Source: a virus. Taken from it: 64,000 nucleotides of DNA. Location: positions 1 through 64,000 of the IMG/VR virus record IMGVR_UViG_3300009177_000030, one strand, 5' to 3'. The position numbers were made by a program, and so were the translations under genes. This document shows, in pieces, positions 1-64,000 of the stretch (position 1 is its first letter; each line of letters opens with the position of its first letter). The notes beneath the pieces were generated by a model, which was not told the DNA's origin, ran no database searches, and worked only from the letters and a program-made list of their open reading frames with translations.

Positions 1-33
1 AGGAATCGGCGACCAGCGATTGGCTAGACTGAC

Positions 34-234
34 ATGCCCAAGAAAACCCCCGAACTCCCACCCATCGACCGCCGTTTGAAATCTCTCTACGCGCTGGTGA
101 GATCCGCGAACTTCATCGGCAAGCCAACTGATCCCGAAGTATTCAACGAGATGTTCGGCGTGGTTGGCCTGTTGAACAAGCGGATTGAGTTCTTGAAAGA
201 GTTGAGGAAGAAGATTGAGGAGAAGCCGAAGTGA
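34..234 (+). CDS. Small hypothetical protein (66 aa)
   Basis: Unrecognised. ATG start, no strong ribosome-binding site. The C-terminus is highly charged (KELRKKIEEKPK) and probably helical, and the N-terminus has several prolines. The stop overlaps the next start by 4 nt (GTGA), so it is translationally coupled to the following gene. No function can be assigned. Confidence 0.6.
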   Translation: MPKKTPELPPIDRRLKSLYALVRSANFIGKPTDPEVFNEMFGVVGLLNKRIEFLKELRKKIEEKPK

Positions 235-584
235 GTGAGCCGGTTTATGTCAGCCAGTTCCCCGAATACAAACCCAGCGACTTCTGGATTGACTACCGCG
301 AAGTGGATCGCGTTGCAGCTCCGAGTTTTTGGGAGATCCCGGGAAAAGCGCAACAGTTGATTAAACAACTTCCGATGGATGCTGACCCAGAGTTCGTGGC
401 CGAAGTTCGCGAAGCGGCTGCCGGTCGTTTGACTCCGAAGGAATATACGACGTGGGATCAGGTTATGGTCTGCCGCAAGCGTTGGCCGCGCGTTGAAATT
501 ACGGGCCTGAAATTCACAGGATTCGGTCGTGAGATTTTAGTCGGGCCGTCGCGAAGAGTTCCGCTCATGGAGGAGCAATATTAG
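231..584 (+). CDS. Hypothetical protein (117 aa)
   Basis: Begins at a GTG that overlaps the upstream stop by 4 nt, the dominant junction type in this genome. Soluble, mixed charge, rich in Trp and Pro. No membrane segment, cysteine pair or recognisable domain. It ends in TAG, which shows TAG is an ordinary stop codon here. Function unknown. Confidence 0.6.
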   Translation: MSEPVYVSQFPEYKPSDFWIDYREVDRVAAPSFWEIPGKAQQLIKQLPMDADPEFVAEVREAAAGRLTPKEYTTWDQVMVCRKRWPRVEITGLKFTGFGREILVGPSRRVPLMEEQY

Positions 585-585
585 C

Positions 586-891
586 ATGTACGCCACCACC
601 CCAGTAATCGCGCAGGAATTTCAGGACAAAGAAGTGACGTATGCGAAGGTTTCATCAGTCCATACACCCCTCCCGACAGTAAAACGTTCTGATGGGATCA
701 TTCTCTCCAGGTGGAAACTCAACGCCGAAGAGCGCATGGCAGTCGCTGGTGGGGCTGACATTTTCCTATACGTATGGACAGATAATAGTTTTCTGCAGCC
801 CATCCGGCTGGAGGTGGCCGAGGCGGACAGATCGCTAATCGAAACCGCCGAATTCATGGGCCTTATGTCCGACACACTCGAAAAAGGATAA
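586..891 (+). CDS. Hypothetical protein (101 aa)
   Basis: Starts 1 nt after the preceding stop, downstream of GGAG (570-573). The sequence alternates hydrophobic and polar residues and suggests a small mainly beta fold. Nothing recognisable. Part of the forward run of small accessory genes at the left edge. Confidence 0.55.
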   Translation: MYATTPVIAQEFQDKEVTYAKVSSVHTPLPTVKRSDGIILSRWKLNAEERMAVAGGADIFLYVWTDNSFLQPIRLEVAEADRSLIETAEFMGLMSDTLEKG

Positions 892-900
892 TATAGTCTT

Positions 901-1056
901 ATGCCGTCAGCCGAGGAAAAAACAGCAGAGCGCAATCTTGTCATTGATCGCGTTACCCAAGAAATCGTCCGCATCCTGCGCGACTCTGGCATGTCAAAAT
1001 TTGAAATGCAGACCGTCATTGAAAAAGCAGATCTCATCATCGAGATAGAGGAATAA
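901..1056 (+). CDS. Hypothetical helical protein (51 aa)
   Basis: Short ORF ATG..TAA. The product is strongly helical and charged, with an N-terminal EEKTAER segment and a C-terminal LIIEIEE. It fills the gap between two neighbouring genes, with 2 nt between its stop and the next ATG. Unrecognised. Support is the operon spacing and protein-like composition only. Confidence 0.5.
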   Translation: MPSAEEKTAERNLVIDRVTQEIVRILRDSGMSKFEMQTVIEKADLIIEIEE

Positions 1057-1058
1057 CC

Positions 1059-1307
1059 ATGCCCGCAATACAAGCACCCCTAAAGCCAGCCGCACCCGTA
1101 GCGGTCGCCGCACCCCCTCCGCTACCGCCGCCATTCAAAACAGGCTGCGAGTTCGAAGAGCACGCCGATGGAACGTCGACGGTCGTGTTCACTATGACTG
1201 CAGATGCCACGCAAAAGCTCAAGCGCCAAGCCGGCACGATGGAAATAAAGTCGTTCCTGTGGGATAAGCGCGGGCTCAAGCATTTTGAGCATCAGCCGAT
1301 CGTTTAA
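1059..1307 (+). CDS. Hypothetical protein with Ala/Pro-rich N-terminus (82 aa)
   Basis: The first 28 residues are a low-complexity Ala/Pro linker (AAPPPLPPPF). A small charged domain of about 50 residues follows, containing CEFEEH and WDKRG. The architecture resembles a flexible tether plus a small fold. No family is recognised. It is followed 4 nt later by the next small gene. Confidence 0.55.
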   Translation: MPAIQAPLKPAAPVAVAAPPPLPPPFKTGCEFEEHADGTSTVVFTMTADATQKLKRQAGTMEIKSFLWDKRGLKHFEHQPIV

Positions 1308-1311
1308 ATTT

Positions 1312-1467
1312 ATGACTGAGGATGTTTCAGCAGATTTAAACCGCGTCACTGAGGAGTTTCTTGGTGGTACGCCAGAGTCCCGTTTGATCGAAACGATGGA
1401 TGCTGTGGACCGTGGATACAAGTTCCTGAAATACTCGATTCGTGAGGAAATATGCCCAACCTCGTAA
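1312..1467 (+). CDS. Hypothetical acidic protein (51 aa)
   Basis: ATG at 1312 (MTEDVSADL) is preferred over an upstream in-frame start at 1285, because 1285 would overlap the preceding gene by 23 nt. Acidic and helical, overlapping the next gene by 16 nt. Function unknown. Confidence 0.5.
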   Translation: MTEDVSADLNRVTEEFLGGTPESRLIETMDAVDRGYKFLKYSIREEICPTS

Positions 1468-1931
1468 ACTCTGCCAACATCTCTGGTCGCCGTACGCGCG
1501 TCCTCTGGTGGTGCGGCCAATGCGGTGAACAGAACCCCGGGGAGGCGCGCTACTGTAGCAAGTGCCACCGTGACACCATCGAGCGCCACGCCCAACCCCA
1601 TGCGTCAGAGCGCGCCGTGGTCTACCGTCACCCAGTCACAGGAGAGATCCGGCGCCCAGCCCGAGCAGGCGAACCCATGTCACCTGTGTATGCGGCACAG
1701 GGCTACGTCCGCGAAGAGATCATGAGTATGATCCAGCATGAGAAGGAAACTGGGTCGGTACACGAAGCATCGAACTTCACCAGCGGCAACGAACCCATGC
1801 CCGAGGAACGCTTCGAAACCCCCAAAGCCCCGAAAGAAGTCGTGAATGCGATCATCGACGACTGGCGGGCGGCGAATCAGAGCGGTGATTGGACAATGGA
1901 GACTCCTTTGGTGGATGGGCCGGCGGAATGA
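1452..1931 (+). CDS. Zinc-ribbon protein (159 aa)
   Basis: Residues about 19-40 carry a zinc ribbon (WWCGQCGEQN, then YCSKCHRD), with Cys21/24 and Cys35/38 as probable ligands. The remaining 120 residues are hydrophilic and acidic without a recognisable fold. Zinc ribbons of this type mediate nucleic-acid or protein contacts. The partner is not evident. One of many small Cys-pair proteins in this phage. Confidence 0.7.
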   Translation: MPNLVNSANISGRRTRVLWWCGQCGEQNPGEARYCSKCHRDTIERHAQPHASERAVVYRHPVTGEIRRPARAGEPMSPVYAAQGYVREEIMSMIQHEKETGSVHEASNFTSGNEPMPEERFETPKAPKEVVNAIIDDWRAANQSGDWTMETPLVDGPAE

Positions 1932-1978
1932 TACCGTAACTGCTCCTAAGTGTAGTAAACTCCACATATGGTCTCAAC

Positions 1979-2341
1979 GTGCAAGTAACCCATCTGGCAG
2001 TTCAAACTGTCCAGGCGGTTCCTACGGTTACGCTACTCGACATGCTGCATGTTCAGGCTCTATGGCTTTGGAATCATTCAGCCATAGTCGCTGCCGTTGT
2101 GGGTGGCGCGTGGAAACTGTTCAAGTCCATCAAACACCTGCCAGAAAAAATTACCGGTCCAATCTCAGCCCGCATGGACGCACACGAGAAACTGGACAAT
2201 GAGCGGGAAGAGCACGTGAAGCGGGCGCTGGTTGATGCCCGTGATATCGCCGACGAAAAATGGAACGCGATGAAGGTATCGATTGATCAGATCAACATAA
2301 ACCTGAGCCGCTTGATGCGCGGTGGAGATGCGGCGGATTAA
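1979..2341 (+). CDS. Membrane-anchored coiled-coil protein (up to 120 aa)
   Basis: A hydrophobic stretch (NHSAIVAAVVGGAWKLF) is followed by an amphipathic, charged helix containing HEKLDNEREEHVK, giving a single-span anchor with a cytoplasmic or periplasmic coil. The start is uncertain: GTG at 1979 or ATG at 2042 (MLHVQAL). No ribosome-binding site decides. A holin or antiholin-like role is possible from the topology but not shown. Confidence 0.55.
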   Translation: MQVTHLAVQTVQAVPTVTLLDMLHVQALWLWNHSAIVAAVVGGAWKLFKSIKHLPEKITGPISARMDAHEKLDNEREEHVKRALVDARDIADEKWNAMKVSIDQININLSRLMRGGDAAD

Positions 2342-2423
2342 CTGGCAGTGGATGCCGGGCGGATTAAAGGGCAGCGATGCTGCTGATTAAAGGTGCGGAT
2401 TAAATTCATCCATTTGTGAAATA

Positions 2424-2591
2424 ATGCGGTTAATGGACCGCGGGGAAAAAATCGGACTGGCGATCGCCGCGGCAATCTGGACGGTCAACGGAATTATTTC
2501 AGGAACGAAGGCCTGGGGTTCCGGTGCGGTGAAAAAACTTGCTGAAAAGGTCAAGGGCTTTTTTAAGAGAACTTCGAATGAAACCAATTGA
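2424..2591 (+). CDS. Small membrane-associated protein (55 aa)
   Basis: Short ORF. A hydrophobic Ala/Ile-rich segment (residues about 10-26) is followed by a basic tail (VKKLAEKVKGFFKRT). It overlaps the next gene by 14 nt. The topology suggests a small membrane peptide. Function unknown. Confidence 0.5.
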   Translation: MRLMDRGEKIGLAIAAAIWTVNGIISGTKAWGSGAVKKLAEKVKGFFKRTSNETN

Positions 2592-2757
2592 TACGAAACC
2601 GCTGACTCCCATTCCCCACAAGCACAAAGGGCCGGCGGATAAGCCTTGTGCGACGTGTGGGTTTCTGAAGGGCCACTCGGTGCATGCGGAAGATGATCCT
2701 CTTCCGGCGCCAGATCCGCCTCCTGAAGGCGGGGGCACATATCCCCCTGGACAGTAA
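2578..2757 (+). CDS. Small CxxC/His protein, proline-rich tail (59 aa)
   Basis: ATG at 2578 (MKPIDTKPL) is chosen because it sits at the end of the preceding gene. An in-frame start at 2539 would lie inside it. CATCG (Cys24, Cys27) and GHSVH (His33, His36) could bind zinc. The last 22 residues are Pro/Gly-rich. The stop overlaps the next start (TAATG). Confidence 0.55.
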   Translation: MKPIDTKPLTPIPHKHKGPADKPCATCGFLKGHSVHAEDDPLPAPDPPPEGGGTYPPGQ

Positions 2758-3323
2758 TGCTTCGTGAGATCTGGATCGTCTCTCTGGCAGTCCGCTTTAT
2801 CGCCGTCCTGATCGGATTCCACCGCGCGCAGCGGCATTGGACCGTATGGGCGGCATTTTACTTACTGACCGGCATTGGGCTTCGCGCTTTGGACATATTT
2901 CGCCTGTGGCCTAACGATTACGCCTATCTGTGGTACGGGCAACAGATCGGCTCCACTTTACTCTTGGGTTTCCTCGTTTCCAAACTGATCCACCCGACTG
3001 AGATGCTGGTCCAGATATCTGCCTTGGCAGCGCTTGTAGCTACCGCAGTGATCTCTCAAGCGAATCACTGGCCCAGCAGCCCAACAGAGACCGTAATGTG
3101 GGGTTGCGGTACTGTTACGTTGGCGATGGGGATCATTTCGGTTATTGGTTCCAGGGAAGTCACCAGTGCTATATTGGCCGGCTTCCTGATTCTCTACTCC
3201 GCACTGATGCTGGCCGGTGCCGACTACCTGAACAGCGTGAATCTCGGGATTGCGTGGTCAGTTCTTGAGATCGTGGCGTTCGGGGCGTGGGGAATTTCGT
3301 TCCTGATTAACCGCGAGTCATAA
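2757..3323 (+). CDS. Polytopic membrane protein (188 aa)
   Basis: About six hydrophobic segments of 17-22 residues span almost the whole length, with short charged loops (HRAQRH, NHWPSS), so it is an integral inner-membrane protein. It is too long for a typical holin and has no recognisable transporter motif. It shares the TAATG junction with the preceding gene and overlaps the 3' end of a convergent gene by 17 nt. A host-envelope or superinfection role is conceivable but unsupported. Confidence 0.65.
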   Translation: MLREIWIVSLAVRFIAVLIGFHRAQRHWTVWAAFYLLTGIGLRALDIFRLWPNDYAYLWYGQQIGSTLLLGFLVSKLIHPTEMLVQISALAALVATAVISQANHWPSSPTETVMWGCGTVTLAMGIISVIGSREVTSAILAGFLILYSALMLAGADYLNSVNLGIAWSVLEIVAFGAWGISFLINRES

Positions 3324-3879
3324 CGAATTTGTGTTTCGCGAATGAACCGACCATCAACGCTCCGAGTTCGAGCATCTCCGAATGCGTCCTCGTGTGCGCT
3401 CCCGCTTTTCTTGCGACCATACGGCCATTGATCTGATACGTTCGTTCCGGCTTCGTCTTTCCCGCGTAGTGCCAGTTGTCGGCCTTGTAGATCGCCCCAG
3501 TGTGTCCGCGCCATTCGTCGGCGTACGTGACAAGGCACGGCCATGTCTCAGCCGGGATAAGGCGTCTGGAACGCGCAAGCAGAAACGTACAGGCATTAGC
3601 TGGAACCTCAGGGCGAATCGCCAACCGCGATAACGCGAGAACACCTTTCCAGTTCGCCGGGTATGTTGCTTCAGCTGCGCTTCGTGTTGGTGGAATCCAC
3701 CAAGCCACGCCAACGCATTGCTCTTGGAAGATATCACCCTCCCGAAACAGTCCATGTAAGTACGTAGCCGTGTTGCTGGCACCGGCAGCGTAGTGCTCAG
3801 CCTCAACCAAACGACGGGCGACAGCGATGTCTACATCGCGAACTACCCAGTCGGATTTGTGGAGGCGGGGATCACTCAT
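3307..3879 (-). CDS. Mom-like DNA adenine-modification protein (190 aa)
   Basis: Resembles the phage Mu Mom family, GNAT-fold enzymes that convert adenine in DNA to a bulky carbamoylmethyl-type derivative and block host restriction. Diagnostic stretches are EAEHYAAG (His29, Tyr30), LSRLAI at about 83-88, VTYADEWRGHTG at 117-128 and YKADNWHYAG at 131-140. The tyr-ala-asp / gly-his / asn-trp block is the hallmark I recognise for this family. Length fits. It is co-transcribed with the upstream HNH-type gene through a 4-nt ATGA overlap and converges on the membrane-protein gene. It probably acts on phage DNA late in infection. Enzymatic activity is inferred from family membership. Confidence 0.78.
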   Translation of the reverse strand: MSDPRLHKSDWVVRDVDIAVARRLVEAEHYAAGASNTATYLHGLFREGDIFQEQCVGVAWWIPPTRSAAEATYPANWKGVLALSRLAIRPEVPANACTFLLARSRRLIPAETWPCLVTYADEWRGHTGAIYKADNWHYAGKTKPERTYQINGRMVARKAGAHTRTHSEMLELGALMVGSFAKHKFVMTRG

Positions 3880-4661
3880 TCAGGATGCCGTTCAAGCCCA
3901 ACAAGAGCATCTTCTGGCTTCATGCCTTTGTTGTGAATACGCCAATACAGAGTGGCATAGCGCACCACCCGATTAAGCCGGGCATACTCTCTTACGGTCA
4001 TATAGCGACCCTCAAAAAACACATACTGTCCATAGTTTTCCGATTTAGATGCTTCCTCCAGCGATGCCCCGTTCTTCCATCGGTAATAGAAGGTCTGGTA
4101 GTTAATGCCTGAAGCGTCGGCGATCTGCCGAAGGGTACGCATCTCTCCCCAAAACAAAAACTTCTGACTCGTGCATCTGTTATTTCCTTGTTCTTTTACG
4201 GTCGCCCAATAGCAGTTGTCGGGAGCGTAGTCGCCGTCGTTGTTGCGCCGTTCAATAGAATGCTTTTTGGACGGGCGAGGCCCCATGTCGGCCAGGAAGC
4301 TCTCATATGATTCGAGCCAGCGCTCGCAGACTTTGATTCCACGCCCACCGTAACGCGGCCATGAAGGTTGATTGGGATTCAGGCATCTGGTTTTGATTGC
4401 CCCCCAGCACGCGAACTCTGGCGTACCTGTGGCTCCGTGAGTTTTGTTGGTGGGGTTTTCTTTTGCAAGACAACCACACGACCGAGTTGTTCCGGCCCTA
4501 AGGTTTCCATAGATAACGACCTTTTCCGTTCCACAATCACAGCGGCATTTGTACAAGTACTGAATAGATCCGCCCGGCGACCTTCTTTCTCTATCGAAGC
4601 CTAACACCGTGAATCTGTTAAACTTTACGCCGGGTTGAAGTATGCTGTGTTTAGGTCGCAT
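3876..4661 (-). CDS. HNH/AP2-class phage endonuclease-like protein (261 aa)
   Basis: The N-terminus (about 1-75) has a Cys-rich module, CRCDCGTEK followed by SCGCLAKEN. The centre (about 95-160) has YGGRGIKVCERW, FLADMGPRPS and NNDGDYAPDNCYWAT, a pattern common in phage HNH/AP2-associated endonucleases. The C-terminal third contains short helix-turn-helix-like repeats (LRQIADASGINYQTFYYRW, VREYARLN), typical of specificity modules in homing enzymes. It lies upstream of the Mom-like gene in a 4-nt-overlap pair and diverges from the portal gene 30 nt away. It may be a selfish gene or a partner of the modification enzyme. Confidence 0.6.
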   Translation of the reverse strand: MRPKHSILQPGVKFNRFTVLGFDRERRSPGGSIQYLYKCRCDCGTEKVVIYGNLRAGTTRSCGCLAKENPTNKTHGATGTPEFACWGAIKTRCLNPNQPSWPRYGGRGIKVCERWLESYESFLADMGPRPSKKHSIERRNNDGDYAPDNCYWATVKEQGNNRCTSQKFLFWGEMRTLRQIADASGINYQTFYYRWKNGASLEEASKSENYGQYVFFEGRYMTVREYARLNRVVRYATLYWRIHNKGMKPEDALVGLERHPE

Positions 4662-4690
4662 GTTTCATTGTAATCGACAAAACGATTTTT

Positions 4691-6742
4691 ATGCCAGATA
4701 ATTTTGACCTTCCGCCATTAAAAGATGACTCCGCCGAACCGGACACAACCGAGTTCAATATCATTCAATGGTGCGACTCTCGTCTGAAGCGCGGACAAGA
4801 ATTTTTGACCAGCCAGATCGGCTACAACCTGATCAGTTCTGCGATCGATAGTATCTGGTCTAACGAGAAAGGCAACAACGTCTCCTACGCCCCGATGGCG
4901 AAGTCGGGTCTGAGCAAAACAAGTTGTAATTTAATTCCGAAAATTTCTGAAGACCTGACAGCCCAACTCACCGACACCCGCTATTTCTGGAACTACCAGA
5001 CCCAAAACCCGAAGTATCAAAAACAGGCCGAAAATTCCAACAAAGAGGCCGAGCACTGGTACAACAACCGCCAGATAGACCTTCGCATCGCCGACGTCAT
5101 CCGCGACTACACCGTAGCTGGCACCGGCGTGGCCCACCACTACTATTCCCGCCAGTTGAATGACCTGATGCTCGAGCGGGAAGATCCGCGGAACGTCTAT
5201 CCGATCGATCCGATCAGTTATCACACGTTCCAGGACTGCAAAGGCGTCATTGTACGTCGTGCGCGCACTCCGGACTGGGTAAAAGAGGAATTCAATAAAG
5301 TCGTTAAGCCAGATACCGGTGGAAACGTCGGCAGCGGCTTCTTTGGCTGGATACAGCGCGTCATTGAAGGACCCGGAGAGCGTGGTGGACCGCTTTCGAA
5401 GCGTTCGAAGGCTGACTCTGCAATTCCCGGCAGTCCTACCGTATTCGTCAACACGATGTACCTGCGGGATATGCGGGTCAACAAGACCGGCAAGACCGTG
5501 CGCATGGGTCCGTGGGAAGAAGTCGACGTACCGGGCACGCCTGGGTCACTGGGAACGTACAACCCCGATACCGCGCAGATGGAAAATCAGGTTCTCCCGA
5601 CTCCGCCGTCGAAAAAGTGGCAGGCTGAAACGCCATGGTCCTACGAAGTGCCGCCGGGAGCACCTCTGTACCCATTCCACCGCATGATTGTCTGGGGCGG
5701 CGGCGCGCTGCTCTATGACGGGCCGTCTCCGTACTGGCACGCGAAGTTCCCGCTGATTAAATTCACCCTGAACCCGCAAAATGGCTCGTGGTTCGGCAAG
5801 GCTCCGCTCTGGGACTGTCTGCCACTGCAGAACTCCATGAATGCGAATCTCCGCGTCATTGACGACCATGCGGCGAAGGTAGCTCAGCCGGCGATCATCG
5901 GGGATCGCAACGTTTCGAAAGCAGAAATGCAGAAAGCGGACTCCCGGGCGCCGGGCATGAAGATCCGCACCAACATGGCTTCGGGTAAGGGGATTCAGAT
6001 TGTGAATCCGGGGATGCTCGATCCGATTATTTGGGAGATTATTAAGTTCTGTATTGAGCAGATGCAGAAGATTGCGGGGACGTTTGATGCGTCGTCGATG
6101 GCGGGGCTGGCGCAGATCCCGAGTGACGATACTATCGACACGATTATGAAGACCATGACCCCGGCTACGCGGTTGCGGTCGAGAATATTAGAGGGGGCAT
6201 ATAAAGATTTAGCCGAGTTCCAATTATATGGAATGTACCAATTCGATACGATTTCCAAGCGTGTTGCGATGCTAGGACCCTCGGCGGTCACCCGCGAGGA
6301 CTTTGATTTTGCGGCAGGTACTCAGATTCCTGATGACGTTCCAGATGGTGAGCCAGGGGACATTGCGGGATTCGAAAACGCCCTTGGGATGGACAACCCG
6401 CGTCCGCTGTACTTGCGTGCGCGTGCGATGCTGATGTCGTTCGCGTGCAAGTTCGATCCGTCTTCGCTTTTGAACTCAGCCGGGCAAGCCGAGCTGATGA
6501 AATTTTTTATGATGGCGAAAATGGGCTACTGCTCCGTGTTCACTTTGTGGGACAAAATGGGCATCCTTGCTACGTGTATCCCTCCCGGCCTTAGTGTGCC
6601 GCCCGACGAACTGGGAAGGCTTGCATTACAGCAACAGCTAGGGATTGGGCTTATCGCAAATGCGCAAGGGCGCAAGGCGACCGACCAGACGGCTCCATCT
6701 ATGGGCCAGAGCGGTAATGGTCCGATCATCCAGACTTCTTGA
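4691..6742 (+). CDS. Portal protein (head-tail connector), 683 aa
   Basis: Large soluble protein at the start of the head module, followed by scaffold and capsid genes, which is the position and size of a podovirus-type portal. Early region: GQEFLTSQIGYNLISSAIDSIW. Middle: DPISYHTFQDCKGVIVRRARTP and WFGKAPLWDCLPLQNSMNA, of the kind seen in phage portals. The C-terminal part (about 440-580) is helical, as expected for stem and crown. The dodecameric portal channels DNA into the capsid and docks the terminase. ATG at 4691 lies 29 nt from the divergent HNH gene. Confidence 0.85.
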   Translation: MPDNFDLPPLKDDSAEPDTTEFNIIQWCDSRLKRGQEFLTSQIGYNLISSAIDSIWSNEKGNNVSYAPMAKSGLSKTSCNLIPKISEDLTAQLTDTRYFWNYQTQNPKYQKQAENSNKEAEHWYNNRQIDLRIADVIRDYTVAGTGVAHHYYSRQLNDLMLEREDPRNVYPIDPISYHTFQDCKGVIVRRARTPDWVKEEFNKVVKPDTGGNVGSGFFGWIQRVIEGPGERGGPLSKRSKADSAIPGSPTVFVNTMYLRDMRVNKTGKTVRMGPWEEVDVPGTPGSLGTYNPDTAQMENQVLPTPPSKKWQAETPWSYEVPPGAPLYPFHRMIVWGGGALLYDGPSPYWHAKFPLIKFTLNPQNGSWFGKAPLWDCLPLQNSMNANLRVIDDHAAKVAQPAIIGDRNVSKAEMQKADSRAPGMKIRTNMASGKGIQIVNPGMLDPIIWEIIKFCIEQMQKIAGTFDASSMAGLAQIPSDDTIDTIMKTMTPATRLRSRILEGAYKDLAEFQLYGMYQFDTISKRVAMLGPSAVTREDFDFAAGTQIPDDVPDGEPGDIAGFENALGMDNPRPLYLRARAMLMSFACKFDPSSLLNSAGQAELMKFFMMAKMGYCSVFTLWDKMGILATCIPPGLSVPPDELGRLALQQQLGIGLIANAQGRKATDQTAPSMGQSGNGPIIQTS

Positions 6743-6791
6743 GACATAAGGCGCTGGATGGCTACGGGGATGGGTTTCTTGGGGGTGTCGC

Positions 6792-7001
6792 TCACTCATG
6801 CCTCCGTCCACACTTATCGCACATAGGCGGCTCCATGCATTCATTCGGGCACTGACCGTTCACGTTCTCAGTCCAGCAGTATTCGCAGAGTTTGCCGGGG
6901 ACGTAGCCGTCGAGGTCGGATGGAAGCGTGACATCCAGACAGCGGTTCTCTGGCGCTTCGAACGTGCGGATTAGTTTGGTGGCGATGGATTCTACGCTCA
7001 C
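6792..7001 (-). CDS. Small zinc-binding protein (69 aa)
   Basis: The second half carries paired cysteines (CEYCWTENVNGQCPNEC and MCDKCGRRHE), suggesting one or two zinc sites. Last gene of a five-gene minus-strand operon with 4-nt overlaps. No family recognised. Confidence 0.6.
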   Translation of the reverse strand: MSVESIATKLIRTFEAPENRCLDVTLPSDLDGYVPGKLCEYCWTENVNGQCPNECMEPPMCDKCGRRHE

Positions 7002-7228
7002 GAATCCCTCCCAGCCTTAATCAACGCCATAGCCCAATCCCCAGTGCGCTCCGGCGGGTAGATATGAAACCTAAACACCGGATTCTCTCCGAGTTGAATC
7101 AGGAGCGGCATGCCGTTCTTCTCAACGAGGTCTGGATTGAGATCATCTGCGGAATAGAAGCGCTGTTGCGGCATGATCATGCTCAGCAGTTCCTGCCAGG
7201 AGGGTTTGTCGGCGGTGAGGTTGATCAT
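6998..7228 (-). CDS. Hypothetical protein (76 aa)
   Basis: Small soluble protein overlapping both neighbours by 4 nt. Contains MPQQRFYSADDL and a central region rich in hydrophobic residues (MPLLIQLGENPVFRFHIYPP). No domain recognised. Its place in an operon led by a helix-turn-helix gene suggests an accessory or regulatory role. Confidence 0.55.
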   Translation of the reverse strand: MINLTADKPSWQELLSMIMPQQRFYSADDLNPDLVEKNGMPLLIQLGENPVFRFHIYPPERTGDWAMALIKAGRDS

Positions 7229-7389
7229 GCGTGTAGTGTGTCCCCAGGCGATATCGTATTGCTTAATGCCGTAGCCGTGCTAAGAACGGTAGCCACGATG
7301 TGGCGATCAGCACCGGCAGATTTGAATAAATCAAAAATCTGCTTGGTTAGTATCAGGCACAGATCTAGGCGCTCCTCCGGTGTCTTCAC
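7225..7389 (-). CDS. Hypothetical helical protein (54 aa)
   Basis: Short ORF beginning at GTG 7389, which overlaps the upstream stop as GTGA, and ending with an ATGA overlap into the next gene. The junctions on both sides make it a convincing gene. The product is helical (ERLDLCLILTKQIFDLF). Function unknown. Confidence 0.6.
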   Translation of the reverse strand: MKTPEERLDLCLILTKQIFDLFKSAGADRHIVATVLSTATALSNTISPGDTLHA

Positions 7390-7556
7390 AACCCCATCCC
7401 CCGCAAAACATCCTCAGACAGATGCTGGCCGCAGCAGGTGCAGGTGGCAACGGGGTAGTCGGGAATGGTTATTGTCGGATGGCCGCCGGGCGCATATTCG
7501 CGACAGCGCTCTGGGTATTTAGCTTGAAACTTGCGGACTCTCTCTGCACTGGTCAT
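7386..7556 (-). CDS. Small CxCC protein (56 aa)
   Basis: The start MTSAERVRKFQ is selected because its ATGA overlaps the stop of the preceding gene. An upstream in-frame start would overlap further. Contains ERVRKFQAKYPERCREY, typical of small basic phage proteins that resemble HNH-associated or zinc-binding modules, and TCTCCGQH near the C-terminus. Function unknown. Confidence 0.6.
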   Translation of the reverse strand: MTSAERVRKFQAKYPERCREYAPGGHPTITIPDYPVATCTCCGQHLSEDVLRGMGL

Positions 7557-7738
7557 CGCGCGATAAACCACCTTCCACGGAGGCCATTTATTTTTTTCGC
7601 CTTTACTGTGCCGCGCTCAATCCAACGCCACACAGTGCGAACGCAAACACCGTGCTTATTTGCGTATTCTTTCGGGCTTAACCAGTCTGGTCCGGCATTA
7701 TCCCTGTCGAGTTTTATTTTGACCACATCATCGGCCAT
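7553..7738 (-). CDS. Excisionase/AlpA-like helix-turn-helix protein (61 aa)
   Basis: A single helix-turn-helix of the excisionase (MerR-like) type spans residues about 19-48: WLSPKEYANKHGVCVRTVWRWIERG, then a wing-like KAKKINGLRGRWFI. Such proteins bind DNA as regulators or recombination directionality factors. First gene of the minus-strand operon. A TATAAT element lies 12 nt upstream, so it may regulate its own operon and the divergent head genes. No integrase is visible, so a regulatory role is more likely than excision. Confidence 0.7.
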   Translation of the reverse strand: MADDVVKIKLDRDNAGPDWLSPKEYANKHGVCVRTVWRWIERGTVKAKKINGLRGRWFIAR

Positions 7739-7749
7739 ATTTACTCAGC

Positions 7750-7755
7750 ATTATA
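7750..7755 (-). promoter_or_regulatory. Candidate -10 box of the HTH operon
   Basis: Perfect TATAAT on the minus strand 12 nt before the ATG of the HTH gene. No convincing -35. The 104-nt divergent gap (7739-7842) also carries TTGACG and TTGACA on the plus strand (about 7791-7820), which could serve the rightward head operon. Confidence 0.35.
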
Positions 7756-7848
7756 TCATGTCACGTGGCATCAGCGTACATTACTGCACATTGACGTATA
7801 GGTTGTTGACTTGACAGGACTTACAGACTTACCCTCACTCCAGTGGCT

Positions 7849-8076
7849 ATGATTGGCAGAATGAGCGGCGCAGATCCTGACCAGGACGGTGCAGGCGGTC
7901 CAGCCAGCGCCTTCGGAAAATCCAGCATCAAGAACGGAAAGTTCCAGGGCGCTAAATCCCTGAAGCCATCCAGCAAAGCCTTCAAAGGCGACAGCGCCGG
8001 GAAATTGAACAAGTCCGGTGCGACGACAAGATCTGAATCACTCGCGCGGTTGCGCGGTAAGGGAGCGCTGGCGTAA
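7849..8076 (+). CDS. Gly/Ser/Lys-rich small protein (75 aa)
   Basis: Low-complexity basic protein with FGKSSIKNGKFQGAKSLK and a C-terminal LARLRGKGALA. The start is ambiguous between ATG 7849 and ATG 7861 (MSGADPD). Its position just before the scaffold region suggests a small DNA-associated or virion protein. Unrecognised. Confidence 0.5.
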   Translation: MIGRMSGADPDQDGAGGPASAFGKSSIKNGKFQGAKSLKPSSKAFKGDSAGKLNKSGATTRSESLARLRGKGALA

Positions 8077-8114
8077 GCGCCTGACTAGCGGTCAGGGGTA
8101 GCCATTTAACACTT

Positions 8115-8261
8115 ATGACTCACAAAGGTTCCATGAAAGCCGGATCAGGCAAGCACAGCATGGGCAAGACCGCCGGTTCGAAGAAGACCACAGGTTTCGC
8201 GAAGCTCGGCGGCGCGATGAGCAAGAAGAACACGATGGACAGCCCGGCGTCCTGTAAATAA
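8115..8261 (+). CDS. Small basic protein (48 aa)
   Basis: Short ORF. Lys/Gly/Ser-rich (GSGKHSMGKTAGSKKTTGF), ending ASCK. Similar in composition to the preceding gene and to 11709-11897, so a small DNA- or capsid-associated basic peptide is plausible. The stop abuts an 11-codon mini-ORF (8262-8297) that also ends ASCK, apparently a duplicated junction. Confidence 0.5.
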   Translation: MTHKGSMKAGSGKHSMGKTAGSKKTTGFAKLGGAMSKKNTMDSPASCK

Positions 8262-8297
8262 ATGGGAACCACGGCTATATTGGCTTCTTGCAAATAA

Positions 8298-8654
8298 ATG
8301 GGATCCGCTGCTCAATTCTCGGCTGGCACCGCGCCACTTCCTCCGCTACCGGATCTGTCCGGCGCGCAGGGGACGCCGCAGGTCGGTCAAGATCCAATGG
8401 CAGCGCTGGTAGCGAATCTGGCACCGGTGAAGCAGGGCGTCGACATGATCATTCAGGGCGCGAAGCAGGTTGTTCAGTCTGGGATGGTTCCAGGCGCAGA
8501 AAATCCATGCGGGCAGATTATCGCCGCAGCGACAGCGTTATTGACGACAGCAGCACAGCAGGCCATGCAGCCGGGGCAGGCAGGACCGCCAGCCGGGCCG
8601 ATGCAAGGGATACCGGGAGGCGCACCACCACCAGCGCCAGGAGCACCGGCGTAA
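8298..8654 (+). CDS. Pro/Ala/Gln-rich probable virion protein (118 aa)
   Basis: Pro/Gly-rich ends (PLPPLPDLSG; GAPPPAPGAPA) flank a hydrophobic/amphipathic core of about 45 residues (VDMIIQGAKQVVQ, IIAAATALLTTAAQQA). It sits between portal and scaffold, where small minor head proteins are common. Function unknown. Confidence 0.55.
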   Translation: MGSAAQFSAGTAPLPPLPDLSGAQGTPQVGQDPMAALVANLAPVKQGVDMIIQGAKQVVQSGMVPGAENPCGQIIAAATALLTTAAQQAMQPGQAGPPAGPMQGIPGGAPPPAPGAPA

Positions 8655-8673
8655 ACCGCCGAGAGAGTAAATT

Positions 8674-9543
8674 ATGAGACCCGAAGATCTTATCGCAATG
8701 TTGACGCAGGGACTGGATCCGGATATCGCCGCCAAGGTGACCGCACAGATCCAGAGCGATGCCGTGAAAACGAAACTCGCTGGCTACAAGGCCCAGTCCG
8801 AATTCGACGCCATCATGACCGAGCGCCAGAAACTTCAGGCTGAACTCGATGGGGACGCCGCCGCCGGGAAACTGAGTGCCCGCGCCACTCGTGAGTGGTA
8901 CGAAAAGAATTCCGCCGCAGTTATCGCCAACGACAAGGCGATCAAGGCGTTCGAAGACAAGCATGGTGCCGGTACGTTCGCGAAACTCGCCGCCGGTGAG
9001 TTTACGATTCCGGCCGCGCCGGGAACGGATCAGACTGCGGCGCTCACGCAGGAACAAATTACAGCGATGGTGGATGCGCGGATCAAGGCCGGTGCGGCTC
9101 CGGCAGTTGCCGAGGCGGATATCCAGCGACTAGTCGATGACCGAATTCAAAAGCAGTATGCTCCGAAGTGGTCTGAGCTACTTGAAGGCACCCTTGCAAT
9201 TTCTCAGAAGCACATGTTTGCGGGCCGCAAGAACGTAATCGATCCCAAGGAACTTTCGAAGATCGCCAACGAGAAAAACATCAGTCTCGAAGCCGCCTAC
9301 GACATCTGGGACGCCCCGGAGCGCCAGAAGGTCGAAGCGGCCAATCGCCAGGCTGAAATCGATGCCGCGATCAAAGCAGAACGCGTTAAGTGGGACGACG
9401 AGCGTGTGAAAGAGAATGCGACCAAGATGTTCCCCGCTGGCGCCGATGCCAGCCCGGGCAGTTTGTTCAAGACCGCGCCGAAGGATTTCGACCCGAACGA
9501 ACTTCGTCGACAGATGGTTCAGGATTTGGCCGCGGTTAACTAA
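8674..9543 (+). CDS. Capsid scaffolding protein (289 aa)
   Basis: Acidic/basic-balanced, Ala/Lys/Glu-rich and almost entirely helical, with probable coiled coils at about 35-75 (EFDAIMTERQKLQAELDG) and 205-245. It lies immediately before the major capsid gene, the standard location for scaffold. The C-terminus (LRRQMVQDLAAVN) would be the capsid-binding helix by analogy with other scaffolds. It directs procapsid assembly and is lost on maturation. Assignment rests on composition and gene order. Confidence 0.7.
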   Translation: MRPEDLIAMLTQGLDPDIAAKVTAQIQSDAVKTKLAGYKAQSEFDAIMTERQKLQAELDGDAAAGKLSARATREWYEKNSAAVIANDKAIKAFEDKHGAGTFAKLAAGEFTIPAAPGTDQTAALTQEQITAMVDARIKAGAAPAVAEADIQRLVDDRIQKQYAPKWSELLEGTLAISQKHMFAGRKNVIDPKELSKIANEKNISLEAAYDIWDAPERQKVEAANRQAEIDAAIKAERVKWDDERVKENATKMFPAGADASPGSLFKTAPKDFDPNELRRQMVQDLAAVN

Positions 9544-9623
9544 AGGATTTGGCGGGAGCAGTCAACTAAGGATTTGCAGGGAAGCGCCGTAGTTTAGCGC
9601 AGTAAAAAAGAGAGGGTATCTAT

Positions 9624-10832
9624 ACGCCTGACATCGCATCGCAGTTAACAGTCACCACTCGCCGGTACATCGACACCAATCCGCAGTTGCGCGACCTCGT
9701 GTTCAATCACGACCCAACCATGTCGTTGATTGCCGAGGAGTGCCACACCGAGATCGGCGGCGGACTGAACTGGAACTACGATATCGAGTACGATGTCCAG
9801 GACGGCGGCCCTTACTCCAAGGGCCAGGATCTGCCGGCCGACCAGCGCCAGATCGAACAGCAACTTCAGTTCCAGCCGAAGTACAACGCCGTGATGATTC
9901 CGTTCTACAAGGAAGACATCCGCGTTCACAACGTGGCTGGCGATCCGCTCGCAGTCGTGAACCTCGTGACTTCGCGCGTCGACAGTGCCTTCATGCAGTT
10001 GGGCGCACAGACCGCACTCCAGCGCTACCTGCAAGGCCAGTCTGCAGCATTCGCCAAGTTTCCCAATGGACTGCTTGAGGCATCCAGCGACGGCGTGAAT
10101 CCCGGCTGGGACGGTAACACGTATCCGGTATACGGTACGCTGACTCGCGCCACATACGGCGGCCGCATGCTGTCTCCGAAGCCTTACAACTTCGCCGGCG
10201 GTCAGATCACCCTGCCGATCATCGACCAGATCTATCAGTCCGTGAACTTCGGCTCCGGCAAGTACGAGCCGAACGCGATCACCACAACCGTTGTCGGTTT
10301 CGGCCTCATCCGCAACAACTTCCAGACCCAACAGCGCTTCCAGAACGTGACGACCGCTAAGGGCGGCTTCCGCGGCCTTGAGTACAACGCCGCCGTGATC
10401 TACGGTTCCCGGTATTGCCCGGGTTCCTATCTGATGAACCCCTCCGGCGGCGGCGCTCCGACCAACCCTGCGACTCCGAACACCACCAACGGCACGAACG
10501 ACAAGGTTGCGCAGCGCATGATCCAGTACGCCACCAACGGCGCGTCGAGTGGTTACCCGGCTCCGGCAGCGATGTTCGGCAACGGTGCGGGCGGTGCGGG
10601 AACCGGCCCCTTCAGTGGCCTTTGCTTCGGCGAAACGATCTGGGTCGAAAACATCCGCAAGCCTATGGTTGTGTACAGCACCTCGAAGAACAAGCCGTTC
10701 GATGGCTCACTCGACGACGACGGATTCATCCCGTCTGCGGGCAACACGAAGCTGGTCGGGAAGGTTTTGCTGGCGCAAAATTATTGCATCCTGCCCGGTC
10801 ATGTGGGCTACGGCTATAACTACCAGAGCTAA
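9624..10832 (+). CDS. Major capsid protein (about 402 aa); probable ACG start
   Basis: Recognised by position (after scaffold, before decoration-like proteins), length and HK97-like composition, including MSLIAEECHTEIGGGLNWNY and a long run without low complexity. The frame is open from 9606 but has no ATG, GTG or TTG before TTG 9687, and that start would delete PDIASQLTVTTRRYIDTNP. Purine-rich AAGAGAGGG (9608-9616) lies 7 nt upstream of the in-frame ACG at 9624, which I take as the start. ATC 9618 is the alternative. It forms the icosahedral shell. Confidence 0.8.
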   Translation, partial: TPDIASQLTVTTRRYIDTNPQLRDLVFNHDPTMSLIAEECHTEIGGGLNWNYDIEYDVQDGGPYSKGQDLPADQRQIEQQLQFQPKYNAVMIPFYKEDIRVHNVAGDPLAVVNLVTSRVDSAFMQLGAQTALQRYLQGQSAAFAKFPNGLLEASSDGVNPGWDGNTYPVYGTLTRATYGGRMLSPKPYNFAGGQITLPIIDQIYQSVNFGSGKYEPNAITTTVVGFGLIRNNFQTQQRFQNVTTAKGGFRGLEYNAAVIYGSRYCPGSYLMNPSGGGAPTNPATPNTTNGTNDKVAQRMIQYATNGASSGYPAPAAMFGNGAGGAGTGPFSGLCFGETIWVENIRKPMVVYSTSKNKPFDGSLDDDGFIPSAGNTKLVGKVLLAQNYCILPGHVGYGYNYQS

Positions 10833-10856
10833 AAGGACTTACAGGAGAAATTTATC

Positions 10857-11447
10857 ATGGCACAGGTCTATCGCAAAATTCAAAATCCGTACATGCCTCA
10901 GGGCCTGCCCACCCTGACGAATGCTCCCAGTCCCGCCTATGCGCCTGGAGAATTGGGCTGCACCTTCTCCGACGAAAACACCGGCGATACTTATCTCCGC
11001 GTCCAACTCGACTCGGGCGCCACGGCATCCACAGCGGTCGGTGCGGTATCGGCCGGCCAACTCGCGTACTGGAAGAACGTTGCAACCGCAACCGTTACGA
11101 ACGACAAACAGCAATGCGACCTCGGCCCGACAGCGGCTCCGAACCGTATCGCTGGCGTGTTCCAGTTGGCCGTGTCGACCACTCCGAACGTCAACGGAAC
11201 GGATGGCAACCCGCAGCTTTACATGACGGATCTGATTATCCGCAGTTCGGCGCCGCGGACAGTGGCGGTTTCCGGAACGCCGGCGGCGGGTGGATTTGCA
11301 ACGGGTAATACGTCGGCCAACACAGCGAACGCAGTCTCGACTGCCGCTGGCACCGCGGCTCCCTCACAGATCGTTGGTGTCTGGACCTCGGCCACGGTAA
11401 CGAACAGCACCGCACAGTGCGATATCAACGTTCAGTTCTCGGAGTAG
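10857..11447 (+). CDS. Probable head decoration protein (196 aa)
   Basis: Good Shine-Dalgarno (AGGAG, 10842-10846) before ATG. Thr/Ala/Gly-rich beta protein with repeating TATVTND and SATVTNS segments, suggesting two similar beta-sandwich units (about 30-115 and 125-196). It directly follows the capsid gene, the usual place for decoration or head-fibre proteins. Role inferred from context. Confidence 0.6.
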   Translation: MAQVYRKIQNPYMPQGLPTLTNAPSPAYAPGELGCTFSDENTGDTYLRVQLDSGATASTAVGAVSAGQLAYWKNVATATVTNDKQQCDLGPTAAPNRIAGVFQLAVSTTPNVNGTDGNPQLYMTDLIIRSSAPRTVAVSGTPAAGGFATGNTSANTANAVSTAAGTAAPSQIVGVWTSATVTNSTAQCDINVQFSE

Positions 11448-11461
11448 TCCAGGAGAGATAA

Positions 11462-11707
11462 ATGGCAGCGCTTACAGCAACAAATTCTCCCAGTCGGCAC
11501 GTTGCCGGAAACCTGGTTATCCGGTTCTACAATCTTTCCGGAACGAACGGTGATACTTTCGCCCTGCCGACCGGCGCAATCCGTATGGTAGTCCCTGTAG
11601 CCACGACGGCCATTGCGATCGGCTGCACGTTCACCAGCAACACGATCACGTTCGTAACGGCTGGCGCATGGGCGGCCCGCGTGATGGTTATGACGGCTGT
11701 GGGGTAA
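11462..11707 (+). CDS. Small beta-rich virion protein (81 aa)
   Basis: Strong Shine-Dalgarno AGGAGAG before ATG. Alternating hydrophobic residues (IRMVVPVATTAIAIGCTF, ITFVTAGAW) predict a compact beta barrel. Follows the decoration-like gene, so a second minor capsid/decoration protein is likely. Not recognised by sequence. Confidence 0.55.
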   Translation: MAALTATNSPSRHVAGNLVIRFYNLSGTNGDTFALPTGAIRMVVPVATTAIAIGCTFTSNTITFVTAGAWAARVMVMTAVG

Positions 11708-11708
11708 T

Positions 11709-11897
11709 ATGGCAGAAGATAAATGGATGCAGGATGTCCATCCGAAGAAAGGAACCTTGCGCTCCGAACTTCACGTCAAGTCTGGTCATAACATCCCGCT
11801 GAAGAAACTTGAGAAAGCGGCGCACGCGCCCGGGAAACTAGGCAAGCGTGCCCGGCTTGCGGAAGTCTATCGCGCATCGTCGCACAAGAAAGGCTGA
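11709..11897 (+). CDS. Small basic protein (62 aa)
   Basis: Lys/Arg/His-rich (KKLEKAAHAPGKLGKRARLAEVY), ending in SSHKKG. Resembles other short basic proteins of head operons that may bind packaged DNA. 3 nt separate it from the next gene. No family assigned. Confidence 0.55.
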   Translation: MAEDKWMQDVHPKKGTLRSELHVKSGHNIPLKKLEKAAHAPGKLGKRARLAEVYRASSHKKG

Positions 11898-11900
11898 ATC

Positions 11901-12170
11901 ATGGACGAATCTCCAAGCCCATCCCACGGTTCCCGCGAACTCATTGAAGTCTCGTTCAAGCCAGCCACAGGCGGCATGATCTCCGAAACCCGTCACAAGA
12001 CCGGCGGCGGTAAGTTCGGCCCCGACTACAAGCACGATACCGCGGTTCACGGTTCGCTTGGTCATGCAGTTCGGCATCTGAAGGCGGCGTTTGGGCAGGT
12101 TGGAGCAAGCAAGAAAAAAGAGCCGGGGATGAAGAAGTCAGACCGCTCAGCTAGTATGAAGAAGGGCTAA
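11901..12170 (+). CDS. Basic hypothetical protein (89 aa)
   Basis: Starts with a Ser/Pro-rich segment, then KPATGGMISETRHKTGGGK, and ends with a run of lysines (ASKKKEPGMKKSD). Last gene before a rho-independent terminator, so it closes the head operon. Function unknown. Confidence 0.55.
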   Translation: MDESPSPSHGSRELIEVSFKPATGGMISETRHKTGGGKFGPDYKHDTAVHGSLGHAVRHLKAAFGQVGASKKKEPGMKKSDRSASMKKG

Positions 12171-12200
12171 AGGATTTTGTTGCGCTCCCCGCGCATTACA

Positions 12201-12240
12201 GGGCAGGCTGTCTTCCTCCGGGACGCCTGCCCGTTTTTAT
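12201..12240 (+). terminator. Rho-independent terminator of the head operon
   Basis: Perfect 8-bp stem GGGCAGGC (12201-12208) / GCCTGCCC (12225-12232) with a 16-nt loop, followed by GTTTTTAT. Located between the basic-protein gene and the next structural gene. Confidence 0.85.
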
Positions 12241-12256
12241 TGGTACGGTAGATTAG

Positions 12257-13507
12257 ATGGATAATTTCACAACGCTTTCGCAACGCCTTCTGAACCGCGC
12301 CCCTCAGATCGGCATAGTCTTAGCCGGTCAGTTGGTGAACGATGCTTGGAGAACGTTGCAGGCCCGCAGGGACTGGTCGTGGCGCCGCCGGTCGCATACG
12401 TTTGCACCACCTACCTTGTACCAGGAAGGCGCGGCCAGCACGAATTCTGCAATCGGGTCACCAACGCTGGTCACAGGCGTAAACACTACCTGGACTTCAG
12501 ACATGATCGGCCGCCAGATTCGGATCGGCGGACTTTTATATCCGTATTACACAATTATCGGTTGGCTTTCTGCGACCGCAATTCTGATTGACCAGCCGTG
12601 GGCCGGCACGGATGTCACTAACGGTCCTTACCAGATCCTGAAATGCTATTTTGAAGTCCCTTCGGACTTCGGATACTGGGAAGTCGTCGCCAGCCTGAAG
12701 GATTCCTATCGGGTCTATCACCAGGCCACTGAAGACGAGCTCGCGCTGTACGATCCTCAGCGGACGAATCAGGGCCAGACCTACGGCATCGCGTTCTTTG
12801 ATTTCAGCAGCACGTACGGTGGGGTAGTCGGGCCCGTGATTCCGGTGACCTCTCCGACGTCTCCATCGCCGATCTCGACCACCACGTCGGGATACTCCTA
12901 CCCGGCGTCGGCCACGTTCATCGTTCAAGTAGTGACGGGTGGCGTTACGGGAGTGGCCACGTTCCAGTGGATTCGTGCTGGCCAGACTTCGTTCCAGCCA
13001 ACGATAATCACCGATACTTCCCCGCAGGATTTATCGGACGGCGTGCAGGTCTATTGGCCGGATACGCAGACGTATGTGTCGGGAGATTTGTTTGTAATAA
13101 ATTGCATCCCGATGATCACGGAAGGCGTCCCGCGGTATGAATTTTGGCCAGCGCCCACATACTCCCAGTACCTGTACAGTTCGGTGTACTTCGCCAAGGA
13201 ATTCGATCTGACTCCGCAGGCACCCACGTTGCCGCCTCCGATCGCTAACCGCGGGGAGGTGCTTTTAGAACTGGCTTTGGAAAAATGCGCGCAATTCCCA
13301 GGGCAAGACCTAGATCACGCGAATCCGTATTACAGCCTACAACTTGCTAAATATCACTTTGAAAAGTCGGAAATGATGATCGAGGATTTGCTTTCGAACG
13401 ATCAGAATATTGCGATCAGCAATATAAGTTACGAAAGTTTTCCGTTTTTGGGGCCGTGGGCCGATGGTGGTTATCGCCAAAGTCACTCGCCGTATTTGAA
13501 TGGATGA
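12257..13507 (+). CDS. Neck / tail-adaptor structural protein with beta insertion (416 aa)
   Basis: The N-terminal helical part contains NRAPQIGIVLAGQLVNDAWR, then WSWRRRSHTF. The C-terminal helical part (about 330-380) contains GEVLLELALEKCAQFPGQD. Together they resemble gp11/adaptor-type head-completion proteins of podoviruses. Residues about 60-131 form a beta module (SPTLVTGVNTTWTSDMIGRQ, IRIGG) that recurs in four other structural genes of this window. It probably bridges portal and tail nozzle. First gene after the head terminator, with TAGATT 3 nt before the ATG. Adaptor assignment is inference from order and shape. Confidence 0.6.
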   Translation: MDNFTTLSQRLLNRAPQIGIVLAGQLVNDAWRTLQARRDWSWRRRSHTFAPPTLYQEGAASTNSAIGSPTLVTGVNTTWTSDMIGRQIRIGGLLYPYYTIIGWLSATAILIDQPWAGTDVTNGPYQILKCYFEVPSDFGYWEVVASLKDSYRVYHQATEDELALYDPQRTNQGQTYGIAFFDFSSTYGGVVGPVIPVTSPTSPSPISTTTSGYSYPASATFIVQVVTGGVTGVATFQWIRAGQTSFQPTIITDTSPQDLSDGVQVYWPDTQTYVSGDLFVINCIPMITEGVPRYEFWPAPTYSQYLYSSVYFAKEFDLTPQAPTLPPPIANRGEVLLELALEKCAQFPGQDLDHANPYYSLQLAKYHFEKSEMMIEDLLSNDQNIAISNISYESFPFLGPWADGGYRQSHSPYLNG

Positions 13508-13520
13508 GGCCGTTAATTTC

Positions 13521-13672
13521 GGGAATTATATACATGAGTACAGTTAGCCTTTCTTTGCAGCACGTTTGGCCCTCTTTTTTTCGCGGCGCTTCGATGCCTT
13601 CGCTTTCTCCTTCGGCTTGTAGTTCAGCACTACATCGGAGATCAGGTCTAAGTCTTTGGGGGTGGTGCTCAT
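13521..13672 (-). repeat. Direct repeat copy 1 (80 nt identical, then diverged)
   Basis: From GGGAATTATATAC (13521) through 13600 the sequence is identical to 52001-52080. Similarity then continues with substitutions through the 42-aa peptide gene. Identity starts abruptly 23 nt downstream of the peptide stop codon, in non-coding DNA, which looks like an element end. Confidence 0.9.
13544..13672 (-). CDS. 42-aa Lys/Arg-rich peptide, copy 1
   Basis: Short minus-strand ORF. Acidic/neutral N-terminus (DLDLISDVVLNYKPKE) and a very basic tail (SKRREKKRAKRAAKKG). Its ATG overlaps the upstream stop by 4 nt. A near-identical paralogue sits at 52024-52152, also as the last gene of a transposase/modification operon. 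A DNA- or RNA-binding peptide is likely from its charge. It is conserved as a coding unit, because most differences between copies lie outside the basic tail. Confidence 0.7.
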   Translation of the reverse strand: MSTTPKDLDLISDVVLNYKPKEKAKASKRREKKRAKRAAKKG

Positions 13673-13818
13673 TTGGATTCCTTCAGGACTTTCCAGTAAC
13701 TCTTATGGCCGCTGTATTCGCAGCCGTCTTTCATCTTCACCCAGAGGCAACCGTTAATCACTTTGGTGACGACACCAACCTCGCCAGTCTTTTTCAGTTG
13801 AACTGTTTTCCCGGTCAT
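13669..13818 (-). CDS. Small beta protein, KOW/SH3-like look (49 aa)
   Basis: Start MTGKTVQLKK chosen by ATGA overlap with the upstream stop. Contains KTGEVGVVTKVINGCLWVKMKD, a pattern of short beta strands around a Gly-rich turn, like small SH3/KOW-type barrels. Present in cassette 1 only. Function unknown. Confidence 0.55.
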   Translation of the reverse strand: MTGKTVQLKKTGEVGVVTKVINGCLWVKMKDGCEYSGHKSYWKVLKESK

Positions 13819-14552
13819 CCGAACAACTCCAAGTTGCGGGCTATTGGGCCGTTCCACTTGGCGGCGCTGGCATGATTCTCGATATTGTCCCTCAAGAGCA
13901 TGGCTCTGGTTTCCTTACGCTTCGGGATGTAGGAGCCAGTCCATGCGGAGTCTATCCCGATATTTCGCGCCACGTTCGTGCTATCCACACTGGCGTAGGG
14001 AATCACCGAAAATACCTCCGGGTCCATCTGCCGCAAGCCGTGGAGTTTTACGTGCGGTCTACCTTCAGCGTCACAGGCCACGCCCATCGCTTCGGAAATT
14101 CGGCCCCACCACTTTCCCGTTCCGATAGTCACGAACTCGCCAGAGCTGCCGATAGCCACGCGCGACCACTCATCCACCAGCCATTGCAGGGTATCCAGAG
14201 ATTCGTGCATGTGCCAGACCGGGACACTGATCGAATGCGGCAACGGCCAATCCAATATGAGTTGCCTATTCTCCTGTTCGTTGCCGTCGATCACGTCGGG
14301 TATCAGGCACCAGTCAAAAGCCGGATGCCGGTACCAGGTTTCCACGAACGACAGATAGGACGGAACGTCAATAGTTCCCTTACCGGCAGCGAAAATCGGC
14401 CATGCACCGTTATCAATTGCCACGCTATCAGCGACCGCGAAAGCCAGTTCCGTCTGCTGGGGGTTGGCGAATGATACCATCGCGTGCGACCGCTTCCAAC
14501 ACGCAAGGGCGGCTGGCTCAGGAGTTATCGGGCCACCGTGATAGCGAATCAC
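13815..14552 (-). CDS. TGT/DpdA-like base-exchange enzyme candidate (245 aa)
   Basis: GTG 14552 overlaps the upstream stop (GTGA). Motifs recall the tRNA-guanine transglycosylase / DpdA fold: AIDNGAW (46-51 region), LIPDVIDG (about 83-90), VPVWHMHES (about 110-118), KLHGLRQMD (169-177) and SVDSTNVARN (188-197). DpdA enzymes swap guanine in DNA for 7-deazaguanine derivatives. The neighbouring PP-loop ATPase gene is consistent with nucleotide hypermodification. The similarity is by motif spacing, not by a clear full-length match, so another TIM-barrel enzyme remains possible. Confidence 0.5.
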   Translation of the reverse strand: MIRYHGGPITPEPAALACWKRSHAMVSFANPQQTELAFAVADSVAIDNGAWPIFAAGKGTIDVPSYLSFVETWYRHPAFDWCLIPDVIDGNEQENRQLILDWPLPHSISVPVWHMHESLDTLQWLVDEWSRVAIGSSGEFVTIGTGKWWGRISEAMGVACDAEGRPHVKLHGLRQMDPEVFSVIPYASVDSTNVARNIGIDSAWTGSYIPKRKETRAMLLRDNIENHASAAKWNGPIARNLELFG

Positions 14553-15358
14553 TGGGCACACTCGCAGGGCAGCGCGCTTTCGGTTTCGTAAAGGTTGACC
14601 AGCCGTTTCGCCTCTTTCCAGAACGTGCCAGGCTTCAGCAGTTCCGTAGCCCCTACGCCAGCACGGCGCATAACCTCGAACTTGTCACCGAGTTCCAGCA
14701 ACGAATGGCCCTTGATGATCGTGTAGCCGATTTCCTCTTCAGCCCAGAGTCCACGTTCCCAGACATCGGGCCGCGTGCAGTAGACGACGTACCAGTGCTG
14801 CATTCCGGCCTTCAGGCATCCGGTGCAGTTGGCGTGACGAAACACGCTGTACGTATCCGGCGGCAGGATACCGATCTCAGAGGTAGTTGTTATCGTGCGC
14901 TCCCACTGCGCCAGAGGAAACGCCGTGCGGTAACCCATCACGCCAAGAATCTGAGCACGCCGCTGGATTCGGGCCGGTTCCTTGAGGTCGAATCCGTAGT
15001 AAAGCATGGAAGTCTGGTCGATCCCGTTGGCCTTCAGCCATCCGTAAAACGGCTCCGTCTTCATGCGGTTAGTGCAAAGGGCCGTTCCGTTTCCGACCTT
15101 GAAAGCCCCGGCCTCAACCACTACGTCAAACTGATCCTTTCGGAACCAGTCCGCCATATTCGCATAGGTGACCGGCACGCCGATGTATCCGGCGATCTCG
15201 TTTTTGTACCGCTTAATATCGGCGTCTTCAGAAGTTCCGACGATATCGTGGTTCAGGAGGATCAGGGATTCGTTGCCGAATTTCCGGCTGACTTCGATGG
15301 CGGTAAGTGCCGACGATTCCCCACCCGAATAGCAGATGATGTGAGCATTCTGGATCAT
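14549..15358 (-). CDS. PAPS-reductase-like PP-loop ATPase (269 aa)
   Basis: The N-terminal PP-loop IICYSGGESSALTAIEV (SGG at 11-13) activates substrates by adenylation. LCTNRMKTEPFYGWLK (about 94-109) is the Cys-Thr-x-x-x-Lys block typical of phage PAPS-reductase-family proteins. A later NCTGCLKAG supplies two further cysteines for a metal or disulfide. Family members include PAPS reductase, DndC and thiolation/deazapurine enzymes. It overlaps the DpdA-like gene and the transposase-like gene by 4 nt each, so the three are one translational unit. A DNA-modification role is inferred from context. Confidence 0.7.
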   Translation of the reverse strand: MIQNAHIICYSGGESSALTAIEVSRKFGNESLILLNHDIVGTSEDADIKRYKNEIAGYIGVPVTYANMADWFRKDQFDVVVEAGAFKVGNGTALCTNRMKTEPFYGWLKANGIDQTSMLYYGFDLKEPARIQRRAQILGVMGYRTAFPLAQWERTITTTSEIGILPPDTYSVFRHANCTGCLKAGMQHWYVVYCTRPDVWERGLWAEEEIGYTIIKGHSLLELGDKFEVMRRAGVGATELLKPGTFWKEAKRLVNLYETESALPCECAQ

Positions 15359-16359
15359 GCCGACACCTTCGCAATCAGCCGCTCATACGTCAGGCGCTTG
15401 CCCACGATGGCGTCAATGAACGATTCCAACCGCCGCATAGTGTGGCGCTTCACATCGCCTTCGTTCAGCCGGAACGTGAATTCGTCAATGTATCGGTGCA
15501 GATGCTTTGGAGACACCTGATGGTAAACGCCATGAATACCGCGCTTCAGTACCGCCCAGACCGATTCAATTCCGTTGGTATGGGCTACGCCGTTGACCCA
15601 TTGACCAGCGGAATGGTTGCAGGTTTCGTGCCGGAAGAACAGGCCGTTCAGATCGGTATATGCGCCAAACTCATCGGTGTAGATTTGCGAACCGGCTTCC
15701 ACCGCGCCGTGAATCTCATTCTGGACCGTGCCAGCGTCCGTGGAGTCCACCACCATAGCGACCGTGCGGCCACCAGCGCCCCGCTCCCGCATTCCGAGCA
15801 CGGCAGTCTTTCCGACCGATCCCCTGCCAGCCTTGAGCTTCTTATGCTCGTGTTTGTTCTTTTCCTTGCCGCCTACAAACGTCTCGTCAATTTCGATAAT
15901 GCCGCGAAGTTTGTCGATGTTGTCCGGCGCGGAGCAAGCCTCACGCAACCGGCCCAAAATGAACCACGCGGTTTTCTGTGTGACGCCAATCTCTTTGGCA
16001 AGTTGCATAGAGGAAATCCCCTTGCGGGCCGTGACCACCAGATACTCGATGCTCTTGAATTCCGGGAACGTATTCCATTTCTCTACCCCGTAATTCGCAC
16101 CGTCGAACCGCATCCAGCTATTGCCGTGCCTGAATGAAATCTCGTTATCGGTCATCCAACGAGGCCGAGAATCCGCCCGCAGCATCGTGTCGTTGAAGCA
16201 GCCGCCTTCTGGCGTGTAGAGCCGAACGTGATCCACTGCGATGAGAGCAACAGCCAGAGGATCTGTGGATAGGGGAGCAAACGCACAGACAGAAGAGTAC
16301 TCGGGAGTGATCCAGGGGAAGCCTTCATTGAGGGCGTGGGTTATGCGGGTGACGGTCAT
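15355..16359 (-). CDS. IS1595/ISXO2-type DDE transposase-like protein, copy 1 (334 aa)
   Basis: Residues about 106-334 match the ISXO2-like transposase domain: KGISSMQLAKEIGVTQKTAW, IEIDETFVGGK (Asp158), YTDEFGAY (Asp229) and TNGIESVWAVLKRG (Glu265), an intact catalytic triad. Residues 1-105 are not the usual zinc-ribbon N-terminus. They are replaced by an unrelated sequence (SFRHGNSWMRFDGANYGVEK). A diverged copy is at 52943-53689. It is embedded in an operon by a 4-nt overlap with the downstream PP-loop gene, unusual for a free insertion sequence. Transposition competence is doubtful. A domesticated nuclease is possible. Confidence 0.75.
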   Translation of the reverse strand: MTVTRITHALNEGFPWITPEYSSVCAFAPLSTDPLAVALIAVDHVRLYTPEGGCFNDTMLRADSRPRWMTDNEISFRHGNSWMRFDGANYGVEKWNTFPEFKSIEYLVVTARKGISSMQLAKEIGVTQKTAWFILGRLREACSAPDNIDKLRGIIEIDETFVGGKEKNKHEHKKLKAGRGSVGKTAVLGMRERGAGGRTVAMVVDSTDAGTVQNEIHGAVEAGSQIYTDEFGAYTDLNGLFFRHETCNHSAGQWVNGVAHTNGIESVWAVLKRGIHGVYHQVSPKHLHRYIDEFTFRLNEGDVKRHTMRRLESFIDAIVGKRLTYERLIAKVSA

Positions 16360-16368
16360 ACCGATAAA

Positions 16369-16608
16369 TCACTGAACAACTTCAACACATTTTCTCTCTT
16401 CGATGAACCTCGCATCGTTCGGGGCGACCGCAGACTGATTACCATCGACGGATATAAATCCACCTTGCGCCCATCCGCTCCACGATGGCGTCGGGTGACC
16501 TGGTATCGCCATTACTTGAGCGCCTCGGTAATCGATAAGGATTTCGCCGCAACGCGAGCAACGTTGGACGCCACCGATCATCTCGCCCGCGATATGGACA
16601 GTTATCAT
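16369..16608 (-). CDS. Small CxxC protein (79 aa)
   Basis: Start MITVHIAGEM at 16608 overlaps the upstream stop (TGATG). RCSRCGEIL near residue 17-25 is a zinc knuckle half-site. A Trp/Gly-rich segment (PSWSGWAQGGFI) follows. 9 nt upstream of the transposase-like gene, same operon. Function unknown. Confidence 0.6.
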   Translation of the reverse strand: MITVHIAGEMIGGVQRCSRCGEILIDYRGAQVMAIPGHPTPSWSGWAQGGFISVDGNQSAVAPNDARFIEERKCVEVVQ

Positions 16609-16709
16609 CAGGTTTTCCTCGGCAGGCAACGACAAGCACGTGGCCCAAGCCTTCGACCACACTTCCGGCAACGTCTGTCGCCCTTGGGAATCGCGCGGAC
16701 TGACTTCAT
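16608..16709 (-). CDS. Cys-rich basic micro-protein (33 aa)
   Basis: ATGA overlap with the preceding micro-gene and TGATG overlap with the following gene. CRKCG and ACRCLP give four cysteines in 12 residues on a strongly basic background, a zinc-knuckle-like peptide. Reality is supported by both junctions. Confidence 0.5.
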   Translation of the reverse strand: MKSVRAIPKGDRRCRKCGRRLGPRACRCLPRKT

Positions 16710-16795
16710 TTCTTCGGTCTCCTCGGACAGTTCGCGAAGTGTCCCCTCATTTGCCGCGCTGTCAACTTCGCCCCGCACTTCCAGCCGCAGGGCAT
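16706..16795 (-). CDS. C2HC zinc-finger micro-protein (29 aa)
   Basis: A complete finger in 29 residues: PCGWKCGAK, then QMRGHFANCP (Cys3, Cys7, His19, Cys23 as probable ligands) and a basic tail PRRPKK. Coupled by ATGA to the next micro-gene. Such single fingers bind nucleic acid or bridge proteins. Confidence 0.5.
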   Translation of the reverse strand: MPCGWKCGAKLTARQMRGHFANCPRRPKK

Positions 16796-16808
16796 TGTGA
16801 CTCCGGGT

Positions 16809-17366
16809 TTAAAGGGCAACGGGAACCCGCTTCAGACCAAAATCCCGCAGTTTGATTTTCGCCATACGTCCATCTGTGTGATGGAAAACCAGACCTTCGA
16901 TATCGCGTAATGACAGCCACTCCCGTAGCCCATCAAAATCTCGGGGAGCCTCCGCGAAAGACTCCAACGCGCTATGGTATTTCAGAACGTGGACAGGATA
17001 ACCCTCTGGGTTCCCCTGAACCTTTGGGCCTAATAGTTCGCAGGTTCCGTCTGTCATTCCCGGCACGAATGCCTCACGGTGCCATCTATCTTCGGGGCCA
17101 TCGCCTACGGGCACCCATCCGATAACCTTCCCAGTTTCTTCGTCGCTAGTGACGCGCTCAAATCCAACAGGGTTGGCGTCCGTCTCTCGAAGTTCCCGAC
17201 GCTTATAAAGTTTCCCGTCTCGGATCATACAGCAAGTACCGTCAACCTTGCGAGTGGCCACGCCTTCGCCAACAGAAACCCATTCACAGCCAGCGTGGAC
17301 CTGATTTATGACTCGACTTCGGTCGCCGTTCCAGTCACGTTCAAACATCGTTGGAATCTTGTTCAC
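16809..17366 (-). CDS. RNA ligase family protein (185 aa)
   Basis: Nucleotidyltransferase core: motif I TRKVDGTCC (Lys40 for adenylation), a central WVPVGDGPEDRWH region, motif IV EGLVFHH (about 157-163) and motif V KIKLRDF (about 170-176). It matches the short phage RNA-ligase-1-like family that begins xNKIPTxFERD. GTG 17366 (NKIPTMFERDW) is chosen accordingly. An upstream ATG would add 30 unrelated residues. It seals RNA 5'-phosphate/3'-OH ends, typically repairing tRNA cut by host anticodon nucleases. No polynucleotide kinase/phosphatase gene is seen here. Confidence 0.75.
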   Translation of the reverse strand: MNKIPTMFERDWNGDRSRVINQVHAGCEWVSVGEGVATRKVDGTCCMIRDGKLYKRRELRETDANPVGFERVTSDEETGKVIGWVPVGDGPEDRWHREAFVPGMTDGTCELLGPKVQGNPEGYPVHVLKYHSALESFAEAPRDFDGLREWLSLRDIEGLVFHHTDGRMAKIKLRDFGLKRVPVAL

Positions 17367-17431
17367 AACAGTATAGTGACACCATGACGCCGATATTGTC
17401 AACCACTTCGGCCAGCATCCAACAACAACAG

Positions 17432-17602
17432 CTATTTCGGCTCCACATACTTCCACCTCACCGTCATATCGTTCTTCGGTAGGTACGTCACGTACAAACC
17501 GGGAACGGTCAGATCAGTAGTATCGCCACGGTCTGAGTTCTCGATGACGATCCGCTTTCCGGCAACGCGGCGAAGCTCGTGGATTATAGATTCGGGTTTC
17601 AA
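17432..17602 (-). CDS. Hypothetical protein with TTG start (56 aa)
   Basis: TTG at 17602 overlaps the upstream stop as TTGA. Contains ELRRVAGKRIVIENSDRG and YVTYLPKNDMTVRWKYVEP, suggesting a small alpha/beta or beta fold. Fills the gap between RNA ligase and the coiled-coil protein. Unrecognised. Confidence 0.5.
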   Translation of the reverse strand: MKPESIIHELRRVAGKRIVIENSDRGDTTDLTVPGLYVTYLPKNDMTVRWKYVEPK

Positions 17603-18192
17603 TCTCCGGTCCTCCCAGCGTCCCGCCCATCCAGAACCCCCTGCGCATGGCCGGCCGCTCCGGCCAGTTTCTCCAGCCTCTCAGTCATGCCATTGGTCTG
17701 TTCGGTTACTGTATCCAGTTTGTCAACGACTTCTCGTTGATGGACGTTCGCTGCTGCCAGAATTCGACCATCAGACAGGTACTTCAGAACCGATTGCAGC
17801 GCGACCCCGAGGAATGTCAGGATGCTGGTCAGTAAACCCGCATATATCAGGGCGTTGTTGCTTTCGCTCGTCTTTGCTGCATGGTCCGCGCTGGCCACAG
17901 CGGCGTCTGTCTTGGCCTCAACGCGCACCGATGTTTCTTCCGCTTTGGATACCGCTTGCTCCGCATGGACAACGTTGTGGGCTGCAACTTCACTGGCTGT
18001 TTCGCGTTGCTGTGTGGCTTCGACAGCACGAGCCTTAGCATCAACGTTTGTTTTTGCAACCGCCTTGGTCAGGGCCTCGATTGTCAGTGCCTGGGCTTTT
18101 ACCTGTGCCTGTGCCGCGGCGAGTGCGTCGTCCGTTTTTGCCGCGAACAGAGCCGGAGTTAGAAGCAGGATCGTCAGTGCGGTTTTTATCAT
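17599..18192 (-). CDS. Exported coiled-coil protein with internal TM (197 aa)
   Basis: Start ATG 18192 is chosen because AAGGGAG lies just upstream. The N-terminus is a signal peptide (MIKTALTILLLTPALFAAK). A long Ala/Glu/Lys coiled coil (about 25-110), one TM segment (IYAGLLTSILTFLGVALQSV) and a C-terminal coil follow. The layout resembles an envelope-spanning phage protein, such as a spanin-like or lysis accessory. No lipobox. Function inferred only from topology. Confidence 0.6.
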   Translation of the reverse strand: MIKTALTILLLTPALFAAKTDDALAAAQAQVKAQALTIEALTKAVAKTNVDAKARAVEATQQRETASEVAAHNVVHAEQAVSKAEETSVRVEAKTDAAVASADHAAKTSESNNALIYAGLLTSILTFLGVALQSVLKYLSDGRILAAANVHQREVVDKLDTVTEQTNGMTERLEKLAGAAGHAQGVLDGRDAGRTGD

Positions 18193-18310
18193 CGTGCTCC
18201 CTTTCATGCCCTTCGATCATCTGCAGCGCGAGAGATCTGTAGATAGAGTTCTCCGGCAATGCCGCATAGGTTCTCCACAGGGCGCGGCATAGGCGGCGTT
18301 TAAGGTACAC
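18041..18310 (-). CDS. Possible overlapping gene (89 aa)
   Basis: ATG at 18310, 39 codons before it enters a different frame of the preceding gene. The first part (MYLKRRLCRALWRTYAALPE) is protein-like. The overlapping part is basic and low complexity. No other gene covers 18193-18310 on this strand, so either this gene or a shorter one is real. Spanin pairs often overlap this way, but I see no lipobox. Confidence 0.35.
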   Translation of the reverse strand: MYLKRRLCRALWRTYAALPENSIYRSLALQMIEGHEREHDDKNRTDDPASNSGSVRGKNGRRTRRGTGTGKSPGTDNRGPDQGGCKNKR

Positions 18311-18337
18311 ATTGGATTTATTCTACCGCAAATGAAA

Positions 18338-18361
18338 AACCCCGGAATTACTCCCGGGGTT
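18338..18361 (-). terminator. Rho-independent terminator (leftward)
   Basis: Stem AACCCCGG (18338-18345) / CCGGGGTT (18354-18361). Read on the minus strand it is followed by TTT. It ends transcription from the 18410-18901 genes. Confidence 0.7.
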
Positions 18362-18409
18362 AGTGAACCAGATGGCCTGATGTCGCCGCCTATTAGGAAT
18401 TTCAGTATA

Positions 18410-18613
18410 TTACACAGTCGGCGCAGTCGCTGTCAGAACTGCCGTTTCCGCATCCAACTTGTCACTCAACGCGTTCAGTGCGGTCGCCGCAGCTTCCACA
18501 TCGGCATCGGTCGAATTAGGCTGAGAGAGTTTATCGGAGATCGCCTTCAGTTCAGCACTGGTGCTGTCATTTAGGCGCGTTACTGCTGCTTTCAAATCGT
18601 CGATGGCTGCCAT
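18410..18613 (-). CDS. Small coiled-coil protein (67 aa)
   Basis: ATG 18613 (MAAIDDLKAAVTRLN) with AAGGAA upstream is preferred over 18682, which would add a TM-like leader. Heptad-like helices (ELKAISDKLSQ, ALNALSDKLDAETAVL) resemble the short coiled-coil proteins common beside phage holins and tail genes. Followed by a terminator. Confidence 0.65.
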   Translation of the reverse strand: MAAIDDLKAAVTRLNDSTSAELKAISDKLSQPNSTDADVEAAATALNALSDKLDAETAVLTATAPTV

Positions 18614-18703
18614 AATTTTAAAGTTCCTTTGGATAATCCAGCCGATGCCGAGAAGTCCGAGAACGGCCAGAGGTGTGTACACGAGAATAATGTAGCACTT
18701 TTA

Positions 18704-18895
18704 TCACCGAACGCGAAGCGGGGTGTTCAACGGCCCAAGCAACCCAATCGCCGAGATCAGGTAAAGCACCAGAACGATCACGACGGCCACGTTCAGCAGA
18801 GTTTTGATCGGCTGAGCCATTGGAATGTAGGTATTTACCAAATACATGATTATCCCGACAACGATGAAAAGAACGATCAGACCTAGGAGTGTCAT
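18704..18895 (-). CDS. Thivi_2564-like small membrane protein, holin candidate (63 aa)
   Basis: Two TM segments (LLGLIVLFIVVGIIMYLV and VAVVIVLVLYLISAIGLL) separated by NTYIPMAQPIKTLLN, a pattern I recognise from the Thivi_2564 family of small phage/bacterial membrane proteins. Size and topology fit a holin-like role. No endolysin is adjacent. Confidence 0.65.
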   Translation of the reverse strand: MTLLGLIVLFIVVGIIMYLVNTYIPMAQPIKTLLNVAVVIVLVLYLISAIGLLGPLNTPLRVR

Positions 18896-18929
18896 GCCCA
18901 TGATTCAGCACGCTGAGTACCGTTTGGGG

Positions 18930-18935
18930 TATAAT
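18930..18935 (+). promoter_or_regulatory. Candidate -10 box before the tail operon
   Basis: TATAAT preceded by GGGG. Shine-Dalgarno AGGAG follows at 18942-18946 and ATG at 18957. No consensus -35. It sits in the divergent gap between the holin-like and tail genes. Confidence 0.4.
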
Positions 18936-18956
18936 TCGCTCAGGAGATTCCCCCAT

Positions 18957-19133
18957 ATGGCAAGCGGATCGAACACAGTAGACACCCCAGTAACGAAGCC
19001 TCAGTTCACGCCCGGCGATGCGAATCAGTTGCCAACCAAGACCTACCCGAGCAGCACCGGCATGGCAACCAAAGGCTCATCGAATACGATCGATTCGCCG
19101 GCGCCAGCTGGTCCCTACACCAAAAACAAATAA
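18957..19133 (+). CDS. Thr/Pro/Ser-rich small protein (58 aa)
   Basis: AGGAG 10 nt before ATG. Disordered composition (TPVTKPQFTPGDANQLPTK, then SPAPAGPYTKNK). First gene of the forward tail operon. Possibly a minor virion protein. Unrecognised. Confidence 0.55.
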   Translation: MASGSNTVDTPVTKPQFTPGDANQLPTKTYPSSTGMATKGSSNTIDSPAPAGPYTKNK

Positions 19134-19177
19134 ACCACACGCAAGTGCGGTAATCTAAAGGGCAGAGCAATCGCGCA

Positions 19178-20500
19178 ATGCCCTACTCGCAATTCACCCT
19201 CGATCAGTTAATTGACCAGATGGGTGAGTTGCTTGACGACACCTCATTCGCGTACTTCACGCGCCCCGAAATAACGTTTGCGCTCTACGAGGGATTGACT
19301 GTCTTCGGCTCACTCTGTTCGTACTGGCGCCAGCGTGGGGTCTTCAACATCGACCCCACCGACCCATCTCCGTTCTACGATCTTAGCCAGCAACTCCCGG
19401 CACTACGCCCGCGAACGACGACTCTGGACACCGTAGTAAAAATTATTCAGTATCGTCTCCTAGAATCTCCTACCGGCATAGCAGGCACAGACGGCTCTGG
19501 ACAGGTCTCGATTCTTTCCATTCTTCAGGCAGTAGCGCGCGCTCGGAACAGATTTTGCCTTGATGTTCACTTCCCAAACAATGTCCACCCCAACTATGCG
19601 CCCGTAGCGCCACCAGACGGGCTCGTGTCGTTTCCTCAGTCCTCTGTTTACGTTCACCGCGCCTCATGGAAAGACTCCGGCGGTCAGTGGGCGAACCTCT
19701 GGCGTCAGGATGACTGGGTGTTTGACCACTCTCCCGGCGACTGGCCCACAAACGTAGGCTTTCCTGAAGCGTATTCCGAAGCCGAACTGGCACCGCTCCA
19801 GTTGCAGATTTACCCGAATCCCGCGAATGCTGGCACGCTTGAGGCTGTGACGGTGGACTCGGTGGATATTGATATCACCGACCTCAATAGTCTGATGCAG
19901 TTGCCCAACGAATGGGTCTACGCCGTCACTTGGGCCGCGATAGAAGACTTGATGACCGGCGGCGGACAGATCATAGACGCACTCCGCGGCGAATATGCCT
20001 CGCAGCGCTACAAGCAAGCTGTGGAGTTTGCGAAAGACGCTAGATCCGTAATCAGGCTCACCCTGAACGGAAATCCGCTGGACATCGACACGCTAGCAGC
20101 AATCGATGCCGGAAATCCGTACTGGCGGAATCAGGTCGGTCGACCTCAGATGGCAGGGATCTTGTACGACATCGTGGCGATAAACCCGGGCATCATGGAT
20201 CAACAGTATGCCATTGGGGCGGATCTTGTGGTGCCAGCGCCGTTGCCAACCGGAGGGGAATTCGTTCAGATCGGCGAAGAGAGCCTGGAAGATATCCTGG
20301 ACTACGCTTCGCACGTCCTGATGTTCAAATGCGGCGGCAAGGAGTTTCAGGATACGTTTGGAATGTACGACAACTTTATGCAGGCGGTATCTCAGCGGAA
20401 GGGTGTGAATGCGGCGAAGATTAAGTATTTCCAGCCGCTATTTGGGGCTTGGCAGCGGGAGCAGGTTCAGAGGCCGGATGCTGTGGCGGTGAAGGGATAG
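19178..20500 (+). CDS. Neck/tail structural protein (440 aa)
   Basis: N-terminal helical part (FTLDQLIDQMGELLDDTSFA), then FTRPEITFALYEGLTVFGSL. Mid part with LQIYPNPANAGTLEAVTV. The C-terminus is helical (HVLMFKCGGKEFQDTFGMYD). Gene order, just before the 1137-aa tail protein, suggests a head-tail joining or tail-nozzle component. No motif gives a precise name. Confidence 0.6.
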   Translation: MPYSQFTLDQLIDQMGELLDDTSFAYFTRPEITFALYEGLTVFGSLCSYWRQRGVFNIDPTDPSPFYDLSQQLPALRPRTTTLDTVVKIIQYRLLESPTGIAGTDGSGQVSILSILQAVARARNRFCLDVHFPNNVHPNYAPVAPPDGLVSFPQSSVYVHRASWKDSGGQWANLWRQDDWVFDHSPGDWPTNVGFPEAYSEAELAPLQLQIYPNPANAGTLEAVTVDSVDIDITDLNSLMQLPNEWVYAVTWAAIEDLMTGGGQIIDALRGEYASQRYKQAVEFAKDARSVIRLTLNGNPLDIDTLAAIDAGNPYWRNQVGRPQMAGILYDIVAINPGIMDQQYAIGADLVVPAPLPTGGEFVQIGEESLEDILDYASHVLMFKCGGKEFQDTFGMYDNFMQAVSQRKGVNAAKIKYFQPLFGAWQREQVQRPDAVAVKG

Positions 20501-21142
20501 ATGCCAAGAAAATATCATTTCGCCATCATCGTTGATGGAGGCAAACCTATCGGAATTCACTCCGTAAAGAGCAAGGAATCCTTCATAGCCGAACTCAGAG
20601 TGAAAGGGCACGATGTTCGCGTCGAGCCGTATACGGCACCATCTCACCAGAGAAAGCCGGGATCGACTATAAGGACAAAGCGAAGGTTTAAAAACGACGA
20701 GGATTTGAAGCAGTTCTTGCTGGACAATATGATCCAGCAAGATAACGGATGCCTTGTCTGGACGCGCGGATGCAATCGCACTGGCTATGGGGTCATCGGC
20801 TATAAATACGATGATCATTTGGTTCACAGACTCTTTTGGTCTTTATCTGGTAGAGACTTGCCAGATAATATGGAACTTCTCCATTCCTGCGACAATCCAC
20901 CATGCTGTAATTTAGACCATCTTAAGCTTGGTACCCAACAGGACAACATGTTGGATCGGGATTTAAAAAATCGTGTAGCCCACGGCGAGACACACTGCCG
21001 CGCAAAATTGGCTGACTCGCAAGTTTCAGAAATAAAAGAAATGGCCAGGTCTGGGCAGCCCCTAATTTTAATAGCTAAGACTTTCGGCGTGAATCCATCT
21101 CATATTTCTAGGCTCGTATCTGGCAAAAGGAGATCACGCTAA
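20501..21142 (+). CDS. HNH homing-type endonuclease (213 aa)
   Basis: The HNH core at about 127-150 (LLHSCDNPPCCNLDH, then LKLGTQQDNM) is classical for phage homing nucleases. Residues 160-213 form a helix-turn-helix (SEIKEMARSGQPLILIAKTF, then SHISRLVSGKRR) for target recognition. Residues 1-52 are a separate small alpha/beta segment. It starts 1 nt after the previous stop, and its own stop overlaps the next start (TAATG), so it sits precisely between two tail genes, as expected for a selfish insertion. Confidence 0.85.
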   Translation: MPRKYHFAIIVDGGKPIGIHSVKSKESFIAELRVKGHDVRVEPYTAPSHQRKPGSTIRTKRRFKNDEDLKQFLLDNMIQQDNGCLVWTRGCNRTGYGVIGYKYDDHLVHRLFWSLSGRDLPDNMELLHSCDNPPCCNLDHLKLGTQQDNMLDRDLKNRVAHGETHCRAKLADSQVSEIKEMARSGQPLILIAKTFGVNPSHISRLVSGKRRSR

Positions 21143-24100
21143 TGCCGGAAGTTTTAAGAACCCCAGTCCGCCTGGACCTCTCTGCTGGCCTCAACTTGGT
21201 CGATCCGGTAGACCGTTGCCGTCCGGGCAGCACAATTTTCGCAGTCAATAATCGGGTGATCGAAGAGGGCATCGCCTCCGCACGCCCCGGATACACGAGA
21301 TACGGCACCTCATCCGTAGCCCCGAAACTCTACCACTCCATCCGGCGCCTGAACGATCCCGATGCTTCGCTGGCCCCCACTGGCTACGAATACATCGTCG
21401 GCAATGGCACCACTCTGGATGCAGGCACGGAAAACACGCTGGCACAGATTGATACCGGCTATTCTGGTGATCCACTTTCTCTAATCGCATTCCGACCGGA
21501 GCAGTCCCCAGAAAGTTGGATGTATGTCTATGACCGCCTCAAGCAGTCCAAAGTCCGCGCTGATGGATCAATCCGCGCGATCGGCGTAGTCCCGCCAAAT
21601 ACCGCCCCTACTGCAGACTATGGCGTCCCGGCATGGGTTCAGGTGAACGACGGGCAAGCCATCGCAGGATGGGCAGCAACCGGCATCGACACGGGCCCCA
21701 GTAAACAGGACCGCACCAACGGCGATACCGATACTCTTGCGTTCGTCGTTTACAATTCCGGTACAACCGGCTGGTGCTGCATTCAGCCGAATGTGACGCA
21801 GCCATTCTGGATGGGCGAACGCATGCAGGTCATCCTGAACAGCGGTTCAGGCAACCAGGAAACCGTAGTGGTTCGTGAGATCCACAACGCGATTACAAAT
21901 ACTACGATTTCTGCGATCTCCTACGACTCCGGAACGACTGGCCTGTGCTCTATCGTTTTGGCCGGCAATCCTCCCGGCATCGCGCGAAACTCTCTGATCC
22001 AGATCGTAGGCGGCGGTGGCACGGAAATTGTCCGCGTGCTATCTGTGGTGCTGTCGCCGGATGGTTCAGTTTACTCTTTGCGCGTTTCGACGGCGAATAA
22101 CCACGCAGCGGCAGCCACCGTGAACGGGATTCTGTCCTGGTACGTCTACACCACGGTTAATCATGCGGCGGCAGAAACCATCACCTCCGCGAATCTCCTG
22201 TTCTCGCATTCAGCGGCCGGAACCGGCGGGGGCACACTGGCTACGGCGGTCAACGCTTCGGTGGCAAACACCCGCACGATCGACACAGCAAATGACTACT
22301 TAAAGATCAGCGTATTCCTGCAGAACCCCGCGAACGTAGTCACGCTGAAACTTCTGTTGACGATGGATTCCACGCCGAACTACTCGTTCTCAGAACCCGG
22401 CAACTCGTGGATATTCACGATCACGCAACCGCAGTTGAACAACTCCGGATCGAGCGGCAATGCGTGGGCTGAGGTTATTATCCCGATCTCGCAGGGAGTG
22501 CGTAGCGGGTCCGATCTCACAAGAACGTTGGCGAATATTACCGGTATCGCGCTCGAGATGACCACGACCGGCGCGTGTGCGTGGGGATTCGACTGGTGGT
22601 ATCTGTTCGGCACCTACGGGCCGGTAATTCAACCTAACGCCCCATCTGGTTATTTCTACACCTCTACGCTCAGGGATTCCACGACCGGTGCCGGAAGCGT
22701 TCCGGGTCCGATTACTCGGTATTCCCTGAACCCATTGCGAGAGGCGGTTCTGGTAACACCAGCCACAACTACGGCCGCCGGCGTCGACTATGACGACATC
22801 TACCGTGAAGGTGGTACGCTGACGGATTTCGTTTACATCGGATCAGTCAAAAATAACAACGCCAGCCCGAACACGTTTCTGGATGGACTTTCGGATCTAT
22901 CTATATCTGGAAATCCCGGCGTGGATCTCACGCTCTTGCAGCCTTGGCCTGTACTTGGCCTACCGCTGACTGGGGTTGTGAACGTCGTCGGTACCAGCGT
23001 GAAGTGGGTTAGCGGAAATACGTTCCCCACGGCGTTGCTGGCGAACACGGTAATCCTTCTGAACGGCGTGGCGTTTTTAACCAGAGGCCAGCCGAAGTCG
23101 AGTATATTCCTGGAGCTTCAGGCAGATGCGGGGGTATTGACTAATGCCACGTATTCCATCGCCAGCCCCACGTTGGCAGGTCAGCCTATGCCGCTGGCAT
23201 TCGGGCCGCTGGAAGGACCGTTTGTGCCGGTGGTTTTTGCGCTGGGGGACTCGGTTAACGCTGGCACCCTCTATTATTCAAACCCATCTAATCTGGACGC
23301 GGCATCGGATCAGAACACACTGGAACTATGCGGGCCCACGGAGCCGCTGGAAACCGGCGAGGTCTGGAATGGTCTGGCGTTCGCAGGTTCGCGCGAGAAT
23401 GTCTACGTCGTGCAGTATTCGTACACGGGAACGTATCAGTTCCGGCGCCTACCGTCGCCGTCTGGTTTCTGGAGCCGCTGGGCAATCTGCCGCGGACCGG
23501 ATGGAATCTACGCTCTCGGTCGGGATGGAATTTATCGCTGGACAGATGCCGGCGGTGTGAGCATCACGGATGATCTGCTTTACCCGTTGTTCCCTCATGA
23601 CGGTGAGGTTGCGAAAGCAGTTAACGGCATCAACCCGGTGGACATGAACCTCACGTCGCTGATGCGGTTGTCAGCCACGGACTTCGAGGTTCGATTCACA
23701 TACTACGACACGTCCGCGAACCAAGTCACGCTCTGCTATGAGATCGCGCGCAAGCGGTGGTTCCTGCATTCCTATGGGGATCAGATCTCCATGCAGTATC
23801 TGGATGAAGGGTTGCAGAATTCTCCGAACACGCAACAGATTTTGTTGCTGTCGCGGACGTTGGGGTTCATCTACCGCGTGGGGGGAAATACTGACAACGG
23901 CGTGGATATTCAGACTCAGGTGCAGTTGCCGTATTTGGATAATGGGGATGAGCGTAGCCTCAAACTCCACGTAGATTTAATGGTCGACGCAGATCAGTCA
24001 GGGACATTAGGCGTCACCGCGTTTTACAACAACGGAAATAGCAGCGATGTCCTGACTCCGATCACGTTGACGGGTTCACGAATCCAGACTCCGCTTAATC

Positions 24101-24555
24101 TGTCAGAAGTTCCGAACGGACTCAATCTCTACCGAAACATTTCTCCACGTTTCGTATGGACAGGCGGCCCCGATGGACCTCGCGTATACGCCGCCGAGCC
24201 CAGCCTGTACATGCAACCATACATGTCGGCGCGCGTGGACACCCAATACATAGGACTCTCGTTCCCAGGTTGGAAGCATATGAGAAGAACGTTTCCCGCT
24301 CTCATTTCCACGGCTCCTGTGACGTTTCTAGTGCAGTGCCAAAACGGTCGCTCTTTCACGATCACGATTCCATCAACAGGCGGCAAGCTTCTTGTCCAGC
24401 CCATCATGGGACCGCAGACCGTGAAAGATTTACAGTTCAGCTTCCAGTTGGATGGAGGCGGCACGCAATTCGTTCTATTCCCAGATGAGTTCGTTTGTGA
24501 GTTTAAGGAATGGAACGAATCAAGTTATATCAAGTTGGCGATTTTTCGCTCGTGA
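21142..24555 (+). CDS. Large tail protein, tail-tubular/nozzle type (1137 aa)
   Basis: The largest gene here. The N-terminus (RLDLSAGLNLVDPVDRCRPG) is of the kind seen in gp12-like tail-nozzle proteins, with many beta repeats. About 620-690 carries the beta module shared with other structural genes (GVVNVVGTSVKWVSGNTF, VILLNGVAF). About 730-830 has propeller-like repeats (YQFRRLPSPSGFWSRW, GIYALGRDGIYRW). Probably the beta-propeller tail nozzle that ends the stubby tail. Assigned by size, order and fold signature only. Confidence 0.6.
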   Translation: MPEVLRTPVRLDLSAGLNLVDPVDRCRPGSTIFAVNNRVIEEGIASARPGYTRYGTSSVAPKLYHSIRRLNDPDASLAPTGYEYIVGNGTTLDAGTENTLAQIDTGYSGDPLSLIAFRPEQSPESWMYVYDRLKQSKVRADGSIRAIGVVPPNTAPTADYGVPAWVQVNDGQAIAGWAATGIDTGPSKQDRTNGDTDTLAFVVYNSGTTGWCCIQPNVTQPFWMGERMQVILNSGSGNQETVVVREIHNAITNTTISAISYDSGTTGLCSIVLAGNPPGIARNSLIQIVGGGGTEIVRVLSVVLSPDGSVYSLRVSTANNHAAAATVNGILSWYVYTTVNHAAAETITSANLLFSHSAAGTGGGTLATAVNASVANTRTIDTANDYLKISVFLQNPANVVTLKLLLTMDSTPNYSFSEPGNSWIFTITQPQLNNSGSSGNAWAEVIIPISQGVRSGSDLTRTLANITGIALEMTTTGACAWGFDWWYLFGTYGPVIQPNAPSGYFYTSTLRDSTTGAGSVPGPITRYSLNPLREAVLVTPATTTAAGVDYDDIYREGGTLTDFVYIGSVKNNNASPNTFLDGLSDLSISGNPGVDLTLLQPWPVLGLPLTGVVNVVGTSVKWVSGNTFPTALLANTVILLNGVAFLTRGQPKSSIFLELQADAGVLTNATYSIASPTLAGQPMPLAFGPLEGPFVPVVFALGDSVNAGTLYYSNPSNLDAASDQNTLELCGPTEPLETGEVWNGLAFAGSRENVYVVQYSYTGTYQFRRLPSPSGFWSRWAICRGPDGIYALGRDGIYRWTDAGGVSITDDLLYPLFPHDGEVAKAVNGINPVDMNLTSLMRLSATDFEVRFTYYDTSANQVTLCYEIARKRWFLHSYGDQISMQYLDEGLQNSPNTQQILLLSRTLGFIYRVGGNTDNGVDIQTQVQLPYLDNGDERSLKLHVDLMVDADQSGTLGVTAFYNNGNSSDVLTPITLTGSRIQTPLNLSEVPNGLNLYRNISPRFVWTGGPDGPRVYAAEPSLYMQPYMSARVDTQYIGLSFPGWKHMRRTFPALISTAPVTFLVQCQNGRSFTITIPSTGGKLLVQPIMGPQTVKDLQFSFQLDGGGTQFVLFPDEFVCEFKEWNESSYIKLAIFRS

Positions 24556-25324
24556 TTTTGGATCGATATCTCTCCGTTGCCAGTTTCCTGCATTCTCGAC
24601 ATACAACTATGCCGTTTTTAGCTATGGATCTATTGCGCCCCGTCAAGTCATGTCCGTTAAAACATACAGTTTTATTATCTCTACGTTCCTGTGTACGGGG
24701 GCCTTTGACGGCCATTATTACCTCCATCGGTGGGAAGTAACGTCGGGATCGACTTGAATTGTGTTTTCTTGTGGTCACGGTTAAATGGTTCGGATTAAGG
24801 CATCTTCGATGAGGACATTGAAGTCCAAGGTGGCATAACGCAGGGTCGTGGCAAGTATGGTCTACGATCATTCCTTTAGGAATTGGACCAATGAACGCTT
24901 TGTAGGAGGCTCGATGAGCCATCTCGTTATAGTGGTTCGTCTCCATCATTCCGTATCCGTGTCCATTGAGGACTCCGTTGAATTGCCAGCATCCGTTGGG
25001 TTCTATGGTTACGAGATCCATGATTCTGTCTCGTATTGTTCTTGGCGGCTCTATGGAAAGATGCCCCGGGTTACAGCAAGAATTATTTCCGCAAGTAAGC
25101 CTGCAACGATTCTCTTTGGGATCTTCGCCTGTCTTAATGAAAGCCAAAATTACATTTGACGATAGGATTTCCGGGGGTATATTGAACTGCCCATATCCGA
25201 CGCCTTGAAGGCTAGCCTTCCACGGCCAACACTCTTCCGGTCCGCGAATATCGACCTTATCCCAAAATCGGTCAATGTATTTTTGCTCTAACGGGGGAAT
25301 TGGTTTAAACTGTCTTCTAGCCAT
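24530..25324 (-). CDS. Duplicated-HNH homing-type endonuclease (264 aa)
   Basis: Two successive HNH-like units: about 20-90 (WDKVDIRGPEECWPWKAS, later SCCNPGHLSIEPP) and about 105-190 (WQFNGVLNGHGYGMM, VDHTCHD, CLNPNHLTVTT). A C-terminal Cys pair follows (CRECRK), plus CFNGHDLTG. ATG 25324 (MARRQFKPI) is preferred over 25345. It lies antisense between two tail genes and overlaps the large tail gene by 26 nt. Confidence 0.8.
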   Translation of the reverse strand: MARRQFKPIPPLEQKYIDRFWDKVDIRGPEECWPWKASLQGVGYGQFNIPPEILSSNVILAFIKTGEDPKENRCRLTCGNNSCCNPGHLSIEPPRTIRDRIMDLVTIEPNGCWQFNGVLNGHGYGMMETNHYNEMAHRASYKAFIGPIPKGMIVDHTCHDPALCHLGLQCPHRRCLNPNHLTVTTRKHNSSRSRRYFPPMEVIMAVKGPRTQERRDNKTVCFNGHDLTGRNRSIAKNGIVVCRECRKLATERYRSKITSEKSPT

Positions 25325-25399
25325 CCGCGATCCTCCTAAGATCACTCCTGGTCAGGCTCATCTCAGCGCGGACAACGCTGTGGTGGGCCGTTCTTATAT

Positions 25400-25405
25400 C
25401 ATAAT
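25400..25405 (+). promoter_or_regulatory. Candidate -10 box, near-leaderless
   Basis: CATAAT ending 5 nt before the GTG start of the fibre gene, with no Shine-Dalgarno in between. Transcription would begin at or near the start codon. Confidence 0.3.
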
Positions 25406-25410
25406 ACAGA

Positions 25411-26823
25411 GTGGCCACCCAAAAAAACATCTTCACGCGTGTCCAGTCCCCAGACCCAAAATTCTCAGGCGTCATCAACGACATCTACGACAAGCTGGCC
25501 CAGTTAACGCCAGTAGCGCCGTCACCAACTCCCGTACCACCAACACCCACTCCAGTCGTTCCCGTATTCCCCGGCGGCGGTGGAGGAGGGGGTGGTGGTT
25601 CCTCAACATCTTACGCCTTCACCGACATCCCCGACCTGCCATCGGTCCCCAGCAATAATCCCACGACCGGCGCACCGTATGCGGTCGATGGCGTCGTGGT
25701 CCAGGTCAACAAAGAACTCTGGCGGTACTCAGGTGCTCCGATTTATCAATGGCTGCTGGCTGCCACAGCAACGCAGATTATAACTGACACTCACGCGAAC
25801 AGAGTTCTGAATTTTCCGGCCGCCTCGTACCCAAACGCTTATTTTCTGGAGTCCGACACTCTTATCCTGCTGGAGTCAAACTCTCTGACTTGGCGCACCA
25901 TTGCCGGTGAAGTACAGGACACCCACGCAAACCGCCTCACCACGTGGCCCTCGGTGCAGTATTCGGTCAATACACCGTTCTACGAGACCGATCGCACTGT
26001 CACGTATACGGTCCAGAACGCAACAGGAACGGTCACGGTCGCGGGTGGTGTGAACGTCACGTGGACGGCGGGGAATAAATTCATTAATACCGGTACCGGG
26101 TTCAACGCTGCACAGTGGCCTTCAGGAACGCCTATCGTTATTGCGGGAGTCACGTATGCCGTGTCCGTGGTCAACAGCGCCACGAGTCTTACGCTTGTGT
26201 CTGCGGCCGTGAACGGTGCGGGGCAGGCGTATTCGGTGGCTTCAGGTAGGTGGGTGTATATCACGGGCCGGATGGAAAACCAGTGGTCAACATTACCTGC
26301 AGATCTCGGCGAGAACGATGCCACCACGGTATCCACGGCATTGACGCTGGGATTCCTGTTCTTTGACTCCAAAGATTCCTACCACGAATGGCAGTGGACT
26401 GGGTCTATATGGTCGTGGGGGCCAGACAACGACTGCCAGTCTGGAACGATCATTATGCGCGATACCGCGCCTGATCCACTCACAGGATGGCATGCTGCGG
26501 ATGGAACGACCAACCTGACAAAGTACGCGAAGGACGGCACGCGATCAACAACTTTTACCGTTCCGGATATGCGAGAATTTTACCTGAAGGCGAGTGCGAC
26601 CTATACAGGTTCAGGCGCGGTAGCCGTGGCCCCAACAGCCAGCGGCGGTGCTGTTCAAAACACGGATCTCCACCCAACCACCAGTACATTTACCCCAGTT
26701 GCGCTGGCGACCACGGCGGTTACTGGATTTGATAATCCGCATGGTCATGGGTTTACGCAGCCCACGATATCGGCTACAGGAACCCCGGCTACATTCGCGG
26801 TGCTCCCATATTATCGACTGTAG
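25411..26823 (+). CDS. Tail-collar fibre protein (470 aa)
   Basis: GTG start. N-terminal virion-binding part (1-35), a Pro/Gly hinge with nine consecutive glycines (about 55-63), a shared beta module (about 203-278: TVTVAGGVNVTWTAGNKF, IVIAGVTYAVSVVN) and a C-terminal collar-type tip (about 345-470: GWHAADGTTNLTKYA, FTVPDMREFYLK, PHGHGFTQPTIS). The last block is the phage tail-collar fold found at receptor-binding ends of fibres. Likely adsorption protein. Confidence 0.75.
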   Translation: MATQKNIFTRVQSPDPKFSGVINDIYDKLAQLTPVAPSPTPVPPTPTPVVPVFPGGGGGGGGGSSTSYAFTDIPDLPSVPSNNPTTGAPYAVDGVVVQVNKELWRYSGAPIYQWLLAATATQIITDTHANRVLNFPAASYPNAYFLESDTLILLESNSLTWRTIAGEVQDTHANRLTTWPSVQYSVNTPFYETDRTVTYTVQNATGTVTVAGGVNVTWTAGNKFINTGTGFNAAQWPSGTPIVIAGVTYAVSVVNSATSLTLVSAAVNGAGQAYSVASGRWVYITGRMENQWSTLPADLGENDATTVSTALTLGFLFFDSKDSYHEWQWTGSIWSWGPDNDCQSGTIIMRDTAPDPLTGWHAADGTTNLTKYAKDGTRSTTFTVPDMREFYLKASATYTGSGAVAVAPTASGGAVQNTDLHPTTSTFTPVALATTAVTGFDNPHGHGFTQPTISATGTPATFAVLPYYRL

Positions 26824-27346
26824 GTAAATTGGGATCATACATGAACTCCCCTTGTATTCTCCGGGCGGCTTCAGTATAGGCCAAAGTTGCCTCTTCAAAT
26901 TCGTTGAAATATCCTATATGCGTCCTGATGTTTTTGAACCGTACCCTAACACGCCATTTCCCGTGAGAAGGGACCCAGGTCACGCCTTTACATCCACTGG
27001 TGTTGTTGGCCTGCCGCTTTCTGTTGCAAGCATTTTGTGCCGCCGTGCTAAAACGAAGATTAGTCCTTCGATTGTCCAACGTATCGTGGTTGCGGTGGTC
27101 TATATCAATGTCTCCTTCGGCAGACATTATCACCCTAGTCATTATGACGGTTTTAGATTTCCCGCCAATATGTATGGTTCTCTGTGCGTAATACGATTGT
27201 GTTTTACGTGACCACGCCGCCTGCCACTTCCACTGCATCAACCATTCATAATCAGCAGCATCGACTTTAGCGAACTGCCCCTTAGTAAGCGGAATAAGGC
27301 GGTATGATGGCTCTTGAGGCTGAAGGTCCAGCGCAAACTGGTTCAT
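26789..27346 (-). CDS. HNH-AP2 homing-type endonuclease (185 aa)
   Basis: Start MNQFALDLQP (27346). The HNH at about 70-110 (AEGDIDIDHRNHDTLDNRR) and the AP2 DNA-binding domain at about 115-165 (TSGCKGVTWVPSHGKWRVR, HIGYFNEFEEATLAY) are a well-known phage homing combination. It is antisense between the fibre gene and the next tail-associated gene, overlapping the fibre 3' end by 35 nt. Confidence 0.85.
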   Translation of the reverse strand: MNQFALDLQPQEPSYRLIPLTKGQFAKVDAADYEWLMQWKWQAAWSRKTQSYYAQRTIHIGGKSKTVIMTRVIMSAEGDIDIDHRNHDTLDNRRTNLRFSTAAQNACNRKRQANNTSGCKGVTWVPSHGKWRVRVRFKNIRTHIGYFNEFEEATLAYTEAARRIQGEFMYDPNLPTVDNMGAPRM

Positions 27347-27417
27347 GGAAACGCCCTCCACGGCGTTAAAGACTTTAGCCTCTATTCTACACCCCAAACC
27401 GTAGTATCCTATAGCCA

Positions 27418-28062
27418 ATGGAACCCCTCTCCATAGGCCCCGAAATCCGCGAACTAACGCTAGACGAGATCCAGACTCTCGCGCCGGACTTTGAGCCGTA
27501 TGGGTTACCTGATCCCCGCACGTCCATGGCGGTCGGAATCGTTCGGGATGGGAGGGTGCTTGGGTATCAATTCACGAAGCTTATGGTCCATGTCCAGCCC
27601 ACAAAACTGGACGATTCCCTCGCTCATCTGTTCTCGGCTTTGTGCCGGAAGACGGAAGAGGTTATTTTACAGAAGAGTGGTCCAACGTGGGTGTATGTAT
27701 TCGCTAAGCCTGGACGCATGGCTGCGCTTTGCGAGTCTCGCGGGATGGAAGTGGAGCCGTGGGTGGTGATGAGTAAGCTCGTGAAACCTGAGTTGCCCAC
27801 GCGTCCCGTCATGGAAATGATACCTATTCCGGCGGCGGCAGATATTCCAGTGGAAATTCCTGAAGAGCAGCTCGAGATTGCAATCGTTCGGGATGATATC
27901 GTTCACCACGGAGAACAGGCACCGGAAGAGTTGCCGGAAATAGTAGCGGGTCCTGCCGTTCGCTCAGATGAAGCGCAAGCCCTAATTGATGATTACAAGG
28001 CCCAGTTCCCAGTCACCGATGAAGAACTAGAGCAATATCCCGGCGTGGAGGATGCAGCATGA
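27418..28062 (+). CDS. Tail/virion-associated hypothetical protein (214 aa)
   Basis: The N-terminal alpha/beta part (about 1-125) contains GIVRDGRVLGYQFTKLMVH and AHLFSALCRKTEEVILQ, faintly like an acetyltransferase fold. The C-terminal 90 residues are acidic and Pro-rich (IPVEIPEEQLEIAIV, then VTDEELEQYPGVED). It overlaps the next gene by 4 nt within the virion operon. Role unknown. Confidence 0.55.
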   Translation: MEPLSIGPEIRELTLDEIQTLAPDFEPYGLPDPRTSMAVGIVRDGRVLGYQFTKLMVHVQPTKLDDSLAHLFSALCRKTEEVILQKSGPTWVYVFAKPGRMAALCESRGMEVEPWVVMSKLVKPELPTRPVMEMIPIPAAADIPVEIPEEQLEIAIVRDDIVHHGEQAPEELPEIVAGPAVRSDEAQALIDDYKAQFPVTDEELEQYPGVEDAA

Positions 28063-28718
28063 GTTTCGGACCATCAGACGCGGAAAAAAACGCCACCAAA
28101 CAACAGCAGGGCGTAACCGATCAAGCCGTTGCTAACTCCACGACAGCCACCAATGCCGGAACGGGTCTGCTGGGAACGGGCGCTGGTACGACTGCCAGCG
28201 GAGTTAATTGGTTCGACACGCTACTGAACGGCAACACGGCCAACACGGCTTCGTTGCTGGCGCCGTCGATTCAGCAGTCGCGGGACCAGAATCAACAGCA
28301 GATCCAGGCACTATCGACCTTGCAGCCACGTGGCGGCGGAAGATCGGGAACGCTATTCAGTGCCGGATACGCGCCGGTCGCATCCACTCAGAACCTGTTT
28401 AACTCAGCGCGGTCTTCCGCAGCACAGCCTTTAATTTCTACCGGACTCTCGGAATCCGGACTGGGATCGAACCTTTACGGGATTGGGAATTCGGCTCTGA
28501 ATACCGGACTTCAGGGGACGCAGAATTTGTTCTCGAATGCCATGAATCAGCGGCAACTCAGCAATTCGCTATGGAGTGGGCTGGGGTCCGGTCTATTCGG
28601 CTTGGCTACTATGCCATTGGGAGGAAATACTTTGTTGGGGAAACTAGGCGGTCTATTTAAGCCAGGTGCCGCAGCAGGAGTCCCAGCCACAATACCTGGC
28701 GTCTGGAATGAATCATAA
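28059..28718 (+). CDS. Internal virion / ejection-like protein (219 aa)
   Basis: Gln/Asn/Ser/Gly-rich with little charge. An N-terminal EKNATKQQQGVTDQAVANST segment is followed by hydrophobic Gly/Leu stretches (LWSGLGSGLFGLATMPLGG) that could insert in membranes. Small glutamine-rich, membrane-active proteins before two large internal proteins are typical of podovirus ejection sets. Inferred by analogy. Confidence 0.55.
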   Translation: MSFGPSDAEKNATKQQQGVTDQAVANSTTATNAGTGLLGTGAGTTASGVNWFDTLLNGNTANTASLLAPSIQQSRDQNQQQIQALSTLQPRGGGRSGTLFSAGYAPVASTQNLFNSARSSAAQPLISTGLSESGLGSNLYGIGNSALNTGLQGTQNLFSNAMNQRQLSNSLWSGLGSGLFGLATMPLGGNTLLGKLGGLFKPGAAAGVPATIPGVWNES

Positions 28719-30673
28719 TGGGCGCATTTCTATCAGCACTCGGTGGGGCCGGACAGGCCGCAATTCCATACGGCGAACAGATCCGTTCGCAACTGGAATC
28801 GCGGCGCCATACCTTCGCCGATCTGATCGGGAAAGCCGCTCAGGAAGAATCCGACCCTCAAACCAGAACCTCACTCCTTCAGCATCAGGCGGATCTCTTG
28901 GCCGGGAAGCCGATCGGCTCGGTCGCTCAGAAATTCCAGACCACGATGCAGAAATTGCATCAGGACAATCAGGCACTCACGAACGTGTTTGGTGGTCCAC
29001 CGAAAGAGCCCGCACCTGTTCCCGGCTCGGCTCCGGGAGTTACGCCAGGCCAGCCAATTGCCCCAATTACTCCGCAGCGCGTTCCTTCGCCGTTTGAGGG
29101 ATACATAGCCTCCCACGCTCAGGACCAGACTCCACCGGCGGCACAGCCCGCTACGAATCCGATTGCCGGGCCACAGGGGCCGATACAGGCGAGTCCTCAG
29201 GCCGCCCCACAGATCCCGTCAATCGCGGCGGCACAGCCTCAGCCAGCGCTTACACCGATCCCAGCACCACAGGCACCTATCCAGCCCGTTCCCAACGACC
29301 CGCGGGCAATGCGCTCCGCCATTATTCAGCGATATCACGAAGCCTACCAGTCGGCCACTCCAGCTATGCGTCCGATGGTCTTGTCGGAGATGAACGACTC
29401 TCTCGCTCAGCTGCAGCCGTTTGAGCAGACGGCGCAGCGGAAGGCGGAATTTGACATCTTCAAGCAAACGCCGGAATTCAAAAATCTACCTCCATTCGCT
29501 CAGGCTGCATACGCCGCTCAGGCACACGGCTATCAGCCGGTTAATATGCCGCAGGGTGCGTTGGTGCCGACGAAGTACCAGACGACCGCCGAAGCACTGG
29601 ACCCGGCTATTCGTAAACAGTTCGGCATTCCAGATACCTACAAGGGACCAGTCACTGTCAGCAAATCCAGAACCGATGGGTCGGTGATTGACGCTGTACC
29701 GGGGAATCCAGGAATTGCAGTCATAACGAACCAGGATGGAACACAGTCTTTTGAGTACAAAGCGCCAGGTGGTGCGGCCGGCGTAGCCCCTGGCACAGTT
29801 ACGAAATTCATGAACGAAGGGGTGGACGCTCAGGGCCATCCGATGTTCGTCAATCCGTTTCATCCATCGATGAATTTCACCGGTCATGGTGTGAATCCTG
29901 GATTCATCCCTTCGGTCAACACGAGCACAGTGCAGACGCCCGGGCAACTGCCGGTTACCACGCATTCAGTACGGACTAAGGGTGGGATTGCGCCGATTGC
30001 GGGAACGGCACCTGCGGCAGTGCCGGCGAGTGGAGGCACTCCCTCAACGCCCAAGGGCGACCCGGTAGTTAAACGCAAGTACGATGACTGGGTTGCTGGC
30101 GCTTCTGTTCCAACAGGGAAAGATCTAACGGCGGTTCAGGACTATGCCACCAAGAATAATCTTCCAAGTCCGGTAGCATTGAGTGCGGCTGGCCAGAAGA
30201 TCATGGAAGGGGTGGATTCAACCACAAAACAGATTGATGGACTCCTGGAACGGTTGCGAGGTATTCAGGGACGTACTCATCTTACGCCTGAGTACATAAA
30301 ATACAAACTTGGCGGCGATACTCCATATAACGACATTTTCAGCGGTACGGCCTTCACTGATTTGCGCTCCGCCGCCGCCGCATTGCAGGGCGTGTCCGCG
30401 CGCGGGGAAAAGGTACTGAGGGAGGGGCTGGCACACACCCCAACCTTTGATCGTCTCGGTGGCCTTCTACCTGACGAGATAAAGACGATGATTGGTAAGT
30501 TTGAAGAAGCCAAAAAACTCATCGCCGGAGATAGAGAGTCCGCACTTCGGAACATGACTAAGACGGGGATCGCTCCGATTGCGCAGGGGGCGCAGCAACC
30601 AATAACGCCGATTACGCCCACTGTCCAGAAATGGGGAAGGGACGCACAGGGAAATCCCGTCCCAGTGCAGTAA
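28718..30673 (+). CDS. Large Pro/Gln-rich internal virion protein candidate (651 aa)
   Basis: Shares 1 nt with the previous gene. Helical N-terminus (EQIRSQLESRRHTFADLI), a long Pro/Gln/Ala-rich disordered region (about 95-200), and a C-terminal helical part (MEGVDSTTKQIDGLLERLRG). No catalytic motif seen. Position and composition fit an ejected or core-stack protein that enters the cell with the DNA. Confidence 0.55.
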   Translation: MGAFLSALGGAGQAAIPYGEQIRSQLESRRHTFADLIGKAAQEESDPQTRTSLLQHQADLLAGKPIGSVAQKFQTTMQKLHQDNQALTNVFGGPPKEPAPVPGSAPGVTPGQPIAPITPQRVPSPFEGYIASHAQDQTPPAAQPATNPIAGPQGPIQASPQAAPQIPSIAAAQPQPALTPIPAPQAPIQPVPNDPRAMRSAIIQRYHEAYQSATPAMRPMVLSEMNDSLAQLQPFEQTAQRKAEFDIFKQTPEFKNLPPFAQAAYAAQAHGYQPVNMPQGALVPTKYQTTAEALDPAIRKQFGIPDTYKGPVTVSKSRTDGSVIDAVPGNPGIAVITNQDGTQSFEYKAPGGAAGVAPGTVTKFMNEGVDAQGHPMFVNPFHPSMNFTGHGVNPGFIPSVNTSTVQTPGQLPVTTHSVRTKGGIAPIAGTAPAAVPASGGTPSTPKGDPVVKRKYDDWVAGASVPTGKDLTAVQDYATKNNLPSPVALSAAGQKIMEGVDSTTKQIDGLLERLRGIQGRTHLTPEYIKYKLGGDTPYNDIFSGTAFTDLRSAAAALQGVSARGEKVLREGLAHTPTFDRLGGLLPDEIKTMIGKFEEAKKLIAGDRESALRNMTKTGIAPIAQGAQQPITPITPTVQKWGRDAQGNPVPVQ

Positions 30674-32320
30674 ATGCCTAAGCAGATTCAATTCGAAGGT
30701 GCCACGCACGAATTCCCGGATGACTTCACGCAGGCTGACATCGCGAAAGCCCTGTCTGGCGCACATGGGGCAACCGCTACGGCCACAGCACCACGTCCCA
30801 GTTCACGACTGCCAATGAATCTGGGGCACATCTATACTCCTCCACTACAGGAGTCTGGCTTCTTCAGCGAGAGCGGTTTCGGTCCCGGCACTTTAGGCAA
30901 AGGCATTGGCGAGGTAATTCAGCCCGGTAAGCGGTTGGCCGGGCTGCATGATATTTTCGTGGGCGCAGGAGAGACCGCTTCGCCCGGTGTCCTTCCGTCT
31001 TTAGTGGCTGCGCCTGTCGCCACAATCGGAACTCTCGCTGCCGCTGGATTAGGTGGTGCTGTTGGGAAAGTCGGCTCTATGATAGCCGGTGCGAGTCCCG
31101 AGGTGTCTGATCTTGCCGGAGACGCCGGAAGCGTCCTCGGCGGTGGCATCGCGTCATCCCCCAAAATCCAGGCATTCACCAAAGGCGCTATCAAGGCCAT
31201 TCCCGGCGCAATCTCTGAGGGTGGTGGTTATCCCACCCTCTATGGCATCCTGCATGGCAAGACATCACTTCCTGCGGTTCTAGGGACACTGGCAGGCCAT
31301 GCATTTGGCCACCCCTACGAAGGTGGCGCATTGGGCGTCCTTGGTGGCGCTACCCCGACCGCTATACGTGGTGGACTGGCCGCTGCGGAGAACGCTCCAT
31401 GGCTTCCTCAACTGTTCCGTGAGCCCATCGTGCGGCCACCGGCGGGATGGCAGCAAGCCGGGGTAGAACCCACTCCGAGCGGAATTTCTCGACGAAGTGG
31501 TTCGGCCACGCCTATACTAGCCACTGAAACTCCTACAGGTCGCAAGCCAGGCGGCATCCAAAACCAGACCGCTATTGAGCCCATCGTGCGGCCACCGGCG
31601 GCACGTTTTGAGCCGACTCCACGGCCAGCACCGGATGCTACACCGATACCAGCCACCGAAACCCCCACCGGTCGCAAGCCAGGCGGCATCCAAAACCAGA
31701 CCACTATCGAACCCATCGTGCGGCCACCGGCGGCAGAACTTGCCGGCATTGATCCGAACGATCTGGATGCAGCAGCATCGTTGCTGACGAACAACAAAAA
31801 GATGTTCAAAGATCTGACCGGCGCGAATCGTCAGACGGCGATCAATCAGGCCAGGGGATTCTCACAACAGAGGATAGCGTTGCAGGGTAAGCCAGCCGCC
31901 GCCATGCAGCCCGTAGCCACGTCTGCTCCAGCCACCACCTACATGCCAGACCTGGAGGCTAAGGTGATAGCCGCACCGATTGAGCCACTAGCCTCCGGTG
32001 CGCCGATGCAGCCGATTGGCAACAACATCAACTACCCGGGCCATATCCACGAGCAACTCCACGGAGCCGGTCCTGAAGTAGCCATCACTCACGCATCGAA
32101 CGCCAGCGCCAAGGATCTCGCTGTGGCAACGCGCCTGAAGGCGGCCGGAATTACACCAGCAGCAGTGGATGCGATGACCGATGCGGAACTGAACCAGCAC
32201 TATAAGGCGCTCGGCTATAAGCCGCTTGGATCAGACTTCAAACCAGGCAAGCGCGTTGGGCGTCCGGCAGATGTGGGGCGCCTGCACTTGAGAACGGTAT
32301 TGGGGGATCTATGGAAATAG
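30674..32320 (+). CDS. Internal virion protein candidate with peptide repeats (548 aa)
   Basis: The N-terminus (1-30) has a small fold (IQFEGATHEFPDDFTQADIA) of the type found at the start of large phage internal proteins. Residues about 95-235 are Gly/Ala-rich and potentially membrane-active. About 250-355 carries repeats of EPIVRPPA and of TETPTGRKPGGIQNQT. The C-terminal part is helical. Follows the other internal protein directly. Likely ejected or structural. Confidence 0.55.
   Translation: MPKQIQFEGATHEFPDDFTQADIAKALSGAHGATATATAPRPSSRLPMNLGHIYTPPLQESGFFSESGFGPGTLGKGIGEVIQPGKRLAGLHDIFVGAGETASPGVLPSLVAAPVATIGTLAAAGLGGAVGKVGSMIAGASPEVSDLAGDAGSVLGGGIASSPKIQAFTKGAIKAIPGAISEGGGYPTLYGILHGKTSLPAVLGTLAGHAFGHPYEGGALGVLGGATPTAIRGGLAAAENAPWLPQLFREPIVRPPAGWQQAGVEPTPSGISRRSGSATPILATETPTGRKPGGIQNQTAIEPIVRPPAARFEPTPRPAPDATPIPATETPTGRKPGGIQNQTTIEPIVRPPAAELAGIDPNDLDAAASLLTNNKKMFKDLTGANRQTAINQARGFSQQRIALQGKPAAAMQPVATSAPATTYMPDLEAKVIAAPIEPLASGAPMQPIGNNINYPGHIHEQLHGAGPEVAITHASNASAKDLAVATRLKAAGITPAAVDAMTDAELNQHYKALGYKPLGSDFKPGKRVGRPADVGRLHLRTVLGDLWK
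31524..31736 (+). repeat. Two in-frame ~80-bp coding repeats
   Basis: 31524-31604 and 31656-31736 are near-identical and encode TPTGRKPGGIQNQT followed by IEPIVRPPAA, offset by 132 bp (44 codons). A third partial copy of EPIVRPPA is at 31421-31445. Confidence 0.85.
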
Positions 32321-32472
32321 CCGTCAAACCTCTCGCCCCCGAATACCTAACTGCGGTCTGTATTCACTGCGGCCAAGCAGGTCCGCGAACGATTACGAAG
32401 AAAGGCCCGGCGCACCTGAAGTGTGTGCCGCCGTCGGATAAGCGCAATGAGTCCACTCCCGCCACCAGATAA
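32311..32472 (+). CDS. Small CxxC protein (53 aa)
   Basis: Short ORF starting inside the end of the internal-protein gene. VCIHCGQAG and LKCVPP provide three cysteines and a histidine, and the rest is basic. Overlaps the next gene by 26 nt. Unrecognised. Confidence 0.5.
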   Translation: MEIAVKPLAPEYLTAVCIHCGQAGPRTITKKGPAHLKCVPPSDKRNESTPATR

Positions 32473-32683
32473 GTTTGAACTGAATCGGATGCTGCACGCG
32501 CGAGCTCAGGAACTCAATCTGCCTGGTTCGCCAGCGGGGAAGAATGGGCATCAGATGCTGAGCCTTGCGGCCAGATCCCATTACGGCGTTAAATCACTAT
32601 CAGAACTGAACGAAGCCCAGATGCGGGCTATGTATGACTTCTTAGACAGCAAGAGGCGGTTGCCCGTCAAAGGTGAACTCTAG
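32447..32683 (+). CDS. Hypothetical helical protein (78 aa)
   Basis: ATG 32447 (MSPLPPPDKFELNRML) is preferred over an earlier frame start at 32423. Helical with SLSELNEAQMRAMYDFLDSK, like a small DUF-type phage protein. Last forward gene of the virion operon. Its TAG overlaps the stop of a convergent gene. Confidence 0.6.
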   Translation: MSPLPPPDKFELNRMLHARAQELNLPGSPAGKNGHQMLSLAARSHYGVKSLSELNEAQMRAMYDFLDSKRRLPVKGEL

Positions 32684-32985
32684 ACCGCACGCCATTCTGC
32701 GCCGAAATACAGGCCATCGACAGCCGCACTAATCGAGAAGCCGCCTTTAGCCAATACCGGGCAATCGTCGGAAACTACGGGAATTCGCAATCCCTGAACA
32801 ATAGCGCATCCTGAGAGGATCGGATTTCCCTCGCCGTCAAATACGGACAGAGAAATCGGCGCTCCCGTTACGTTGCTGACCCAGAGACTGTCTATCGTGC
32901 AGTCGTAGTTGGCGACAGGTGTCAGCGCCAGAGGAACAGCAGTGGAGGGGAGTTTAAAAAAACCGTTGGCGTTTATTGCGGTCAT
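32680..32985 (-). CDS. Small beta-rich protein (101 aa)
   Basis: Beta-sandwich-like composition (DCTIDSLWVSNVTGAPISLS, ISAAVDGLYFGAEWRAV), resembling small decoration or fibre-associated proteins. Minus strand, end-to-end overlap with the forward virion operon, 18 nt after the GT2 gene stop. Not recognised. Confidence 0.55.
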   Translation of the reverse strand: MTAINANGFFKLPSTAVPLALTPVANYDCTIDSLWVSNVTGAPISLSVFDGEGNPILSGCAIVQGLRIPVVSDDCPVLAKGGFSISAAVDGLYFGAEWRAV

Positions 32986-33003
32986 GGATTCAGGTTCTCA
33001 CAT

Positions 33004-33717
33004 TTAGGCAAATAATGCCTCGTAATCCTTAGTTCCCGGCACACACCCGTACCGCTTCTTGAACATCTGTTTGTTAGCTTCGGCTCCCCGGCGGATACGT
33101 GCAGCCTCACCAGGATTAGCCTGCTTCAGTGTCGACGCGCCATGGTGCAGGAACGGAAGCGATACGCAAACAGCAGGTATCCCGGCATCGTGTAAGGCTT
33201 TGTGGTGGAAGCAATCCTCGAGATAAGCTGGCCAACATTCTTCGTTGAACCAGATGTTTCGATCTGTAACAGATTTGCGAATCATCCAGCTCGAATAATC
33301 CGGATGGTTTCTTTTAGAAGCAATCAGGAACTCAAGACTCGGTTCGGGATCTACCACGAACTGGTCTTCGCCCCCGACTGAAACACAAGTCACGAACGGC
33401 CCGTTGATGGCATCAAGAAGCCTGGCGGTACAGGGCGCGATTTCTACGTCGTTGTTAAGTACCAACGCTCTCGTGTGCCCAGCCTTCCACAATGCCCGCA
33501 ACGCCACGTTCCAGCACTTAGCGAGGGACCACTGTTCGCCTGTGTGTATCGTCGCAATAGGTTTTGTCGCCAACCATTGATCGGTGCCGTCCGAACAATC
33601 ATTCGAGACCACAAGTACCTCAACCGGGACATCCTGCCTCAGGGCTGAGTTGACCGCTTTTTTTGTTAACGGCAAGCCGTTTCGAGCCACGATAACGATC
33701 GGAATCTCAACCCGCAT
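33004..33717 (-). CDS. Family 2 glycosyltransferase (237 aa)
   Basis: GT-A fold: N-terminal IPIVIVARNGLPLTKKAVNS, nucleotide-sugar region EVLVVSNDCSDGTDQW, metal-binding-type ALVLNNDVEI, and a later ECWPAYLEDCFHHKAL acceptor-side segment. ATG 33717 (MRVEIPIVIV). Transfers a sugar from an activated donor. Acceptor unknown. It is separated from the main glycan cluster by the forward tailspike gene. Confidence 0.8.
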   Translation of the reverse strand: MRVEIPIVIVARNGLPLTKKAVNSALRQDVPVEVLVVSNDCSDGTDQWLATKPIATIHTGEQWSLAKCWNVALRALWKAGHTRALVLNNDVEIAPCTARLLDAINGPFVTCVSVGGEDQFVVDPEPSLEFLIASKRNHPDYSSWMIRKSVTDRNIWFNEECWPAYLEDCFHHKALHDAGIPAVCVSLPFLHHGASTLKQANPGEAARIRRGAEANKQMFKKRYGCVPGTKDYEALFA

Positions 33718-33841
33718 ACATCTCGTCCACAACCGGCTCGGTCTCCGAAAGATTCGCCCACTCCTTCACTCGGTCAACGATCTTTCGCATATCAACCGGT
33801 TTATTTTCTGGCGGTTCCTCAATATTCAGTTTCTGCCTCAT
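33707..33841 (-). CDS. Small hypothetical protein (44 aa)
   Basis: Start MRQKLNIEEPPENKP chosen at 33841, because an earlier frame start would run into the divergent spike gene. Charged, helical C-terminus (IVDRVKEWANLSETEP). Overlaps the GT2 gene by 11 nt. Function unknown. Confidence 0.45.
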   Translation of the reverse strand: MRQKLNIEEPPENKPVDMRKIVDRVKEWANLSETEPVVDEMYAG

Positions 33842-33883
33842 GTCGTTAATTTTACTTGTATTTCTCGTCACAGTCAAATGCCT

Positions 33884-33889
33884 TATTAT
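33884..33889 (+). promoter_or_regulatory. Candidate -10 box of the spike gene, near-leaderless
   Basis: TATTAT ending 6 nt before ATG 33896 with no Shine-Dalgarno between, in the 54-nt divergent gap. TTGTAT at 33857-33862 is a poor -35 at 21-nt spacing. Confidence 0.35.
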
Positions 33890-33895
33890 AGAGCC

Positions 33896-36277
33896 ATGCG
33901 TCACGTGAAACATATCTGCATGATTCTGTTCCTGTTCCCGGCTCTGAGTTTCGCCCGCGGTGCGCTTCTGGGCTACTGCACTCAGGGTGGTCAGGTCATC
34001 CATACGAGTTCCGTTCCGTCAACAACGAAGGTCATGCAATCCTACCCCCAGTGTTCCGTGACGGTCTTCTACACCGGAGGACCGAGCGGCACTGTCACAA
34101 CATCAGGCACGGCAGTTACCTTTGTTAGCGGCACGCTTTTTAACGCAAATTCCGGATGGGCTGGACTCCAGATAACGATCAACGGCGTTACCTATACGAT
34201 TTCGTCTGTGTCGAGCCAAACCTCTCTAACACTCACTACCAGTGCTGGAACGCAGTCTTCTCCTGTAGCGTATTCTATGGCATCAACGGCCCCGGCTGCG
34301 ATATTTAACAGCAACGGATCAGCCAAAACTAATCCATTCGCATCTTCTCTGACTGGACTCTGGCAGTTTTATGCCGATGATGGAACGTTTGATATCAGAT
34401 TATCGGGAGGTGGAATTCCTGCTCCTTTCACATGGGGAGCTCAAAATTTATACACAGGCCAATATCGATTGCCGGTGGCTGGATCGATACTCACCACTGT
34501 ATCCGCAAAACTTAACTCCTTCTACGAGGCAGTTGCAGACTTCGGCGCCGACCCGACGAATACCAGCAACTCAACTGCTGCCGCGCAGGCGGCAATAACG
34601 GCGGCCATATCCGCACACAATTGCGCTTTATTTGTGGGTGGAAGGTACAAACTGAGTTTTTCCTCCGTCGCTTCCCTGGTGCTCCCTTCCAACGCCTGCG
34701 TTAAGGGAGAAAGTAATAACAATACCGTTTTCCTTGAGTCAACTGCCAACGCAACGATTATGGCGGTAACCGGGCACAATGTGAACCTGAAGGATTTTTA
34801 TCTGGCATTTGAGACGGGGGTCACGGCGACCTCTGGGACGGGACTGAGCCTGTACCCAGATGTTACGAGCACCTCTCAGGTGGTTTATACCTACATGGAT
34901 AATGTTTCCATTGGGTCACGTTTTTGCGACGAAGACCCAACCAACGCCTGCCAGGCTGCTGCGAATGCAAATAAGTTGCTATATGGGGTGCTGATTCAAT
35001 CTGGAGTATTCGATACTTTATTTATGCATTCGTCTAATCTATTTGTGAGATGGGCAACAAATGGAGTTTATATGATCTCCGGGGGGCTTGCGGGAAGTTC
35101 TGGTTTCGGCGGCGTGATTGCTAATAAATTCGTGGCCACTGAGATGGACGGCATTGTAGATGGATTCACATTAGCTCCGTCTGGTGAGAATTTTTTCCTG
35201 TCAACACGCGTTGATGACGCGACCCATGCGGCATGGCGCTTCATTTCTAATCCAAATGGCGGAACCTATGGCTCTCAGGCAAGTTCACACAATCACATCG
35301 AAACCTACGGAGAGGGAAATATAAACCTCGCCGATTTCACGGCAGCAAACAGCAACGTGATCTTCTATGCAGGAGACGAAACCAGCGTATCCACTGGAAA
35401 TATTCCGGTGATTGGCGCTCAGAGATCGTCCAATACTGTGTCTGCCCCTGGGATATTCAGTACCGGATTTTATCCAGCGTCAACTATTTCGAGCGGAACA
35501 TATACTAGCGGCGGAACGTTTTCCGGGTCTTCCAGTCAGACATGTCTACTGACATTCCCCGGCGGCGTCGGAACAGCCACGGTGGCCCTGACTGGTTCAA
35601 ATACTATCGCTGGCGGCACAGCTCTCACATCTATTTCCGTATCTGGGGTATTTACGACTGGGCCAATCACAGCCAGTTTGTCGAGCGGAACGGCAACGTG
35701 CTCCGGCACGGCGGTAGTCGCCACTGTGATAGCGGCATCCGCAACAAGCCTCGACCCATTCATGGCGGCAGGTATTCTGGATTTCAACAACAGCCCGAAT
35801 CAGGCGACCGTGGACCTGCGATCAACCCCAAATAATCCGTACGTCATGCGTATCAGACAGGCCAGTCATCCCACGCTCACCAATTGGGATTTCCTTAATT
35901 TGGATTTATCAAAGGGATGGATAATTCAGGACGACGCATCATCGCCACTCACTAAGCCAGTGGCTACATTCCAGAAAAACTTCACCACCGGGGCATCACC
36001 AAATTCTTTCATCCGCTTCACCTCTGGCGTCAACCCTTTGTTCGTGGGTGACGTAGACTGTGGCTTTGTGAACACTGGAGCCGTGGTTACAACTCAATGC
36101 AGATTTGGAGTACAAAACTCTCTCGGAATAGAGAACTACCCATTTACCGTAGTGGGTGACGGCACAGTAAAATATCCAGTGTCTGGCTTTAGTGCCAATA
36201 ACGTCGTCTGTTTTAAGGCTTCCGGGGTGCTGGGGTATGCGGTCGTAACGGCGGGGTCTACAGGAACATGCAACTAA
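33896..36277 (+). CDS. Pectate-lyase-like tailspike with signal peptide (793 aa)
   Basis: The N-terminus MRHVKHICMILFLFPALSFA is a classical Sec signal peptide (cleavage after about residue 20), unusual for a tail protein. Residues 63-128 are the shared beta module (GTVTTSGTAVTFVSGT, ITINGVTYTISSV). From about 212 the sequence is a right-handed beta-helix spike (AVADFGADPTNTSNSTAAA, QAAITAAI). Such spikes bind and often cleave surface glycans. Either it is exported to the host envelope or the leader is not processed. ATG 33896 is selected because the signal peptide begins there. Confidence 0.7.
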   Translation: MRHVKHICMILFLFPALSFARGALLGYCTQGGQVIHTSSVPSTTKVMQSYPQCSVTVFYTGGPSGTVTTSGTAVTFVSGTLFNANSGWAGLQITINGVTYTISSVSSQTSLTLTTSAGTQSSPVAYSMASTAPAAIFNSNGSAKTNPFASSLTGLWQFYADDGTFDIRLSGGGIPAPFTWGAQNLYTGQYRLPVAGSILTTVSAKLNSFYEAVADFGADPTNTSNSTAAAQAAITAAISAHNCALFVGGRYKLSFSSVASLVLPSNACVKGESNNNTVFLESTANATIMAVTGHNVNLKDFYLAFETGVTATSGTGLSLYPDVTSTSQVVYTYMDNVSIGSRFCDEDPTNACQAAANANKLLYGVLIQSGVFDTLFMHSSNLFVRWATNGVYMISGGLAGSSGFGGVIANKFVATEMDGIVDGFTLAPSGENFFLSTRVDDATHAAWRFISNPNGGTYGSQASSHNHIETYGEGNINLADFTAANSNVIFYAGDETSVSTGNIPVIGAQRSSNTVSAPGIFSTGFYPASTISSGTYTSGGTFSGSSSQTCLLTFPGGVGTATVALTGSNTIAGGTALTSISVSGVFTTGPITASLSSGTATCSGTAVVATVIAASATSLDPFMAAGILDFNNSPNQATVDLRSTPNNPYVMRIRQASHPTLTNWDFLNLDLSKGWIIQDDASSPLTKPVATFQKNFTTGASPNSFIRFTSGVNPLFVGDVDCGFVNTGAVVTTQCRFGVQNSLGIENYPFTVVGDGTVKYPVSGFSANNVVCFKASGVLGYAVVTAGSTGTCN

Positions 36278-36498
36278 AAAAATACCGCTTCTTCATTTTG
36301 AATGTGACGGCCCTCGTGGGATTTGGACTGTATCAGTGGATAAATCGAATGCAGTTCACGGAGTATGTGTACGTGAAGGTTCCAACTCCAGGCATGAAGA
36401 TGTCTGACTACGAATCTGGTTGCCTGGCATCACTTACACGGGTAGGCACTATTAACGCTGAAAACCGGATCAAGATTCAGGAACTACAGGGACGTTAA
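36268..36498 (+). CDS. Single-TM small protein (76 aa)
   Basis: ATG overlaps the spike stop by 10 nt. Basic N-terminus, one TM (FFILNVTALVGFGLYQWI), then an external domain with KVPTPGMKMSDYESGCLASL. Coupled translation suggests a partner of the spike gene. Its stop overlaps the convergent methyltransferase stop (TTAA). Confidence 0.55.
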   Translation: MQLKKYRFFILNVTALVGFGLYQWINRMQFTEYVYVKVPTPGMKMSDYESGCLASLTRVGTINAENRIKIQELQGR

Positions 36499-37028
36499 GC
36501 ACTTGCCTCGACCGCCAATATCCACCAGTCTCGCGCTATATCGGCTCCCGGGATTTCGCGCCAGTCAAACGGCTTGATGCGGGAGAAGTCGCAGGAGAAG
36601 AGGAATTCCCTGAGAGACTCATAGGTGAAACCCCATTTATGGCGGTCGGCCTCATGATTCATGAATGCGCCGTACACGTTCGTTAGGTAGATCTGATCTG
36701 TGATGCGACCCTGCAGCCACCCCTTAGCGAGTGCCCGCATGTCGGGTACACAGACAATCAGAGAGCCTTCATCGGACAATATCCTTCGGCATTCGCGTAC
36801 CATAGGTCCAGATTCTCCGCAGCCATAGTGCTCGAGGTTATGATGCGACACGATCAGATCTGCTGAGCCATCCGCAAACATCGGCATGCTTGCGCCATCT
36901 GCGACGACATCGGGTTTCCAGCGGGGGTTGATGTCAACGTTCACGAAGTCGTCGAATCGTCGTTGGCCGGATCCAAGATTGATACGTACTCCGGCTCCCG
37001 TCGCGTACTTCTTCTTTACTTTACCCAC
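36495..37028 (-). CDS. Class I SAM-dependent methyltransferase (177 aa)
   Basis: Motif I INLGSGQRRFDD (about 16-27), an acidic residue after strand 2 (VNVDINPRW), and motif IV-like LIVSHHNLEHYG are typical of small-molecule/glycan methyltransferases found in glycosylation loci. Overlaps the PLOD-like glycosyltransferase gene by 13 nt. Probably methylates a sugar made by this cluster. Substrate unknown. Confidence 0.8.
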   Translation of the reverse strand: MGKVKKKYATGAGVRINLGSGQRRFDDFVNVDINPRWKPDVVADGASMPMFADGSADLIVSHHNLEHYGCGESGPMVRECRRILSDEGSLIVCVPDMRALAKGWLQGRITDQIYLTNVYGAFMNHEADRHKWGFTYESLREFLFSCDFSRIKPFDWREIPGADIARDWWILAVEASA

Positions 37029-37690
37029 GCCAACATCCTTTCATCCCGGCCACAAACCGGATCGCTATAACCGCCGTTGAAATGGACTACGCAAGGGCGC
37101 GAACCAGTCACAGCATTAACCGGACCCTCTTGAATATCCCCACCACTCATCGACTGAAATACCCGGCATTCAGAATCCAAAACCAGACATTCCATCCTGC
37201 CGGCTAGAATCTCCAGCGTTATCCACCCCTGGTCGTTGCATTCCGGATGTGAGGCGTATTCCTTCGCCATGAAATTCCATCGGTTCCAGATCCATGGAAT
37301 CTCGCCCATGAACTGGCCGGCGCATGGATAGCGCCATGGGCCCACGTCTGGGAATTTATCACCAAGATCACGGAACGGGTAGCAGTCTTTCTCTGCGCTC
37401 ATCAGGCAGACTGGTGAACCCAAGGCGATGTACTCTTGCTGGATATCTTCCCATGACCTCACGAATAGACTATCGGTGCCGTCCGTGTAGAGAACGTGGG
37501 TATAGCCTTCCTCCATGAGTTCCTCAAGAACAGGCAGGAGTTTTGTCACCTTAATGTCGCCCCAACCGCCCGGGTTACAACCAATGCCATATGGAGAGAG
37601 GGGAACGCCGTGCTTGACCGCAGAGTCCATCAGAAGGTGGATCATCTGTGTGTCGGGATAGAGGCAGGCCGTGATGGCGGCGAGGGTCAT
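37016..37690 (-). CDS. PLOD-like glycosyltransferase (224 aa)
   Basis: VLYTDGTDSLF (about 66-76) supplies the metal-binding acidic motif of GT-A enzymes related to the procollagen galactosyl/glucosyltransferase (PLOD) domain. PCAGQFMGEIPWIWNRW and HPECNDQGWITLEILAG, followed by DSECRVFQ, are characteristic of that family. Overlaps the radical SAM gene by 4 nt. Acceptor unknown. Glycan or protein-bound sugar is plausible. Confidence 0.7.
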   Translation of the reverse strand: MTLAAITACLYPDTQMIHLLMDSAVKHGVPLSPYGIGCNPGGWGDIKVTKLLPVLEELMEEGYTHVLYTDGTDSLFVRSWEDIQQEYIALGSPVCLMSAEKDCYPFRDLGDKFPDVGPWRYPCAGQFMGEIPWIWNRWNFMAKEYASHPECNDQGWITLEILAGRMECLVLDSECRVFQSMSGGDIQEGPVNAVTGSRPCVVHFNGGYSDPVCGRDERMLAWVK

Positions 37691-39141
37691 TGAGTGGCGT
37701 CGGTGCTGTTGAGAATAGTCTTTGGCAGGAAACTACCACCAGCACCCATGGAGTGCTCGAATGATTGGCCGGTATGGTAGAACGGGATGCCAAGTTCAAG
37801 ACGTACTTCGTTTTCAACCCAGTCCCGCATCTCCACCAGGCGTTCCGGCGAAATATGGTCTGTCCATACGTGGCTTATATAGGAACCAGGTTGGCCTTTA
37901 TAAAACTGGGCCTCAGTCGTAAAGTCTACATCGTGCATGTAGAGTCTGTCCCCAGACTTCGGAGCCGTGTAGCACCATGAACCATCGGGCATCGTTACTG
38001 CGTCGTCGTAGTAGGGTGAACCCGGGTAAGGGGTGATGATCGTGCAATCGAAGTCGCTCGGCTTCACGTCAACGAGCCAGTCCCGAATACAACGAATAGT
38101 GTCTTCAGACTCGCCAGCATGTCCGGTGCTCATCAAAGCCTTCACCTTGAGGCCAGCGTTGTGAGCGATCTTAACCGCCCGCGTGTTGTCAGCCACGGTG
38201 GCGTTCTTCTGGATGTTGAGGAGAATGCGTTCATCGGCAGACTCGAATCCGATCAGGATTTGGCGGAACCCGGCACCGTACATCGCTTCAGCCTGTTCAT
38301 CAGTGAAAAGCTCTGCCTTGATGAATCCGCGGAGTTTCCATTGGATGCCGCGCTCATCGGCTGCAGCCTTGAGTTGACGCATCAGATCGACCATGGAACG
38401 GTTGATATTAAGCTCGTCGTCCATCGCCATGGCGGCCGTAAATCCGTAGGTATCGTAGAGGTGGACCATTTCCGCCACTGCGTTCTCCGAAGAACGTAAG
38501 CGAATACGGCGAAGAAAGGCAGAGTTCCTCCCGGCACAAAACGAGCAAGACATGGGACAGCCCAACTGATGGATCATAGAGGCTGCGGGAGCGCCGTCAA
38601 TCTGGTAATGATAGGAACTCACGTCTATCAAATGCCGTGCAGGCCAACCACTTTCTTCGAATCCTTTATGGGTGAGAAATAACGCGGACTTCGGATCATC
38701 TGCATTCACAAGTCCGCGATCCATTAGCAACGCTTGGTGGATTGCATCCTCTCCATCACCTGCCACGATTACCTCAGCGTATTGGAATAATCGTTCCATG
38801 GCTGCTGCGGCCCGTGTGGATTTCTTGATCGCAGCGTGCGTTAGAGTTGCGTGTGGGCCACCAAGAATCCTGGTACCGTGTCCACTTAGACGTTTGAGAA
38901 TATTCAACGCAGCAGGCATCTGTGGACTGGTAGCCGTGACACCAAACTTTTTAGTTTCCGGTCGAAGGGTGAGGTAGTCCCCGATCACGTCAACGTAATT
39001 CTTGACGCCACTCAGGTCGAGCATATCGACGATATGGCCTGCACGTTCCAGTGACGTGGCAACCTTGAGAATACCAAGAGCCATAAATACCTTCTCGTCC
39101 ATGAGGAACGAACTCGGCGGGATGATCAGGCAGATACGCAC
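37687..39141 (-). CDS. Radical SAM protein, B12-binding-type architecture (484 aa)
   Basis: The N-terminal Rossmann-like domain (about 1-135) has the cobalamin-domain shape (LGILKVATSLERAGHIVDM, RILGGPHATL). The usual Asp-x-His-x-x-Gly is replaced by DLSG, so B12 binding is doubtful. The radical SAM core has GCPMSCSFC (Cys195, Cys199, Cys202) for the 4Fe-4S cluster and AMDDELNIN, FIKAELFT, IGFESADE strands. Such enzymes methylate or rearrange unactivated carbons. In this context a sugar or lipid-linked glycan is the likely substrate. Confidence 0.8.
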   Translation of the reverse strand: MRICLIIPPSSFLMDEKVFMALGILKVATSLERAGHIVDMLDLSGVKNYVDVIGDYLTLRPETKKFGVTATSPQMPAALNILKRLSGHGTRILGGPHATLTHAAIKKSTRAAAAMERLFQYAEVIVAGDGEDAIHQALLMDRGLVNADDPKSALFLTHKGFEESGWPARHLIDVSSYHYQIDGAPAASMIHQLGCPMSCSFCAGRNSAFLRRIRLRSSENAVAEMVHLYDTYGFTAAMAMDDELNINRSMVDLMRQLKAAADERGIQWKLRGFIKAELFTDEQAEAMYGAGFRQILIGFESADERILLNIQKNATVADNTRAVKIAHNAGLKVKALMSTGHAGESEDTIRCIRDWLVDVKPSDFDCTIITPYPGSPYYDDAVTMPDGSWCYTAPKSGDRLYMHDVDFTTEAQFYKGQPGSYISHVWTDHISPERLVEMRDWVENEVRLELGIPFYHTGQSFEHSMGAGGSFLPKTILNSTDATQ

Positions 39142-39917
39142 TATTCGTATAGTACGCCAGGAATCGCCTGTTGCAGCCGAATCTCAGCCCCCGGTGCCAG
39201 ATTGCCGTTGCTTTGGCGGATGCCGGTGTGGGCGACGACGTGAGGATTTATTACGCCGATGCGACCGCCGCCATAGACTTCGATCTGTCCAGCGCGGATC
39301 TGTTCTTCGGTGGGCTGGCATGGCCCCAGTGGGGCCGTTAACCGCTGACAGAACGTCACATCCTCTCCCTGGCAAACTCCCGGTGTATGGCATTCCAGCG
39401 GGCCGTACTTGCGCCATGTGTCCCAGCGCATCAGCCAAGAGGGGCCGTCGAGCATGGAGTGTTCGGTGAACAGAGGATCAGTGCCGATGGCCTCTTGTAG
39501 GGAATTGTTGATCGGCTGGTGATAGGGATGAACTTGACCACCGAATAACCGATAACCTGAAGGTTCCAGAAACGTTGCTAATTTGGTTAATTTCTCCAGC
39601 CACCCCGGCGAAAACCAGACATCATTATCAGACAACGCCAGCCAATCCCCAGCCCCGAAATACTTCTCACTCCAGTACACCGCCAGATTCCGCGCTTGGC
39701 CGGTGATGCCTTTGGATGACTTGAGCGAAATCAGGGCCATGTTGCGGTGGTCGGCGGCGTAGCGTTCAAGCAAGCGGGTTGTTCTAAAATCCGTGCTGGC
39801 GTCTTCAACGCAGGTCAACGTGAAGGATTTCTTATCGGTGTTTTCGTAGAGCGATCGGAGCGCCTGGTCTGTTAGACGGGGGCGGTCTTTGGCCAAGAGA
39901 CAGATATTTGTTGTCAT
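39141..39917 (-). CDS. Family 2 glycosyltransferase (258 aa)
   Basis: ATG 39917 (MTTNICLLAKDRPRL) overlaps the upstream stop (ATGA). GT-A motifs: SFTLTCVEDASTD, ITGQARNLAVYW, the metal-binding LALSDNDVWFSPGW, and a late GEDVTFCQRL. Shares 1 nt with the radical SAM gene. Builds part of the same glycan. Confidence 0.8.
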   Translation of the reverse strand: MTTNICLLAKDRPRLTDQALRSLYENTDKKSFTLTCVEDASTDFRTTRLLERYAADHRNMALISLKSSKGITGQARNLAVYWSEKYFGAGDWLALSDNDVWFSPGWLEKLTKLATFLEPSGYRLFGGQVHPYHQPINNSLQEAIGTDPLFTEHSMLDGPSWLMRWDTWRKYGPLECHTPGVCQGEDVTFCQRLTAPLGPCQPTEEQIRAGQIEVYGGGRIGVINPHVVAHTGIRQSNGNLAPGAEIRLQQAIPGVLYE

Positions 39918-40609
39918 AGAGAAATCGGTAAGCAATCCCTGTAGTTTTCGAAAATCCACTTGTGGGGCGCAATATGGTCGCCCTCAAGACTCCCATCATG
40001 GAGCCATTTTGCCTGACCATAAATCGGCGAAACGCTGGAGCCTCCACCCGAGTGACGGCAACTAAATCCAGCCTGCCAAATCTCCTTGTCATCGCTAGCC
40101 GCTTCGCAGGCGATGAAGGCATCCAACATATGGTGATTGCAGTGACCTACAGGCCAGCCGCCGCGATTGCGGAGCCAGTCCACCCGCACAGCCATGCAGA
40201 ATTGTTCTAATACCGCCACGCGTCGATCCCCAGTGAAATGACCGCCATGAACCTGCCAATCGTCTTGGTTGCTGGCGTATCCAAGGCGGATCATGTTTTG
40301 AATTCGGAATGGCTTCCTATAGAGATCTTGCGTTCCGAGTCCAACGGCTCCGCCTGGCCCCGCCGCCACACAGTCAGGATTCTCAAATAGATTCGTTAGG
40401 CGCGAGAGCCACGCGGGGTCGTGAATTTCCAAATCATCATGGCAATATACGATCACATCGCTATCCGAGAATTGCTTCAGCAACCGTTGATATGCCTGGC
40501 ATGGCGTTCGCTTGTTCTTGCGGTTGTCGAGGCCGTAGACCGTTAGCGATGGATCAGGTTGACGGAAGCCGGGGCCGGAGCACTGGACTGTGGTGATGGT
40601 GGTTTTCAT
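39914..40609 (-). CDS. Family 2 glycosyltransferase (231 aa)
   Basis: ATG 40609 (MKTTITTVQCSGPG) overlaps the micro-gene stop (ATGA). Contains NKRTPCQAYQRLLKQF, the metal-binding region VIVYCHDDLEIHDPAW and a C-terminal SVSPIYGQAKWLHDG. It resembles the glycosyltransferase-A family used for polysaccharide side chains. Confidence 0.75.
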   Translation of the reverse strand: MKTTITTVQCSGPGFRQPDPSLTVYGLDNRKNKRTPCQAYQRLLKQFSDSDVIVYCHDDLEIHDPAWLSRLTNLFENPDCVAAGPGGAVGLGTQDLYRKPFRIQNMIRLGYASNQDDWQVHGGHFTGDRRVAVLEQFCMAVRVDWLRNRGGWPVGHCNHHMLDAFIACEAASDDKEIWQAGFSCRHSGGGSSVSPIYGQAKWLHDGSLEGDHIAPHKWIFENYRDCLPISL

Positions 40610-40707
40610 GAGAGCCAGTAAGATTGGTGACAGTAACGGCAAAACCGCCACTCCTTCCTCTTGAGTTGGTGGTGGTTCATAACCTTGCACCAGAACCAGT
40701 TCCTCAC
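40606..40707 (-). CDS. Cys/His micro-protein (33 aa)
   Basis: GTG 40707 overlaps the preceding stop (GTGA) and its stop overlaps the GT2 start (ATGA), so it is a coupled link in the glycan operon. NWFWCKVMNHHQ and FCRYCHQSYW suggest one zinc site. Function unknown. Confidence 0.5.
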   Translation of the reverse strand: MRNWFWCKVMNHHQLKRKEWRFCRYCHQSYWLS

Positions 40708-40898
40708 ATCACCCGCCACGTAGAAGGAAAACTATCCCTTAGGACGCTATCCGGATCTTTCCCCGCGAGCCTCTGTGACTCCCGAAAGTATCCTCGGTAG
40801 TACGAAAGAAATGTAGACTGACGGTTATAGCGTACAAACATAATTACGCAAAGAATAAACAGGATTCCGCAACTACCGGCCAAGAGGTAGTCCATCAC
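40704..40898 (-). CDS. Single-TM small protein (64 aa)
   Basis: N-terminal TM (MDYLLAGSCGILFILCVIMF), then basic cytoplasmic region (VRYNRQSTFLSYYRGYFRE). 4-nt overlaps at both ends. Possibly anchors the glycan machinery. No family. Confidence 0.55.
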   Translation of the reverse strand: MMDYLLAGSCGILFILCVIMFVRYNRQSTFLSYYRGYFRESQRLAGKDPDSVLRDSFPSTWRVM

Positions 40899-41242
40899 TG
40901 AACTACCTTAATCCGGGGTTCGCCGTCAACCTCTTCGATCCGCGCAAACACTTCGCTGAAGTCCGGAGGGGTAACGGTCGCAGAAGGGTCAGTTTCTGCG
41001 GGCGATTTCCATTCAACCTGCTCAATGATGCGTTGGTCCATGTCTGCGACTTTGCGCATAAAGGCTTTCGTGCTCGGTATGTCTACAAAGGACCGCTGCT
41101 CCTGTTGGCGCGGATCTTCACCCCACGCGACAGTTAGTCCAACGCATACCGAAATCACCATCCCGTCTTTGTTGCGACTGAGAACGAATTTCTTCTGCGA
41201 TGCGTAATGCCGGATGGTGTGAGTGTTGAAATTATTAGGCAT
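40895..41242 (-). CDS. Hypothetical protein (115 aa)
   Basis: Basic N-terminus (TIRHYASQKKFVLSRN), then VISVCVGLTVAWGEDPR and an acidic C-terminus. Overlaps the GT4 gene by 8 nt and the TM gene by 4 nt. Unrecognised. Confidence 0.5.
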   Translation of the reverse strand: MPNNFNTHTIRHYASQKKFVLSRNKDGMVISVCVGLTVAWGEDPRQQEQRSFVDIPSTKAFMRKVADMDQRIIEQVEWKSPAETDPSATVTPPDFSEVFARIEEVDGEPRIKVVQ

Positions 41243-42407
41243 GCGTTAAACTCCGAAACCACTTTTCCCAGGGGTGCCGCAACCGGGTCCAGTCCAAATG
41301 CGCAACTCCATCCCGCAATTCCTCCGACCGATACTCCCGATCAGATCGCTTCTTCTCTATCTGTGTGATCGCCGCATTAGCGAATCCGTACCCAGACAGA
41401 ACGGCGCGTTGCACGTTGAAAGGCGTGTCCACTCGCATCGTTACCGGCTTGACCCGGCACTCTTCAGGTACGAGCTCCGGCCCAGCCGCATAATCCGTCA
41501 CCACACACGCTGTTCCACAGGCCAGCGACTCTGCTATTGGGTAACCAAATCCTTCGGAACCACTCGGCAGCATCGTACAGTCACAAGCCGAATATCGGAG
41601 CGCCAGTTCCTCGTCGGTGCATTGCTGCGTGACTTCCAGACAATCGCCGAGACCGTAGTCCGCAGCCAGTGCGAACACGTTCCAAGTTCTGATTTGGATG
41701 TCAGTGTGCAGCCAGAATCGGAATCGATTCCCATAGTGCTTCTTCAGGATCGCGGCCGCTTCAAACGCAACCGGGAAATCCTTCCTCGATTGGTTCGCCA
41801 TGACTGCGCCACAACAAATTATGTTTGGATCCGCTCCAAGTTTCAGCGCCGCTTTCATGTCGGGCGCGAACGTCTGCATATTGATTCCGTGCGGCAGCCA
41901 GGAGGCGTTTGAATTTCCGCTATTCCGTAGCACCTGACATCCCCACTCACTCGCTGCCATCAGGCGGTCATAGCCACGCGAGGCGGCGGTCATTTCAACA
42001 CCGAGAGAGTGGCCGTTGGGGCCATACGAATCCACTGGCGTGTATCCGGCCTTGAGAAACGTTCTGCCTTCGCCGAGGAACTCCGCAAGGTTTCCGTACA
42101 TCGCCGGGTTCGCGAACCATCCGCGCCGGGACATGTCGTCGGTTGTGAGAATGATTCCTGGTTCGCCGTTGGAGAAATCGTTCCACGCGCCTTCGATCTG
42201 GCGCTGGCCCCAGCCTTCGGATTCGTGGAAGTCGTAAATGGAAAAGGGAAACTTGCGGTTGTTTCCGCAGCCGCGGGCTAGGACCGCAACGCGATATTCC
42301 GGTAAAGTGGCCAGGAGCATGGAGAGGTCGCGGGTCACCCGGCTCAAGCCTCCATGCAGGGCGGGGCTGTCGCCCACGACCATGATTGGATTTCCTAAAG
42401 CCTTCAC
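41235..42407 (-). CDS. Family 4-type glycosyltransferase (390 aa)
   Basis: GTG 42407 (KALGNPIMVVGDSP) overlaps the upstream stop (GTGA). GT-B fold: the N-terminal donor-free lobe has ALHGGLSRVTRDLSML, then a hinge ASWLPHGINMQTF. The C-terminal lobe has the diagnostic LPSGSEGFGYPIAESLAC with the E-x7-E signature. Retaining sugar transfer in the host cytoplasm. First large enzyme of the leftward glycan operon. Confidence 0.85.
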   Translation of the reverse strand: MKALGNPIMVVGDSPALHGGLSRVTRDLSMLLATLPEYRVAVLARGCGNNRKFPFSIYDFHESEGWGQRQIEGAWNDFSNGEPGIILTTDDMSRRGWFANPAMYGNLAEFLGEGRTFLKAGYTPVDSYGPNGHSLGVEMTAASRGYDRLMAASEWGCQVLRNSGNSNASWLPHGINMQTFAPDMKAALKLGADPNIICCGAVMANQSRKDFPVAFEAAAILKKHYGNRFRFWLHTDIQIRTWNVFALAADYGLGDCLEVTQQCTDEELALRYSACDCTMLPSGSEGFGYPIAESLACGTACVVTDYAAGPELVPEECRVKPVTMRVDTPFNVQRAVLSGYGFANAAITQIEKKRSDREYRSEELRDGVAHLDWTRLRHPWEKWFRSLTHA

Positions 42408-42661
42408 GCGCTCACCGCCTTGCGGGATTGCCACCACTCGTGAAGATGCTGCGTCAGAGACTTCGGTGGCCGTAGGAGTTGTCGTATTTGATCCATTGAA
42501 ATTGGCTTTACGTGGGATAGTGCGAACACTCGAACGGCATCCTCGTAATCGTTAACGCTGACATGGATGCACTCTTCGCTGGTGGCACTGGAGACGAACG
42601 CATTCATCTTTGCCGCTTCGTACTTGCTGACTCTATTGCGGTCGGAAACTATGACAAACAT
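42404..42661 (-). CDS. Hypothetical protein (85 aa)
   Basis: N-terminal MFVIVSDRNRVSKYEAAKMN, mid VNDYEDAVRVFALSHVKP and a basic C-terminus. 1-nt overlap (TGATG) with the zinc-ribbon gene upstream and a GTGA overlap with GT4. Unknown role in the same operon. Confidence 0.5.
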   Translation of the reverse strand: MFVIVSDRNRVSKYEAAKMNAFVSSATSEECIHVSVNDYEDAVRVFALSHVKPISMDQIRQLLRPPKSLTQHLHEWWQSRKAVSA

Positions 42662-42894
42662 CAGGCTTCCGCATCTCCACCCAACATCACCGCCGCCTCA
42701 TCCTCCGTCAACACATGCCCCGCACTAGCCGTCCCTCGAATCCCAATAGCAGCGCGAAATCCGCACACGGAGCAGTCAACGACGGAATCCTTGCCGGGTT
42801 CACATTCGTGCATAATCCATGAGGAGTTGTTGCAGGTCGGACACTGGAGACGGGGTAAGCCGCTGGGGGATTCGTGGATCACTTTGTCAGACAT
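42661..42894 (-). CDS. Zinc-ribbon protein (77 aa)
   Basis: LQCPTCNNSSW and DCSVCGFRA provide a four-cysteine zinc ribbon (about residues 18-45), similar in look to Lar/ComR-like phage fingers. The C-terminus is acidic (DEAAVMLGGDAEA). Overlaps the preceding gene by 16 nt. Confidence 0.65.
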   Translation of the reverse strand: MSDKVIHESPSGLPRLQCPTCNNSSWIMHECEPGKDSVVDCSVCGFRAAIGIRGTASAGHVLTEDEAAVMLGGDAEA

Positions 42895-43064
42895 TTATTC
42901 AATTCATCTCCCATAGTTTCACTAACGAGATAAGCGCAACACTGACCACACGTAACCTTCAGTTGATTAGGATCGAAAGCGTGAGTGACCTCAACGCCGT
43001 CTTGCCAGCCCACAAAAGCGCCACATCGCGCGCCGCCATCAACCATCCAGTGAACCGGCTTCAT
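42879..43064 (-). CDS. Small Cys-rich protein (61 aa)
   Basis: Start MKPVHWMVDGGARCG at 43064 overlaps the upstream stop (ATGA). VTCGQCCAYLV and Cys14 may form a zinc site. Function unknown. Second gene of the leftward operon. Confidence 0.55.
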   Translation of the reverse strand: MKPVHWMVDGGARCGAFVGWQDGVEVTHAFDPNQLKVTCGQCCAYLVSETMGDELNKCLTK

Positions 43065-43297
43065 ACTCCAGGCCAACCAGCATCGCGCAGCTCTCGCAGC
43101 ACCGGATGATCCGCGCGTAATTTGAACTTCATATTTCCGTACGCCACGGCCTGAACAAACTGATGCTTGACTGGCGGCATCAGACGATCCGCAATTCGCT
43201 GCATCACGCCGCGATTTGCCAGCACCCACGCCCTAACGGCTTTGTGTTCTGGCTTGAGTGGTTTCCGTTTTGCCAAGGAAAATAATAACAGAATCAA
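43061..43297 (-). CDS. Basic hypothetical protein (up to 78 aa)
   Basis: ATG 43297 would give a hydrophobic MILLLFSL lead. TTG 43276 gives LAKRKPLKPEHKAVRAW and may be the real start. Basic and helical (GVMQRIADRLMPPVKHQF). First gene of the leftward glycan operon, divergent from the exported-protein operon. Confidence 0.55.
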   Translation of the reverse strand: MILLLFSLAKRKPLKPEHKAVRAWVLANRGVMQRIADRLMPPVKHQFVQAVAYGNMKFKLRADHPVLRELRDAGWPGV

Positions 43298-43340
43298 AAA
43301 AGTTCTACAACTACTTGTAGTATGTCAATGATTCTAAAGG

Positions 43341-43346
43341 TATAAT
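43341..43346 (+). promoter_or_regulatory. Candidate -10 box, leaderless start
   Basis: TATAAT ends 7 nt before ATG 43354, with no Shine-Dalgarno. Transcription would start at or next to the AUG. The 56-nt divergent gap also holds an inverted CTACaactactTGTAG-like element (43311-43320). Confidence 0.4.
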
Positions 43347-43353
43347 TCCAGTC

Positions 43354-43752
43354 ATGACCCGCACCAAACACCGCTTCCCAGGCATCCCGCTCTGGCTGGT
43401 CCTCGGAATAATTCTTCTGACCACGGTAGCCTTTTCTGGCGGCCAGGGAATTACAACGATCACGACCGCCGGCACTCCCGTTCAGCTTTATTCCAGCAAC
43501 CCAGGCACGAAGGCTGTTGGCTGTACGATCACCGCCGCCTCCACGAATACCGGAACGATTTGGGTTGGGTTTAGTTCAGCGGTTTCGGCCGCCAATAAAA
43601 TAGGAACACCCCTTGGTCCTCCTTTGACGGCAGGCCAGCCCGGTGCCAGCTACGCCTGCATGCCTGTAGGAAATACCGCTACGTTCTCTCTCGGGAGCAT
43701 ATTTCTGGATGCCACGGTGTCTGGGGATAAGGCGAGTTTCTCGTGGTTTTAA
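43354..43752 (+). CDS. Exported beta protein (132 aa)
   Basis: N-terminal signal anchor/peptide (IPLWLVLGIILLTTVAFSGG), then Thr/Gly-rich beta sequence (TTAGTPVQLYSSNPGTKA, CTITAASTNTGTIWVG). Composition resembles small phage tail-associated beta-sandwich proteins but with a secretion signal. Overlaps the next gene by 10 nt. Confidence 0.6.
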   Translation: MTRTKHRFPGIPLWLVLGIILLTTVAFSGGQGITTITTAGTPVQLYSSNPGTKAVGCTITAASTNTGTIWVGFSSAVSAANKIGTPLGPPLTAGQPGASYACMPVGNTATFSLGSIFLDATVSGDKASFSWF

Positions 43753-44480
43753 AAATACTGGCAGGCGCGCTGGTTGCCACTGGCCTGTGGGCTCAATTGG
43801 TTACGCCACCGCCGTATGGAACTCCATCCTCCGGTCCAGGCTCAGGCTCAGGGAACTCCACAATCTGCAACGCGAGTGCATCGGCCACGGCACCAACCTG
43901 TCCCGGCGTCCCGGTTCCTGCCTCACTCACTGGACTTACGGGTACATTGGTGATCCAGACGCAGACGAACGGAGCGCCGACAACACTGAATATCGCAGGC
44001 TTGGGGGCAAAGAACATATACATCAATGGTGCGGTGAGCAGCGCATCTAATGTACTGGCGATTGGTTCGTATCAGTTTTATTACGATGGAACGCAGGTTC
44101 AGGTACAAACAGGATTTTCAGGGAAGATATTGTTGGCCTCATTCGGTATCGATGGTGGCGGGTCCGTAATATCCACCGGCGGTCTCGGAGTATTTCCCAT
44201 CGCTGGTTCGGCCTGCACGATAACCAGAGTAGATTCCAGTGGATCACCGTCAGGATCGGCCACAATGGACATCTGGAAAGCGGCTGGAGCAATCCCGACA
44301 GGCTCAGATAAAATCAGTGGGTCCTCTCCTGCTACCCTATCATCCTCTCAACTTGGCCTGAACAGTTCCCTGTCTGGCTGGACCACTTCGGTTTCAATCG
44401 GTGACGTTTGGGGAGCCAGTGTGGCGACCGCTACTACCGTAACTTCTATGAACGTGTTTATTTGGGGGACGTGTCCGTGA
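43743..44480 (+). CDS. Exported fibre-like protein (245 aa)
   Basis: GTG start with signal peptide LKILAGALVATGLWAQ ending in AQ. A Pro/Gly/Ser linker (PPPYGTPSSGPGSGSGN) follows, then beta-rich sequence (TINIAGLGAKNIYINGAVSS-type). Coupled by GTGA to the SGNH spike. Looks like a fibre shaft segment that is exported rather than cytoplasmic. Confidence 0.55.
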   Translation: MVLKILAGALVATGLWAQLVTPPPYGTPSSGPGSGSGNSTICNASASATAPTCPGVPVPASLTGLTGTLVIQTQTNGAPTTLNIAGLGAKNIYINGAVSSASNVLAIGSYQFYYDGTQVQVQTGFSGKILLASFGIDGGGSVISTGGLGVFPIAGSACTITRVDSSGSPSGSATMDIWKAAGAIPTGSDKISGSSPATLSSSQLGLNSSLSGWTTSVSIGDVWGASVATATTVTSMNVFIWGTCP

Positions 44481-46588
44481 AGAAAATTATTCTGGCATTA
44501 TTGCTTTGCACAGCGCCTGCTTTTGCGGCGATTTCCGCCAATACGGTTTGGGAGGTCCGCACTACCGGCTCTGACACCAATAGCGGCGGATTTGTTGCTG
44601 GTGCATCTGGCACGGACATGTCGCAGTTCGATAACAAGAACGCTGCGGCTTGCACGTCATGCCAAAGCTCTACCATAAATATTTCCACTACTGACGCGGT
44701 AACTGCTGGCACCACTACAGTCACGAGTGCAACGGCGAACTTCTCGGCGGCTATCGTTGGAAACCTTGTTTACCTCTCAGGTGGAACCGGAAGTATCGCG
44801 GGCGCTTGGTATCAGGTGGTGACTTTCACGAATGTAACCACAATTGTTTTAGACCGTTCGACTGGTCTTTCGGCGGGTACTGGGGCGACCATAAACATAG
44901 GCGGGGCACTCGCCACATTTGGCCAACTTGCCATAAATATGGTTACGAGCAATCAAGCCTACGTGAAGGCGGGAAGTGGCTACACCAGCACCGCAACGAA
45001 CACTTTCATTGGGACGGTTACGCCGGGCCAGATGAATGCCATCCTGGGTTATGGTACGACCCGGGGAGATGGAGGAATGGTTACATTGACTCTCAGCACC
45101 AACACAGGATTAAAGGGATTGACCTCCACGGGAGATGGTTGGCGAATAGAGAATATAACGGTAGATTGCGCCTCTCTTGGTACGAGCACCGCCATGTCTT
45201 TCACTGGAAGTTATGGGTCTATATTTAATGCCGTAGCTAAAAACTGTACGTCGAATGGAATTATTGCGACGAATAACATCATTGCCCAATCGGAATCATC
45301 TGGACAGTCAGGTGGCACCGGGATAAGCGGAGCATCGGTACTCGACAGTTACGTCCATGATTCTGTTTCTTCCATAAACGGTATAACCATAGGCAATACA
45401 GGGTCCGCTATAAACAACTTGGTCACAAATTTGGCTGGTTCAAATTCGGTAGGTATTCGCCTTGGTGGGTACAGTTCGATCGCGCGTAATAATACGATGT
45501 ACTCGATAGGGGGAAGTTGCATGTTGACATTCATTTCTTTCCCAATACCAGCCTATATCCGCAACAACATCATGGAAAAATGCAGCGCTGCTGCCGGAAG
45601 TGCGTGGGGGATAGCAGCCACGAATGCCATGCCAGCGCAGCCGTTGTTGGATGGAAATTATTATCTTAAATGGTTTGCTCTGTCAAATAGACATAACATT
45701 GATGACGTTTCTGGAGTCAATGCGGCGGGTCCGTATACCAACACTCTCGACAGGATCGGCTCCGCTGAACCCTTTAATAATTCATCTGGAGGGGTGTTTT
45801 CCTTAAATAACGCGGTCGGCGGTGGGCATGAAATACGTGGCTATTCCGTCCCTTCAAAACAGCAGGGTGTATCTGGATTTCAGGGATATGCTGATATGGG
45901 GGCTACTCAGCATTGGTCCAACCCGCTATCGTCAGCGGGGGCTGCTGTACATGTAGCGCCATTTGTAAGCAGCACAGCGCCTCCTCCCCCCATAACCTAC
46001 GCCGCTGAGGGAGATTCAATAACGTCTGGATCGGGTACTATGACTCTTGTTTTGACATACCCCGCCGACGCGTTGGATGGGAATATTGCCAGTGGGCTTG
46101 GTGCGACGGCCATCACCAGTTACATGAATTACACTAATACCGGAACGGCGGGGAAGAAATGTAGTGAGTTGACGGCCCGTTATTCTTCCACGGTGGCTCC
46201 GCTGTATAACGCCTCAAGCTCCAAAAATGTAGCCAGCATCATGTGTGGGTCCAATGCTGAGTCTGGTGGCTTGGCATCATCAGCCTACACGCAAATTCAG
46301 GCATGGGTGTCTGCGGCTAAGGCAACGGGATTTACGGTGTTGGTTGGATTAGTCCCCAACGCAACTGGGTCGGACGCCTATGATGCGACATTGAACGGCC
46401 TTATCATTGCCGGGGCTGGCGCTGGCGGCTATACGGTTTTTGGGTCTTCCGGCACATCTCCCATGTATTGCAATGGGTGCGCTGCCAACACTACGTATTT
46501 TCAGGATGGACTACATCCAACTCCACTGGGAGCTACGTACATTGCAGCTTACGAAACGCTAGCCTTTGCTGCAATTGGAATCAATTAA
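44477..46588 (+). CDS. Exported beta-helix / SGNH-hydrolase spike (703 aa)
   Basis: GTG 44477 (KKIILALLLCTAPAFAA) gives a signal peptide. An alternative upstream frame start would overlap the previous gene. About 71-147 is the shared beta module (TTTVTSATANFS, VVTFTNVTTIVLDR). About 160-490 has beta-helix-type repeats. From about 509 it is an SGNH esterase: GDSIT (nucleophile Ser514), GSN (591-593) and DGLHP (Asp677, His680). Such esterases deacetylate surface polysaccharides. The start of the next gene follows after 12 nt. Confidence 0.75.
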   Translation: MKKIILALLLCTAPAFAAISANTVWEVRTTGSDTNSGGFVAGASGTDMSQFDNKNAAACTSCQSSTINISTTDAVTAGTTTVTSATANFSAAIVGNLVYLSGGTGSIAGAWYQVVTFTNVTTIVLDRSTGLSAGTGATINIGGALATFGQLAINMVTSNQAYVKAGSGYTSTATNTFIGTVTPGQMNAILGYGTTRGDGGMVTLTLSTNTGLKGLTSTGDGWRIENITVDCASLGTSTAMSFTGSYGSIFNAVAKNCTSNGIIATNNIIAQSESSGQSGGTGISGASVLDSYVHDSVSSINGITIGNTGSAINNLVTNLAGSNSVGIRLGGYSSIARNNTMYSIGGSCMLTFISFPIPAYIRNNIMEKCSAAAGSAWGIAATNAMPAQPLLDGNYYLKWFALSNRHNIDDVSGVNAAGPYTNTLDRIGSAEPFNNSSGGVFSLNNAVGGGHEIRGYSVPSKQQGVSGFQGYADMGATQHWSNPLSSAGAAVHVAPFVSSTAPPPPITYAAEGDSITSGSGTMTLVLTYPADALDGNIASGLGATAITSYMNYTNTGTAGKKCSELTARYSSTVAPLYNASSSKNVASIMCGSNAESGGLASSAYTQIQAWVSAAKATGFTVLVGLVPNATGSDAYDATLNGLIIAGAGAGGYTVFGSSGTSPMYCNGCAANTTYFQDGLHPTPLGATYIAAYETLAFAAIGIN

Positions 46589-46600
46589 AGGTCAAAAGAA

Positions 46601-46678
46601 ATGAAAACCGCAATCATGCTGTGCCGTCTCGCCTGCTGGTGTGTGGCTGCTGCTGTATTTGAGTTCAGGAGACCGTAA
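46601..46678 (+). CDS. Tiny hydrophobic peptide (25 aa)
   Basis: ATG with AAAGAA upstream. Hydrophobic core (AIMLCRLACWCVAAAVF). It could be a toxin-like or membrane peptide, or the leader of the next gene. The stop abuts the next ATG. Confidence 0.35.
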   Translation: MKTAIMLCRLACWCVAAAVFEFRRP

Positions 46679-47029
46679 ATGCCCGATCTCGTAGGCGGAC
46701 TTGGCGACAAACTGACAGCGATCTCCGACAAGTTGGTGGCGGCGATACCGGGAATCGAGAAGCCAATACTGGATGAGTTGCACGCCGATATTGCATCGCT
46801 CGTTCAAGCTGAAAAGGACGGCATTACCCAGATCGGCGAAACCGAAAAGCAGGTCATCGACTACGCTCTGCAAAAGGCCGCGGTGCTCCTGAATTCACAG
46901 CGGGCCGCTCTGCTCAACGATATTGATCGGCGCTTCGTGGCGCTCGGTGCGATTCTTGAGGCACTCGGCCAAGCGATGCAGAAGAATGGCACAGTGACAT
47001 CCAATGACCCGCTACCGCCGCAATCCTGA
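46679..47029 (+). CDS. Coiled-coil protein (116 aa)
   Basis: AGGAGA precedes the ATG. Almost wholly helical, with LTAISDKLVAAIPGIEK and LLNSQRAALLNDIDRR. Similar in style to the coiled-coil genes at 18410 and 17599. Overlaps the next small gene. Function unknown. Confidence 0.6.
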   Translation: MPDLVGGLGDKLTAISDKLVAAIPGIEKPILDELHADIASLVQAEKDGITQIGETEKQVIDYALQKAAVLLNSQRAALLNDIDRRFVALGAILEALGQAMQKNGTVTSNDPLPPQS

Positions 47030-47099
47030 CTCGACTGCCCTGATGGTCATCGTGGCGCTCGGGCTGTTCGCTATCGGGATGGCGGTTGTGATCCGCTGA
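47004..47099 (+). CDS. Small TM peptide (31 aa)
   Basis: One TM segment (STALMVIVALGLFAIGMAVV) after a basic N-terminus (MTRYRRNP). Overlaps the coiled-coil gene by 26 nt. A holin-associated or toxin-like peptide is possible. Confidence 0.45.
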   Translation: MTRYRRNPDSTALMVIVALGLFAIGMAVVIR

Positions 47100-47139
47100 A
47101 AGTATGATATTCTGAAATTCGCAAGGGTACGAGCCACTG

Positions 47140-47189
47140 AAGCCGTCTGCCGATCTGGACCATCGGAACAACAGACGGTTTCTTTTTTT
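47140..47189 (+). terminator. Rho-independent terminator
   Basis: Stem AAGCCGTCTG (47140-47149) / CAGACGGTTT (47172-47181) enclosing a second small hairpin (CCGAT..ATCGG), followed by TTTCTTTTTTT. Ends the exported-protein operon. Confidence 0.8.
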
Positions 47190-47569
47190 GATACAATGAT
47201 ATTGGCTCAGTATGTGGCGTCCACCACAAACCGAATTCCCATCCACATACCTTAGCCGTGCTCTGCCCTTCGATTCTCCCAGTATGGGAGCGGTTTGGCT
47301 CCACAGGTAAAGCCTATGTGTCCCCGAAAAAACAACCCCTGTTCAAAGACTACGGAAATAAGCGCCGATAACGAAGAGAGTCAGCGAAACCCAAGCAACG
47401 GAGCGGTAGTCGATCCGCTATTCACGCCTACGTCTTGGTCCATCCGCATCCTCGATTACTAAGCTCGTCGAACTTCGTTAAGAGTCTGATTGTCGAAAGG
47501 GAAGAAAAGGGAAAACAACTGCAAACCCTATAGGAATGCGGAGGGAAGGCGTGTTGTCTTTAAGGATTC
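47190..47569. other. Non-coding stretch, no clear gene
   Basis: About 380 nt without a convincing ORF on either strand. TACAAT (47192-47197) could start a transcript on the plus strand. Short perfect hairpins occur: GTATGTGG/CCACATAC, CTCCCA-gta-TGGGAG and AGCGG/CCGCT. Consistent with a small RNA or control region, but I recognise no known RNA. Confidence 0.4.
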
Positions 47570-47650
47570 TCAACGCATCCCCTTCGGATACCGCAGCCCC
47601 TCCAGCCAGTGCTTGAACAGGTTCCAGTACAACCATAGAGCGAATTTCAT
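47570..47650 (-). CDS. Possible tiny amphipathic protein (26 aa)
   Basis: Minus-strand ORF MKFALWLYWNLFKHWL then basic GLRYPKGMR. Aromatic, membrane-active-looking. Isolated, so weakly supported. Confidence 0.3.
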   Translation of the reverse strand: MKFALWLYWNLFKHWLEGLRYPKGMR

Positions 47651-47695
47651 AATCAACTCATCGGCTGAAAATGATATTCTTTTAGAGAGGAAACC

Positions 47696-48214
47696 ATGAA
47701 ACTCGCACTTCTCGCCGCATTTCTCGCCCTGCCACTGGCCGCACAGCCCGCATTCCCTGATCTGGCTATCGGCGGTGGACTTCAATACTCGCAGCAGTCG
47801 CAACCGCAATCTCAGGGGCTGGCGTTCGTTGCCAAGCTCGCCGATAAGACGCACGGCATCTACAACTACAACCTCCTGCGAATCACGGCGGTGACCTTCG
47901 ACAAGAAGACGCACGCGATCGGAGTCCAAAAGCAGGCGGAAACGGGGGTGGCGATCTACATCAATTCGTTCAACCTCGGGCCGTCCCTGGGTACGTGGGA
48001 TTGCTTCACCGCGGTCACTGGTGGCGCTGCTTTGGTCGGCGGCAGTGTTGGGGCCTCCGCAAGCGGCACGCCATTCTGTGCGCGTCCTCTGGGCAAAGGC
48101 TGGTATCTGGATGTGTTCGGTGGGGTGTCGTATTCTGCGCTGGCGAATGGCGGCGGATCGGCGGGTGTCTCGTACCCGGCTGGACTGGCGTTTCATTGGG
48201 GAGGAAAGCTGTAA
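47696..48214 (+). CDS. Exported outer-membrane-like protein (172 aa)
   Basis: GAGAGGA 5 nt before ATG. Signal peptide MKLALLAAFLALPLAAQ. The mature part alternates hydrophobic and polar residues with many aromatic/Gly turns (LAIGGGLQYSQQSQPQ, YLDVFGGVSYSALANGG, YPAGLAFHWGGKL), like a small 8-strand beta barrel. Phages carry such outer-membrane proteins (for example Lom-type) to alter the host surface. Reads directly into a zinc-ribbon gene. Confidence 0.65.
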   Translation: MKLALLAAFLALPLAAQPAFPDLAIGGGLQYSQQSQPQSQGLAFVAKLADKTHGIYNYNLLRITAVTFDKKTHAIGVQKQAETGVAIYINSFNLGPSLGTWDCFTAVTGGAALVGGSVGASASGTPFCARPLGKGWYLDVFGGVSYSALANGGGSAGVSYPAGLAFHWGGKL

Positions 48215-48426
48215 TGGATAATCCACGCGGCCTAGCAGATTTTCAGGTACGTGACATTCTCTACGCGGATCGGTGCCCAGTTTGTGAAACCGGAAACCTT
48301 GATACGGGATGGGAATGCAACTCATGCAATGTGGACTGTAAGCCACTGGTAGACCGACTGTCACCGTTGGCCCCATCTCCGACAGCGCACTATCCACATC
48401 CAGGCTATCGCGATCACATCATGTAG
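48214..48426 (+). CDS. Zinc-ribbon protein (70 aa)
   Basis: TAATG junction. DRCPVCETGN and WECNSCNVDC form a four-Cys zinc ribbon with a Pro-rich tail. Function unknown. Confidence 0.6.
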   Translation: MDNPRGLADFQVRDILYADRCPVCETGNLDTGWECNSCNVDCKPLVDRLSPLAPSPTAHYPHPGYRDHIM

Positions 48427-48553
48427 CGGCATCCTGAACAAGTTTGGCGGCGATATAGCCGCACACGACGCGGGGCGAAGGCAATCTGTGACAGGGTGCG
48501 CCGGGAAATAGGCGAGTCAACGTGGTTAGAGTGGCAGTCACCCCATTTAATAT

Positions 48554-48584
48554 CGGGTCTGCGGGAAACCGTAGGCCCGTTTTT
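48554..48584 (+). terminator. Rho-independent terminator with GAAA tetraloop
   Basis: An 11-bp stem CGGGTCTGCGG / CCGTAGGCCCG (two G-U pairs) closed by GAAA, followed by TTTTT. Ends transcription from the outer-membrane/zinc-ribbon genes. Confidence 0.9.
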
Positions 48585-48652
48585 ACGTTATGATGGGATT
48601 CAGGCGGCTTCGGGATGAAGTGATCCGATGACCGAACCTTGAGGTAGTGAAA

Positions 48653-48916
48653 ATGGTACGAGCGAAGTTTGTAGTTGAAAGTTACGAAACCCGCAAAAGC
48701 AATACCCGCGACCCTGAATCCGAAGAACTCCGAACACTGAAACTGGTTGCGGTTTCTGATGGCAGCGAAGAAAACAAGAAGTTCTTCCGCTGGACCCCAA
48801 ACGGCACCATCAGTATCGGTGTGCTGAACCCTGAAGCATGGAAGCAATTGGAACTCGGCAAGAGTTACTACGTTGACTTCACGGAAGTGATTGACACTTC
48901 GGTGCCCAATGGATAG
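48653..48916 (+). CDS. Hypothetical phage protein (87 aa)
   Basis: GAGG (48640-48643) precedes ATG 48653. Small beta/alpha protein (VRAKFVVESYETRKSN, FRWTPNGTISIGV, YYVDFTEVID). A widespread small phage type I cannot name. Overlaps the next gene by 8 nt. Confidence 0.6.
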   Translation: MVRAKFVVESYETRKSNTRDPESEELRTLKLVAVSDGSEENKKFFRWTPNGTISIGVLNPEAWKQLELGKSYYVDFTEVIDTSVPNG

Positions 48917-49112
48917 CCCGGTAATTCACGGAGATCCATTCACACCGGAACGTCTGAAGGAGTTAATGGCCCAGGTTCGCGACTTCGGCAAAGAATCTAA
49001 TATCACTCCGCACGCGAGATTTATTGACCATGCGAAAGAGTCTGGATTTAGCGATTCGCAAGCGGAATTTCTCTGGGGTCTGCATCTGATGCCACCGATT
49101 CGGCTTTTCTGA
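48909..49112 (+). CDS. Hypothetical protein (67 aa)
   Basis: Start MDSPVIHGDPFTPERL inside the previous stop region. Mostly helical (RLKELMAQVRDFGKES). Ends before a terminator hairpin. Confidence 0.55.
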   Translation: MDSPVIHGDPFTPERLKELMAQVRDFGKESNITPHARFIDHAKESGFSDSQAEFLWGLHLMPPIRLF

Positions 49113-49120
49113 TTCACTTG

Positions 49121-49160
49121 AGCCGGGAATCCTTAACGGGGTTTCCGGCTTTCGTGCTTT
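49121..49160 (+). terminator. Rho-independent terminator
   Basis: Stem AGCCGGGAA (49121-49129) / TTTCCGGCT (49142-49150) with one G-U pair, followed by a T-rich tract to 49160. Confidence 0.7.
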
Positions 49161-49165
49161 TACGG

Positions 49166-49171
49166 TAGAAT
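49166..49171 (+). promoter_or_regulatory. Candidate -10 box, short leader
   Basis: TAGAAT ends 9 nt before ATG 49181. No Shine-Dalgarno. It follows directly after the terminator, a terminator-promoter junction. Confidence 0.35.
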
Positions 49172-49180
49172 AATCACATT

Positions 49181-49390
49181 ATGAAGTCTCTCAGCCAAGA
49201 CGCCACCCGCATGTGCTTCGGCTTTCTCCTGCTGACAATTCTGGTAGGCCTGGCGATTGCCATCGCTCTCGGACACGTTGAGGAGCGCACCAGCTACGGC
49301 CTGATGCCCCTGTTGATGGGAGTCTCGAATCTGGCGACTCAGTTTGCATCGTGGGCATTCAGCAAGCCGAAATCGAAGGATGAAGAATGA
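49181..49390 (+). CDS. Two-TM membrane protein, holin-like (69 aa)
   Basis: TM1 about 12-31 (CFGFLLLTILVGLAIAIAL) and TM2 about 43-60 (LMPLLMGVSNLATQFASWAF), then a charged tail KPKSKDEE. Class II holin size and topology. No endolysin seen nearby. Confidence 0.55.
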   Translation: MKSLSQDATRMCFGFLLLTILVGLAIAIALGHVEERTSYGLMPLLMGVSNLATQFASWAFSKPKSKDEE

Positions 49391-49719
49391 AAACCACAAC
49401 GCAGATCCTGAACAATCTCTACAGCCTGGTGTGCGTCTTGTGCGCTGTATGGGCAGAGATGCCACCCGCCGCGCTTGACGTGCTCCCCGCACCGTGGAAG
49501 CATTACGTTACGGTCGGAGCTATGGCTGCGATGTGGATCAAGGGCCACTATAACCTGTTTATTACACCGAATGGCGCGAAACTCCAGCAGTTCGTCAACG
49601 TTGGATCTCAGCCGGGAGTTGTGAGTTACGCCAGCGGCCAGGTCGCGCAAGAGGCTCCAGGTATTCCGCCGGTTCCAACCGAGGTGAAGGTTTCGGCTGA
49701 TCCCAAGGTGGCAGAGTGA
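49387..49719 (+). CDS. Membrane protein (110 aa)
   Basis: ATGA overlap. Hydrophobic N-terminal part (LNNLYSLVCVLCAVWAEMPP, YVTVGAMAAMWIKGHY) with one or two TM segments and a Pro-rich C-terminus (APGIPPVPTEVKV). Together with the preceding gene it could be a holin/antiholin pair, an inference from topology. Confidence 0.55.
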   Translation: MKTTTQILNNLYSLVCVLCAVWAEMPPAALDVLPAPWKHYVTVGAMAAMWIKGHYNLFITPNGAKLQQFVNVGSQPGVVSYASGQVAQEAPGIPPVPTEVKVSADPKVAE

Positions 49720-49958
49720 AAATGTCCGAAGTCAAACCGGGAATGCGGTTGCGTTCAACGGTTTCGTATCATGGCGCGCCCGATGAATTCGCCAACGTCA
49801 CGGAGCTGACTGATAAGGGATTCCGTTACTCGTTGGATGCTGCCTATTCAATGATCCCGCGCTGGGGAATGTCTGTGAATAAAGACGGGCACGAGCATTT
49901 CGGGCTGTTGGGCGATGCGCTTTTTGAACTGGCTGATCCAAAGGTAGTGACAGAATGA
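49716..49958 (+). CDS. Small beta-barrel-like protein (80 aa)
   Basis: GTG 49716 overlaps the upstream stop (GTGA). ATG 49722 is an alternative. Contains KPGMRLRSTVSYHGAPDEF and FRYSLDAAYSMIPRWGM. Unknown. Confidence 0.55.
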   Translation: MKMSEVKPGMRLRSTVSYHGAPDEFANVTELTDKGFRYSLDAAYSMIPRWGMSVNKDGHEHFGLLGDALFELADPKVVTE

Positions 49959-50119
49959 AAATTCCAAATTTTTGCGGTTTTTGCTGGCTCCTGATCCCAC
50001 TCGAAGAATTCACCAGACCGGGCGAAGGACTTCACGTTACCGGGCACGTTTGTCTGGCTGATCGTGGGGCCAATGTTCCGTTCGATGACGATTACCATAA
50101 ACGAGCATTCGCGTCATGA
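49955..50119 (+). CDS. Small Cys protein (54 aa)
   Basis: ATGA overlaps at both ends. NFCGFCWLL and GHVCLADRG give a CxxC/His/Cys pattern. Unknown function. Confidence 0.5.
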   Translation: MKIPNFCGFCWLLIPLEEFTRPGEGLHVTGHVCLADRGANVPFDDDYHKRAFAS

Positions 50120-50304
50120 CCGGCGCAATCTCCCCAATCGAAACGCTCTTGCGCTCGATCTCCAATCTGGACGTGGAAAAGTCGCTGGACCATTCGACGA
50201 AATCGGAACTTCTTAAGCGGGCGGATGATCTCGAATCCATCGCTAAGGGAATTCGGGACTACGCGGGGCAACCGAATCCCCCCGCAGTTAACGATCCTTC
50301 TTGA
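50116..50304 (+). CDS. Helical protein (62 aa)
   Basis: ATGA overlap. Charged helix SKSELLKRADDLESIAKGI-type, then Pro-rich tail. Its 3' end overlaps a convergent gene by 17 nt. No terminator between them. Confidence 0.5.
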   Translation: MTGAISPIETLLRSISNLDVEKSLDHSTKSELLKRADDLESIAKGIRDYAGQPNPPAVNDPS

Positions 50305-50461
50305 CTGGTCGATCTTTCCGCACTCGCCGGCGCATCTGCGAAACCCAACCTGTTTTGGCTAATTTAGGCGGATCAGGTGGCGGCGTGGCAAGTCTGGCTA
50401 TGTTCGTTTGATTGGGCTTGTAGATGCGCACGTTCGGGCACGGCTTAAATTCTTCGCTCAC
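50288..50461 (-). CDS. Basic proline-rich protein (57 aa)
   Basis: GTG 50461 overlaps the upstream stop (GTGA). ATPPPDPPKLAKTGW, then a basic tail (MRRRVRKDRPVKKDR). Likely nucleic-acid-binding or disordered. Last gene of the leftward operon. Confidence 0.5.
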   Translation of the reverse strand: MSEEFKPCPNVRIYKPNQTNIARLATPPPDPPKLAKTGWVSQMRRRVRKDRPVKKDR

Positions 50462-51201
50462 TTCGTCTCCTTGTCTACTGGGGAGTCTGTCCACTGTCCC
50501 GCTGGGATGCGCCATCGCTTTGATAATTCCCGCATAGGGAGATTCTTGATATATGAATCGCAATCCGACTCGCGACTTGTGACGAGAACCGCAAATCCGC
50601 CTTCAAATACGCTCCACTCCCACTCCGTTTGCCGCTCAACTGGAGGGGCCTGCTTCATGGCGACACCGTCGATGATTGCCATGTCGTCATCGTTGAACAT
50701 CGTCAACTTAACCAGAGCATCCATGTTCTCCCATAACTTGGAAATAAGGAGGTATGCGGCAATCAACTTGGCCTCAATAACGGAAATGTAGGGTTTGCGC
50801 CGATCCGATTCCGCTGCTTTGGACTCTGCCGCATCTGCACGCCATGCTTCCGCTTGTGCCTGATTCCGAGCTTCGTCTCTTTCCCGCTCCGCAACTTCCA
50901 GTCGCTCGCGTTCGGCGGCTAGCTCGGCCTGTGCTTTATCGATCATTTCCCTGAACGAGTGCAACTCGCAGGCGAATCCGTTTTCCCGGTCTCCGTGGGC
51001 GCAACCATAGATTCGATGTGGGTCCATCGGGTCCGACTGGCAGATTTGATGCGCCCCGTCGAGTACAAACGGATTTCCGCCGCAGTTCGCCCACTTCGTG
51101 ACGGTTGCCACCTTTCCCTGTGCTGCTTGCAGCGCAGCGCGGAGGGCGGCATTCTCTCGGGCCAGCCCATCCATTATTTCCACGTCAGTATTTTCACTCA
51201 C
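50458..51201 (-). CDS. Coiled-coil protein with Cys/His segment (247 aa)
   Basis: Helical N-terminus (GLARENAALRAALQAAQGK), a Cys/His segment (NCGGNPFVLDGAHQICQSD, then IYGCAHGDRENGFACEL), a long coiled coil (about 85-140: AELAAERERLEVAERERDEA) and a C-terminal alpha/beta part. Unrecognised phage protein. Overlaps both neighbours. Confidence 0.6.
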   Translation of the reverse strand: MSENTDVEIMDGLARENAALRAALQAAQGKVATVTKWANCGGNPFVLDGAHQICQSDPMDPHRIYGCAHGDRENGFACELHSFREMIDKAQAELAAERERLEVAERERDEARNQAQAEAWRADAAESKAAESDRRKPYISVIEAKLIAAYLLISKLWENMDALVKLTMFNDDDMAIIDGVAMKQAPPVERQTEWEWSVFEGGFAVLVTSRESDCDSYIKNLPMRELSKRWRIPAGQWTDSPVDKETK

Positions 51202-51517
51202 TTGTTTTCTCCTTGCCCTCGGCGCGGCGGATGGCTTCTATGGATCTCGCTCGGCGGCACGTAAAGCAGATGCAGGTTCCGAAACACACAGTTTTTTGGC
51301 AGGTTCCAGCAAGACGCGCAAAATCCGAAATCTCATCTTTCAGCGCCGCCAGCAGTTCCGCTTTCTGCTTACGTATGGCCTGAAGCTCCAAGAGCGCGTT
51401 CAGATTGTCTTCGCCTGCAACACGAGCCGCCGCGACTGCGCAATACTTCCTAACGTACTCCCGCTTGTTGGCTATCAACTCCTCCAGCCGCGCGTCGCTG
51501 ATGGGTTCACTGGGCAT
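51194..51517 (-). CDS. Helical Cys-containing protein (107 aa)
   Basis: ATG 51517 (MPSEPISDARLEELI). Helical, with a C-terminal CQKTVCFGTCICFTCRRA cluster that could bind metal. Overlaps both neighbouring genes. Function unknown. Confidence 0.55.
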   Translation of the reverse strand: MPSEPISDARLEELIANKREYVRKYCAVAAARVAGEDNLNALLELQAIRKQKAELLAALKDEISDFARLAGTCQKTVCFGTCICFTCRRARSIEAIRRAEGKEKTSE

Positions 51518-51698
51518 TGGCGATCCTTTTGCGGGCTTCTTTCCAGTCAACCCACTCGCGTCGGGCGGTCAACAGTTTTGCATAAACATCAATCGTCAGC
51601 ATAGCTAGAAGACCGAACAGGAACAGAAATAATCCGGCCAGCATCGGCCCCACAAGCCACTCGTGTCGTGTTAGAAACTCTGTGAATAATTTACTCAT
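51507..51698 (-). CDS. Single-TM small protein (63 aa)
   Basis: Strong ribosome-binding site GGAGGAAAG before ATG 51698. TM MLAGLFLFLFGLLAMLTI after MSKLFTEFLTRHEWL, then a charged cytoplasmic tail. Membrane accessory protein of unknown role. Confidence 0.6.
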   Translation of the reverse strand: MSKLFTEFLTRHEWLVGPMLAGLFLFLFGLLAMLTIDVYAKLLTARREWVDWKEARKRIANAQ

Positions 51699-51735
51699 CT
51701 CTTTCCTCCCCATAAGGCTGCGTGTGCGGAGCGGG

Positions 51736-51960
51736 TCACTGAATCGACCGCCTGAGTTCCGAAATCTCCATGTGCCGCTTGTCATAAAACTCCGCGCACA
51801 TCTCCAGAAAGTCTTCGCGCGACATCTTCAGTATGTTGGCACTCGTGTTCGACGCCAGCGACATCAGGACCGTAATCGTGTCGAGAATATTCAGCCCAGG
51901 CAGAATGGCTAGCACTTTCGTCTGAACCGCTTCCATCTGTAAATCACGTTCGCTTTTCAA
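51736..51960 (-). CDS. Helical protein (74 aa)
   Basis: TTG 51960 has GGAGAGG 6-12 nt upstream. ATG 51936 (MEAVQTKVLAIL) is an alternative. Helical with ILDTITVLMSLASNTSANIL, then EDFLEMCAEFYDKRH. First gene downstream of the element end at 52001. Confidence 0.5.
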   Translation of the reverse strand: MKSERDLQMEAVQTKVLAILPGLNILDTITVLMSLASNTSANILKMSREDFLEMCAEFYDKRHMEISELRRSIQ

Positions 51961-52000
51961 GTTCGTCCTCTCCCGGCAGTATGCCGGATTACCTAACAAT

Positions 52001-52152
52001 GGGAATTATATACATGAGTACAGTTAGCCTTTCTTTGCAGCACGTTTGGCCCTCTTTTTTTCGCGGCGCTTCGATGCCTTCTGTTTGTCCTTCGGCTTGT
52101 AGTTCAGGACTACATCGGAGATCAGGTCTAACTCTTTTGGGGTGGTTGTCAT
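52001..52152 (-). repeat. Direct repeat copy 2
   Basis: Counterpart of 13521-13672. 80 nt (52001-52080) are identical, including 23 nt of non-coding DNA past the peptide stop. The flanks are unrelated (ACCTAACAAT here, CGTTAATTTC there). Confidence 0.9.
52024..52152 (-). CDS. 42-aa Lys/Arg-rich peptide, copy 2
   Basis: Same peptide as in cassette 1 with a few substitutions (MTTTPKELDLIS; KPKDKQKASKRR). ATGA overlap with the methyltransferase stop. Terminal gene of cassette 2. Basic tail suggests nucleic-acid binding. Confidence 0.7.
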   Translation of the reverse strand: MTTTPKELDLISDVVLNYKPKDKQKASKRREKKRAKRAAKKG

Positions 52153-52946
52153 ATAAAACTCAAAACCTCTTGAGAAAGTCTCTTTGCTGCAATCTCACAG
52201 TAGCGTTCCTCGATTTCGATTCCAATGGCGGGACGCCCTGTTTCCTTGGCCGCTCGGAGAGTTGTACCACTGCCAGAAAACGGATCTACTACCAGACCTG
52301 GCTTTGTCGTTTCCATGGCACGCAGCGGCAGTCCGATTGGAAACGGAGCCGGGTGCTCTGTGCCGGATTCTTGCGGTACGTACCAAACATCCCCGACTCC
52401 GCTTGCGCCCTTATCGCGGAGCCTGAAGGCAGGTTTTGCCAGAATCATAATCCACTCGTGGGTGGGAACGTAGTGCGTGGGCGCGAAGTTTATTCCACCG
52501 GCCCGTTGCCAGATGACAATCTGCCTAAGTGGCAACCCTGGATTCAAGGACGTAGGGAGCCACACTTCGCAACTCTGCGCGCGTGGTTTGTGGTTATAGT
52601 AAATCGCGCCTTCCTCTGTCAATTGCGAGTAGCAGAGCGTAAGTATGTCGCGTTGCCACGCTTCATACTCCGGCCATGGCATAGCGTCGGTGCAGACGCC
52701 GTAACCGTCCGCGAGTGCCCCACCAGACCATTTACCGCACCCGCCGCGCGCCTTCCCCATCCTCGCGTCATCGGAGTAATGACCGTGATTGCGAACGAAT
52801 TTAGAGGCAAACCCACCGCCCGTGGTGACTCCAAGATTGTACGGCGGCGACGTGAATATCAAATCCGCCGGCGGCAGTGTTGGGAGAACCTCACGACAGT
52901 CTCCGTGGTAGATCGTGATATCGCCATGCTGGTAATACGGCTTCAC
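52149..52946 (-). CDS. N4/N6 DNA methyltransferase, beta-type (265 aa)
   Basis: Motif IV TSPPYN (residues 32-37) precedes motif I DPFSGSGTT (221-229), the beta-class order of N4-cytosine/N6-adenine methyltransferases. Other motifs: HGDCREVLPTLPPADLI, YNHKPRAQ and HYVPTHEWIMILAKP. It methylates DNA, probably to resist host restriction. It overlaps the transposase-like gene by ATGA and the basic peptide by ATGA. Confidence 0.85.
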   Translation of the reverse strand: MKPYYQHGDITIYHGDCREVLPTLPPADLIFTSPPYNLGVTTGGGFASKFVRNHGHYSDDARMGKARGGCGKWSGGALADGYGVCTDAMPWPEYEAWQRDILTLCYSQLTEEGAIYYNHKPRAQSCEVWLPTSLNPGLPLRQIVIWQRAGGINFAPTHYVPTHEWIMILAKPAFRLRDKGASGVGDVWYVPQESGTEHPAPFPIGLPLRAMETTKPGLVVDPFSGSGTTLRAAKETGRPAIGIEIEERYCEIAAKRLSQEVLSFI

Positions 52947-53689
52947 GCGATCACCTTCGCAATCAACTGCTCATATGTGAGGCGCTTCCCGACAATGGCG
53001 TCGATGAACGACTCCAGCCGCCTCATGGTGTGGCGCTTCACATCGCCCTCGTTCAGCCGGAACGTGAATTCGTCAACGTATCGGTGCAGATGCTTCGGAG
53101 ACACCTGATGGTAAACGCCATGAATGCCACGCTTCAGAACCGCCCAGACCGATTCAATCGAGTTGGTGTTAGCCAGACCCCGCGCATACTCCCCGGCGCT
53201 GTGGTTGACGCTCTCGTGCGAATAGAAAAGGCCGTCCAGATCGTTAAACACCATGTGGTCATCGGTGTAAAGCTGGCTACCCACTTCCACGTTGGCGTGA
53301 ATCTCGCCGTGGATAAAGTCCAGCGACCGTTGCTCCACGACTTGCGCCCGCGTTCGACCGCCACGCTCCCGCATTCCGAGCACGGCGACCTTGCCGACCG
53401 CGCCGCGTCCGGCCTTCAGTTTCTTCGATTCGTGCTTGTTCTTTTCCTTGCCGCCTACAAACGTCTCATCAATTTCGATGATGCCGCGAAGTTTGTCGAT
53501 GTTGTCAGGGCTGGAGCACGCCTCACGCAACCGGCCCAGAATGAACCATGCAGTTTTCTGCGTGACTCCGATCTCCTTCGCCAGTTGCATCGAACTGATA
53601 CCCTTGCGTGCCGTGACAACAAGATACATGGCGTAGACCCATTTGTGAAGCGGAACCTTAGACCGCTCGAACACCGTTCCGGTGCGCAC
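52943..53689 (-). CDS. IS1595/ISXO2-type DDE transposase-like protein, copy 2 (248 aa)
   Basis: Residues 22-248 match copy 1 (high identity, mostly conservative changes). Catalytic set IEIDETF (Asp74), YTDDHMVF (Asp143) and TNSIESVW (Glu179). The N-terminus TGTVFERSKVPLHKWVYAM and the upstream in-frame CNACNF belong to the second half of the family zinc ribbon. The first half is missing behind a stop, so the protein starts at GTG 53689. Not obviously active. Paired with a methyltransferase instead of a DpdA-like enzyme. Confidence 0.75.
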   Translation of the reverse strand: MRTGTVFERSKVPLHKWVYAMYLVVTARKGISSMQLAKEIGVTQKTAWFILGRLREACSSPDNIDKLRGIIEIDETFVGGKEKNKHESKKLKAGRGAVGKVAVLGMRERGGRTRAQVVEQRSLDFIHGEIHANVEVGSQLYTDDHMVFNDLDGLFYSHESVNHSAGEYARGLANTNSIESVWAVLKRGIHGVYHQVSPKHLHRYVDEFTFRLNEGDVKRHTMRRLESFIDAIVGKRLTYEQLIAKVIA

Positions 53690-53736
53690 CGTAAAATCGA
53701 AGTTGCAGGCATTGCAGCGGAAAGCCGGTGCGCTTG

Positions 53737-53949
53737 ATGCTCAGTAAATTCGAGCAACTGAAAGACCGCCGAATTCGAATGGACAGGTTGATAACGAAAG
53801 CTAAGTCCAAGTTGGATAGGGTAAACGCCATGATCAAGAAACATTCGGCGGAAATGGAACCAGCCAAATCGGCTGAAATTACTGAGTCAATAAAATCGTT
53901 TCTTGCCGTCTTGGATGGGATGCATCGGATGGTGGCGGAATCCAAATGA
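53737..53949 (+). CDS. Helical hypothetical protein (70 aa)
   Basis: ATG 53737 (MLSKFEQLKDRRIRM). Highly charged helices (KSKLDRVNAMIKKHSAEM, ITESIKSFLAVLDG). First gene of the rightward replication operon, starting within the remnant N-terminal region of transposase copy 2 on the other strand. Confidence 0.5.
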   Translation: MLSKFEQLKDRRIRMDRLITKAKSKLDRVNAMIKKHSAEMEPAKSAEITESIKSFLAVLDGMHRMVAESK

Positions 53950-54140
53950 CCCTCCCCCAAGAAAAATACCCAACCTGCTCCAAACGCTTTCTGTTCAACA
54001 GCGCCATATCGTTCCATGAAGCGCAGGAGAACGCCTTCCGTGGGTTCACCCGCCGGAACTCTCGTTATAACGGTCAGCGGATCGGATGGGCGGCTACGAA
54101 GTTTATTCTGGAGGAGATGTTTTGGAGGGAGCCTCGTTAA
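53946..54140 (+). CDS. Basic hypothetical protein (64 aa)
   Basis: ATGA overlap. Basic/aromatic (FRGFTRRNSRYNGQRIGWA). Unrecognised. Confidence 0.45.
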   Translation: MTLPQEKYPTCSKRFLFNSAISFHEAQENAFRGFTRRNSRYNGQRIGWAATKFILEEMFWREPR

Positions 54141-54141
54141 A

Positions 54142-54486
54142 ATGGAAGTCTACATCTCCAATCTAGTCATCCGCCCCTTGAACGAATCCCCGTTTAGCCA
54201 GGAGCACGCGAAGAAGACAGAAGGTTCCGCTGAAAAAGTCTGCTGGATCTGCACTCTTCCATTGGGCCGCAAGAAAGGTCCGCAGCATCTTCGAAAGTCA
54301 CGCGATCACGTAATTCCGCAAGTCAAGGGAGGTAGATTTATTCTCGGAAATATTCGGTGGGCTCATTGCTGGTGCAATAGCGCGCGCGGCCATCATGATT
54401 TGACGCCGGAGATTGTTTCTCTCTGTCAGGACAAAATTCGGAAATCGCTTCAGGCTTTGGGATGGAATGGAGGGCCGTGGTGTTGA
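54142..54486 (+). CDS. HNH nuclease-like protein (114 aa)
   Basis: CWICTLPLG, then KSRDHVIPQVKGG and NIRWAHCWCNSARGHHD is a HNH/zinc-finger core, with DHVIP as the first H and NIRWAHCWCN as the last H. ATG 54142 follows 1 nt after the previous stop. Small free-standing HNH enzymes of this sort process DNA ends or act with terminase. The role is not fixed. Confidence 0.65.
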   Translation: MEVYISNLVIRPLNESPFSQEHAKKTEGSAEKVCWICTLPLGRKKGPQHLRKSRDHVIPQVKGGRFILGNIRWAHCWCNSARGHHDLTPEIVSLCQDKIRKSLQALGWNGGPWC

Positions 54487-54674
54487 GTAGATGGGCCGAA
54501 GAAAACGGAAATAACGGAGCATGCGAGTGTTGCGGTCGCAAGATCTGGATCGAATCGGGATGCGCTCCCCGTTGTGATGCGTGTGGCGACTGCGACCCGG
54601 AACAGGGCTGCAGTTTAGATCGAGGGCCGCAGACTCTCGCTGACGTTGGAATGTGTGAGGACGATTTTAGATGA
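54462..54674 (+). CDS. Cys-rich protein (70 aa)
   Basis: ACECCGRKIWIESGCAPRCD and ACGDCDPEQGC give eight cysteines and probably two zinc sites. Overlaps the HNH gene by 25 nt and the next micro-ORF by 4 nt. Unknown role. Confidence 0.55.
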   Translation: MEWRAVVLSRWAEENGNNGACECCGRKIWIESGCAPRCDACGDCDPEQGCSLDRGPQTLADVGMCEDDFR

Positions 54675-54724
54675 GAAATACTTTGGACGCCGTTCGGGCA
54701 GAGTTGGGGAGGTTTAACTTATGA
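54671..54724 (+). CDS. Leader-like micro-ORF (17 aa)
   Basis: ATGA overlaps at both ends. It encodes MRNTLDAVRAELGRFNL. It could be a coupled leader peptide. Weak as a protein gene. Confidence 0.3.
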   Translation: MRNTLDAVRAELGRFNL

Positions 54725-55398
54725 GTCTTGACAGAGTAACAATAACTGGCGCAGACGACAATACGTCGATTGAAGAACTGTTCAGCCTGAGCCTTGAATT
54801 CCCGTTCGTGGAGTTCGGTATCCTGGTATCGAGTTCAAGGGAAGGCTCACCACGATATCCTTCACGTGACTGGTGTCGGCGTCTCAATGACAAGATTGAC
54901 GGCCGAACGCGGATCTCGGTCCATGTCTGCGGTTTATGGGCGCGTGAGATATTCGCGGGGACTGCGGACTTTCGGAAATTTCCTACTTTGTATCCAGCCC
55001 GGATGCAGATCAACGGAACGACTGCGACCGAAGGGTTTACAACGAGGTCGATTGACCAATTTCCGAATACCCAGTTCATCATTCAGTATCCGCGATCTCA
55101 GGATTTTCTGGAAGCCGCCCGCATACAGGGAGTCAACATAGTCCCGCTATTTGATGAATCGGGCGGAGAAGGTAAACGACGGGAGTCATGGCCCCTGCCA
55201 GTTCCGGACTTCTATTGTGGGTTCGCGGGAGGAATCGGCCTTGATAATGTGGCCACGGTGGTCCGGGATCTATCCGAAAAGTGCTCCACGCAGTTCTGGA
55301 TTGACATGGAGGGGCGAGTACGCGACGAAAAGGACAGGATGGATCTGGATTGCGTTGGACAGATTTTGGGCGTCTGCGCTCCGTTGGTGGTTGCATGA
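54721..55398 (+). CDS. TIM-barrel-like hypothetical protein (225 aa)
   Basis: Pattern of short strand-helix units (DRVTITGADDNTSIEELF, VEFGILVSSSREGSPRYP, ISVHVCGLWAREIF, FCGFAGGIGLDNVATVV-type) like phosphoribosylanthranilate-isomerase-style barrels often found as phage hypotheticals. No catalytic residues are certain. Overlaps the exonuclease gene by ATGA. Confidence 0.5.
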   Translation: MSLDRVTITGADDNTSIEELFSLSLEFPFVEFGILVSSSREGSPRYPSRDWCRRLNDKIDGRTRISVHVCGLWAREIFAGTADFRKFPTLYPARMQINGTTATEGFTTRSIDQFPNTQFIIQYPRSQDFLEAARIQGVNIVPLFDESGGEGKRRESWPLPVPDFYCGFAGGIGLDNVATVVRDLSEKCSTQFWIDMEGRVRDEKDRMDLDCVGQILGVCAPLVVA

Positions 55399-56582
55399 GA
55401 AACCCCCAAGAGCAATCAGACTTCATGGCCAGTCGCCAGCACGGGATCGGCGGCAGCGACATCGGATCCCTTTTGTCAAACCAGATTCCGGTTGAGTACG
55501 GCTGTGAGCGCAGGCTCTGGCTTCGCCTTTCTGGCTATCCCACCGACGGCCCGGACCATTCCACAGAGCCGATGATTTTAGGCCAAATATTGGAAAAGTA
55601 CATAGTCCGTGCCTATCAGGACCGCACCGGCAACACAGTAAAACAGTTCGGACTCAAGAAACACCCGACCGTCGACTGCCTGCAGTACCACGACGACGGC
55701 GAGATATTTCCTCACGCCGACCATCCGCGCAAAACCAACGGCGTCTTGGAATGCAAAGGCATCGGGCGCGAGATGATGGCGAAGGTTCATGAGTTCGGAA
55801 TTATCCCGGACTACATTCTGCAGGCACAGTCGGGGATGGCAGCGTTCAAATTAGATTGGGCGGCCTTCGCGGTCGGCATGCGCGAAGACCTTATGCCGTT
55901 GGTGGTCATCGAAATGGCCGCAATCATCGCCGGCGAACCAATACCAACGCTCCCGCGGCAACCGAAGATTGTCACGTTCGAAGTGGAGCGGGACGACGCG
56001 ATCTGCAATGCGATTGAATCTTACGCCCCGAAGTTCTGGGGCACACTGAAAGACGAATCAAAGATCCCGCCGCGGGAAGAACCGGAATCTCCCAAGTGCC
56101 AACGATGTCCGTATGCCAAGCAATGCCAGGGTGCCGCCGTAATGGAAGGCATCCAGACAGAGCACGGAGTCCCTGAACGCCGCGACCTTGATCTGCTGAT
56201 TCAGGAATACCGGGATCGATCGGCATTGCTGGAAGAGGCCACCGACCTCGTTAACGAGACGCAGCGAAAGTTCAAAAACGCGCTCGACAAGACGACCGCC
56301 GTCAAGGTCAACATCGAAGGCAAGTGGAAGAACATCATTTACCGCATCCGCAAGGGTGCTGAGCGCGTTGATGGTAAGCGGATGGCTGCGCAGTACGATG
56401 CGTTGCGCAGGGCTGCTATTGAGGCTGGAGTGGCTGGTGCTGAGCTCGTGCCGCCGTCTGGGCAGTTCATTAATGTTGGGATGCCGTCGAGACCTTTATT
56501 ACTTTCATCGGTATTGCCGAAAAAAGAGAAAAAACCCGGCGAGGTGCCGGAGACGGATGAGGAAAGTTACGAGGATCTGTAA
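55395..56582 (+). CDS. YqaJ/RecE-like PD-(D/E)XK exonuclease (395 aa)
   Basis: IGGSDIGSLL at 18-27, Glu67 (GQILEKYI), Asp109 (PHADHPRK) and ECK at 119-121 (GVLECKG) match the viral YqaJ-type recombinase nuclease core. A Cys-rich CQRCPYAKQC (about 232-241) could hold a cluster or metal, as in Cas4-like relatives. It resects dsDNA 5' ends for recombination. It heads a module with the Gp3-like and RecF/SbcC-like genes. Confidence 0.75.
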   Translation: MRNPQEQSDFMASRQHGIGGSDIGSLLSNQIPVEYGCERRLWLRLSGYPTDGPDHSTEPMILGQILEKYIVRAYQDRTGNTVKQFGLKKHPTVDCLQYHDDGEIFPHADHPRKTNGVLECKGIGREMMAKVHEFGIIPDYILQAQSGMAAFKLDWAAFAVGMREDLMPLVVIEMAAIIAGEPIPTLPRQPKIVTFEVERDDAICNAIESYAPKFWGTLKDESKIPPREEPESPKCQRCPYAKQCQGAAVMEGIQTEHGVPERRDLDLLIQEYRDRSALLEEATDLVNETQRKFKNALDKTTAVKVNIEGKWKNIIYRIRKGAERVDGKRMAAQYDALRRAAIEAGVAGAELVPPSGQFINVGMPSRPLLLSSVLPKKEKKPGEVPETDEESYEDL

Positions 56583-56613
56583 AATAATCCTTGCAACCAG
56601 AACACTCTCGGGC

Positions 56614-56619
56614 TACACT
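56614..56619 (+). promoter_or_regulatory. Candidate -10 box, near-leaderless
   Basis: TACACT ends 8 nt before ATG 56628 with no Shine-Dalgarno. It lies in the 45-nt gap after the exonuclease gene. Confidence 0.3.
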
Positions 56620-56627
56620 ATCCTTTC

Positions 56628-56894
56628 ATGGCAGATTTACTAAAAGCCTCCTCGCTCTCCGAATAGCAACTCCGCAAGAGCGCCAAGCGTCTGGTCGCTT
56701 CCCGACTGAAATGTGAAGAAGACGAAGCGGCGATGCTGTCTAATCTGCACGTGTACCTGAAACTGAACGGTACGGGTGCTGCTACCCGGCTGTGCAGTAA
56801 TTGCGGGATCGTTAAGGCTCGGTTGTCGGAGCTCGTAAACGGTAAGCGTGGGGTTCCGGTGGACATGGCTCGACGGATTGCGGGGCTGAAGTGA
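56628..56894 (+). pseudogene. Helix-turn-helix gene with in-frame amber codon
   Basis: Frame ATG..TGA of 89 codons in which codon 13 is TAG (56664-56666): MADLLKASSLSE, stop, QLRKSAKRLVASRLKCEEDE and on to ARLSELVNGKRGVPVDMARR. The downstream part is a Cro/XRE-like DNA-binding domain and the stop (TGA) overlaps the next GTG in the usual way. CAG to TAG is a one-base change. Options are a nonsense mutation, restart at ATG 56731, or recoding. Confidence 0.6.
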
Positions 56895-57166
56895 CCAAGC
56901 ACGAAGGAATCGCCCCGTACCGCAAGGCTGACAATCCCCGCGAGCGAATATTTGCAGAAGAGTGGGATCGCCAGAATAATCCTCCGAACAATCAGCCAGG
57001 AACTCTCCAGTGGTTGCTCCATTCGAACGGAAGCCGCGTTGATGGGAATCCGTGTTCTGGCGAAGAGATCAAGATTGCCGCTACCGTAATCCAGTGGCTC
57101 GGTTCGCCGGTTGGATTCTCGTGGCTCACGCAGGTTATGGAAAAGATTGAAAAGGAAGTTAAATAA
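56891..57166 (+). CDS. Hypothetical protein (91 aa)
   Basis: GTG overlaps the preceding stop (GTGA). Contains ERIFAEEWDRQNNPPNNQP and AATVIQWLGSPVGFSWLTQ. Soluble, unrecognised, upstream of the Gp3-like gene. Confidence 0.55.
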   Translation: MTKHEGIAPYRKADNPRERIFAEEWDRQNNPPNNQPGTLQWLLHSNGSRVDGNPCSGEEIKIAATVIQWLGSPVGFSWLTQVMEKIEKEVK

Positions 57167-58678
57167 ATGAGCACCCAACCACTATTAGGCACAACCCCAC
57201 GCCCCAACACAATGATCGGAATCACCCACACGTCCGACGGGCGTAAGGTGATCCGCGAGTCCAAAGCCCTCAAGGTAGGCATCGGCTATCCCCGCGGGAA
57301 AGCTGCCGATGTGTTCGTGGACACTGACGGCGCGTGGAATATCCGAGTCGGCAAGTACGGCTCCGACAAGAAAATGAAATGGGAGACGGTGGCGAAGTTC
57401 CCCACGAAAGATACACTACCCGGCGAGTCCCGGGCCAAGGCCGAGAAAGCCTTCCGCCAGGCATGGAAGGATTCCGACGTTTGCACGTATCCGCGCAAGG
57501 TGGCCTTCTTTCAATTCACAAAACCGATCATGGGCGAAGACGGGGCCGAGATCTACGTTCCTGACTTCGATGCTATCGAGGCGTACTCGTTCAGGAAGGA
57601 CCGCTCTGGCCCTCCGACCGAGATTGACATCATCTTTCTCGATGATGAGCCCTTCACTGGTGGCTACCAAATGTGGAGTGCATCCGAACTGAAGTGCTCC
57701 GGCGACGGCGAGAACGCATTGCGGGTTCTGTCAATGGCTTCCACCCCGGAAGAGAAAGCATTGGCCGAGGAGGCCGCCAAAACCGGCAAGAAGCATTTCC
57801 CAGTTGTTGGCGGCTGCTGGACCTGCAACTGCCCGTACGCGAAAGAAACAGCCGGTCCGCGTGGCCCGCAGCCAGCACCTTGCAAACCAGGCGCCGACAT
57901 CAAGTTCCAGTTGATGGGGAGTATGCTAATGCGCGTGGGCGGCACGGCGTTCTTCCACACGTCCAGCTTCCGCAGCATCTCTCAGATTTTCAGTTCAATC
58001 GAACGCATTAAGGAATTGACCGGCGGGCGGATCGCTGGCATTCCTCTCAAGATGATGGTCCGGTCGCACAAGACCAACCATAACGGCCAAGCCGCTATTC
58101 AGCAGAACGTTGCCATCGAGTTCCGCGCGAGCGATATTGATGACCTGCGCAAGAACCTGATTGAGCAGGCCTGGAAGTTCCGGCAGGCAACCGGAATTAT
58201 TCTACCTGCTCCCGCGCGCATGATCGAGGCAGCGCCGACGGAAGAAGAGACGCCAATGAGCGCTTCCGCGATGGCGTCTGAGTTCTATCCTGAGGCGGAT
58301 GATGACCAGCCCGAGCAGGAGCCAGCCTCCCCCGCCGCCACAGCCACAGCCGCAAAAACGGAAGCGCTGAGCGACAAGCTGAAGAACGCGAAGAAAGCAG
58401 ATAAACCAGCGGAAGCCGCGAAAGACCCGGGTGCGGCGCAGAACGAGGTTCAGCAGGCCACTCCCGCACCCGCCGCCGGTAAATGGCCCGACCGCCAGGC
58501 AATGAACGCCGACTTCAACAAACAGAAGGCGCGGATCGGGGAACCAGCATTCGAGGCAATCCGACAGAAGCATGACGTTCTGATGGGTGGACTGAAGTTT
58601 GATGATCCGAAGGCCGTTGCGATGTTTGAGGAGATGGCTGCGGCGCCGATGGCGGTTACTTCCGAGGATGTATTTTAG
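57167..58678 (+). CDS. Gp3-like / recombination-associated protein (503 aa)
   Basis: Core about 200-340 with GCWTCNCPYAKETAGP, PCKPGADIKFQLMGSMLMRV and FFHTSSFRSISQIFSS resembles the phage Gp3-type (recombination directionality factor-like) family, which sits next to exonuclease genes. The C-terminal about 130 residues are acidic, low-complexity and Ala/Pro-rich. Possible roles are ssDNA annealing partner or recombination mediator. Family match is by motif memory, so moderate certainty. Confidence 0.5.
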   Translation: MSTQPLLGTTPRPNTMIGITHTSDGRKVIRESKALKVGIGYPRGKAADVFVDTDGAWNIRVGKYGSDKKMKWETVAKFPTKDTLPGESRAKAEKAFRQAWKDSDVCTYPRKVAFFQFTKPIMGEDGAEIYVPDFDAIEAYSFRKDRSGPPTEIDIIFLDDEPFTGGYQMWSASELKCSGDGENALRVLSMASTPEEKALAEEAAKTGKKHFPVVGGCWTCNCPYAKETAGPRGPQPAPCKPGADIKFQLMGSMLMRVGGTAFFHTSSFRSISQIFSSIERIKELTGGRIAGIPLKMMVRSHKTNHNGQAAIQQNVAIEFRASDIDDLRKNLIEQAWKFRQATGIILPAPARMIEAAPTEEETPMSASAMASEFYPEADDDQPEQEPASPAATATAAKTEALSDKLKNAKKADKPAEAAKDPGAAQNEVQQATPAPAAGKWPDRQAMNADFNKQKARIGEPAFEAIRQKHDVLMGGLKFDDPKAVAMFEEMAAAPMAVTSEDVF

Positions 58679-58681
58679 TTT

Positions 58682-58814
58682 CGCCGGCTGATAATTGCGC
58701 TTCCCCTCGACGCGCAGGTCATATACAGAAATCCGGCGATGTTGTAAGCCTGAAAGGGTAAAGGGAAGCCCCGGCGGAGAATCTCGGGGGAGACGACCAA
58801 AGGGGCTCGAATTT
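58682..58814 (+). ncRNA. Structured 5' leader, pseudoknot-like
   Basis: Stem TCGCCGG (58681-58687) / CCGGCGA (58733-58739). Hairpin TGCGC (58696-58700) / GCGCA (58712-58716), whose loop TTCCC pairs with GGGAA (58763-58767), giving an H-type pseudoknot. Further stem CCCCG (58769-58773) / CGGGG (58785-58789). Directly before ATG 58815. Reads as a structured leader or ribozyme-like RNA. No known family recognised. Confidence 0.5.
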
Positions 58815-59150
58815 ATGCCACAAATTTACACACAAAAAGACCTCGGCTATCCCAGAACGCCAACTACGGCATTGTTCCGCGTGGAAATGGAAGACAAGTC
58901 GCTCTGGGACGTTCCGGTGCAGGCGATTGTTGACAGCCGGGATGAGCACTACGCTAGCGATAAAGAAGACACCATAGGATTTATACACGAAGGTGGACTC
59001 TCTGATGTCGAGATCTTCGACTGGGCCGGGAACAACATGAACTGGGATGACGTGAAGGAGTTCGCGGTTCAGGTGCCATCACCCAAGGTCGAGATTGACT
59101 GGGAAGAGGGCTGGAACTCTGGCGAGAAGGAGATTGTGGGGAAGGTTTAG
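58815..59150 (+). CDS. Hypothetical protein (111 aa)
   Basis: ATG 58815 (MPQIYTQKDLGYPRTPT). Acidic, alpha/beta (YASDKEDTIGFIHEGGLSD, VEIFDWAGNNMNWDD). No family. Flanked by structured intergenic regions on both sides. Confidence 0.55.
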   Translation: MPQIYTQKDLGYPRTPTTALFRVEMEDKSLWDVPVQAIVDSRDEHYASDKEDTIGFIHEGGLSDVEIFDWAGNNMNWDDVKEFAVQVPSPKVEIDWEEGWNSGEKEIVGKV

Positions 59151-59157
59151 GTTTTAT

Positions 59158-59425
59158 GCACCCGGCATCCCGCAAGGGGTGGCTCTGTCTCACGATGGGG
59201 TGGTGGTTCCCGGGTGCTCCAGTTCTGGCGGCGGCGTGGATGCTCAAACGGAGTAATCCGCTCTTACAATGAGCGGGGAGACACGCGGGAATGGTGGCCC
59301 ATTCCATCGGTGGTGACGCAGGGGATGAGATGCCCCACGAAACGCAGAAATGCGGGGAGACGTTACAAGGCCACAAATCGATAGCCCGTTAGATTCGGGA
59401 CCGCCAGATTAAATTTTTAGGGGAT
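59158..59425 (+). ncRNA. Structured intergenic RNA with many hairpins
   Basis: 270 nt without an ORF. Perfect stems: GCACCCGG (59158-59165) / CCGGGTGC (59210-59217); CCGCTC (59258-59263) / GAGCGG (59271-59276); GGAATGG (59288-59294) / CCATTCC (59299-59305); GGGG (59321-59324) / CCCC (59333-59336); CGCA-GAAA-TGCG (59343-59354). The G-rich GGGGAGAC motif occurs twice. Consistent with a folded small RNA or riboswitch-like leader. Confidence 0.55.
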
Positions 59426-59428
59426 GAA

Positions 59429-59650
59429 ATGAAAGTCACAAAAGACAAAGATTCGGTAGTCGTTAAATGCAGCGCCAAGGAAGCTCGGTTGATGGCGGCT
59501 GCCTGCGCTCAGGCGGCAGAAAAGCAGTATACCAGCGGGACGGAAGCCAAGATGGATTCATTGGCTAAGATCGCCCTTCAGGTGTCCAGCGAGTACAATG
59601 CCATAGCCGTTAAGATCCTGAGCGAGGCATCGTTCTGCGAGAACGTTTAA
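59429..59650 (+). CDS. Small hypothetical protein (73 aa)
   Basis: AGGGG (59419-59423) precedes ATG. Contains VVVKCSAKEARLMAAACAQ and LAKIALQVSSEYNAIAVK. Small alpha/beta fold. Unknown. Next structured intergenic region follows its stop. Confidence 0.5.
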   Translation: MKVTKDKDSVVVKCSAKEARLMAAACAQAAEKQYTSGTEAKMDSLAKIALQVSSEYNAIAVKILSEASFCENV

Positions 59651-59905
59651 ATGTTTCCACTCACTTAGCCTGCGCTCGTGAGTGGCCCCGGCTTACCGGC
59701 TGGGGGAGAATTCTGGCGGTGATCGGGATGACTGACGGCTCCCCGATGAAAAGGTAATCGTTGGAGGTATGATGTGCGCCTCATGAAACAAGCCGCCAGA
59801 GCAAGACCCTCGAAAGAGGTACGGCAGGGATTGCGTATCTGAAGCGCAAGATCCTCCTCCCACGTTCCACCTCCGTGCGCCGGGAAGAGGTGGGTAAATT
59901 TGAGG
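59651..59905 (+). ncRNA. Structured leader upstream of the alpha-CTD gene
   Basis: Strong hairpins: CCACTCAC (59657-59664) / GTGAGTGG (59678-59685); CCCCGGC (59686-59692) / GCTGGGG (59699-59705); CCTC-GAAA-GAGG (59808-59819); TTGCG/CGCAA near 59829-59845. CCTCCTCCCAC at about 59852 could pair with GAGGTGGG at about 59887-59894, near the ribosome-binding site. Likely regulatory for the zinc-finger/alpha-CTD gene. Confidence 0.5.
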
Positions 59906-59910
59906 AGATT

Positions 59911-60531
59911 ATGCCAGCGTTGTCGTTTACCGTCGAGTTTGTGATTGAAGAGTGCTGTGCTTGCCATATGATGTTCGCCGTGAGCAAGGACTTTCAGCGC
60001 CGCAAGCAAGTGGACCATGGGTCGTTTCACTGCCCAGAGGGACATACTATGTCCTATACCGGAAAGACCGAACTGGATCGCTTACGGGAGTCAACTACTG
60101 CAGCACAGCAGGCTCTTCAGGCCAAACTTAATGAGGCCAATCACGCGAAGTTGGTAGCTGAAAAAGAGCGCAATCAAATCGCCGCCGAGAAGAAGCGCAT
60201 GGAAGCGCGTGCCGCGGCTGGTGTTTGCTTGTGCTGTAACCGTACCTTTGAAGATCTCGCACGCCATATGGAAAGTAAGCATTCCGGCGTTCTTGGCCCT
60301 GGGAAAGAGCAACGCCAGATTGAGGGCGAGAGGGCAATGCCTGTAATGGTGGAGGAGTTGGAATTAGGTGTACGGGCATACAACTGTCTGAAGAACGCTG
60401 GCATTGACACTATTCAGGAGCTACTTGCGGCTCCATGCGCCACTTTATTTCAAATGAAAAACTTCGGCAAAAAATCAATGGATGAAATTAACGCAGAGTT
60501 GGGTCGACTTGGCCTGCCGGTGAAAAAATAA
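59911..60531 (+). CDS. Zinc-finger protein fused to an RNA polymerase alpha-CTD (206 aa)
   Basis: GAGGAG precedes ATG 59911. First zinc site C15xxC18 with C41 and H45. Coiled coil about 52-103. A C2H2-like finger C106/C109...H119/H124. Then an alpha-CTD at 143-206 (VEELELGVRAYNCLKNAG, then NFGKKSMDEINAELGRLGL). Positions equivalent to E. coli Arg265, Asn268, Cys269, Gly296, Lys298, Ser299 and Glu302 are all present. Alpha-CTD binds promoter UP-element DNA, activators and sigma. A stand-alone phage copy could recruit or divert host RNAP. Confidence 0.85.
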   Translation: MPALSFTVEFVIEECCACHMMFAVSKDFQRRKQVDHGSFHCPEGHTMSYTGKTELDRLRESTTAAQQALQAKLNEANHAKLVAEKERNQIAAEKKRMEARAAAGVCLCCNRTFEDLARHMESKHSGVLGPGKEQRQIEGERAMPVMVEELELGVRAYNCLKNAGIDTIQELLAAPCATLFQMKNFGKKSMDEINAELGRLGLPVKK

Positions 60532-60533
60532 CC

Positions 60534-60743
60534 ATGTCCCAAAAAACCAAACCCCGCACCCGCGTAATCATCGAACCCAAGAAAGTAGTCGAGCTCGGAG
60601 TCTATGTCTCCGCCGGGCAATTGTCCAGGCTGGAGAAGATACTGAGCAACTGGAGCATTAAGTATTCGGTGCTGCCGGAGCCGGATGAGCCGTATGCGGA
60701 TTTGAGTGAGTGGTATGAGGAGTGTAAATATGAGTCCGCTTAA
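60534..60743 (+). CDS. Hypothetical protein (69 aa)
   Basis: 2 nt after the previous stop. Basic N-terminus, then VYVSAGQLSRLEKILSNWS and an acidic C-terminus. Overlaps the next gene by 14 nt. Possibly co-expressed with the alpha-CTD protein. Function unknown. Confidence 0.55.
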   Translation: MSQKTKPRTRVIIEPKKVVELGVYVSAGQLSRLEKILSNWSIKYSVLPEPDEPYADLSEWYEECKYESA

Positions 60744-60996
60744 TAACGTCTCCGCCAGTGTTCCGGATAAGCTCGTAAAACCCGAGACCGCCCGCGTTCT
60801 CCGTGAAGAGATGAACTACCGGAACAAGAGCGAGAGTTGCAAGACTTGTGCCAACCACAAGGAAATCGACGATCCACACTTAGACCGTAGTTGGATGCAG
60901 GTGTGCGCTTTGTTCGAGAAGCAGTTGGGGCTTATCACCATCGAAGTCACTGGCATCTGCAAGCACTGGAAGGAACCGGAATCGCCATGCGCATAG
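60730..60996 (+). CDS. Cys-rich small protein (88 aa)
   Basis: ATG 60730 (MSPLNNVSASVPDKL). SCKTCANHKEI, VCALFEK and ICKHWKEP provide four cysteines and two histidines, fitting a zinc or Fe-S site. Overlaps the RecF-like gene by 10 nt. Confidence 0.55.
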   Translation: MSPLNNVSASVPDKLVKPETARVLREEMNYRNKSESCKTCANHKEIDDPHLDRSWMQVCALFEKQLGLITIEVTGICKHWKEPESPCA

Positions 60997-62342
60997 TTTC
61001 ATTATCGGCCGAAAACATCAAACGCCTGAAGGTGGTAGAGATCACCCCGAAAGGTGACGTGGTTCAGATCACGGGCAGGAACGCGAGCGGCAAGAGTTCA
61101 GTCCTTGATTCAATTATGTACGCCCTTGGCGGCGAGAAGTCAATCCCCGGTAAGCCAGTCCGCGAAGGCTGCGATAAGGCCAAGATCAAACTGAACCTCG
61201 GCACCGTGGTAGTCGAGCGCCGGTTCACACCGTCCGGAACGACCATCAGCGTCACGAGCGCAGACGGTGCCACCTACAAGTCTCCACAGAAGATGCTGGA
61301 CGATCTCCTCGGGGCGCTGACGTTCGATCCTCTCGCATTCTCACGTCAGAAGCCTCGGGATCAGTTTGATACGCTCCGCAAACTGGTAAATCTGCCGATC
61401 GACATCGACGCGCTGAACGCAGCGAACCAGAACGACTACGAATACCGCACGGAGATCAACCGGCAGACGAAGCAATTTCGAACGCAGGCAGAAGCCATAA
61501 GGGTGCCGGATAGCACTCCGGTGGAACCAGAAGACGAGTCCGCCTTTTTGGATGGAATTGAGCGCGCCGGAACTGTCAATGCAGATATTCAGCGGCGGCA
61601 GGCGAACCGGGAAAAGGCGGTTAAGGACGTTGCAGATTTACGAGCCAGGGCGGTTGCCGTCCGGGATGCATTCTTAAACGCGACCAGTGAAGCGGGCGAG
61701 CGCATTACTGATCTGCAAAAACAAATCGAGGATATCAAGGCACGTCTCCAGCGAGACGCTAAGGCTGCTGATGAATCGGCGGCGGCCAGCGAATCGGCTG
61801 CGAATGCTCTGGAAGCTAAGCTATTATCTGCCCCGCTACTGCCCGAACCGGTATCCATCTCCGACCTCCGAACCAAACTCGACGCTGCGAAGATCCGCAA
61901 CGTTGCCGTGGCTGAACGCAAACGCCGGGAAGCCCTGCTCGAGCAGGCCCAACAGTCCGAAGCCGTGGCGAAGTCCCTCACCGACGCCATGGAGGTGCGC
62001 GACAAGCAAAAAGAGGACGCTATCAAGGCGGCCACTATGCCGGTGTCTGGACTTGGATTCGGAAGCGATCACGTCACGTATAACGGGATCCCGTTCGATC
62101 AGGCGAGCTCGGCTGAGAAGTTGAGGGTATCCGCCGCTATCGCTATGGCTGGGAATCCGAAGTTGCGGGTGATCCGGATTCAGGATGGATCGTTGCTGGA
62201 CGAGGACGGCCTGAAGATCATCAGCGACATGGCCGCAGAGAAAGACTATCAGGTGTGGCTCGAAGCCGTGGATTCGACCGGTAAGGTCGGCATCTACATG
62301 GAGGATGGCGAGGTTGCGGCGGTGAATGAGGCGAAGGCGTGA
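60987..62342 (+). CDS. RecF/SbcC-like SMC-family ATPase (451 aa)
   Basis: ATG 60987 (MRIVSLSAENIKRLKVVE). Walker A GRNASGKSS (about 30-38), central coiled coil (about 170-350: EDIKARLQRDAKAADESAA), C-terminal ABC-type signature SSAEKLRVSAAIAMAG and Walker B region LRVIRIQDGSLL. DNA-dependent ATPase that loads or guides the nuclease in phage recombination. Next to exonuclease and Gp3-like genes. Confidence 0.8.
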   Translation: MRIVSLSAENIKRLKVVEITPKGDVVQITGRNASGKSSVLDSIMYALGGEKSIPGKPVREGCDKAKIKLNLGTVVVERRFTPSGTTISVTSADGATYKSPQKMLDDLLGALTFDPLAFSRQKPRDQFDTLRKLVNLPIDIDALNAANQNDYEYRTEINRQTKQFRTQAEAIRVPDSTPVEPEDESAFLDGIERAGTVNADIQRRQANREKAVKDVADLRARAVAVRDAFLNATSEAGERITDLQKQIEDIKARLQRDAKAADESAAASESAANALEAKLLSAPLLPEPVSISDLRTKLDAAKIRNVAVAERKRREALLEQAQQSEAVAKSLTDAMEVRDKQKEDAIKAATMPVSGLGFGSDHVTYNGIPFDQASSAEKLRVSAAIAMAGNPKLRVIRIQDGSLLDEDGLKIISDMAAEKDYQVWLEAVDSTGKVGIYMEDGEVAAVNEAKA

Positions 62343-62710
62343 CCCATCAGCAGTTAGAAATCCTCCAGCACGCGCTGGGTGTAGACGAATATGGCCGGGG
62401 CCAACAATACCGGGACCACTTCGCGGCTGGCGGGGAAGACATACCCATTTGCCAGGAACTGATCGCTCTCGGCTACATGCGCCAAGTCGCAACGACTGCG
62501 GTGTTTCAGGACTTCAACTGCCGGGTCACCGAGGAAGGCAAAGCGGCCATGCTCCGGGAGAGTCCGGCGCCGCCCGTACTGACCCGGGGACAGAAACGAT
62601 ATCGGCACTGGCTGAAGGTTTCGGATTGCTTCCCGGATTGGAAGTTTGGGGATTATCTAAAGAAGTATGTGCGGCCTGAGGCTGGTGGCGTGCTGGGGGA
62701 TTATCTGTGA
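62339..62710 (+). CDS. Hypothetical phage protein (123 aa)
   Basis: GTG overlaps the previous stop (GTGA). Contains LEILQHALGVDEYGRGQQYR and QELIALGYMRQVATT, a common phage protein type without assigned function, plus FNCRVTEEGKAAML. Basic C-terminus. Confidence 0.6.
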   Translation: MTHQQLEILQHALGVDEYGRGQQYRDHFAAGGEDIPICQELIALGYMRQVATTAVFQDFNCRVTEEGKAAMLRESPAPPVLTRGQKRYRHWLKVSDCFPDWKFGDYLKKYVRPEAGGVLGDYL

Positions 62711-62961
62711 AATCCACCCGCACCTCAGACCGCGAATTTACGCAATCCGTAGGCATCAAACAGGACTGCGAAATGTGCGAACTCCTGCACATCGACATCG
62801 AACGCCAGAAGGACGAGACCACCCATAGGGAACAGGTCTGCTGGTTCCTGATTCAGGTTGCCTTGAGCCGAGAGAGTCGTCTGCGAACGTGGAAGTTGGC
62901 TGCGTTTGGTGGCTGGGTTATGGCGGTCCTGCTGGGGATTGCGAGCCTTCATCATGCCTAA
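62707..62961 (+). CDS. Small protein with C-terminal TM (84 aa)
   Basis: GTG overlap. An acidic-Cys N-terminal part (CEMCELLHIDIERQ), then a C-terminal TM (LAAFGGWVMAVLLGIASLHH). Tail-anchored topology. Unknown. Confidence 0.55.
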   Translation: MKSTRTSDREFTQSVGIKQDCEMCELLHIDIERQKDETTHREQVCWFLIQVALSRESRLRTWKLAAFGGWVMAVLLGIASLHHA

Positions 62962-63343
62962 AATCCACAACCGTATCGAACGCACCAAAATGGAACACAT
63001 CCGTATGCAGGCGGCTCGGTGCTTTGCGGTGGGCAGCACGCAGGCTGATATAACGCGGCTGTATAACGTAAGCCGAACGACGGCTATGAAGTGGCACCGG
63101 GCCTGGAAGCGTGGCGGCGCGAAGGCACTCGAGCAGCGCAAAGCTACCGGGCGGCCGAGATTTGTGGGGATTGAGGCTATCCGGGAGTTTATCGAAAGCT
63201 TAGATATGGAAGGCCAGACGACGGAGTCGATGGTTGCGGAACTCAGCATGCGTTTCGGGGTGGAGTACGACAAGGATCACGTGGGGCGGATTTTGAATCG
63301 GTTGGGGTATCGGTGGATCGGGAGGGGGTGGGGGCGTGGATAA
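62954..63343 (+). CDS. IS630-type DNA-binding domain protein (129 aa)
   Basis: ATG 62954 (MPKIHNRIERTKMEH). Winged helix-turn-helix of the IS630/Tc1 type: GSTQADITRLYNVSRTTAMK, GGAKALEQRKATGRPRF, SMRFGVEYDKDHVGRILNR. The DDE catalytic half is absent, so it is a DNA-binding module used as a regulator or left by decay. Co-overlaps with neighbours, suggesting an operon function. Confidence 0.7.
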   Translation: MPKIHNRIERTKMEHIRMQAARCFAVGSTQADITRLYNVSRTTAMKWHRAWKRGGAKALEQRKATGRPRFVGIEAIREFIESLDMEGQTTESMVAELSMRFGVEYDKDHVGRILNRLGYRWIGRGWGRG

Positions 63344-63506
63344 CTATATTGCACCTGAAGGAACTGAATGGGTCTGTGGCGCATGCGGTCGGCACGGTTC
63401 GGACCGGACCAGAATTGGTGATGAGTCCTGTTTCCTGAATGCGGTTCTGTGTCGCAAGAAGCTGGTCGTTGGGGAAGATGGTTGTGAGTGGGAGGCGGTA
63501 GAATGA
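63336..63506 (+). CDS. Small Cys protein (56 aa)
   Basis: GTG 63336 overlaps the IS630-like gene. VCGACGRHG and CFLNAVLCRK give paired Cys/His. Unknown. Coupled to the next gene by ATGA. Confidence 0.5.
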   Translation: MDNYIAPEGTEWVCGACGRHGSDRTRIGDESCFLNAVLCRKKLVVGEDGCEWEAVE

Positions 63507-63760
63507 TCCACCGCCGCATCGACGACAACGAACTGAACAAAGACGCCAAGTTTGAGTGCGGCATCGCATGGCCGTTGCCGGAAGGCGATCTGTACGTCTG
63601 GGACAGCGAGTTATTCATGACCCATCGGATTACGTGCGAGGGCTGCGGAGGTGGACCGCCAAGGCCAATCGGAACTCCGATATCCGAACTCTCAGGCCAG
63701 CCGGGGCATCCCGGCTATAAAAAGTTCTGCGACATCGCCCGATCGTGGGGGTACGAATGA
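63503..63760 (+). CDS. Cys-containing hypothetical protein (85 aa)
   Basis: Start MIHRRIDDNELNKDA at the ATGA junction. Contains FECGIAWPLPEGDLYVWD, then ITCEGCGGGPPRPIG. Soluble. Unknown. Confidence 0.5.
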   Translation: MIHRRIDDNELNKDAKFECGIAWPLPEGDLYVWDSELFMTHRITCEGCGGGPPRPIGTPISELSGQPGHPGYKKFCDIARSWGYE

Positions 63761-63957
63761 GCAAAATGACTCAGGAGGAATTTATCGCAATCCTCTTTGC
63801 GGACTTAAATTATGACACCGCCGCCCAGCGCAAAGGTTGGCTGCAACTCCGGTTTCAGGTGAACTTTCCGGATGAGTTGACGGTGGCCCAGAAGTCTCGG
63901 GCTATTGAGATGTTGAAGGCGGAGAAGAGCGGAGAGCCGGAGGATGAGGATGATTGA
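63757..63957 (+). CDS. Helical hypothetical protein (66 aa)
   Basis: ATGA overlap, MSKMTQEEFIAILFADL. Acidic C-terminus. Function unknown. Confidence 0.5.
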   Translation: MSKMTQEEFIAILFADLNYDTAAQRKGWLQLRFQVNFPDELTVAQKSRAIEMLKAEKSGEPEDEDD

Positions 63958-64000
63958 ATTTTTTTGGTGTACGCTGGCAGCGGGATCCGCATTCTGGATC
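63944..64000 (+). CDS. Partial gene at window end
   Basis: ATG at 63944 or 63950 (MIEFFWCTLAAGSAFW) runs off the edge. Hydrophobic, possibly a TM or signal segment. Incomplete. Confidence 0.4.
   Translation, partial: MRMIEFFWCTLAAGSAFWI

Follow-up and report, generated by a model that had tools for sequence, protein, structure and literature searches.

IS1595 elements with passenger genes (tIS), for example MTnSag1/tISSag10 and tISCpe8, are already known (PMC5704250). The phage elements described here resemble them in having an IS1595 DDE transposase, terminal inverted repeats (TIRs) of about 25 bp, 8-bp duplications and passengers between the ends; the tIS, however, belong to Firmicutes, carry other genes (lincomycin resistance in the case of tISCpe8) and at least some of them are mobilised by conjugation (PMC5704250), whereas the present elements reside in phages, often carry DNA-modification cargo and have a conserved basic peptide and a promoter at the leading end. 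IS1595-type insertion sequences, like the elements reported here, combine a zinc ribbon with a DDE_Tnp_IS1595 domain and an 8-bp duplication, but their canonical members carry the transposase gene alone (PMC8101967); the zinc ribbon is a trait of all IS1595 groups except IS1016. MICs and MITEs have both ends, lack a transposase and are activated in trans, MICs containing in addition a passenger gene (PMC3129680). The transposase-less members of the present family are alike in having both ends and no transposase, and presumably in being mobilised in trans, but they are found in phages, with payloads such as methyltransferases, Mom, or QueD plus a TGT-like gene. As passenger IS1595 elements (PMC5704250) and transposase-less insertion cassettes (PMC3129680) have both been described, ours is not a new kind of element. 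No precedent for IS1595 cargo elements in phages was found in the literature searched, which stops short of the full IS1595 passenger list, and as far as the searchable literature goes the phage residency, the theme of DNA-modification payloads and the conserved basic peptide are new.

The window (the whole stretch of DNA analysed, 64,000 nucleotides) covers the initial 64 kb of a 94,720-bp IMG/VR viral contig that encodes portal and major head proteins of phage type. In cassette 1 the gene order, read on the minus strand, is transposase-like, PP-loop, TGT/DpdA-like, a 49-aa protein and a 42-aa basic peptide. The first-pass annotation had described this order as an operon held together by 4-nt overlaps, and all four junctions are indeed present (ATGA, GTGA, ATGA and ATGA). 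It had also set the left boundary at 13521, which is exactly the first base of a 23-bp TIR (13521..13543, plus strand; GGGAATTATATACATGAGTACAG) on the distal, basic-peptide side; this sequence is identical in cassette 2 and at both ends of the intact elements L004 and L012. The octamer TTAATTTC (13513..13520) adjoins the TIR as target duplications do in complete elements and is possibly the left half of one; the partner that the first-pass annotation had anticipated was searched for where the opposite side would be expected and was not found, since the second transposon end has been lost.

From the TIR inwards, the minus strand of cassette 1 encodes the 42-aa basic peptide (13544..13672; motif LDxIxDVVLxYxPKxKxKAxK), which is the conserved accessory ORF of the family and has 94.7% DNA identity to its cassette 2 copy; the 49-aa protein (13669..13818), which starts through an ATGA overlap and has a weak phrog_1690 match; the predicted TGT/DpdA-like enzyme (13815..14552; phrog_887, E 3e-60), whose GTG start overlaps the PP-loop stop (GTGA); and the PP-loop protein (14549..15358; phrog_424), a PAPS-reductase-like N-type ATP pyrophosphatase with a CYSGGESSA loop and conserved Cys residues. 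The 334-aa transposase-like ORF (16359-15355; PF12762, E 1.7e-47; NCBIfam IS1595, E 6e-56) is composite: 15355..16047 encodes the catalytic part of an N-terminally truncated IS1595-family DDE transposase, with the invariant D..D..E columns kept, and 16048..16359 encodes a 104-aa non-homologous extension, fused in frame and lying outside the element. The minus-strand cluster to which cassette 1 belongs also includes an RNA ligase-like gene (phrog_14301, RLIG1; 16809-17456) immediately upstream of it.

A second cassette in the window (52001-53717) has the same end, a near-identical 42-aa basic peptide, a related IS1595-family transposase and a different payload. Its TIR (52001..52023, plus strand) repeats the sequence of the cassette 1 TIR and is followed on the minus strand by the basic peptide (52024..52152), an N4/N6 DNA methyltransferase as passenger (52149..52946; PF01555, E 4.5e-28, the sole PF01555 match in the contig) and a 5'-truncated transposase that retains the DDE domain and the last part of the zinc-ribbon region (52943..53717; PF12762, E 5.6e-45, no PF12760). 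The transposase ORF begins at a GTG at 53689, homology to L004 stops at 53717, and the gene is the one other copy of the cassette 1 transposase in the contig (52943-53689, 81% aa identity). In both cassettes the passengers are bounded by the surviving end on one side and by the transposase on the other. At the DNA level the two share a block at 13521-13672 and 52001-52152 (95%) and the DDE region (79%), the payloads between being unrelated; the N-termini of the two transposases are also unrelated to each other. Identity amounts to 94.7% in the end modules and 77.5% in the transposases, and therefore the window copies are mosaics on which recombination or conversion has acted. Elsewhere in the window (3307-4661), a Mom-like gene (PF25680) and an HNH endonuclease-like gene form a coupled pair that lacks these transposon ends, which brings the DNA-modification loci of the phage to at least three. 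A 99-bp sequence is also present in two direct copies, 89% identical (31505-31735), inside a 548-aa ORF (30674-32320).

TIRs at both ends are a trait of the IS1595 family, and the window cassettes retain a single TIR each, on the distal side; a second one for either was not found in the 94.7-kb contig, and a search for a duplication partner of either returned none. PF12762 with its DDE residues is present in both window copies and in their relatives. The N-terminal zinc ribbon (PF12760) is absent from the contig, including both window copies, and is present in the intact relatives scanned, which have PF12760 plus PF12762, that is, a zinc-ribbon and DDE transposase. As judged from their sequences, the window cassettes are truncated derivatives that have lost the zinc ribbon and the transposase-side end. 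In cassette 1, residues 1-104 of the transposase-like ORF (16359-16048) stand in place of the zinc-ribbon domain and are without homology to any transposase; no match for them was found in cultured phages, in the rest of the contig or in the syntenic phage L332. An AlphaFold model of the chimeric transposase is of low confidence and predicts the new N-terminus to be disordered. The cassette 1 junction recurs with 99.99% identity in a second IMG/VR contig, which may not be independent, and despite this misassembly could be a partial cause of the 5' truncation of both copies. L332, the only relative of the flanking gene besides the same-virus contig, has the same flanking structural genes with other genes between them and no cassette 1; no exact empty site was found.

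A viral scan with the cassette 1 transposase gave 53 loci, most of which align only from about residue 106, because the relatives have a normal zinc-ribbon N-terminus and the window copy does not. Among the relatives, L004 is a complete element on another viral contig (94.9 kb) with the same end sequence on both sides and another payload; over the 12.7 kb compared, the element is all that this contig and the window have in common. Compared with L004, cassette 1 has two differences in the 229 residues of its DDE part (227/229 identical; dS ~0.70, dN ~0.02). This low dN/dS reflects purifying selection, which may predate the truncation.

We then scanned IMG/VR for the terminal repeat and paired the ends; the counts that follow cover the matches listed. 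Among these are 68 distinct elements with the repeat at both ends (including one same-site pair, L017/L018, and one nested pair, L074), of which 67 have an exact 8-bp target duplication. Exact duplications flanked 64 of the 81 nearest convergent TIR pairs listed, against 2 of 6480 mismatched pairs (0.03%), and the insertion sites of TIR-bounded elements are 80% AT. The same transposase was also found at different positions, accompanied by other payloads (L282/L283, 90%; L154/L273, 91%). These assembled sequences suggest that the family has been active in transposition. In the nested insertion (L074:7107-8583), a 476-bp element interrupts the end of a second element, whose cargo is a DHH phosphoesterase.

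The transposase is full-length in 33 of the 68 listed elements, partial in 9 and without a match in 26. The latter have both ends and a passenger but no transposase, which is the definition of an MIC; it is inapplicable to the window cassettes. The basic peptide, detected by HMM in about 40 of the 68, occurs essentially always with the transposase and 3' of it. In the relatives, the stop codon of the transposase and the start codon that follows usually share the tetranucleotide ATGA. At the leading end, TTGACT is often found at TIR position 14, with a -10-like box 17 bp further; this promoter motif (at least 9 of 12 matches) was present in 58% of 43 elements, in 0% of trailing ends and in 4% of shuffles. 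Given translational coupling and a leading-end promoter in the family, the operon structure therefore appears to be the way in which passengers are expressed. Five complete elements (L046, L047, L049, L052 and L054) have a transposase cut to about the N-terminal 120-150 residues, with the zinc ribbon kept, and in most of them the basic peptide is coupled downstream; these shortened transposases might repress transposition or be derivatives that bind DNA.

Among the payloads, DNA modification recurs strongly though not universally: it accounts for 18 of the 68 listed elements if PP-loop genes are included (DNA methyltransferase or Mom, 14; a QueD plus TGT-like pair, 1; PP-loop, 3), and many payloads are unassigned. 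N6/N4 methylases are the cargo in nine cases (window cassette 2 and, by motif, L010, L025, L068, L102, L134, L145, L146 and L157), C5 methylases in two, also by motif (L006 and L099), phrog_757 methyltransferases in two (L070 and L133) and Mom in two (L072 and L134). QueD was found once, in L069, adjoining a protein that weakly resembles the DpdA-like family; PP-loop genes occur in L004, L012 and L026, besides window cassette 1; and TnpB (L171) and the DHH phosphoesterase (L074) are single cases. In these two-ended relatives the passenger genes lie inside the transposon ends, as in tIS. The TnpB element (L171:2157-3334) is transposase-less, with these ends and an 8-bp duplication, and its sole large ORF is TnpB (OrfB_IS605, Cas12f1-like TNB). 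Another phage contig, L134, contains two transposase-less elements (1658-2462 and 11961-12588), of which one has a methyltransferase and the other a Mom-like gene.

The large ORFs flanking the viral elements are phage genes, among them many terminases, together with portals, primases and helicases. When about 85,000 species of bacteria and archaea were scanned, 72 loci were obtained, most of them in Acidobacteria and Alphaproteobacteria MAGs; 42 of the 72 have both ends and an exact duplication, and the flanks of the bacterial elements are mostly chromosomal-looking, with a few integrases and terminases. Bacterial payloads include C5 methyltransferases, Vsr, and Eco57I/MmeI-type and EcoRI-type methyltransferases with restriction-like partners, and bacterial relatives carry whole restriction-modification systems. 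In five bacterial elements (L266, L290, L293, L294 and L299) the payload (C5 methylase, P63C and others) has the basic-peptide motif (LDxIxDxVLxYxP) as its N-terminal part. No member of the close family was found in cultured phages, which gave just two distant transposase matches at about 37% and no basic peptide, and the IS1595 transposases of plasmids are all below 60% (best 45%), with no close relatives.

With respect to the cargo of cassette 1, phage DpdA systems of 7-deazaguanine modification involve a TGT-superfamily enzyme, such as the present gene may encode, and singleton DpdAs without preQ0 genes are known in phages (PMC6884629); the present gene differs from them in having a PAPS-like PP-loop partner and in lying inside a transposon remnant, and the 94.7-kb contig yielded no match to the QueC or QueD families. 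By itself, the DpdA-like family is frequent in phages, with 104 records from cultured phages and 79 IMG/VR loci. Neither this PP-loop family nor the transposase lies near any of these 79 IMG/VR relatives, and hence we rejected the PP-loop and DpdA-like genes as a conserved pair or fixed unit. The model of the DpdA-like protein is a confident barrel type (pLDDT 88), with tryptophan synthase alpha as its best fold matches; archaeosine TGT (1j2b) was a weak match at rank 35, so that TGT is not singled out, and the family profile had no matches among PDB sequences. The PP-loop protein has one clear PDB relative, 21fy 'PptA' (E 2e-11).

The exact TIR and the two-ended relatives support the earlier idea of a passenger-carrying IS1595-type unit, and we consider it very probable that both cassettes are decayed copies, with one end left, of phage-resident IS1595-family transposons that carry passenger genes. 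When intact, such an element would comprise a leading TIR with its promoter, the transposase, the passenger gene or genes, the basic peptide and the trailing TIR, other orders also occurring, and translational coupling would ensure that passengers are made together with the transposase. The latter would bind the ends via its zinc ribbon and insert the element with an 8-bp duplication, whereas derivatives that keep both ends and lack the transposase would presumably be mobilised in trans. Payloads that modify DNA may benefit the phage through resistance to host restriction. In the window copies the promoter, the end and the zinc ribbon appear to have been lost on the transposase side; because of the loss of this end and of the zinc ribbon they are probably immobile and fixed in place, and they are probably expressed from the upstream minus-strand gene cluster. 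The proposal of an island that moves with a DDE enzyme would then apply to the family, with its two ends and 8-bp duplications, but probably no longer to this copy, with one end and no zinc ribbon.

The first-pass annotation had also raised domestication, whereby the truncated transposase with its new N-terminus would now be a phage protein working with the modification genes. The ORF is intact, the DDE residues are kept, and the residues shared with L004 at the dS and dN given above, the open DDE ORF of cassette 2 and the retained coupling to cargo are all consistent with this idea. A transposase that was under selection until its truncation would, however, show the same low dN/dS; no relatives of the new N-terminus were found, and it is predicted to be disordered, though the whole model is poor; and the two window copies differ completely in this region, while most relatives are complete transposons. 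We thus regard domestication as unlikely. Mobilisation of the window copies by the intact transposase of a co-infecting phage or of the host is a still weaker candidate: trans-mobilisation is probably common in a family where 26 of 68 listed elements lack a transposase match, but it needs two ends, and the window cassettes have one each. To an ordinary phage gene island, with an order produced by homologous recombination between phages and the transposase as a chance neighbour, we assign the lowest probability. It is contradicted by the exact TIR at position 13521, by the recurrence of this architecture with a different payload at 52001, and by the TIR and 8-bp duplications around complete relatives, even though PP-loop and DpdA-like genes in phages usually occur without a transposase and the mosaic end modules imply that recombination or conversion took place.

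Beyond the reading of both cassettes as degenerate transposon copies, a wider picture can be offered tentatively, and with more doubt than confidence. The elements might form a mobile-cassette system of phages, in which an IS1595-type transposase moves autonomous elements and transposase-less mini-elements among phages and hosts, with DNA-modification payloads being favoured. The basic peptide, which some bacterial elements have as an N-terminal fusion to the cargo, would act in transposition or in its control; anti-restriction chemistry would be changed by transposition, and a useful payload would then be fixed by losing one end.

The exchange of DNA-modification genes between phages is usually ascribed to homologous recombination. 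A phage transposon family carrying methyltransferases, Mom, QueD/TGT-like and PP-loop genes represents a testable route by which anti-restriction genes could pass between unrelated phages. Furthermore, the conserved terminal repeat eases the discovery of payloads, as what lies between two ends is probably a gene useful to phages. Together, our results suggest that transposition enables phages to acquire and exchange protection from bacterial restriction.
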